From NCBI GenBank assembly GCA_009784745.1, contig WQXR01000002.1:1-33875 (forward strand): a stretch of 33,875 bases of DNA, in the 5' to 3' direction. Source of the DNA: Methanomassiliicoccaceae archaeon (GTDB lineage: Archaea; Thermoplasmatota; Thermoplasmata; Methanomassiliicoccales; Methanomethylophilaceae). The notes below the pieces were generated by a model. That model worked only from the letters and a program-made list of their open reading frames with translations, had not been told where the DNA came from and ran no database searches. Numbering within the stretch: the first letter of the stretch is position 1; each line of letters starts with the position of its first letter. The position numbers and the translations under genes are program-made. Positions 1 through 33,875 of the stretch are shown here, piece by piece.

Positions 1-384
1 AAAGACCGCATCCATAAGCATTCTCTCAACCATTACGATTATTGTGCTCTGTGCAATCTGGTGGTTCAAGAATTCATTTAACTGGCGGAGTTCCCATACC
101 AAAAAATCCGCAATCGGGAATTCGGCATCCAAGAATGATCGGAGGTCAGACAATTCCGTACTCGGATCTTTGTCATAATAAACGCCCTTAGCAGCATCCG
201 GCGAGGTTGCTATGTATAGATTTTCTCCCACATTTTCGACCAAATGACATGAGATCATTTTTGAAAAATGTCGGTTGAACGACCCAGAATTATATCTCGG
301 GTCTTCCTTCAATAAAGCATTTAGCACATCCTGTCTGCAGAATACATCGCCGTCAATGTTCTTCAGTACCGTTGCATATCTCAT
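1..384 (-). CDS. Partial protein, DUF6577/AbiEi-like (putative type IV antitoxin-like), running off the window edge
   Basis: Manual minus-strand translation from ATG at 384 is open to base 1 (128 codons): MRYATVLKNIDGDVFCRQDVLNALLKEDPRYNSGSFNRHFSKMISCHLVENVGENLYIATSPDAAKGVYYDKDPSTELSDLRSFLDAEFPIADFLVWELRQLNEFLNHQIAQSTIIVMVERMLMDAVF. The 'FxVWxxxxLNEFxxHQ...VEvE' pattern resembles DUF6577/AbiEi-like proteins. Not in the ORF track because it is truncated. Confidence 0.55.
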   Translation of the reverse strand, partial: MRYATVLKNIDGDVFCRQDVLNALLKEDPRYNSGSFNRHFSKMISCHLVENVGENLYIATSPDAAKGVYYDKDPSTELSDLRSFLDAEFPIADFLVWELRQLNEFLNHQIAQSTIIVMVERMLMDAVF

Positions 385-618
385 CAGATCACTTCCTGTG
401 ATACATATTTCCGTTCGTCAAGAACTGATATATTAAAGGTGTATTAAGCAATAAAAATATAAATTTTGCTGAACACATAATAAAATGTCAGATCGATGTT
501 CAGTTCAGATGGTTCTGCGGTTTCAAAGAAAAGATGCAAAGTTTGAATGCCGATACCCCCAGGTAATCACGCGGTCGGCATAATGATCCGTAAAAGAGAA
601 CGTCTGAGAATGAAAGGC

Positions 619-1512
619 ATGAAAGTTTATTCCGACATCGTTATTATTGTGTTTACTTTACAGACAAACGTGGTAACGATACTCATACGCTATTCCGAGA
701 TAGGTTTGAAAAGCAAACCTATTCGAAAAAGATTCGAGACGCAATTAAAGGACAACATAATAAAAATGCTCTCTAACGACGGAATAGAAGGATTGGTAAC
801 ATCAGACGGTTCTCGATTATACGCGAACGTCGCTGACGCAGAGAATGCGACACGTTCGATAAAAAGAGTATTTGGCGTATCTTCGTTATCCGTTACAGAA
901 ACATGCGGCTCATCAATGAATGAGATATGCGAAACGGCAGCAAAGTATTCTGTATCACGAATAAAAGAAGGACAAACGTTCGCAGTACGTGCAAGAAGGG
1001 AAGGAACTCATCCGTACAATAGTATGGAATTAGGAAAGGAAGCAGGATCTGCGATATTCTTAGCAAATAAAAATATCAAAGTGAATTTAACAGATCCAGA
1101 TGTTACGTTCTACATCGAGGTACGAAATAATAGGACGTTCATATTCGATTCTTACATAAGATCTCACGCAGGTCTGCCTTTGGGAAGTCAGGGTCGAGTG
1201 ATAGCGGAAGTTAACGATGACCGCGGATTGCTTTCAGCGTGGTTAATGATGAAAAGAGGCTGCAGAACGATAATCGTCGGTAATTACGATATTAACGTAT
1301 TGAGAGCGTTCGACCCTTCGTTGAAAGTTGTTGCCGAAAGCGAACGCGATCGTTACAGAAAGGATATCTTAGGAAATGTTCTCGGAACTTCCTTGGAAAA
1401 TTTCGTTACAATTGACGTAAAAGAATATGATGTTCCCGTTTATTTTCCGACCATAGGCATGAGCGATAACGAAGTATCGGAAATGCTTGATATCATACGC
1501 TCAGAGATATGA
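619..1512 (+). CDS. ThiI-like THUMP-domain protein with degenerate PP-loop
   Basis: ORF 547..1512. 'ILIRYSEIGLKSKPIRKRFETQLKDNI', a THUMP-like region and 'AWLMMKRGC' match ThiI architecture; the SGGxDS PP-loop is absent. Start uncertain (ATG 619, GTG 670 or others). Confidence 0.7.
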   Translation: MKVYSDIVIIVFTLQTNVVTILIRYSEIGLKSKPIRKRFETQLKDNIIKMLSNDGIEGLVTSDGSRLYANVADAENATRSIKRVFGVSSLSVTETCGSSMNEICETAAKYSVSRIKEGQTFAVRARREGTHPYNSMELGKEAGSAIFLANKNIKVNLTDPDVTFYIEVRNNRTFIFDSYIRSHAGLPLGSQGRVIAEVNDDRGLLSAWLMMKRGCRTIIVGNYDINVLRAFDPSLKVVAESERDRYRKDILGNVLGTSLENFVTIDVKEYDVPVYFPTIGMSDNEVSEMLDIIRSEI

Positions 1513-1547
1513 AATTTTCAATTTCAAGGTCTTGAAATTGAAAATTT
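1512..1547. terminator. Perfect 17-bp inverted repeat at the end of the thiI-like gene, between convergent genes
   Basis: AAATTTTCAATTTCAAG (1512-1528), GT, CTTGAAATTGAAAATTT (1531-1547). Confidence 0.6.
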
Positions 1548-1592
1548 GAAAAGAGAAAAGGTTTGGACGTAAAAAAGGAATTAAAAAGGAAA

Positions 1593-2219
1593 TTACTTCC
1601 CTTTTCCGCCTTTAGCGTTTATCGACGGTCTGCACTTTTCCACGCCTTTGCCTTTCTTGTGCAGTCCTCTTCCTCTCTGTCCCGCGGACGTCTTTCCGCG
1701 GTACACACGTCCGCTCTGGTTCGGATCACATATCCAGTTAATTTTTGAATCGGACATTATGACCGGATGATGCGGATCAACGAGTATGACCTCATACCAT
1801 TCGTACTGACCGTCCATCCCTACCCAGTATGAGTTCAGAACTTCCAGGTTCGGATATCTTTTCTGTGCCCTTTCCTCAGCAATTCTCTGCAAACTCTTGC
1901 CGACGGTTATCTTGGTGATACCCTTTCTCTTCGCTCTGCGTCCGCCTTTGATCGTTCTTTTGTTGAAAGTACCTTTTCTTACTCTTCCGCGTACGATGAC
2001 GTAGCCTTGTTTCGCTTTATACCCTAAACTTCTGGCCCTGTCCAAACGCGTAGGACGTTCAACGCGGCAGAAGTTCTCTTCCCTTCTCCACTGATAACGT
2101 CTCTCTTTGTTGAGTTCTTTCAAATAACTTTTGTCAGGATTCTTCCATGCATCGGCGATGTATCGGTACATGCTCTTTCCGCTTACCGATGCGGCGCCTT
2201 CTTCTTTCTTATCTGCCAT
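1593..2219 (-). CDS. rpl15e: 50S ribosomal protein L15e
   Basis: 208 aa; '[67 protein letters not shown]' is characteristic of L15e. Confidence 0.97.
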
Positions 2220-2303
2220 TTAGATCACCTTTCCGGATTCACCCCTTCGGGGCACATCTCCGTCATAACGTTGCGTTACGTAGCGTCCGCATACAACTGA
2301 CCT

Positions 2304-2313
2304 GTATATAAAG
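2304..2313 (-). promoter_or_regulatory. Archaeal TATA box (CTTTATATAC) upstream of rpl15e
   Basis: gtatataaag on + strand; leader of about 65-90 nt to the L15e start contains the CCCC-TTC-GGGG hairpin (2242-2252). Confidence 0.5.
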
Positions 2314-2386
2314 TTTTAAGAAAAGAATGATTCTGTTCGCGTATGCGCCCAAACCCTTTTTATTATCGGAATATAATGCGGCAGAC

Positions 2387-2764
2387 ATGCGCAGGATAAC
2401 CGTGGATCGTCTTATGGTTGTGCACAGATCCGCGATAGTGTCTGGTATGATGGACGAATTGAAACTGAAGGACGCCGTCAGAGACATCGGAACGCTGGAA
2501 TACATTGTGGAGAAAGCAAACAGTATTCGCGACGATCTCAGCAGAGCGGCCTTTTTGTTATACAGTATTGCGAACTACCATCCGTTCGTTGAAGGGAATA
2601 AACGGACAGCTTTCCTCATGGCAGGAGTGGTGTCTAAAAAGTGTGATCTCAAAGAAGAGGCTCACGAAAGCAATATCATGATCCGCAAAATTGCCGCAGG
2701 AGAAATGGATGAAGAAGGAGTCAAAAGGTGGATCGAAGAAAAGTTCTTTAAGACGACTCACTGA
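2387..2764 (+). CDS. Doc/Fic-family protein (putative toxin)
   Basis: Fic-type motif HPFVEGNKRTAF; start likely MRRITVDRLMVVHRSAI (ORF 2327..2764). Confidence 0.85.
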   Translation: MRRITVDRLMVVHRSAIVSGMMDELKLKDAVRDIGTLEYIVEKANSIRDDLSRAAFLLYSIANYHPFVEGNKRTAFLMAGVVSKKCDLKEEAHESNIMIRKIAAGEMDEEGVKRWIEEKFFKTTH

Positions 2765-2922
2765 CTTAAAAGCATCAGGAGTTCCTTATGTTTCTCGAGC
2801 ATATATTTCAGTCTTGCCCTATCCTCTGCCGAGAGTACCGACTCCTGTTTGAGATCGGGTGTAATGTCTATCGACATGGATGACTGTGTAACGCGCTCTT
2901 CATCAAGCATTATATGACCCAT
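2758..2922 (-). CDS. Small 54-aa protein convergent with and overlapping doc by 7 bp; candidate antitoxin or regulator
   Basis: Manual minus-strand translation: MGHIMLDEERVTQSSMSIDITPDLKQESVLSAEDRARLKYMLEKHKELLMLLSQ*. Start lies within a 16-bp palindrome. Confidence 0.4.
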   Translation of the reverse strand: MGHIMLDEERVTQSSMSIDITPDLKQESVLSAEDRARLKYMLEKHKELLMLLSQ

Positions 2923-2929
2923 GGGTCAT
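2914..2929. repeat. 16-bp perfect palindrome ATGACCCATGGGTCAT
   Basis: Self-reverse-complementary; overlaps the start codon of the 54-aa ORF. Confidence 0.75.
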
Positions 2930-3121
2930 CAGATATTTGAAAATATGGAATGAGGAGCATTCGGCGGATCCTTCACAGTATGACATCAATTATCAGTTAA
3001 CATTAAATACTACAAAACTCAGAATATCACCTATTCAGAGAAACTGTTTAATATAGGCACTAAAATTAAATACGGTTCCGCGGATAACACAGCAAGCATA
3101 TAATCAATGCAGGCGATAATT

Positions 3122-4510
3122 ATGGCAGCAGCAAAACCCTTATCGGTGTTCGAAGTGTACGACAGATTTCAGAACGGTAAAAAAGTAAGGGAGGAGATAT
3201 GGGATTATTCCACTATACCGGAGAACGCCGCCGCATTCAAAGAGAAATATAAATTAAGATTCGGGAAGAACGTAATTCCTGAAGATAAGGACATCAAGAA
3301 CCGTTTGTTCAACGCAGGAGTGGAGATGCTCGTCGAAACGGGATTCTTCAATCCCGATATCGGAAGGGTGATGTACATAACCGAATCAGAGATATTCGAA
3401 GGATTGAAGAGATCAACGAAAAGATTAAGATTGGGTACAGGAAGGGAAGAGGTCATATGCGGCCGCCGCCACGGTAACAGTTCCGTGAGGCCGGTGATAC
3501 AAGGCGGACCCACCGGTACACCTGTATCGGAAGATGTTTTCGTACCTATGATGCAGGCGTATGCACAGGAATCCATGATCGATACGCTGGCAAGCGGTGT
3601 CATGGCAACGATAGAAGGTCATCCTGCAACAGCAAATACGCCGTGGGAGATCAAAGCGACACTTGCCGAGATAAGATCAATAAAAGAGGGAATGATACGT
3701 GCCGGACGCCCCGGAATGGGGATCAAGGGGCCGGATACTCCGCTTTCCGCGGCCGGAAGGCTCATATCGGGATCGGGATCGGGAACGGGTCTCGCTCGGA
3801 ACGATCTTCATTTGTGTTCGCAACTGAACGAACTGAAGATGGACATGATGGGACTGAACGTGATAGCGGGATGGGCATCGGACGGCGATACCGTAATGGT
3901 TGAACAGATGCCGATGTTCGGCGGTTACTGCGGCGGTATCGAGGAAACGGCGATATGCAGCGTCGCAACAACACTTGCATCGGCGGCGCTGTTCGATGCC
4001 GATATACACTTGGACGGTACGATCAACATGAGCCTCGGTATTACAACGGCAAGAGAAGCGTTACAGATAGCAGCCCACGTCGCAGCAGCGATGGATGCGA
4101 ACACGGACATGCTTCTTGCCAATCAGTATTACACAGCCGCAGGCCCGTGCACAGAAATGTGCCTGTTCGAGGTCGCGGCGCAGGCGATATGTGATACAGC
4201 GTCAGGAAGAGAACTGATATCCGGTACCGCGTCAGCAAAAGGTATCGCAAGGGACAAGACAACACCGCTGGAAGCGAAGATGATGGCCGAATCATCGGCA
4301 GCGGCGGCAGGTATGAAGGTAACGGAAGTGAATCACATACTCGATATAATCATCCCAATGTACAGCGAAGGATTCCCGCAGCCGCCCAAAGGCAAGCGTT
4401 TTCAGGACTGTTATGACCTGAGAACGGTAACGCCGTCTGAGGAATATTTAGGGATATATGACAAAACAATACTGTCGTTGAAGGAGATAGGTCTCGATAT
4501 CAGATATTAA
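3122..4510 (+). CDS. mtmB: MtmB-family monomethylamine methyltransferase paralog with Lys (AAG, 3725-3727) at the Pyl202 position
   Basis: ORF 3107..4510; co-linear with the Pyl-encoding MtmB in this window. 'GRPGMGI-K-GPDTPLSAAG' aligns to 'GRPGLAI-O-GPETPLSAAG'. With start at ATG 3122 the Lys is residue 202. Confidence 0.9.
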   Translation: MAAAKPLSVFEVYDRFQNGKKVREEIWDYSTIPENAAAFKEKYKLRFGKNVIPEDKDIKNRLFNAGVEMLVETGFFNPDIGRVMYITESEIFEGLKRSTKRLRLGTGREEVICGRRHGNSSVRPVIQGGPTGTPVSEDVFVPMMQAYAQESMIDTLASGVMATIEGHPATANTPWEIKATLAEIRSIKEGMIRAGRPGMGIKGPDTPLSAAGRLISGSGSGTGLARNDLHLCSQLNELKMDMMGLNVIAGWASDGDTVMVEQMPMFGGYCGGIEETAICSVATTLASAALFDADIHLDGTINMSLGITTAREALQIAAHVAAAMDANTDMLLANQYYTAAGPCTEMCLFEVAAQAICDTASGRELISGTASAKGIARDKTTPLEAKMMAESSAAAAGMKVTEVNHILDIIIPMYSEGFPQPPKGKRFQDCYDLRTVTPSEEYLGIYDKTILSLKEIGLDIRY

Positions 4511-4547
4511 AACGTTTCTGTTATTGTACGTATTTTTAGAAACGTTT
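4510..4547. promoter_or_regulatory. 10-bp inverted repeat containing two AAACGTTT palindromes between the mtmB(Lys) stop and tRNA-Pyl
   Basis: AAACGTTTCT (4510-4519) and AGAAACGTTT (4538-4547); each half contains the palindrome AAACGTTT, 30 bp apart. Confidence 0.6.
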
Positions 4548-4590
4548 AAATATCTAATCAGCAGAAAATCATCCAATAGACAGAAACTGA

Positions 4591-4598
4591 TATATATT
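4591..4598 (+). promoter_or_regulatory. TATA-like box (TATATATT) upstream of tRNA-Pyl
   Basis: About 30-37 nt upstream of the tRNA 5' end at 4628. Confidence 0.5.
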
Positions 4599-4627
4599 TG
4601 ATACCACAAGTCCCCAAAGCAACACAC

Positions 4628-4694
4628 GGGGGACGGTCTGGGACCGGTAGGCCTCTACAGCCGCGCTAGCGGGGTTCAATTCCCCGGTCCCTCG
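4628..4694 (+). tRNA. pylT: tRNA-Pyl (anticodon CUA), Methanomassiliicoccales-like minimal form
   Basis: GGGGGAC-GGTC-TGG-GACC-GGTAGGC-CTCTACA-GCCGCGCTAG-CGGGG-TTCAATT-CCCCG-GTCCCTC-G. 7-bp acceptor, CUA anticodon, no nucleotide between acceptor and D stems, 3-nt D loop, interrupted anticodon stem. Confidence 0.93.
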
Positions 4695-4710
4695 CTTGCT
4701 AGGGATCAGC

Positions 4711-5856
4711 ATGAAAATAGCAATAGTCGGCGGGGCGCTCCAAGGCATGGAGGCGGTATATCTTGCAAAGAAAGCAGGATTCAAAACGCTCGTATTAGAT
4801 AAAAGCAACAATGCGCCTGCGTTCTCGATGTCCGATGAATTCGAAACGATCGATATACTTGAAAGAGAGAGCGACGCGAGAAAGATATTCAGGAAATGTG
4901 ATGCCGTATTACCGGCATGCGAAAACATGAGAGCATTATTGAAATTGGATGAGATGTTCCGATATTCGGATATTCCTTTACTGTTCGACATGCGTTCTTA
5001 TAAGATATCATCGTCAAAGAACGCATCCAACGCCATGATGGAAAAGATAGGGATACCTATGCCGAAGAAATGGCAGGAATGCGATCTTCCCGTCATCGTA
5101 AAACCGTCGTCACAAAGCGGAAGCGTCGGTGTCACAGTTGCTTACACCAAGGACGAACTGAACGAAGGGATACGCAAAGTAATGGGTCTCGGCGATGAGC
5201 CGGTGATACAGGAATTCGTCCGCGGAAAGAATGTATCCGTCGAGGTCATAGGCGACGGCGAGGAATTCCGATCTTTCGTTACCACGGAAATAATGTTAAG
5301 CAAGGATCGTGACTGCAAAAGAGTAAAGTGCTCACCAGAAATTCTCAGCGAACAAAGAGAGCAGGAATTCAAAAGGATCGCGGAAAGAACGGCAAGAAGC
5401 ATCGATCTGAGATCGCTGATGGATGTTGAGGCGATAGAAACGAAGAACGGACTGAAAGTATTGGAAATAGATGCGCGCATCCCAAGCCAAACGCCGGCCG
5501 CGGTATTGGCGGCCACAGGCATCAATCTGCTGGAAGAGATGATACATCCGTCATCGGCGGTAAATGAAGGAAAGGCATCGTCGTATGAACATTTTATCGT
5601 AAGATATGGAAAGATGATGACCTGCGGCGAAAAGGAATTCGCCAATGTCCGTGATCCTAAGATCATCCGCGGACTGTTCGGCGCGGACGAGATGATAACC
5701 GATCATGAGAACGGATCCAATATATGGAGATGTACGATGATAAATTCCGCCGCCGATGAAAAAGAGCTGGAAAAGAAACGTGCCAGATGTATAAACGCAA
5801 TAATAAAAGAATGCGAAATATACGAATTCGCCGACGAGTCGCCGGCTATATCGTGA
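4711..5856 (+). CDS. pylC: PylC, 3-methyl-D-ornithine--L-lysine ligase (ATP-grasp)
   Basis: 'MKIAIVGGALQGMEAVYLAKKAGFKTLVLDKS', 'VEVIGDGEEF', 'LMDVEAIETKNGLKVLEIDARIPSQTPA' match recalled PylC; directly follows tRNA-Pyl. Confidence 0.93.
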   Translation: MKIAIVGGALQGMEAVYLAKKAGFKTLVLDKSNNAPAFSMSDEFETIDILERESDARKIFRKCDAVLPACENMRALLKLDEMFRYSDIPLLFDMRSYKISSSKNASNAMMEKIGIPMPKKWQECDLPVIVKPSSQSGSVGVTVAYTKDELNEGIRKVMGLGDEPVIQEFVRGKNVSVEVIGDGEEFRSFVTTEIMLSKDRDCKRVKCSPEILSEQREQEFKRIAERTARSIDLRSLMDVEAIETKNGLKVLEIDARIPSQTPAAVLAATGINLLEEMIHPSSAVNEGKASSYEHFIVRYGKMMTCGEKEFANVRDPKIIRGLFGADEMITDHENGSNIWRCTMINSAADEKELEKKRARCINAIIKECEIYEFADESPAIS

Positions 5857-5872
5857 ATGAAGAAAAAAAGAA

Positions 5873-5886
5873 AAGGATGCATCCTT
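5873..5886. terminator. 14-bp perfect palindrome AAGGATGCATCCTT between convergent pylC and the Rh-like gene
   Basis: Perfect dyad in the short convergent intergenic region. Confidence 0.4.
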
Positions 5887-5913
5887 CCGGATGCTGTCCT
5901 ATGGTGTTTTTTG

Positions 5914-7110
5914 TCAGATCATCGGCTCTTCATTCTTTATGAAATCCGCATCATCGCTGAACAGTTCGTCATCACACATGCATCCGCGGGTCATCTTCAG
6001 TACAATTCCGGAAACGATCCCCAGCGAAAGCGCAGCAACGAATACAATGAGACCAACCGCAATGTTAGCCAATGCCCAGTTGACAGCGCCGTAGAGCAGC
6101 ATTACCAATGATGATGCGGCAACACCCACCCATCCGGCGACGCCGTGCAGATTATGGACACCCATGACATCCCTCGCTCCCAGCCAATCACAAAGCCGCG
6201 GCTGCAGATATATGAACGATAAAGCGGAAACAATACCCGCAACAATACCTACGGCAAGAGCAGCCCACGGTCCGACCATCAGGAGAGGCGCACCTATTGC
6301 AACAGGGCCCGCAAGCATTGCATACGTGTATACAAGCGGATCCACCTTCTTCTGTATCTTATAACAAACGATCCATGCGCTTATCACGGAACCGATACCG
6401 GCAAGATAGCAGGTGATCATTCCGATCGTCACAAGATCCATCGGAAGCAAAGCGGTAACGAACGCAGGCCAAAGCACCCACAGCAACATTGCCGCAAGCC
6501 ATACGAATGAGACGCTGTGTGTTGTCGTATACATCGGTTCTTTGAATGTTCTTTTCTCCCTCAATGCAACAGCAACACCAAGACCAAAGTATGCGGCGCA
6601 CATGTGCACCAGTATGGATCCTCCTGGATCCTGCGCAAATGCTCCGAATAACGTCACATTTCCGATGAACCATTCTATAAGCACGTAAGAAGGTGCGAAA
6701 AGTATCCCTATCAAAAGATATTGCCACATCTTCACCGTTCCGAGGAAACAGCCTATCGCTATCACCAACGTTATAGAACATATCACCGCGCCAAGCATCA
6801 GATCTTGGTTCCACGCGTCTTTGAAATATACGTCATGAATGAACAGATACACAACAAAACTTCCCGCCGCCGCCAGAAGTACTGCGAGAGCAACACCCCA
6901 TTCATACTTTTTCACGAATATCATCAGGAACGCGACGAGCATCAGCATGAACCATATCATCACGTTCTTCACGAACTTGAGGTTCTCCCAGACCTCATCA
7001 TGTACCGCCGCCGGCCCGCCTGTTCCCGGGATACCGGAAAAGAAGAACAGGAGGGCTGCGGCAACGGTAAACAGAATGACGAAACATAATATTTTCAAAT
7101 CGATCTTCAT
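5914..7110 (-). CDS. Rh/Amt-family ammonium (methylammonium?) transporter
   Basis: 398 aa, polytopic; 'GGSILVHMCAAYFGLGVA' and 'GVHNLHGVAGWVG' are Rh-type twin-His motifs; directly downstream of mtmB. Confidence 0.85.
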   Translation of the reverse strand: MKIDLKILCFVILFTVAAALLFFFSGIPGTGGPAAVHDEVWENLKFVKNVMIWFMLMLVAFLMIFVKKYEWGVALAVLLAAAGSFVVYLFIHDVYFKDAWNQDLMLGAVICSITLVIAIGCFLGTVKMWQYLLIGILFAPSYVLIEWFIGNVTLFGAFAQDPGGSILVHMCAAYFGLGVAVALREKRTFKEPMYTTTHSVSFVWLAAMLLWVLWPAFVTALLPMDLVTIGMITCYLAGIGSVISAWIVCYKIQKKVDPLVYTYAMLAGPVAIGAPLLMVGPWAALAVGIVAGIVSALSFIYLQPRLCDWLGARDVMGVHNLHGVAGWVGVAASSLVMLLYGAVNWALANIAVGLIVFVAALSLGIVSGIVLKMTRGCMCDDELFSDDADFIKNEEPMI

Positions 7111-7161
7111 TTGACCACCGTATCTTTTTTTAAGAAAATGGTAAGAGGTTTAGGTGAGGTA

Positions 7162-8547
7162 TCAGTCCATCATATCCAGACCTGCAGCGTTCAGTTTCTT
7201 TACCGCATTATCGTAAATTCTGCGGTATTCCTCCGTCGGCTTTACGGTAAGGACGTCGTAGCACTCGCGGAATGTCTTTCCGGCAGGCGCTTTTGCGTAA
7301 TCCTTCTCGTATCCTGCGATAAGTTTTTCCAATATTCTGTTAACTTCCGGTATCTTCATACCGGCTGTCGCAATGGCCGCTTCGCCCATGATCCTTGCTT
7401 CCATGCCTGTCGTCTTATCCTGAGCAACACCCTTTGCAGCCGCGGAACCTGAAAGAAGTTCTCTTCCGGATGCAGTATCACAAACTGCCTGCGCTGCCGT
7501 TTCTATCAAGCACATTTCTGTGCACGGGCCTGCAGCAGTGTAATACTGGTTAGCAAGAAGAAGATCCGTATTCGCATCTATCGCCGCTGCGACGTGGGCT
7601 GCTATCTGTAACGTTTCCCGAGAGGTCGTGATGCCCCATCTTATGTGTATCGGGCCGTCCAGATGGAAATTGCCGCTGAACAGTGCGAACGATGCCAATG
7701 TTGTCGCTACGTCGCATATGGCCGTTTCTTCAACGCCACCGCAGTAGCCGCCGAATATCGGCATCTGTTCGATCATTATCGTATTGCCGTTGGCTGTCCA
7801 TCCGGCAAGCATGTTCAGTCCCGCCATATCTATCTTCAGTTCATTCAGTTGCGAGCACTCATGCGAATCGCATACCCTCATTCCGGTGGATGCCATATCT
7901 GCGGCGAGACGTCCGGCTGCGGACAGCGGCGTCTCAGGTCCCTATATCGCGAGTCCGGGACGTCCGGCGCGTATGCGTGCTTCCCTTACCGCACGGACCT
8001 CGGCCATCAGCGCACGTATCTCGTACGGTGTGTTCGTTGTTGCAGGATGACCTTCTATCGTTGCCATCACACCGTTCACAAGCGTATCAACTACTGATTC
8101 CTGTGCATAACTCTGCATGACCTGTACGAAAATATCTTCCGACACGGGCGCACCCGTGGGTCCGCCCTGTATCATCGGTTTCACGGAACTGTTGCCGCGG
8201 CGCGGATAGAATCTGGCAACGTCCCTTCCTTCACCTAACATCAATTGTTTCGGTGTTTTCTTTATTCCCTCTTTTATCTCGGATTCCGTCACATACATGA
8301 CCCTTTTCAGATCAGTGTTGTAAAATCCCGTTCTGACAAGCATTTCCATTCCTGCATTGAACAGGCTGTTCATTGTTGCCTTATCCTCAGGTATTATCTT
8401 ATCACCGAAGTTCAGTTTGTATTTGTTCTTCAATTCCGTCGCATTCGTCGGTATTATCGAATAATCCCATTCATCCTCCGGAACTTTCTTTCCGCTGACA
8501 AAGCGATCGTACACATCAAAGATGTTCAATGCCCTTTCTGTCGCCAT
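7162..8547 (-). CDS. mtmB: Monomethylamine methyltransferase MtmB with in-frame UAG (Pyl) at codon 202 (7942-7944)
   Basis: Minus-strand GCC GGA CGT CCC GGA CTC GCG ATA TAG GGA CCT GAG ACG CCG = AGRPGLAI-O-GPETP; ORF-track fragments 7942..8547 and 7162..7896 join in the same frame. Confidence 0.96.
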
Positions 8548-8551
8548 ATGA

Positions 8552-9193
8552 TCACTTCCTCATGAGTTTGTTCACGAGTTCAACTATCTCCGCTCCATTC
8601 TCAGAGTAACCGTCAGCGTTTATCTGGTCGCACCATTTCTGTGTGACGGGAGCGCCTCCGACGATAACTTTGAAAGAGGCGTCCGCTTCTTTTACAGCTT
8701 TTACCAATTCGCCCTGTACCTGCATTGTCGTGGTCATAAGCGCAGATCCTCCGAGCACGTCCGCTTTGTGCTCCGCACCTGCATCCATGAACTTGTCCGG
8801 AGAGACATCCGGTCCGAGGTCCATGACCTTGTATCCCGCTCCTCGGAGCATTGCACAGCACACGTTCTTTCCTATCTCGTGGATATCGCCTTCGACGGTG
8901 CCCATTATTACCGTTCCGCGGAGAACATTCTCGCCGGCCTGCATCAGAGGTGCAAGCAGTTTCAGCGCAAGTTCCATTGTTTTCGATGCCGCGACCACTT
9001 GCGGCAAGTATATCTCAGCTTTATCGAATCTTTCTCCGATCGTTTCCATTCCTTTTCCGAGGCCGTTCTGAACGATGGCCCTCGGCTCAATACCTGCTTC
9101 AATGGCCATTTTTGTGGCGCTCTCCGCAAGTTTCAGGTTCCATGTTTCGACCGATTCCTTAAGATCGCGCAATATTTTTTCATTATCGCTCAT
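8552..9193 (-). CDS. mtmC: Monomethylamine corrinoid protein MtmC
   Basis: B12-binding protein with 'GDIHEIGKNVCCAMLRGAGYKVMDLG' (DxHxxG motif); start MSDNEKILRDL; upstream of mtmB. Confidence 0.93.
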   Translation of the reverse strand: MSDNEKILRDLKESVETWNLKLAESATKMAIEAGIEPRAIVQNGLGKGMETIGERFDKAEIYLPQVVAASKTMELALKLLAPLMQAGENVLRGTVIMGTVEGDIHEIGKNVCCAMLRGAGYKVMDLGPDVSPDKFMDAGAEHKADVLGGSALMTTTMQVQGELVKAVKEADASFKVIVGGAPVTQKWCDQINADGYSENGAEIVELVNKLMRK

Positions 9194-9222
9194 TTCATCA
9201 CCAAACCTATGTGCGCGCCCGA

Positions 9223-9416
9223 GCCCCGGAACCTGTGACCAGTATCCGGGGCCCGATCGCGGGCGACAGAAGGCGGTCTCACCGAACATGTACAAAGAAC
9301 AGCATCTCCAACGATGCGCAGCTTTGAGGAAACATGGCTTTTTCCATTCCCGATGCTGTTTCTGTCATACATTTCATCGGTACGAGAGTATTACTCTACC
9401 GACACGCCCTCAAAGC
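9223..9416 (-). ncRNA. Structured 5' leader of mtmC with candidate pseudoknot (possible cis-regulatory RNA)
   Basis: Perfect 9-bp pairings GCUUUGAGG(9416-9408)/CCUCAAAGC(9329-9321) and AACAGCAUC(9360-9352)/GAUGCUGUU(9306-9298) are interleaved; plus hairpins UCGGUA-GAGU..ACUC-UACCGA (about 9401-9376) and GCCCCGGA/UCCGGGGC (9223-9252). Confidence 0.5.
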
Positions 9417-9480
9417 CAAAGGATAGATTAGATATCTAATATATAATTGTATCTAATTTACTATCATTTTAATATTAACA

Positions 9481-9490
9481 TGTATATAAA
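9481..9490 (-). promoter_or_regulatory. TATA box (TTTATATACA) for the mtmC operon
   Basis: AT-rich region upstream of the mtmC leader. Confidence 0.5.
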
Positions 9491-9523
9491 TGTATCTAAA
9501 TTAGTCACTTTACAAACCTTAAC

Positions 9524-9532
9524 GTATATAAA
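9524..9532 (-). promoter_or_regulatory. Second TATA box (TTTATATAC) upstream of mtmC
   Basis: Same motif about 43 bp further upstream. Confidence 0.4.
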
Positions 9533-9583
9533 TAATGTCACTTAGCACATCAATTCGCCGCGAGGCCGCATATACAAAAAAGG

Positions 9584-11983
9584 TCAGAAGAAATCTGATA
9601 AGGAGGTCTTTTTCGAAACGATGCTCTTTTTGTCCGATCTCTTTTCTTCTGTTCTGACATTCGGCATAGGGGATGTTTGGAAATCGCCGTCAAAAAGTGT
9701 TGCCTGCTGACTTCCGAGCATAAGATCCTTCTCAGACCATCCGAATACCTCGGTAATACGCGAGGCCATGTTCGCCAAGCGTTCCGCGTAATATTTGTGA
9801 TCGGGCCTCGATAAAAATTCCTTGCCGCTGATGTACGGTTCGACCGTCTGCGGCGTTCTCGAAGAATCTGTGACTATCCATGATACTTTCATCCCGGGAA
9901 TGAACTCGTAACCCATTTCCATCATTTTTTTGGTTGCCTGAACATTTGCCATTCTGTCAGGCGACTCATATTTTCCGAAATCCCTGCACGTTCTTGATAT
10001 GACGAGGTCGGAAACGTCAACTTTTCCCGTAATGGTATCCTGTACTGTCCTTTTCACCAATGCGACAGCCTCCTCGTTCTTCTCATCCAGTATCTTTTCG
10101 AACAGTTCTGTGAGCAGTCTGCTTTGAAGATCGAAGGAATCCGATCGCCTTACCTCATAACCGCGTATCAGTAACTCTTCCTTAGGCCAGACCACTTTTC
10201 CGACATACCTTTTCTTCTTACCGTGCGAGAACAGCGGTTCCATTATCTTCTCGAATTCCAACTGGCGGCCTTCTGCGGAGTAACGTTTCGCTATCGCAGT
10301 ACCGAAGTTCAGAGTATCTTTAAGATCATCATAAGGAGAGCGTATGAAAACGGAATCCGTATCTGAATAAATTACCTGTATCCCCTCGTTCCCGAGCTCT
10401 TCTATTATCCCTTTCACAGTAGCGCGCGCGAACGATGTTATCGATCCGCCAATGCTCTTATCCGTGAAACGGTAGAACGATGATGCAAAAACACCGTAAA
10501 AAGAGTTCATTAACACCTTGACCGCATTCTGAAGGCCGTCCAGATAATGATATTCGTCTCCGGAAGAATCTTTCATCCTTTTCTTTATGCTGTCCCTTTC
10601 TTTCATTAAATTATCTAGTATTCCGGGAAGGATGCCGACTTTCTTCTCCTTGGAAACGAACCTTACTCCGTTGGGGCTTTCTATATCTCCGTCCTTTGAT
10701 ATTGTCGTGAAACATATGTTCTTTGATATTATCAGGGAAGGATACATCGATTTGAAATCGAGCACGCACACCCAGTGATATAATCCCGGGGTTATCGTAT
10801 GCACGTAACCTCCTTCTATCTGCTCGCCTCTGCTGAAATCTCCTGTCAACGGGACGCCGACATTAAGGCGATCCGCTTTTCTTATGAGTATCGAGTCTAT
10901 CAGTTGCGACGATCCGGATGTGAGGACATCCTCTAACGGAAGTTTGGAAACAGCCGCGAGATCCATTCCTTTTCTCACAGTTCCCAATGTGTTCAATATC
11001 CTTAACGAAAGTTCTGCGTCCTTTACGCAATATTTCATAACTTTCTCTTTATCGTCCTTCCATTCCTGATCCATCTTCTTCGGATCCACGTCCATCTTCT
11101 GTTCGCCCAACAGTTGAAGTGAAACAGCGTTCAACGTTTCCTGTTTCGGACGCAATTCCCTTCTGACCGCCCACCATGCGTCTATTACAAGTCTTCCCTT
11201 CAACCGCCAGAACTTTTCACTTACGACCCGCGGGTGACCGCGGTCACGACCCCATTTAAGTTCGTGTATCTTGTTCTTTTCCGCTCTTTCGACGATCATC
11301 TTGATGTCGTAATTATCAATATTGTATCCCGTTATAACGTCAGGATCCTCTTTCAGTATGTGTTCAGAGAATTTTTCTATGATGTCCTTTTCGTTGCCGT
11401 ATATCGGTTCGCATTCTCTTATCTTATCATCTTCGCCTATCACCGAACAAATAGTATATATCGTTCCGTCAGAGATGCTGTTCTCAATATCGAACGACAG
11501 TATCTTCAGACCGGGATCGAAAGGTTCTATGTTCTCAAATGATAATAATTCGACGGAAAGGTCTGCGGCGTGTTCATTCTCTGTTTCGTTGCCGATGACG
11601 GATATACAGGAATTCATGTCGTTATCGTAAAGGTAACGATGATGGAACGGGATGTCCGCAGCCAGTATGTCATATTCCCTTTTCCATCGGTTCCTGTACG
11701 AAGGTACCGTCCAAGGATACTTTATCGTAACTTTGATGGTATCGCGTTCTTTGCCGCGGTGGAAGAGTTTTTTCTCTTCTATTGAAATGACGTCTTTATC
11801 TTTATTCAGTTCACTGCGTACGTTCTCTCTCGGTTCAACTATAAAAAAATAAGGTCTGGCTCTTTTATCTGATATTACAATGGATCTTTTGTCGCGGGTC
11901 TTGCCGAAGAGTTCTATTACAATGTCATCGCCGCTCTGTCTGTATGATGCGCTTATGAGCCTGACATCCCATTTTCCCGTCAT
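9584..11983 (-). CDS. polB: Family B DNA polymerase
   Basis: Motifs DFKSMYPSLI, KVLMNSFYG, YSDTDS; exonuclease SFDIE; C-terminal PIP-box-like KTSLSDFF. Confidence 0.97.
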   Translation of the reverse strand: MTGKWDVRLISASYRQSGDDIVIELFGKTRDKRSIVISDKRARPYFFIVEPRENVRSELNKDKDVISIEEKKLFHRGKERDTIKVTIKYPWTVPSYRNRWKREYDILAADIPFHHRYLYDNDMNSCISVIGNETENEHAADLSVELLSFENIEPFDPGLKILSFDIENSISDGTIYTICSVIGEDDKIRECEPIYGNEKDIIEKFSEHILKEDPDVITGYNIDNYDIKMIVERAEKNKIHELKWGRDRGHPRVVSEKFWRLKGRLVIDAWWAVRRELRPKQETLNAVSLQLLGEQKMDVDPKKMDQEWKDDKEKVMKYCVKDAELSLRILNTLGTVRKGMDLAAVSKLPLEDVLTSGSSQLIDSILIRKADRLNVGVPLTGDFSRGEQIEGGYVHTITPGLYHWVCVLDFKSMYPSLIISKNICFTTISKDGDIESPNGVRFVSKEKKVGILPGILDNLMKERDSIKKRMKDSSGDEYHYLDGLQNAVKVLMNSFYGVFASSFYRFTDKSIGGSITSFARATVKGIIEELGNEGIQVIYSDTDSVFIRSPYDDLKDTLNFGTAIAKRYSAEGRQLEFEKIMEPLFSHGKKKRYVGKVVWPKEELLIRGYEVRRSDSFDLQSRLLTELFEKILDEKNEEAVALVKRTVQDTITGKVDVSDLVISRTCRDFGKYESPDRMANVQATKKMMEMGYEFIPGMKVSWIVTDSSRTPQTVEPYISGKEFLSRPDHKYYAERLANMASRITEVFGWSEKDLMLGSQQATLFDGDFQTSPMPNVRTEEKRSDKKSIVSKKTSLSDFF

Positions 11984-11984
11984 A

Positions 11985-13172
11985 TTACCTTCCGGACATT
12001 ATCTTTATGATGTCGCCGTCCTCCAATATATGATCGGCACCGACAGTACGTTTTGTTCTTGCGTTCACTGCCCTTATGAACTTTTCTCCGAGTTCCGTAT
12101 GAACGCGGTAAGCAAGTTCTCTTGCTGTTGAACCCCTCGGCAGAAGTATCGCATCCGGCAAGACGCGATCGTGATGATCCGTGAATTTATTCTCATCTTC
12201 GACCGGATACACAGCGATAAGGTCAAGCATCCCGAACGCGGCGGCCTCAAGACATGCCTGCACCCCCGTTCCGTTGTGTTCCTTAATTTTTTCGGAAATG
12301 CGGTCAAGCGCTCTCTTTTGATTATCATTGAGTTTTTCTGCGTTGCTTATTGTGAATGCCTTATCGCCGGGCGCATATCTTATGAGACCTGCGGCATTGG
12401 CCTTTTTCAATGCCAATTCAGATTCTGACATTGTAACGATCGCTTTGTCACCCAACTCCTTTACTTTTTCAATATTTCCGTTGGGAGCGATATCCGCTTT
12501 ATTCATTGCAATGAGCATCGGTTTGCTCAATTCTCTTAATCTCACGGCTATTGAAAGGAGAGTATCATCATCCCATTTTGTAGGGTCCTCAGGAGGAGAG
12601 ACATCACGAAGCGCCTGTTTTATCTGTGCTTCCGTTATGTTCAATCCCATCAGACGATTATGAACGGCCGTTTCTATCTTGTCGCCCTGCATCTTCGTCT
12701 GTCTTGCGATCTTGTTAAAACCGTTCTTTAATATCTCGCGTATCCAGAATTCTATCTCCTTCCTCAGGAAGATGATATCATCACGCGGGTCATGATCTCC
12801 GGGTTTTCCCGGATTTCCCTCCAGATCCGTGGATCCGCTTACGTCTATTACATTTATCAGCGCATCCGCCTGCCTCAGATCATCCAAGAACTGATTTCCT
12901 AATCCTTTTCCCTGCCACGCATCCGGAACGAGACCGGCAACATCAAGCAGTTCCACCGGTACGGAACGTATGCCGTCGTTGCACGCTGAATTGTTGGGAT
13001 TGCATTTAATTCCTAATTCTTTGCAAGGGCACGGCGTTCTTATGTATGCGATACCTTTGTTCGCATGTATCGTCGTGAACGGATAGTTGGCTATCTCCGC
13101 CGGTGCCATTGTGGCCGCTGCGAAGAACGTTGATTTCCCGACATTCGGTTTGCCTACGATCCCTATCTGCAT
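11985..13172 (-). CDS. OBG/YchF-family GTPase with C-terminal TGS domain
   Basis: MQIGIVGKPNVGKSTFFAAATMAPAEIANYPFTTI; C-terminal TGS-like 'HTELGEKFIRAVNARTKRTVGADHILEDGDIIKI'. Confidence 0.92.
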   Translation of the reverse strand: MQIGIVGKPNVGKSTFFAAATMAPAEIANYPFTTIHANKGIAYIRTPCPCKELGIKCNPNNSACNDGIRSVPVELLDVAGLVPDAWQGKGLGNQFLDDLRQADALINVIDVSGSTDLEGNPGKPGDHDPRDDIIFLRKEIEFWIREILKNGFNKIARQTKMQGDKIETAVHNRLMGLNITEAQIKQALRDVSPPEDPTKWDDDTLLSIAVRLRELSKPMLIAMNKADIAPNGNIEKVKELGDKAIVTMSESELALKKANAAGLIRYAPGDKAFTISNAEKLNDNQKRALDRISEKIKEHNGTGVQACLEAAAFGMLDLIAVYPVEDENKFTDHHDRVLPDAILLPRGSTARELAYRVHTELGEKFIRAVNARTKRTVGADHILEDGDIIKIMSGR

Positions 13173-13188
13173 GATATACGGATAAGCA

Positions 13189-13992
13189 TCAATCAGTTAT
13201 ATCTTTCCGCATTTCAAACACCGCATCCGCTAATTTTCCGATATCTTCCGGAGAAAGAATTTCCATGCGGTCATCAAGATAAGGAATATTCGCCTCTTCC
13301 CGTATGAAAATGCCTTCTGTTCTCAGCGCAGAACGTATCTTCTTCCTTCTGTGCAGAAAACCTGCGTCGACAACATTGAAGAAAGTATCTTCATCTTTGA
13401 CATTGAACGGCGCCGGCCTCGGAATTATCTCGACGATGGCGGAATCAACTTTCGGACGTGGTTTGAACCTCGATGCCGGAACATTCTCAAGTATGCGGCA
13501 TTCCGCACGGTAATAGACGTTCACCGTTAATCTGGAATAGTCCACCTCTCCGCGTTTGGCGACCATTCGTTCCGCAAATTCTTTTTGCACCATCACCACG
13601 GCTTTCTTGAAATTGTAAGAAAGTAACTTGAATATCACCGGAGTGGAGATGCTGTACGGTAAATTACTTACAAATCTGTCGAACTTCGGCCACTGAACTT
13701 CCAGCGCGTCGCCCCTTATCAGTTTAACACGGTCACCGAACGTTCCTTCAATATGATCGGCAAGTTTCTCATCAATTTCTATTACAGTAACATCACCGGA
13801 AACGTCAGCAAGTTTTTCTGTGAGCATTCCGAGTCCCGGACCTATCTCCAATATGCGGTCGTTCTTGTCTATTGACGCAAAATCTATCTGACGGAACGCA
13901 ACACGGTCGTCAATAAGAAAATTCTGGCCTTTGCTTTTCTTAGGTTTGACGCTGTGTTCGGCCATCAGCCTTGACGTTTCATTGCGATTCAT
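13189..13992 (-). CDS. ksgA: 16S rRNA (adenine) dimethyltransferase KsgA/Dim1
   Basis: KKSKGQNFLIDDRV, ILEIGPGLGMLTEKLA, SNLPYSISTPVIFKLL. Confidence 0.96.
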   Translation of the reverse strand: MNRNETSRLMAEHSVKPKKSKGQNFLIDDRVAFRQIDFASIDKNDRILEIGPGLGMLTEKLADVSGDVTVIEIDEKLADHIEGTFGDRVKLIRGDALEVQWPKFDRFVSNLPYSISTPVIFKLLSYNFKKAVVMVQKEFAERMVAKRGEVDYSRLTVNVYYRAECRILENVPASRFKPRPKVDSAIVEIIPRPAPFNVKDEDTFFNVVDAGFLHRRKKIRSALRTEGIFIREEANIPYLDDRMEILSPEDIGKLADAVFEMRKDITD

Positions 13993-14534
13993 CTTACAAA
14001 GATATAATGCTTCAGCGAAAGATCCGATAATTCCTGTATGATACGTCTGACTATCAGTTTTTCCGGCCCTTTCAATAACGGAACTCTGTTCGCAAATTCC
14101 GTGAAATCCTTGAACTTTCCTTTCTTGCGTTCATCCAGTATCGCCATTAACGTCTTTTTCCCGAGACCCGGGAGTTCTTCGAGCATATGTTTTCTCAGTG
14201 ATATCGCTTCCGCAACGTTATAAAAACTTATGAATCTCGCCTGGTCGTTCATAACGATGCTCAAAATAACGAATTCCAGTTCCGCTTTTGCAGCGCTCGT
14301 CAATTCGTCAAAACTTACGCGTCTCTTTATATGGTCAACATGCGTTCGCAATGACGGTTCCTTTCCTATATACACACGGTCGCACGGATTCATCGCAACA
14401 TTCGCTTTAGGAACGATCTCGAACAGTTTGAACTCTTCTTCACCCACCGCATAGCACAAAGGCTCACGTTTGGCGTAACCGCTCGTGGGCAGACCCTGCG
14501 CCAGGTAATCTAAGATATACGCATATTCTTCCAT
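13989..14534 (-). CDS. DUF655 family protein (archaeal, HhH-containing)
   Basis: 'EEYAYILDYLAQG', 'EELPGLGKKTLMAILDERK'; sits in the rpl21e-rpoF-DUF655-ksgA cluster. Confidence 0.88.
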   Translation of the reverse strand: MEEYAYILDYLAQGLPTSGYAKREPLCYAVGEEEFKLFEIVPKANVAMNPCDRVYIGKEPSLRTHVDHIKRRVSFDELTSAAKAELEFVILSIVMNDQARFISFYNVAEAISLRKHMLEELPGLGKKTLMAILDERKKGKFKDFTEFANRVPLLKGPEKLIVRRIIQELSDLSLKHYIFVR

Positions 14535-14555
14535 TGTGAGACCTCCCGTACAAAC

Positions 14556-14873
14556 TCAAAGGTACTTTCCCACTATTTCTATTATCTGTTTGACGTCCTC
14601 TGCTGAAAGATTCACTCTTTCCTTTGCGAATATCGCACGGACGTCCTCCGGATATCTCGGCAGGATGTCGCCGATCTTATTTGCGGCGTAGTCAGTCACA
14701 AAACTAAGCGCACGGATATCATCGGTAAGCGCTTTCACGTCCTCTGCGGACAATGATACCATGGACTGAGAATGTTCCAAAGCGGACCGCTGTACGGTTC
14801 CCAATTCTCGCTTGCTGCCTTCTGCGTCAAGCATGACCTTGACATCTGCCAAACTTACGTAATTCTCAGCCAT
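14556..14873 (-). CDS. rpoF: RNA polymerase subunit F (Rpo4/Rpb4)
   Basis: MAENYVSLADVKVMLD...LSAEDVKQIIEIV; conserved neighborhood. Confidence 0.9.
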   Translation of the reverse strand: MAENYVSLADVKVMLDAEGSKRELGTVQRSALEHSQSMVSLSAEDVKALTDDIRALSFVTDYAANKIGDILPRYPEDVRAIFAKERVNLSAEDVKQIIEIVGKYL

Positions 14874-14885
14874 TCTTATCACTCA

Positions 14886-15176
14886 TCAGTTATTTCTTTT
14901 CAGGTGCTCCGGACGAGCCACCACCATTTTTAATTTGTTGCCGTCGTAGACATTGACCTCATATGCCGATCCCCTCTGTCCCACCACCACACCGGTGAGT
15001 CCGTGGAACCTTGAGAACGGCATCCCGTTGTGGACGCTCGGGTCTATGATGATATTCACCTTATCACCTTCCGCGAACTCCTGGAACCCTCTCGTTATCG
15101 GCGAAAGTCCGCGTGCTCTCGGTCTCTTGGACATGAGCGTACGGGTCTTTGTCCTTGTGCCTTTAGATGCTTTCAT
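14886..15176 (-). CDS. rpl21e: 50S ribosomal protein L21e
   Basis: SKRPRARGLSPITRGFQEFAEGDKVNIIIDPSVHNGMPFSRFHGLTGVVVGQRGSAYEVNV. Confidence 0.96.
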   Translation of the reverse strand: MKASKGTRTKTRTLMSKRPRARGLSPITRGFQEFAEGDKVNIIIDPSVHNGMPFSRFHGLTGVVVGQRGSAYEVNVYDGNKLKMVVARPEHLKRNN

Positions 15177-16366
15177 CTGATTACCTCGTGATCGTTGATC
15201 GCCAACACATCAAGCGTCTCCACACGGCATTGAACACCGAGAACTTCGGAGAAGTTCGGTCTGCTCCTGCCATCGTCGCCGGATACGAATTCTTTTACAT
15301 ATGTTCCCGAGCCCGTTTCAAGGGTCAGGTTGAATGTATCGTCATCGATCCAGTCGGCCTCGACCCAGAGGATCTCCCTTTTTCTTACGAGATCGGCACG
15401 TCTGTGCTCGACTCTCGCAGGGGTCCTCTGTTCAATACAGAGATTCCTGAATGTCCGGGCTACCTCATTTACTCTCTCTTTATTAACTTTACCATCTGCC
15501 TTCACTTTTACTTTATATGTTTTAGTGGGCGTCATTTCCTTTATTTTCTGAACGGAACCCCTTGAAACGAACCGGAGGCTGTTGAATTTCGCAAGTTCGG
15601 AAAGATTCGCTCTTTTCTCTAATTCGTCGAGATCTATCGCTCTTTTCCGAGGTGTGCTTATCTCAAGCACGAACGGTCTTCCCGTTCCGAGCGTCAGTGC
15701 ATCAATGTCCTCACGTCCCATGCCGTGAAGGAAATGTTCCGAACCGTCGCTCATCTCTAACGCAATGTCACCTATTATCTCCTGCACGGAGGTAAGATAC
15801 ATCTTGCCGGCGCCTTTGCATCTCGGACATCCTTTTCCTTTACAGACCCTGCACGGCCAGATCGTTTGCGGTATCTCTCTTGAAAGTTTGTTATACCTTC
15901 CGTAGATGAATATCGGCGCTATGTCCAATGTAACATCAGCGAAACGAACGTCAACGCATGCGACCACCTGAGGACTTTTGAATTCAACGGCACGGTTTAT
16001 CTTCGGTAATGCAAGTTTCCCTATCTCTCTGTTCAGTTCCGTTTTCAATGATTCTGCATTCTCCGTTCCCAGTTCTTCCCACAGCGCCTTCTCTTTGTCG
16101 GCCGTTCCCGGATCGATACGGGAACCTATGAGGAAATTTTCCGTATCTATCGACAAAATACTTTCTGCGCATGCGTCCGCAAATCTGTCGAGAATAAGAA
16201 AGACGTCATCGCACAGCGAACAGTTCTTCGGAACGTTCGTATCGATGCCCCTTGATGAAAGCGCATCCCTTATCATGCGTCCGCGCTCATCGTTGGTCAT
16301 CCCCGTTCCCAATTTGCCGAACAGACGTCCGAGGCAGTGATCGCATAATCCTTTCTTCACAGCCAT
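15173..16366 (-). CDS. pus10: tRNA pseudouridine synthase Pus10
   Basis: CDHCLGRLFGKLG, CRVCKGKGCPRCKGAGKM, GREDIDALTLGTGRPFVLEI; start probably M at 16366. Confidence 0.92.
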   Translation of the reverse strand: MAVKKGLCDHCLGRLFGKLGTGMTNDERGRMIRDALSSRGIDTNVPKNCSLCDDVFLILDRFADACAESILSIDTENFLIGSRIDPGTADKEKALWEELGTENAESLKTELNREIGKLALPKINRAVEFKSPQVVACVDVRFADVTLDIAPIFIYGRYNKLSREIPQTIWPCRVCKGKGCPRCKGAGKMYLTSVQEIIGDIALEMSDGSEHFLHGMGREDIDALTLGTGRPFVLEISTPRKRAIDLDELEKRANLSELAKFNSLRFVSRGSVQKIKEMTPTKTYKVKVKADGKVNKERVNEVARTFRNLCIEQRTPARVEHRRADLVRKREILWVEADWIDDDTFNLTLETGSGTYVKEFVSGDDGRSRPNFSEVLGVQCRVETLDVLAINDHEVIR

Positions 16367-16415
16367 CTCGGCAATAGAAAGATTATCATATACCCAGTCA
16401 TTCAAATTTATCGCC

Positions 16416-16958
16416 TCAGATATCGAATCCCATCTCAGCGATCCTGAGTTTAGGGCGTTGTCCTTCAAGGTATCTGTACACGGTCGAATGCTCACTTCCG
16501 TTCAGTAATAATTCGATAGCATGCTTCGCCACCGGCAGACCGACAGATGATCCTATGAGCGCTATGGTATTGCCGTAAACTGACATACTGACGCCCGCAA
16601 GGTCCTCTATCAGGCTTCGTGTCCTTCCGCCTTGTCCTATGACACGGCCCCGTACGCGGGCCAGCTGATTATTGCGGCCGCCGACAAATTCCTTCAGATC
16701 GATAACTTCCAAATATTCATCATCGGTGAACAGTCTCATCGCACGTTCCGGTGAGAAGCCGCGGCCTATCGCCTTTACGACGTCCATCAGTTCCAGTACC
16801 GCAAGCGGATCCTTTGCCTTATCGTCATGTATCAGGACCTCTCCTTCCTCGTCAACATCTATCTTGACGCCTGCTTTCTTCGAAAGCATCCTTTTCGTCT
16901 CGCCTTTGTTCCCTATTATCGCTCCGATACGGTCGCTCGGTATCCTGATGGATCTCAT
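16416..16958 (-). CDS. KH-domain RNA-binding protein (archaeal Dim2/Krr1-like)
   Basis: IPSDRIGAIIGNKGETKRMLSKKAGVKIDVDEEGEV; GRVIGQGGRTRSLIEDLAGVSMSVYGNTIALIG. Confidence 0.92.
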   Translation of the reverse strand: MRSIRIPSDRIGAIIGNKGETKRMLSKKAGVKIDVDEEGEVLIHDDKAKDPLAVLELMDVVKAIGRGFSPERAMRLFTDDEYLEVIDLKEFVGGRNNQLARVRGRVIGQGGRTRSLIEDLAGVSMSVYGNTIALIGSSVGLPVAKHAIELLLNGSEHSTVYRYLEGQRPKLRIAEMGFDI

Positions 16959-17734
16959 TCCTCTTCCTCCGTGTTCAGGGTCTCTTTCATTATCACGTCC
17001 GATTTAATTATATCGGCACCGCGATTCTTGAAAAAGCGGTTCACGTTCTCAATGTCACGTAACAAGAATTCCTTGGCGTTGAAGTGATCGGCGGTCATCG
17101 CTTGGCCGCAGTCTATCAGTATCGGCCCCTCTTCCGGCATCAAGATGTTATATTCGCTCATGTCGCCGTGAACAAGGTGCGCCTCCTGCCATCCGTCGAT
17201 TATGAAAGAGATCACTTCATCATAAGTTTCGGTGGGCTCTTCAAGTATCACATCTTTGAGTTGCGGCGCAGGGCCGTTCTCGTTGCCTATGTATTCCGTT
17301 ACTAAGCAATTCTTAGCATATGATACCGGTTCAGGTACAGGGATCTCCGCTTCATAATATCGTTGAAGATTTCTGAACTCTTTGTTCGTCCAAGCGTATA
17401 TCATCTTCCTTCTGTTTCCCGTCAATCCCTTGAATCTCGGATCACCTTCGATATATTTCCCGAAATGTTTGAACGTTGACGTGGACGTTCTGAATATCTT
17501 CAGCGCGAACGGTTCTCCTTCCTCCGATTCAGCATAAAAGACATTGCCTTCCTTTCCTGTTGATATGGGAAATTTTACGGAATCGATGATACCGGAGGTC
17601 ATCATATCATATATCGTCAGAAGCGTCTGTTTATCAAATACCTCATCAACTGTCTGGCGTTCATCGCCGGTACGGTTGGTTTTAAGCGCATCGACACGCG
17701 CTTCCAGATAAGAGTACATCTCGTCGTATGACAT
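16955..17734 (-). CDS. rio1: RIO-type serine protein kinase (Rio1)
   Basis: STGKEGNVFYAE, LVHGDMSEYNILM, LIDCGQA; start MSYDEMYSYLEARVD. Confidence 0.93.
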   Translation of the reverse strand: MSYDEMYSYLEARVDALKTNRTGDERQTVDEVFDKQTLLTIYDMMTSGIIDSVKFPISTGKEGNVFYAESEEGEPFALKIFRTSTSTFKHFGKYIEGDPRFKGLTGNRRKMIYAWTNKEFRNLQRYYEAEIPVPEPVSYAKNCLVTEYIGNENGPAPQLKDVILEEPTETYDEVISFIIDGWQEAHLVHGDMSEYNILMPEEGPILIDCGQAMTADHFNAKEFLLRDIENVNRFFKNRGADIIKSDVIMKETLNTEEEE

Positions 17735-17742
17735 TTTAACGC

Positions 17743-18087
17743 TCAGAATATGTCGAGGTTCTTGGGGACCTTCCCTCTTTTGCTCAGATTCACGGCTTGT
17801 GTCTTCGTGTATCGGAACCTTACATCGCATTTGTCCGGCTGGAAATCCCAAAGCGAGATTATCAGCAGATCGCCTTCGCGTATCCACATCCTTTTCTTTA
17901 TCTTCCCGGGGATACGGCCCATTCTCGAAACGCCGTCCTCGCACATCACTTTTATCTTGGATGCTCCGAGCAGCTGATCCGCTATGCCGAACATCTCACC
18001 TTCCTTTATGTTCGGGAGGCGTACACGTGAAACATCCTCGTCCGGACTCTCCAGCGGCTCATGGTCACTCATTGTTATCGTTCGCAT
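17743..18087 (-). CDS. eif1A: Translation initiation factor aIF-1A
   Basis: RLPNIKEGEMFGIADQLLGASKIKVMCEDGVSRMGRIPGKIKKRMWIREGDLLIISLWDFQ. Confidence 0.95.
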   Translation of the reverse strand: MRTITMSDHEPLESPDEDVSRVRLPNIKEGEMFGIADQLLGASKIKVMCEDGVSRMGRIPGKIKKRMWIREGDLLIISLWDFQPDKCDVRFRYTKTQAVNLSKRGKVPKNLDIF

Positions 18088-18382
18088 CCATCATATGGAC
18101 GTATTTAAAATATTCTCAGCGTTCACCGTATACGCGTATCATCGGTCCTTGTTACTAAAAGTAAGCATATGGTGTTCATTATCCTCGGAACGTAACAATC
18201 TTTTAATGTTTTCTGATCGTTCGTTCGCAAGAGGTTCGACGCTATCGAAAGTGCTTCCGGACGGACGAACAAATTTTAAGGAGCCAGATGTTAAATATTA
18301 AACACTGATTACGAGACAAAAGTGATAATCGCCGTTTAAAATAAAATTCATATAATCAGACGAATATGCCGCGATTACCGGG

Positions 18383-18596
18383 AAAAACGGGAAGCTCCGG
18401 ATACCGCCGCGAGTTTCCAGCAGTGGCGGTATCCGGAACCGTTACGGAGGAGGTGATATCTATGCGCCGAATTCTACGGATTCGGATCACCGTTATTATC
18501 GGTGACCTCAAGATCATTATCGATCTTGAAGTACCTTGAGACCGGTCGTCTAGCCCGCGTTACGGGCTCGGTCCTTCGGGCCGTTACTTCCTCCCA
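18383..18596 (-). ncRNA. Candidate independent structured ncRNA downstream of pgk
   Basis: TATA box TTTATATAC at 18616-18624 (minus) sits about 25 nt before GGGAGGAAG; several hairpins; 13-bp perfect stem TCCGGATACCGCC/GGCGGTATCCGGA (18396-18437); T-run (CCCGTTTTTCCC, minus) just after it. No long ORF in the track covers the region. Confidence 0.5.
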
Positions 18597-18639
18597 GTTT
18601 ATCATGCATATCGATGTATATAAATTCATTCGGTCCCGA

Positions 18640-19875
18640 TCAGAACTTCTTGAACGAATACCTTAACGCTTCCACCGCCGGTAATTCTTTTCCTAAAAGG
18701 AATGTCTCCAATGCGCCTCCGGCCGTGCTTACGTATGAAAAACCATCGGTCATGTCGAACATATCGGCAGCGCCTATCGTATGGCCGCCTCCGATGACGG
18801 ACTGACCTTTGCTCTCTGTCATCGCCATCATCAATTCTTTCGTGCCTTTTCCGAATCCTTCTTTTTCGTACAGTCCCGCAGGGCCGGACATGAATGACGT
18901 TCTCGATGATGTTAACACTTTACCGAACTTTTCAATGGAATCGTCACCTATGTCAAGCGCCGCCTCCGGTACCGGAAGATCACCGACCCTTACATTCACA
19001 CGTTTGCCGTTACGTTCAACGGCAACATCCGCAGGCAACAGGATCCTTTGACCGTACCTTGTCATCATATCCTTGGCAGCATTCACATTCTCAGGGGTCA
19101 TCTCTTCCTTGAGGAATTCCATGCTTCCGGGGCCGAGGTCAACGCCCCTTGCCGAAAGGAACGCATTTCCTGCAAGTCCCGTAAGTATCACAGTATCGGC
19201 GGTATTGCTTCCCAGAACATGATCTATCATCGGCGACACATCGCCGAACTTGGCACCGCCCAGAACGAACACGGAAGGTCTTCTCGGTTCTCCGAATATC
19301 GACCGGAGCGCGTATATCTCCTTCGCCATGAGCCTTCCGGATGCCGACCTCACCTTTACAGGAAAACCGACGAGCGAGCATTGTGACCTGTGAGCGGCGC
19401 CGAACGCGTCGCATATGTAATAATCAATGAACGGGACCAGCTCGTTGACCAATTCCGAATCAGCGTGACCGTTCATGTCCAATTTCAAAGTTTCGCATTC
19501 AAGCCCGCGGACATTCTCAAGCATAAGTACATCTCCCGCGGAAAGTGATCTTATTCTCTCCTTCGCGTCGTTCCCGATTATATCGTTAACGTACTGGACG
19601 CAATGATTAAGATGTTCCGAAAGTCTTTTCGAATGCTGTTCCATGGGAATGAAATCCCATTTTCCTTTCCTGCTCTGGTGCGCCAGTATGACTACTTTTG
19701 CTTTCTTTCCCATAAGTTCCCTGACCGTCGGAACTATCCTGCGTATCCTGGAATCATTTATGATCTGTAAAGTTCCCTTATCAAGCGGGCAGTTGATGTC
19801 CACCCTCAATAATACTGTCTTTTCCTTGAGGTCGAGATCTTCCAAGGTGTGAAAATCTTTCATATTGATCCTCAT
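18640..19875 (-). CDS. pgk: Phosphoglycerate kinase
   Basis: LLRVDINCPLDKG, LAHQSRKGK, DAFGAAHRSQCSLVGF, VLGGAKFGD, VIGGGHT. Confidence 0.95.
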   Translation of the reverse strand: MRINMKDFHTLEDLDLKEKTVLLRVDINCPLDKGTLQIINDSRIRRIVPTVRELMGKKAKVVILAHQSRKGKWDFIPMEQHSKRLSEHLNHCVQYVNDIIGNDAKERIRSLSAGDVLMLENVRGLECETLKLDMNGHADSELVNELVPFIDYYICDAFGAAHRSQCSLVGFPVKVRSASGRLMAKEIYALRSIFGEPRRPSVFVLGGAKFGDVSPMIDHVLGSNTADTVILTGLAGNAFLSARGVDLGPGSMEFLKEEMTPENVNAAKDMMTRYGQRILLPADVAVERNGKRVNVRVGDLPVPEAALDIGDDSIEKFGKVLTSSRTSFMSGPAGLYEKEGFGKGTKELMMAMTESKGQSVIGGGHTIGAADMFDMTDGFSYVSTAGGALETFLLGKELPAVEALRYSFKKF

Positions 19876-20882
19876 ATCCCCATTGCCTTATCCGTCCTGC
19901 TCATAGACGCAGAAGCATTCTCCTCCGTTTTGCACATGGATCGTATGCAATCTATTATCTCGGGGATGACATCACTTTCCTGATGTACCGCCTGATAATA
20001 GTACAGAGTATCGCCGACAACTTTCACGCCGTCCTCCCAAACAACGATCTCAAACATGTCGCCTCTCGATCTTCCGAGGTCTCGGGCAAGTTCCATTATC
20101 TGCGCCGATGATTTTATCCCGCTCTTTCCTTTGACGAGTTTCACGCGTTTCGTGTCCCTCCATAATGCAATTACATCTTCTGTGGAGGCCTCTGCGTTCA
20201 GTTTTACCATTATCGTGTGGAGATGCATTATCGTCGTCGGTACTTTCACGGCCATTGTCTGAATATTAAGCCAAGGCATTATGCTTTGAACATCCGGTCC
20301 GTGATGTGTCGGTATCTTCAATGACGGCTCTATGGCATTTATCGGACCGCTCTTGCTGTTGCCCGGGTCGGCGCTTCTCCTTATCAGAGTTGCGAACACA
20401 TTCTGTATCCCGTATCTCTTATCCAAAGGATATAACGTCCTTATCAGTCCGGTGGTGTTGCATGAGACCACACGCGAGAACTGTGCGCCCCATGATTCTT
20501 TGTAGTTCGCGGATGCGTTGAATGATATTCCCGTGAGGCTGTGATCCTCTCCGCCTTGGAATATTCCTTTCACACCGGCATCAGCATACTCTTTTTTGTA
20601 TCCTTCAGCAACATCTCCTGGTGTGCAATCAACGATGATATCAACTTTTTTGTACATGTCCCTTATCAGACCGGCCACTTTTATTCCGGCCTTCTTGAAT
20701 TCCGCCTTCGCTTCCTCATCAGGAACGTAAAGCGGATATCCGAGATCGTTCGCAGTATACGCTTCGAACGTCGGTCTTGTTTTTGTCACGCCGACAACCA
20801 TCATGTCATCTTGCTGTTCTATCGCCGTGGCAGCCCTTTTTCCTATCGTGCCGAACCCGTTTATACCGACCTTGACCTTCAT
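19872..20882 (-). CDS. gap: Archaeal type II glyceraldehyde-3-phosphate dehydrogenase
   Basis: VKVGINGFGTIGKRAATAI, VSCNTTGLIRTLYPL, IMPWLNIQTMAVKVPTTIMHLH. Confidence 0.96.
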   Translation of the reverse strand: MKVKVGINGFGTIGKRAATAIEQQDDMMVVGVTKTRPTFEAYTANDLGYPLYVPDEEAKAEFKKAGIKVAGLIRDMYKKVDIIVDCTPGDVAEGYKKEYADAGVKGIFQGGEDHSLTGISFNASANYKESWGAQFSRVVSCNTTGLIRTLYPLDKRYGIQNVFATLIRRSADPGNSKSGPINAIEPSLKIPTHHGPDVQSIMPWLNIQTMAVKVPTTIMHLHTIMVKLNAEASTEDVIALWRDTKRVKLVKGKSGIKSSAQIMELARDLGRSRGDMFEIVVWEDGVKVVGDTLYYYQAVHQESDVIPEIIDCIRSMCKTEENASASMSRTDKAMGI

Positions 20883-20966
20883 AATATCTTGGTGCGCGTA
20901 TGCGGTAGCATAAGATAAGGTTTTACTTCACCGAATACAAATTTTTCGTTCTTTCGGTACGTATGA

Positions 20967-21989
20967 TCAAATGTTCCAATGTCTTTTGAGGAATTTTCTG
21001 ACATTTTCCACGGCGATCACTCCGCCGAGGCCGTCCTCCATATCTTCGTTGTACTCCGGAACGATCTCTTTTCCCTCGAACGCCGCCAATACGCCGGCGA
21101 CCACTTCCGCGGTCGCACGCAGATGATATCCTCCTTCCAGAACGAATGCGATCTTTCCGTCAACGCTCTCTTTGATGAGCGCCTTGCACGCGTCAACGTA
21201 ACCTTGGGTGCTTAATCTTAAATTTGAATTCGGATCGCAGTAATGTGCGTCCACTCCTAAAGATACGACAATAAGTTCCGGTCCGTACTCCCTTATTATA
21301 GGTATGATGATCTCATTCATCGCTTTCCGGTATGCCCTGTTCCCAGATCCGGGGGGAAGCGGGATGTTGATCGTATATCCTTCACCGGAATGCGTTCCGA
21401 GATCCTCTTTCTGTCCGGTGCCCGTATACAGTTCAGATTCGTGACAATCGATGAACAGAACATCGTCGCGTCCGTAGAATATCTCTTCCGTTCCGTTGCC
21501 GTGATGCGCATCCAGATCGATTATTGCGGTTCTTACGCCGGCCGCTTCTACGGCAATGGCAACATTATTCAGATAACAGAATCCGCCTGCATATTCACGT
21601 TCGGCATGATGTCCAGGCGGACGCGTGATCGCAAGTGTCGGAACGCCGCTTAACGCAACTCCTACCGCAGTTTTGGCGATGGATGCGGACAGCATCGCAA
21701 GTCCGTACGTTCTTTTCGTCTGCAAGGTATCTTGGTCGCGCATGACGTTCTCGCTGCACTTCAGCGATGCGAGATGATCTTCCGTGTGAACTTTCAGAAC
21801 ATCCTCATCATTTATCATTATCGGCGATATGACGTCTCCCCACAAACGTTCCTTCTTCAGTTTCTTCGTTAACGTTTTTATTCTGAACGGGGACTCAGGG
21901 TGATCCTCCCATTGCACATGCTCCAAGACCTTACTGTGATAGACTATCGCCATGGAATGTCTTCCTGTTTCCTCCGTTAATACAATCAT
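20967..21989 (-). CDS. Histone deacetylase/AcuC-family deacetylase
   Basis: TRPPGHHAEREYAGGFCYLNNVAIA, IIDLDAHHGNGTEEIF, VSLGVDAHYCDP, LEGGYHL. Confidence 0.93.
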   Translation of the reverse strand: MIVLTEETGRHSMAIVYHSKVLEHVQWEDHPESPFRIKTLTKKLKKERLWGDVISPIMINDEDVLKVHTEDHLASLKCSENVMRDQDTLQTKRTYGLAMLSASIAKTAVGVALSGVPTLAITRPPGHHAEREYAGGFCYLNNVAIAVEAAGVRTAIIDLDAHHGNGTEEIFYGRDDVLFIDCHESELYTGTGQKEDLGTHSGEGYTINIPLPPGSGNRAYRKAMNEIIIPIIREYGPELIVVSLGVDAHYCDPNSNLRLSTQGYVDACKALIKESVDGKIAFVLEGGYHLRATAEVVAGVLAAFEGKEIVPEYNEDMEDGLGGVIAVENVRKFLKRHWNI

Positions 21990-22038
21990 ATTAAATAAGT
22001 ATTAGTTTTCTTGTTGACACGAAACCGGAAGTGATGGC

Positions 22039-23709
22039 ATGAAAGGCTCGAGAGCGCTCCTGAAAATGTTGGAAGACAAAGGGGTAGGAACGATGTTCGG
22101 TTACCCCGGAGGTCAAGTGATACCTATATTCGACGAGATCCTCAATTCAACCGTAAGGCACGTGCTCGTAAGGCATGAACAATGCGCTGCGCACATGGCC
22201 GACGGCTATGCCCGCGCATCCGGCAGACCCGGGGTATGTTTGGCGACATCCGGACCGGGCGCAACGAATCTTGTCACAGGAGTGGCAACGGCATTTGCAG
22301 ATTCCGTTCCAATGATAGTGCTCACAGGACAGGTGGCAACACGTGTTCTCGGGATGGGTGCGTTCCAAGAAGTGGATGCGTTCAGTCTCATGATGCCCGT
22401 TACAAAATACAATTATCGGGTGCTCGATCTGCAGATGCTTCCCGAGGCCGTATCAAGGGGATGGGACATAGCATTGAGCGGAAGGCAGGGTCCGGTGCAC
22501 ATAGACCTTCCGGTCGACGCGATAAATTCCGAGATCGATGAATCATTATTGAGCAGAAAGTTCGATCCCGTTGAGGTCAACGAAGATATTTCCAAACTGC
22601 CGTATGCGATATCATTGATAGGAAAGGCACAGCGGCCGCTGATAATCGCAGGCGGCGGCGTAATATCATCCAACTCCTCGAATGAGTTGATACAACTTGC
22701 GGAGTTGATACAGGCACCCGTCATAATGCCGCTGATGGGTCTCGGTTCCATACCTGCGGACCATCCGTTATCGTTCGGTTCGATGGGCATGCACGGGAAG
22801 ATGTGCACGCTCAACGCACTGAAGGAAGCAGACCTCGTCATTGCAATAGGAACAAGGTTCTCCGACAGGTCGCACAGTGCGCACAATCAAATGTCCCAGA
22901 AGTGCAAGGTCATACAAATTGACATAGATCGAGTTGAGTTCAATAAACACTCTCAAACGGCGGTCAATATACTTGCAGATGCAAAAAAAGCAATGAATCT
23001 GATAATAATGCAATTGAAGCAATACCGCGCATCCGCGGTGTGGAACGAGAGGGCAAAGGAACTGAAGAAGAGATGTTCATGCGACTTCATTGACGATCCG
23101 ACATATCCTATATCCCCAAGACGTGTGATGGCCGAGATAAACAAGATATTGGACGACGACATGATAATAACAACGGACGTAGGTCAAAATCAGATGTGGG
23201 CGATGCATCATCTCAAGATACGTCATCCGAGACAACTGATATCATCCGGCGGAATGGGAACGATGGGCTTCGGTCTTCCGTCAGCTATGGGCGCCAAGGT
23301 CGCCAGACCTGATAAGAAAGTGATGACGATAACCGGCGACGGCGGTCTGCTAATGGTGATACAGGAATTGGCAACAGCAGTTGCCGAGGACATCAACGTG
23401 GTGATATGCCTAATGAACAACGGATGGTTGGGAATGGTGAAGCAATGGCAGAAACTGTTCTGGAATGAACGGTACTCGGGAACGTCGCTCTATCAGTCAA
23501 ATCCTGATTTTGTGAAATTAGCGGAATCATTCGGAGCGAAAGGCATACGCGTTGAACGTCCGTCCGAAATAGGAAAAGCGTTCAAAGAAGCGTTCGCATC
23601 AGACAAGGTATGTTTGGTGGATATGATGATAGACCAGAACGAAGCGGTACTTCCTATGCTTCCGCCAAACCCGACATTGCCGATAATAAAAGGAAATTGT
23701 CCGTTCTGA
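22039..23709 (+). CDS. ilvB: Acetolactate synthase large subunit
   Basis: GYPGGQVIPIFDEI, LATSGPGATNLVTG, ThDP motif TGDGGLLMVIQELATAVAEDINVVICLMNN. Confidence 0.96.
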   Translation: MKGSRALLKMLEDKGVGTMFGYPGGQVIPIFDEILNSTVRHVLVRHEQCAAHMADGYARASGRPGVCLATSGPGATNLVTGVATAFADSVPMIVLTGQVATRVLGMGAFQEVDAFSLMMPVTKYNYRVLDLQMLPEAVSRGWDIALSGRQGPVHIDLPVDAINSEIDESLLSRKFDPVEVNEDISKLPYAISLIGKAQRPLIIAGGGVISSNSSNELIQLAELIQAPVIMPLMGLGSIPADHPLSFGSMGMHGKMCTLNALKEADLVIAIGTRFSDRSHSAHNQMSQKCKVIQIDIDRVEFNKHSQTAVNILADAKKAMNLIIMQLKQYRASAVWNERAKELKKRCSCDFIDDPTYPISPRRVMAEINKILDDDMIITTDVGQNQMWAMHHLKIRHPRQLISSGGMGTMGFGLPSAMGAKVARPDKKVMTITGDGGLLMVIQELATAVAEDINVVICLMNNGWLGMVKQWQKLFWNERYSGTSLYQSNPDFVKLAESFGAKGIRVERPSEIGKAFKEAFASDKVCLVDMMIDQNEAVLPMLPPNPTLPIIKGNCPF

Positions 23710-23747
23710 TATCGATCGGAATTAAACGCCGAGCATCGAGAAAAGTT

Positions 23748-23763
23748 ATATTACATGTAATAT
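23748..23763. repeat. 16-bp perfect palindrome ATATTACATGTAATAT upstream of a TA-like module
   Basis: Self-reverse-complementary; 47 bp upstream of the candidate antitoxin ATG (23811). Confidence 0.75.
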
Positions 23764-23810
23764 TCTCCTGTTAAATAGAACAAAATTCCTCGACGAAACA
23801 GGTGAAAAAA

Positions 23811-24062
23811 ATGGCAACAAAGTCATTCGATGAGATGATGGTGATAGACACACCGGAGGCGGCGAGGAATTTAGAAAAGGCGTACTACGAAGCGTTAGAA
23901 AGGGGGCCAATGAAATTCGACGGCCCGAGCATCGATGAGATACTCGAACGCGGAAGAGAATTCCGCAGGAATAATCCCAACTGGTTCAAAGAAGCGGCCG
24001 CGAAGGCAAAAGAGAGGGCCATAGCAAGAGGGGAGGACATTTCCGATATAACGGATGAATGA
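23811..24062 (+). CDS. Small acidic/basic protein, candidate antitoxin of a GNAT module
   Basis: MATKSFDEMMVIDTPEAARNLEKAYYEALERGPMKF...; directly upstream of the GNAT gene; SD-like ggtg. Confidence 0.5.
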   Translation: MATKSFDEMMVIDTPEAARNLEKAYYEALERGPMKFDGPSIDEILERGREFRRNNPNWFKEAAAKAKERAIARGEDISDITDE

Positions 24063-24137
24063 TCCTTTTTCAGAAGACCCTATAAAAAGGGTCATCGGAA
24101 ATTCATACGGGACAGTGGTAACTAAAGAGATGATCGC

Positions 24138-24665
24138 ATGAGAACAGAGACACACCAATTAAGCGAACTGATGGAAGAAATGGATGAAAAGGAACTTTCA
24201 TTTCTGTTGAATGATTTCAAATGCTCCAGAAACAAAGACAGCGAGCGTTTTCTCAAGAAAGTAGCATTGAAGCATGAGAAAAGAGACATTTCGAGAACAT
24301 ATCTTGTGATCGATCCGAACAAAGGAATGGTCGTCGGATATTACACCCTGGCGCTCAAATGCCTCAGTTTCGACGAGCAGGATGTGGATCCGGATCTTGC
24401 TGAACTGATGAACCTGAAAGATAATGTGGCGCAAGCATACTTGATCGGACAACTGGCAAGAGCGGATGAAGCGGAAAAAGGTTCAGGGAGGATAATGATC
24501 GACGAGGCACTGAAGACGTTCGATGAAGGCAAAAGGAAATTCGGATGCCGCATGGTGCGTTTAGATTGTCGCGATGAATTGATAGATTACTACCGATCGA
24601 ACAAATTTCGGCACATAAGGAAGAACTGTGAAAAAGATCTGAACCAAATGGCCACATTCATATGA
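24138..24665 (+). CDS. GNAT-family N-acetyltransferase (candidate toxin-like)
   Basis: TYLVIDPNKGMVVGYYTLALKCLSFDEQ...AYLIGQLARADEAEKGSGRIMIDEAL...VRLDCRDELIDYYRSNKFRHI. Confidence 0.8.
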   Translation: MRTETHQLSELMEEMDEKELSFLLNDFKCSRNKDSERFLKKVALKHEKRDISRTYLVIDPNKGMVVGYYTLALKCLSFDEQDVDPDLAELMNLKDNVAQAYLIGQLARADEAEKGSGRIMIDEALKTFDEGKRKFGCRMVRLDCRDELIDYYRSNKFRHIRKNCEKDLNQMATFI

Positions 24666-24766
24666 TCGTTGCCGATGGCCGTACGATCTGTCGTCGTAGA
24701 CAATGGGGTGTTGAAGAGATATCTTTTTGTTCTATGAGCACATGCGTGCGGTACGAGGTGTGGCAA

Positions 24767-25753
24767 ATGGACATCTATCACGATTCGGACGCAGACCTGA
24801 ATGTTCTCAAAGGCAAAAAAATAGCAGTATTAGGATACGGAGCGCAGGGCAGAGCGCAGGCGTTATGTCTCCATGATTCCGGTTTGGATGTGACAGTAGG
24901 AGCAAGAAAGAAGGGCGCTTCGTGGAACAAGGTAAAGGAGGACGGACTGAAAGTGGCGGAGATAACGGACGCGGTAAAGGACGCGGACGTGGTCATGATG
25001 CTCCTTCCGGACGAGGTCCAGCCGGAATTGTATGATGAATTGGTCAGACCGAACATGAAAAAAGGTGCGGCACTGGAATTCGCTCACGGTTTTTCGATAA
25101 CATATAAGTTGATATCTCCTCCGGAAGGTATCGACGTGATAATGGTCGCCCCCAAATCACCGGGGGATATTGAAAGAATTGCATACCTGGAAGGGTTCGG
25201 CGTTCCGGCGCTTATATCGGTGTACAAAGATTTCACGGGCAACGCGAAGAACATTGCGCTGGCATTGGCAAAAGGCATAGGATCGACGAGAGCGGGTGTT
25301 TTTGAAACATCCTTTGATTTTGAGACGAAATCCGATCTCTTCGGTGAACAGGCGGTATTGTGCGGCGGAGTAACGGCAATGATAAAAGCAGGATACGAGA
25401 CGCTCAGAGAAGGCGGATATCCGCCGGAGATAGCGTATTTTGAGGTATTGCACGAGGTCAAGTTGATAACAGACCTGATACAGGCCGGCGGTTTCTCAAA
25501 GATGTGGTACGTTGTCTCGAATACAGCGGAATACGGCGGCCTGACCAGACGTGACCGCGTCATAACGAAAGAGTCCAAAGAAGGGATGAGATCCATTCTC
25601 AAAGATATTGAATCCGGAAAGTTCAAGGACGAGTGGCGCGCAGAGTGGAAGAACGGTCTGAAAGATCTGAAGAGAATGGAAGCGGAAGACTCCTCTCTTG
25701 AGTTGGAAATAATAGGAAAGGACATAAGGTCACTTTTCGAAAGAAAGAAGTGA
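24767..25753 (+). CDS. ilvC: Ketol-acid reductoisomerase
   Basis: LKGKKIAVLGYGAQGRAQALCLHDSGLDVTVG; FEVLHEVKLITDLIQAGGFSKMWYVVSNTAEYGGL. Start MDIYHDSDADLNVLKG inside ORF 24662..25753. Confidence 0.96.
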   Translation: MDIYHDSDADLNVLKGKKIAVLGYGAQGRAQALCLHDSGLDVTVGARKKGASWNKVKEDGLKVAEITDAVKDADVVMMLLPDEVQPELYDELVRPNMKKGAALEFAHGFSITYKLISPPEGIDVIMVAPKSPGDIERIAYLEGFGVPALISVYKDFTGNAKNIALALAKGIGSTRAGVFETSFDFETKSDLFGEQAVLCGGVTAMIKAGYETLREGGYPPEIAYFEVLHEVKLITDLIQAGGFSKMWYVVSNTAEYGGLTRRDRVITKESKEGMRSILKDIESGKFKDEWRAEWKNGLKDLKRMEAEDSSLELEIIGKDIRSLFERKK

Positions 25754-25772
25754 ATTCCGTTCAGGATAACCT

Positions 25773-26144
25773 ATGAACAACATCAAGATAAGGACAAGGA
25801 GCGGAGAATGGTCCGCCGTCCTTGATGATTCGGACGCATCCAACGAGATATGGTTATCGCTGCCGTTCTCCGCCGACATCAACATGCTTGGCTCTCAGAT
25901 CTATTTTGTAATGCCGCTTGAAAGCAAGGAAAAAGGTAATTCAAAGATATTCGAGAAAGGCGACATCGCATATTGGTATGAAGCGGATGCGTTGTGCATC
26001 TTCTTCGGCCCGACGCCGCTGAGTACCGACGAAAGACCCGTTTCTTCGCACCCGATGAAAAAGATAGGCAGCGTTACAGGAGAATGTTCCGGCATGGAAA
26101 CATCAGGCGACAGGACGAGAATAACAATGGAACGTTCCTTTTAA
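25773..26144 (+). CDS. Cyclophilin-like fold (DUF369-type) protein
   Basis: 'GDIAYWYEADALCIFFGPTPLSTDERPVSSHPMKKIGSVTG'. Confidence 0.75.
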   Translation: MNNIKIRTRSGEWSAVLDDSDASNEIWLSLPFSADINMLGSQIYFVMPLESKEKGNSKIFEKGDIAYWYEADALCIFFGPTPLSTDERPVSSHPMKKIGSVTGECSGMETSGDRTRITMERSF

Positions 26145-27460
26145 TTTCCCGCCAATTTAACGCCGGAAAAACTCATCGTCGGTGTTGTGATACACCCCTG
26201 ATTCACAGCATCATTGCCAATGAACTCAATATGAGCCAGCGCATCGAACATGTTTCCCATGAGCAACGCATTATTGATGGTGTCCGTTATCTTTCCGTTC
26301 CTGATTATGTGACCGCATCTGACCTCCAATCCGAATCTTCCCGTAAGAGGGTCCGCTTCAGGCCATGCGAATTTTTCCACAAGGATGCCGTTCTTCGTTT
26401 GTTCGATCATGTCGTCGCATGAGCATCTTCCGGAACGGACGATCATATTCATCGGTTTTATGGTAACTCCTGAAGAGTAGATATTCTGTGCGTCCTCAGA
26501 GTTCCGACGCATCCCGTTTCCGGTGCTGTTACCGATGAAACTGTCGTTTATGTACCCATTCAGGATGCCGTTCTCAATAAGCACCTTCTTTTGTGACGGT
26601 GTTCCTTCATCATCGAACGCAGAACACAAAGGTCCGGGAACGTTCGGATCATCGGTCAGCGTAAGAATATCGGACGCAACCTTCTTTCCGACCATATCGG
26701 TCCACGGACTTCGTTTGTAGAACACGTTCTCTCCGTTGAGCGCCGAACCTGCGGACGACATGATCATATCGCCGAGCTCACACGGCGGCAATATCATGGT
26801 CAACGTTTCTTTTCCTTTGAACGGTATCGCCGACGCCGATGCTTTTGCTTTCCGCTCCAGTTCTTCGCCGATATGTTCTGCGTCGATGTTCAGGAACGCG
26901 CCGTGTACCGACCCTGTACCTTCGCCGTTCCTTTTTCCGCGGAACATGGATGTGAAATGTGCATACACCATCGTACTTTCGTGTTCGGTCAAAAGGCCGT
27001 TGCTGTTCGCAACAACAGATCTTATCGTCGAGAGACGGACAGAACCGCGAGGTATCTCAGCCTTACACGCACCGATGACGGATGATAATATGCTCTTCAA
27101 TTCCCTTTCATCGATGTCATTTATCTTTTTATCGAACACATCCGCTTTTACGGACGGCCGAGACGGCAAAGGATATCCTTTGAACATATTGTTCTTCGGT
27201 GAGAACGAAGAAACGCGTATCGCGGATCGAACACATTTTTCTGTCGGATCTTTGTTATTGAGAGTTACGCATGCCCTTCCGAGTTTGTTATTTTTTGCAA
27301 CTCTTACAGACATTCCGGAATCGATCTTCGTTTCTACATTGCTTATACGCGATCCGTCGATGTATGCTGAATGCGTCAAACTCTCAATAACGTAGCACTC
27401 AGCATGTTCCATTTCTTTCGCATGTCTCAGAGCATCGGCGGCTATGTCATGTATGTTCAT
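26141..27460 (-). CDS. pmbA: PmbA/TldE-family protease subunit
   Basis: TldD/PmbA family pattern; adjacent to TldD. Confidence 0.85.
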   Translation of the reverse strand: MNIHDIAADALRHAKEMEHAECYVIESLTHSAYIDGSRISNVETKIDSGMSVRVAKNNKLGRACVTLNNKDPTEKCVRSAIRVSSFSPKNNMFKGYPLPSRPSVKADVFDKKINDIDERELKSILSSVIGACKAEIPRGSVRLSTIRSVVANSNGLLTEHESTMVYAHFTSMFRGKRNGEGTGSVHGAFLNIDAEHIGEELERKAKASASAIPFKGKETLTMILPPCELGDMIMSSAGSALNGENVFYKRSPWTDMVGKKVASDILTLTDDPNVPGPLCSAFDDEGTPSQKKVLIENGILNGYINDSFIGNSTGNGMRRNSEDAQNIYSSGVTIKPMNMIVRSGRCSCDDMIEQTKNGILVEKFAWPEADPLTGRFGLEVRCGHIIRNGKITDTINNALLMGNMFDALAHIEFIGNDAVNQGCITTPTMSFSGVKLAGN

Positions 27461-28825
27461 TTAACCGCCGCCTACGATTATATCGGATCTGCAGTACGGG
27501 CCGCCGGAAGATACGTTCACCCAATCCTCAATGCCCTTTCCGCACATGCCGCCGTCAAATTCCACGTTCTTGGTGGCAGCATCGGTTGTTCTCAATATTT
27601 CCAGTGCGCGGCCGGTAAGCGTGAAGGATCGTAACATATTTGTTATCTTTCCGTTCTTTATCAGAAATCCCCGCAGAACTTTGGCCTCAAATCCTCCTCC
27701 GACGGGATCTTCCATGCCGTTGACCATCTTGTCGCACAGAATTCCGTGTTTTGTATCTGCGATGATGTCATCCAATGTCCTGTCGCCGGGGCCGAAAAAG
27801 GTATTCGTCATCCTTGCCCAGATCCTTTTTCCAAAATTTTCCGCCCTTCCGTTCCCTGTGGGTTCGGAGTTCATAAGGGATGCGGATTCAAGGGTGTGCA
27901 TGTATCCTTTGTAAACACCGTTCTCAATGATGCACGTGTTTGAAGCGGGAGTCCCCTCGTCATCATATAATATCGTACCGTGAGCCTTGTCAACAGTGCC
28001 GTTGTCGTACATCGAGATGACGTCGGACGCAACCTTCTTTCCTACCGCATCCGAAAGAAAAGATCTCTTTTTTACAACTTCATCGGCTTCGGACGCATGT
28101 CCCATCACCTCGTGCGCAAGCAATCCGGATACCATCGGGTCCGTTATAACGGTCATCGATCCGCTGGGAGGGCGCTTCGCCTTCAGCGTAAGTATCGCTT
28201 CATCGGCGACACTTCTTCCAAGTGCTTCGATGTCAATACTTTTCACAAGTTCGAATCCGCATGTTCCGTCCGGCCCGCCGTAGTAGCGTTCCATCTTCTT
28301 GCCGTCGGATGCGACGCTCATCGCTCTGAATCTTGTTCTCACTTCTTCCCACTCTATCTCGGAACCGACGGAATTTATCAGGATATTTTTACTGACCTCT
28401 TCTCCGTACGCTCCGATACGGTTCAATATCTTGTCACGGACCTGTGAAGAATCGACATCCAGAACCGCATTCACTTTTTCTTTCATATCCGCATTGTCAG
28501 GATGTATCTTCACGTTCTGCGTTCTTTTGCTTTTTATTTCCTTTACGTTGAGTTCGATCCTTTCTCTCGGATATCCGGACGCGTTCTTCACCGCAGTTGC
28601 GGCAGCCTCATGTATATCGTCTAAAAAAGTGGTCGTATAATATCCCCATCTGCCGTTCATCCATGCCCGTAAACATACGCCGCCTACCGTTTTATCGGAA
28701 AGGTGACGGATATCTCCGTTCACGGAACGTATGTCAATGTTCTTTATGATCTGCGATCTTGCATCGCAGAATTCCGCACCGTTCTTCTGCATCATCCTCA
28801 CTGCTTTCAGAAGGGCATCGTGCAT
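27461..28825 (-). CDS. tldD: TldD-family metalloprotease
   Basis: Zn motif HEVMGHASEAD, 'YDDEGTPASNTCIIENGVYKGYMH'. Confidence 0.9.
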   Translation of the reverse strand: MHDALLKAVRMMQKNGAEFCDARSQIIKNIDIRSVNGDIRHLSDKTVGGVCLRAWMNGRWGYYTTTFLDDIHEAAATAVKNASGYPRERIELNVKEIKSKRTQNVKIHPDNADMKEKVNAVLDVDSSQVRDKILNRIGAYGEEVSKNILINSVGSEIEWEEVRTRFRAMSVASDGKKMERYYGGPDGTCGFELVKSIDIEALGRSVADEAILTLKAKRPPSGSMTVITDPMVSGLLAHEVMGHASEADEVVKKRSFLSDAVGKKVASDVISMYDNGTVDKAHGTILYDDEGTPASNTCIIENGVYKGYMHTLESASLMNSEPTGNGRAENFGKRIWARMTNTFFGPGDRTLDDIIADTKHGILCDKMVNGMEDPVGGGFEAKVLRGFLIKNGKITNMLRSFTLTGRALEILRTTDAATKNVEFDGGMCGKGIEDWVNVSSGGPYCRSDIIVGGG

Positions 28826-29916
28826 CAGATCACCGTTAGATCTTTGTCAAATATTGTTAATGGTTCGGCACCGTCCTTTGTTATCAGGACGGTATCCTCT
28901 ATCCTTATTCCGCCTATTCCCGGGATATATATTCCAGGTTCTGCGGTAACGACCATACCTTCTTTCAGGATATCTTTCGAAACACGCGAGATCGACGGAC
29001 CTTCGTGTGCATTCATTCCCACTCCGTGACCGAATGAATGTATGAATCTTCCTTTGAATTCGCTTTTATCGATGATCTTCCTTGCGGCGATGTCCGCATT
29101 CTTCGCGGGCGCGCCGCACAGCATTTCTTTGATCCCTGCTTCCTGTGCTTTGAGAACAACATCATATGCTCTTTTCAAAATATCATCGGGTTCGCCGAAG
29201 AACACCGTTCTCGTAAGGTCGGAACAATACATCCCATACTTGGAACCGAAGTCAAAAAGCGCAGTATCGCCTTTTTTCAATGTACGTTCCGAAGGGCGCC
29301 AATGGGGTTCCGCCGAATTCTCGCCGAAGGCGGATATCGTTTCAAATGCGTTCCCGCTGCCGTTGTCATTCCTCATAGAAGAATCAATGAGCCACGCAAC
29401 CTCTTTTTCTGTTATTCCTTCGCGCAGGAACTCAGGTATCTTCTTTGCGGCCTTTGATGATATGGAACATGCTTTCCTTATTTCGGTGATCTCTTGTCCA
29501 TCCTTAACGGAAACGACATCCGCCATCTTATCCGAAACATCGAAAAGTTTTGCATCCGTTATTTTTTTGATATATTCTGACGTATTCCTTGTTATCGCTC
29601 TTCCCGATACGCCGATGCGTCTGCACCCTTTCAGAAGTTCCGCAAGTATCGTCATCCTTTCTTTGCGATCCCTGAATATGTGAACATTTCCCTTTCCGCT
29701 CTTTGCGGCCGCTCCTTCAAGTTCGTTCGTCACGACATCAAGCGAACCGTCTTTGGATATCACGGCAAAAGAACCTTCGAAAGAACCGGAACGCTGTTCC
29801 GTAACATACCAAAAAACGGGATCAAGAAAGGGCATACCGCCGTTCGCTATGACAACGGCATCCTTTTTTGCACTGTCCGCGATCCTCTGTGCTCTGTCCA
29901 TCAGATGCCTACCCAA
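28825..29916 (-). CDS. M24-family Xaa-Pro aminopeptidase/dipeptidase
   Basis: DFGSKYGMYCSDLTRTVFFG, FIHSFGHGVGMNAHEGPSIS, MVVTAEPGIYIPGIGGIRIEDTVLIT. Confidence 0.93.
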   Translation of the reverse strand: MGRHLMDRAQRIADSAKKDAVVIANGGMPFLDPVFWYVTEQRSGSFEGSFAVISKDGSLDVVTNELEGAAAKSGKGNVHIFRDRKERMTILAELLKGCRRIGVSGRAITRNTSEYIKKITDAKLFDVSDKMADVVSVKDGQEITEIRKACSISSKAAKKIPEFLREGITEKEVAWLIDSSMRNDNGSGNAFETISAFGENSAEPHWRPSERTLKKGDTALFDFGSKYGMYCSDLTRTVFFGEPDDILKRAYDVVLKAQEAGIKEMLCGAPAKNADIAARKIIDKSEFKGRFIHSFGHGVGMNAHEGPSISRVSKDILKEGMVVTAEPGIYIPGIGGIRIEDTVLITKDGAEPLTIFDKDLTVI

Positions 29917-30704
29917 TCGTTCCTTATAACTCGTTTCAATGCAGATATGGCGGAAAGCGCAGCCAAATGACTGGTCGCAGGATTATCCGGCGACGGGACA
30001 TTCTTCGTCTTTGACGATATCTCTCCGAATTCACCGCGAACGATGAGTTCGTGCGAATTGAAATGCGTTTCAGGATCTACTATTATTTTCACTTTGGTCT
30101 TGTCGAAACCTATGCCCATTATGCTTACGGTCGCAGCAACGTTAACATTCTTCGGAAATAATTTCACTGCTTCTCTGGCGACGCCTTCGTATACGATCGT
30201 TGGTTTCTTTATCTCAACGCCCGAATACCTTTCCTTCAGATACGGAACATCGATGAAACTTTCCATGTTCTTTGTCATGACAAGTTCAACATCGTCTATT
30301 CTTCCGACAGATGCCGAACTCAGTCCGTCCGTGCCGCATAATGCTCCCGACGGCACCAGTATGCGCGCTCCGGTGCCTTTTGCGATATCATATACACTTT
30401 TTCTGTAATCGTCATCCACCAGTGCGCCGACCGACATTATCATAATGTCCACGCCTCTTCCGACGACCTTAGGTATTATCTCTCTCGCGGCCGCTTGGCT
30501 TGCCGCTTCGATCATAAGGTCGCAGTGATATAATTCCTGTTCAACGGAATGAACCGCTGCCGCTTTTTTCAATTCCGCCGCAAGTTTCTCCGCAGCGGCA
30601 TCATCCTGATCGATGAGGTATATCTTTTTGACCTCACTCATATTGTCAGCGGCTCTTGCGAGTTCGCTTCCTATCGATCCGCAACCGACGATCGCCAAGC
30701 GCAT
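29901..30704 (-). CDS. nadX: L-aspartate dehydrogenase
   Basis: MRLAIVGCGSIGSELARA, VPSGALCGTDGLSSASVG, FPKNVNVAATVSIMGIGFDKTKVKIIVDP. Confidence 0.9.
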   Translation of the reverse strand: MRLAIVGCGSIGSELARAADNMSEVKKIYLIDQDDAAAEKLAAELKKAAAVHSVEQELYHCDLMIEAASQAAAREIIPKVVGRGVDIMIMSVGALVDDDYRKSVYDIAKGTGARILVPSGALCGTDGLSSASVGRIDDVELVMTKNMESFIDVPYLKERYSGVEIKKPTIVYEGVAREAVKLFPKNVNVAATVSIMGIGFDKTKVKIIVDPETHFNSHELIVRGEFGEISSKTKNVPSPDNPATSHLAALSAISALKRVIRNDWVGI

Positions 30705-30805
30705 AGCGCCGAAGACCGCTTTTCATGTATTTAATACATTATTTTCGCGCACAGCGCATGAGCGCCGGCGAAATGAAGATTAAGATGATATGTATCTCCG
30801 TAACA

Positions 30806-31210
30806 ATGCCTTACGAAACGTTGGAACACACGGCGGACATTCTGGTCAAATGCACCGGAAGAACGATGGAAGAATGTTTTGAAAGCGCAGCATACGCGTT
30901 ATTCGACCAGATGGTCGACACCGGAACGATAGAAAAAAAGATGAGGATATCTTTCGAAACGGAAGCGGAACACATCGAAGATCGATTATACTCATTCCTT
31001 TCTTGTTTACTGAGCATAATGGACTCGGATTCTTCGGTATTTTCTGAATTCATCGTAAAATTCAACGGAAATAAGATAACATGTGACGCGTACGGCGAAA
31101 CTCTCGATCTGAAAAAACACAGGCCGAGAACGGAGATCAAGGCGATAACGTATCATATGATGCACATTGATGAAAAAGGACCGTCCGTTACAGTGTTATT
31201 CGATGTGTAG
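30806..31210 (+). CDS. Archease family protein (ends in TAG)
   Basis: MPYETLEHTADILVKCTGRTMEECFESAAYALFDQM; stop codon TAG at 31208-31210. Confidence 0.88.
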   Translation: MPYETLEHTADILVKCTGRTMEECFESAAYALFDQMVDTGTIEKKMRISFETEAEHIEDRLYSFLSCLLSIMDSDSSVFSEFIVKFNGNKITCDAYGETLDLKKHRPRTEIKAITYHMMHIDEKGPSVTVLFDV

Positions 31211-31238
31211 ATATACTCAAAAAGTATTTGTGAATGAT

Positions 31239-32054
31239 ATGTTAAAACTGGGCTGGTTCTCCACCGGACGCGGACAAGGGTCACGGGATCTTTTGAGAAC
31301 GGTGATGGAAAAGAAGAATTCCGATGACATCGATATGAAAATAGAATTCGTCTTCTGCAACTGGGATAACAAAGAGGAACCGAACTCAAGGAAAGAACAG
31401 AGAGAGATGTTCTTCGATCTTGTCAAAAGTTATGACATTCCGTTGGTAACGTTATCGTGGAAGACATTCCGTCCGGATATTTGGGAAAGCGATCAGGTAA
31501 CGTGGAGGAACGAGTACGGAAAGGAAATGAGAAAATTACTTTCAAAATATGATTTCGATATCGGCGTACTTGCGGGTTATATGCTTTGGGTCGATGATGA
31601 GACGTGTGAAACATACGATCTGATAAATCTTCATCCGGCTCTGCCGGACGGTCCGAAAGGAACATGGCAGGAAGTTATTTGGCAACTGATAAATGATGAT
31701 GCAAAAGAACAGGGAGCAATGATACATCTCTGCACGAAGGAATGGGATCGCGGTGCTGCGCTGACATACTGCGGATTCCCGATACGCGGTATCGGGTACG
31801 ATGAACTCTGGAATGATATGTACAGGAAATTAACAACAAGGACGTTAGACCGGATAAAAGCGGAAGAGGGAGAAAAAGAACCTCTTTTCGCAAAGATCAG
31901 AGCAGACGGCGCAAAACGGGAACTGCCGCTGATAGTATCGACGATAGAAAGGTTTGCATGCGGCGACCTTAAGATGGTGAAACAAAAAGCATTCTTCAAA
32001 GGCGAACGTCTGAAGGGAGCGTTCGACCTTTCCGATGATGTAAACAAAAAGTGA
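31239..32054 (+). CDS. Formyltransferase-fold protein (phosphoribosylglycinamide formyltransferase-like)
   Basis: LGWFSTGRGQGSRDLL, 'LINLHPALPDGPKGTWQEVIW' resembles the NIHPSLLP formyltransferase signature. Confidence 0.75.
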   Translation: MLKLGWFSTGRGQGSRDLLRTVMEKKNSDDIDMKIEFVFCNWDNKEEPNSRKEQREMFFDLVKSYDIPLVTLSWKTFRPDIWESDQVTWRNEYGKEMRKLLSKYDFDIGVLAGYMLWVDDETCETYDLINLHPALPDGPKGTWQEVIWQLINDDAKEQGAMIHLCTKEWDRGAALTYCGFPIRGIGYDELWNDMYRKLTTRTLDRIKAEEGEKEPLFAKIRADGAKRELPLIVSTIERFACGDLKMVKQKAFFKGERLKGAFDLSDDVNKK

Positions 32055-33142
32055 AAGAAATGGAATACAATCATATGGAAGAACTGGGGTTCAGCGAAGA
32101 TAAACAATTAGTGTGCAACATGTCAGGATTTCTGGATCAGGGAAGATCGATGAGGAATATGTGCGACCGGTTCATCCGCAACGGCGGAAGGTTGTATGAT
32201 GTTCTCACAGCATGCGACAGCATTATGATGTACACACAGGATGATGAGAACACAGGTTCGGACGGAACACTGAGGTCGATGGCGGCGTTCCTGAAGGCCT
32301 ATGGTGTTACAGATATCTCACTTAACGATTTTTTCAAAAATGATATAAAACTCATGCAGGGTTCGGATGTGATCCATTATCTGGATGAACTTATGACCGT
32401 GACCGTCCTCTCAGAAACGTATGAGCATCACGTTTCCGTTCTTTGCGATCTCATTGAGATGCCGTATAACAGGGTCAAATGTACACAGGTGTCATTCGAC
32501 GGCTCGGATCTGGAGGTCAATGATGCAAAATGGTTAAGGGAAGTTGCGGAAGAGATATCAAAGATGGATATTCCGAAAATAACGACATCAGGTACGAACC
32601 AGTATCTGGAGCAGAAGGATCAGATGATCATCGAAACGGTCGGCCGGATGACGAAAAGGATATCCAAAAAGGTCTTTGCGCGCAGTGTCGGGTCCATGGG
32701 AGGAAGCGAAAAATCGCACGCGCTGCTTGATGCGGGAAGAAGAACGAATGTAAATTACGATTGTACCGCATACATAGGTACCAACGCTACAGACCATATT
32801 GCAATGGATGTCGTCCGCAGCAATGAAGGATTAGCAATATCATTCAACGGTGACGGTTATGCGGTCAAAGGTTCGAATGTTGCGGTAATGTCATCAAATT
32901 CCATAGTCCCCGCTGTCCTTGTATCAGAATTCTACATAAACGGACTGGAAGCGGTCTATTCGATGATAGGGTCATGGGATCGTAAGGAATTGATGAGAAG
33001 AGAATGCTCTGATAAGAATCTGATGAATGCGATGCTTGCCGCATTCCCGTCAAAGTTGCCGGAAGTTGTCATCGTTGATGATAATAATTTGAACGATGTG
33101 ATGCGTGAGAGTGAAAGATACAGGCGAAAACTTACTATTTAG
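32051..33142 (+). CDS. EhaR/COG4030-like HAD-related archaeal protein with degenerate motif I (ends in TAG)
   Basis: 'MAAFLKAYGVTDISLNDFF', 'SETYEHHVSVLCDLIEM' resemble EhaR-type proteins; N-terminus VCNMSGFL where DxEGP is expected; TAG at 33140-33142. Confidence 0.5.
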   Translation: MKEMEYNHMEELGFSEDKQLVCNMSGFLDQGRSMRNMCDRFIRNGGRLYDVLTACDSIMMYTQDDENTGSDGTLRSMAAFLKAYGVTDISLNDFFKNDIKLMQGSDVIHYLDELMTVTVLSETYEHHVSVLCDLIEMPYNRVKCTQVSFDGSDLEVNDAKWLREVAEEISKMDIPKITTSGTNQYLEQKDQMIIETVGRMTKRISKKVFARSVGSMGGSEKSHALLDAGRRTNVNYDCTAYIGTNATDHIAMDVVRSNEGLAISFNGDGYAVKGSNVAVMSSNSIVPAVLVSEFYINGLEAVYSMIGSWDRKELMRRECSDKNLMNAMLAAFPSKLPEVVIVDDNNLNDVMRESERYRRKLTI

Positions 33143-33182
33143 CGTAACACCAGCACTCGCGCGTATCGAAATGACAAAAAAG

Positions 33183-33255
33183 TGCTCACGCCGGGATTTG
33201 AACCCGGGTGTCCACCTCGAAAGGGTGGAATGATTGGCCGCTACACTACGTGAGC
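33183..33255 (-). tRNA. tRNA-Glu (anticodon TTC)
   Basis: Minus strand: acceptor GCTCACG/CGTGAGC, anticodon arm CCACC-CTTTCGA-GGTGG, T arm CCGGGTTCAAATCCCGG. Confidence 0.95.
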
Positions 33256-33294
33256 CTTGACTGCCCATAATAGAATTGGTTAATAATGGTTTCC

Positions 33295-33810
33295 TTACCT
33301 GAGGAATATCCCGTTCTCCCATTTTCCGGTCTGTGATGTCCCTTTCTCAAAGTATAACGTCCCTTTGCCGTTTCTGGTGCCGTCCTTGAAGTCGCCTTCA
33401 TATCTGTCACCGTTGGCCCAGTAGAATATGCCTTTGCCCTCTCTTTTGTCGTTCTTGAAGTCGCCTTCATACCGATCCTTGTTGGAATAGTAGTAAACAC
33501 CTTTCCCGTTCTTCTTGTTGTTCTTGAACTCGCCTTCATATCTGTCGCCGCTCGTGTAACGGTATACGCCTTTGCCGTTCATCTTGTTGTTCTTGAACTC
33601 GCCTTCGTATATGTTGCCGTCGGAATGGAAGTACTTTCCTTTGCCTTCCATGTTGTTGTCCTTATATTCGCCTTCATATCTGGAGCCGCCGGCAAAATAA
33701 TACTTCCCTTTGCCGTTCCTCTTACCGTCCTCGAACTCGCCTTTGTACCTGCTGCCGTCGAAATATTTTACTTCCCTTATCTTAGGTATGACTACTCCCC
33801 CTTCACCTGA
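33295..33810 (-). CDS. MORN-repeat protein (6 MORN units plus a degenerate one); annotated ATG at 33651 is internal to the repeat array
   Basis: Repeats of about 23 aa: YKGEFEDGKRNGKGKYYF / YEGEYKDNNMEGKGKYFH / YEGEFKNNKMNGKGVYRY / YEGEFKNNKKNGKGVYYY / YEGDFKNDKREGKGIFYW / YEGDFKDGTRNGKGTLYF. The frame is open from 33810 but lacks ATG/GTG/TTG before 33651. Confidence 0.8.
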   Translation of the reverse strand, partial: SGEGGVVIPKIREVKYFDGSRYKGEFEDGKRNGKGKYYFAGGSRYEGEYKDNNMEGKGKYFHSDGNIYEGEFKNNKMNGKGVYRYTSGDRYEGEFKNNKKNGKGVYYYSNKDRYEGDFKNDKREGKGIFYWANGDRYEGDFKDGTRNGKGTLYFEKGTSQTGKWENGIFLR

Positions 33811-33875
33811 TCATTACGTTATCGTAATAGGTGTTAATATCTTTTCCACATGCCCGTGCTCAGAGGAACGGAAGT

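Follow-up and report, generated by a model that had tools for sequence, protein, structure and literature searches.

Does the segment in front of the monomethylamine operon mtmCB of this Methanomassiliicoccaceae archaeon give rise to a regulatory RNA, and if so, how would it act? Natural riboswitch regulation of mRNA translation had not been reported for Archaea (PMC3942078, 2014), and half-life work in Methanosarcina indicates strong control by mRNA degradation, the elements of which are not known (PMC5112694). The mtm leader is a concrete candidate for such an element in a methyl-reducing lineage. It is short, its start is defined, its helices lend themselves to disruption and repair, and it serves a single target operon. 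The analysis follows up a sequence-only reading of the window (the whole stretch of DNA that was analysed, 33,875 nucleotides), in which a new pseudoknotted, cis-regulatory leader RNA had been proposed at this position.

Position, promoter and helices of the mtm leader

The leader and the genes behind it are located on the minus strand. In the order of transcription the features are as follows:

9447-9440 (-): promoter TATA box ATTATATA, which sets the leader start; spacing conserved in 7/7 leaders
9417-9408 (-): P1 5' strand GGCUUUGAGG, predicted mRNA 5' end; 13/13 conserved around the strand in three genomes; partner 9321-9329
9402-9377 (-): P1a hairpin UCGGUA GAGU AAU ACUC UCG UACCGA; same place in six leaders
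9372-9352 (-): P2 5' arm, containing AACAGCAUC (9360-9352); covaries with 9288-9306
9351-9338 (-): purine-rich part of the P2 loop, GGGAAUGGAAAAAG; purine/A-rich in related leaders
9337-9317 (-): invariant loop core CCAUGUUUCCUCAAAGCUGCG; 21/21 in three genomes
9329-9321 (-): P1 3' strand CCUCAAAGC; 9 perfect pairs (11 with G-U) to 9408-9417
9317-9302 (-): P3, alternative local hairpin GCAUC..GAUGC, competing with the P2 5' arm; read from the sequence itself
9306-9288 (-): P2 3' arm, containing GAUGCUGUU (9306-9298); covaries with 9352-9372
9278-9269 (-): 3' strand of P0, GACCGCCUUC, which can pair with the mRNA 5' end (GAGGGCG-GUC, 9401-9411) in place of P1
9268-9262 (-): UGUCGCC, able to pair with the ribosome-binding site GGUGAU (pair probability ~0.7 in the window)
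9252-9223 (-): P4, GC-rich hairpin GCCCCGGA..UCCGGGGC upstream of the ribosome-binding site
9202-9197 (-): ribosome-binding site GGUGAU of mtmC; GGUGA kept among mtmC leaders
9193-8552 (-): mtmC, monomethylamine corrinoid protein with two B12-binding Pfam domains; mtmB next
8547-7162 (-): mtmB with in-frame amber codon (pyrrolysine); PF05369, 777 bits

In archaeal promoters a TATA box at such a distance places the start of transcription at the P1 5' strand. The 3' end of the octamer ATTATATA lies 22 nt before GGCTTTGAGG in the window and 22-24 nt before the P1 5' strand across all seven leaders, and because this spacing recurs in every copy the mtmCB mRNA probably begins with the P1 5' strand, as judged from promoter geometry. 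A start at this strand gives a leader of ~224 nt and not one of 260-300 nt, as had been estimated from TATA boxes at 9481 and 9524. These TTTATATA boxes are real (9532-9525 and about 9488-9481), but the conserved spacing belongs to the box at 9447-9440.

The pairings that the sequence-only reading had named are all present on the minus strand and in H-type pseudoknot order. GCTTTGAGG (= GCUUUGAGG) at 9416-9408 is exactly complementary to CCTCAAAGC at 9329-9321 (P1), and AACAGCATC at 9360-9352, inside the span of P1, is exactly complementary to GATGCTGTT at 9306-9298 outside it (P2). The two additional hairpins, UCGGUA..UACCGA and GCCCCGGA..UCCGGGGC, were recovered too. The local pairing of GAUGC with GCAUC can form as well, but its labels had been swapped, as 9317-9313 reads GCAUC and 9306-9302 reads GAUGC. 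Read by eye, a similar P3-like competition is seen in one close relative (G046, see below) and a weaker one in two others (G030 and G020).

The hairpins P1a and P4 have counterparts in the relatives. In six leaders a hairpin of unrelated sequence lies 20-23 nt into the folded leader at the place of P1a, and the place of P4 is likewise occupied by a hairpin of different sequence; as the arms of both were picked from the folds, this positional test is partly circular and supportive only. The pairing of UGUCGCC with the ribosome-binding site is also present in G030 and is not general among the leaders.

Conservation and covariation within one genus

In a DNA search the element turned up in two relatives from the window's own genus, G046 (JAIRJQ010000056.1, MAG Aly426_bin2) and G030 (WQZJ01000080.1, MAG Lab288P1bin1), both Methanomassiliicoccaceae; going by sample names, termite guts are the apparent source of these nearest sequenced relatives. 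In the window, G046 and G030 alike, the leader lies behind the same DNA polymerase B gene. Reading of the regions upstream of mtmC added G020, G008, G059 and, less surely, G004. The leader is therefore found in six genomes of one genus, upstream of mtmC or, where mtmC is missing, of mtmB, and a doubtful seventh copy with a possible CUUUCCU-tipped long hairpin lies in G004, which belongs to another genus.

A covariance model built from three leaders recovered the mtmC leaders of G020 (E 0.005), G059 (0.03) and G008 (2.7). When 146 genomes were searched with it, only the mtm leaders of this genus were credible, with one copy per genome, and the same was obtained with laxer filters in 28 genomes; copies at other methyltransferase genes were searched for in the same way and none was credible. 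DNA and pattern searches of 147 genomes of the order plus public genomes returned the leaders of this genus alone, and the remaining matches (a Bartonella, a thorarchaeon and coding matches) were taken as chance. In the other genera of the family the regions upstream of mtmC differ, are mostly AT-rich and have no core. Rfam gave nothing credible, neither for the window at the gathering score nor for the leader at E up to 10, and as far as Rfam and the searched literature show the leader is previously undescribed.

In the three closest leaders conservation is confined to the two P1 strands and the surrounding loop: the P1 5' region is identical at 13/13 positions and the loop core at 21/21, compared to 33/126 elsewhere. 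Within the loop, GUUUCC(U/C) is kept in six leaders and reads CUUUCCU in the seventh. P2 shows the opposite pattern, as its sequence has changed almost wholly among the relatives while the pairing was retained. In an alignment-free permutation test, which took as P2 simply the sequences on either side of the core, the true assignment of the arms was the best of 5040 permutations. Two-sided changes affect 12 of 29 P2 pairs in three leaders, matched by none of 500 shuffles. In six leaders they affect 15 of 29 (again 0/500), counted in the model-based alignment A4, which was fitted to the structure and is hence biased towards it; it was preferred to a whole-leader MAFFT alignment of the six, in which the arms were aligned too badly to count pairs. 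Sliding the P2 partners lowered the cells paired from 81-83% to 37-52%. The comparative base of these counts is six or seven sequences, all but one from one genus.

A lack of covariation among homologous leaders had been named beforehand as evidence against the RNA element, and compensatory changes in P2 were found instead. Together with the conserved placement and promoter spacing they support a new cis-acting structured leader RNA well. From the comparison of sequences the mtm leader is real and conserved, with a narrow distribution, and we are highly confident that it is a functional cis-acting RNA.

Folding energy is less informative. For the 251-nt region the folding energy is -99.5 kcal/mol and the z-score -4.4. 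The last 230 nt before mtmC reach z-scores of -5.2 in the window, -5.1 in G046 and -4.9 in G030; in the more remote leaders the values are -3.1, -2.3, -1.9 and -0.5. Unrelated regions upstream of mtmC in other genera (G021, G037 and G122; loci L137, L120 and L151) have z-scores of -7.2, -5.8 and -4.6. Folding energy alone is therefore indecisive, because a few unrelated mtmC upstream regions of the family score as low. These low scores are also what could be said for a fold without function that arose by chance in GC-rich DNA between genes, but covariation over six genomes and the fixed position relative to promoter and gene make such a fold extremely improbable.

The conserved stretches could also be read at the level of DNA, with the inverted repeat GGCTTTGAGG / CCTCAAAGC acting as an operator that binds a transcription factor. 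The repeat units are indeed the only conserved DNA apart from the TATA box. However, P2 covaries as base-paired RNA, and TTGGCTTTGAGG, with one mismatch allowed, is no commoner in the genomes of the genus than its reversed control, so that there is no sign of a regulon. With pairing maintained in P2 and no enrichment of the half-site, the operator was rejected, and we assign it a very low probability.

Also rejected was a leader peptide (MFPQSC...) that would start from the AUG of the conserved loop and control mtmC via ribosome stalling or coupling. ATG TTT CCT CAA AGC TGC is present in three genomes and GTG TTT CCT CAA in a fourth, but the start codon is replaced by ACG in G008 and G059 and by GTC in G004, a stop follows after three codons in G059 and G004, the peptides behind the core are unrelated and differ in length, and third codon positions show no less conservation than the other two. 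Since neither start codon nor reading frame is kept, such an attenuator is highly unlikely.

Competing pairings and possible modes of action

For the pseudoknot as a whole the support is uneven. P2 is supported throughout, and P1 in three genomes: the P1 duplex amounts to ~-17 kcal/mol in the three closest leaders, in which it is invariant, but in G020, G008, G059 and G004 it is no better than in shuffled loops. The 5' strand of the mRNA can alternatively pair with a strand after P2 (P0), as GGCUUUGAG does with CUCAGAGCC in G030. Minimum-energy folds contain P0; its swap test was marginal (p = 0.05), and it was not accepted as a universally conserved alternative. P1 and P0 are mutually exclusive and lie within about 3 kcal/mol of each other; the net difference of the forced P1 state to the free fold is -3.2, +1.3 and -1.9 kcal/mol in the three leaders. 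P3 in addition competes with the upper P2 stem. A bistable leader is thus compatible with the sequences.

Whether this amounts to a switch is another matter. The predicted access to the ribosome site is the same in both states and not unusual among mtmC leaders, and sequestration of this site was dismissed as a common mechanism, because the pairing partners differ between leaders. Of the mutually exclusive switch proposed earlier, the competing helices stand, but no change in predicted ribosome-site access goes along with them. It is possible, though rather doubtful, that P1 and P0 form a true regulated switch. Somewhat more doubtful still is the full version of this idea, namely that the mtm mRNA opens with a novel archaeal RNA switch, its first nucleotides flipping between the P2-loop pseudoknot and a closing helix and thereby controlling monomethylamine use in response to some small molecule or protein.

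In a metabolite riboswitch the P1/P2 pseudoknot, the invariant loop and the purine-rich strand would bind a small molecule (corrinoid, methylamine, Pyl or other) and P0, P3 and P4 would serve as expression platform. The pseudoknot order, the invariant 21-nt loop, the near-equal energies of mutually exclusive helices and a catabolic operon as target agree with this. Known riboswitches offer parallels: cobalamin riboswitches occur in leaders of corrinoid-related genes and show loop pairing, as the mtm leader does, and in H-type pseudoknots of the preQ1 type the 5' strand pairs into the loop of the following hairpin, as here. However, the cobalamin families in Rfam do not match (window at the gathering score, leader at E up to 10), and in difference to the preQ1 type L1 of the mtm leader holds a whole hairpin, P2 is long and Rfam gives no match. 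The element is moreover limited to one genus, one operon and one copy per genome, and is thus not broadly distributed. Beyond the three closest leaders the loop shrinks to GUUUCC(U/C) or CUUUCCU and P1 is not significant, and the predicted folds show no consistent expression platform. A general corrinoid sensor does not fit the narrow distribution, because other corrinoid genes would be expected as sites too, and the retention of the leader in G046 before an mtmB gene with neither amber codon nor mtmC is of no help to Pyl or corrinoid sensing. None of the computed results supports a riboswitch or any of the ligands corrinoid, methylamine and Pyl, and we regard the riboswitch as unlikely.

Lower yet we rate the leader as a docking site for an RNA acting in trans or for an RNA-binding protein, with the loop GUUUCCUC as recognition site and the remainder as scaffold. 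The loop is the sole sequence kept across all leaders, and in Methanosarcina mazei an sRNA network controls the expression of methylamine methyltransferases (PMC3510493), which provides a precedent. But it does not account for why the P1 5' strand is conserved in three genomes.

Since evolution has kept the shape and not the sequence, the leader probably governs the lifetime of the message or the efficiency of its translation. We propose that the structured ~224-nt 5' leader of the mtmCB messenger acts in cis after transcription start. The 5' end of the mRNA would be held in one of two ways, inside the P2 loop (P1) or paired to the strand behind P2 (P0), and would in this way be hidden from a 5' exonuclease, while the invariant GUUUCC loop would be presented to a protein or RNA partner. 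The leader could thereby tune lifetime and translation of a message that is needed abundantly when methylamine is available. To this 5'-end-locking role, which needs no ligand, we give about even chances.

There are precedents for such a role in methanogens. In M. acetivorans a structured aptamer in the 5' UTR led to a 2.5-fold gain in expression without tetracycline (PMC3942078). According to the excerpted text of PMC5378194, mtaA and mtaC mRNAs of cold-adapted methanogens carry long 5' UTRs that contribute to transcript stability; these are likewise long leaders of a corrinoid-protein/methyltransferase message with a proposed stability effect. In contrast to the mtm leader they belong to other genes and another order, no covarying pseudoknot is described in this excerpt, and the likeness is one of description. 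The leader of the Methanosarcina CO dehydrogenase/acetyl-CoA synthase genes likewise acts on a methanogenesis operon by post-initiation control (Anderson et al. 2009, as cited in the excerpted text of PMC5112694), but the gene is unrelated to mtm and the likeness again lies in the description.

Genes behind the leader

The mtmC of the window is 80-84% identical to the mtmC of the same genus. In G004 (C1, 612660-614687, minus strand) mtmC is 82% identical to that of the window, compared to 66-69% for the other members of its own genus; an identity so far above that of its own genus suggests, on sequence grounds, that it was acquired by horizontal transfer.

In G046 mtmC has been lost and the leader now lies directly before mtmB. 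This mtmB (C101, 8626-9960, plus strand; L099) lacks both the amber codon and the stretch GPETPLS that is usually found. The gene may be decaying or altered in function.

An ammonium transporter gene (5914-7110, minus strand) directly follows mtmB in the window, which fits the ammonium released from monomethylamine. The window also contains a second mtmB (3107-4510, plus strand) adjoining a pylC-like gene (4696-5856); it has no amber codon and a lysine at the usual pyrrolysine position (GIKGPDTPLS). Copies of mtmB without the amber codon are also present in G030 (C59) and G059 (C164), and the amber codon is kept in G008, G020 and on contig C36 of G046. A non-Pyl homologue of MtmB, MtqB, acts on tetramethylammonium and choline (PMC13044021).
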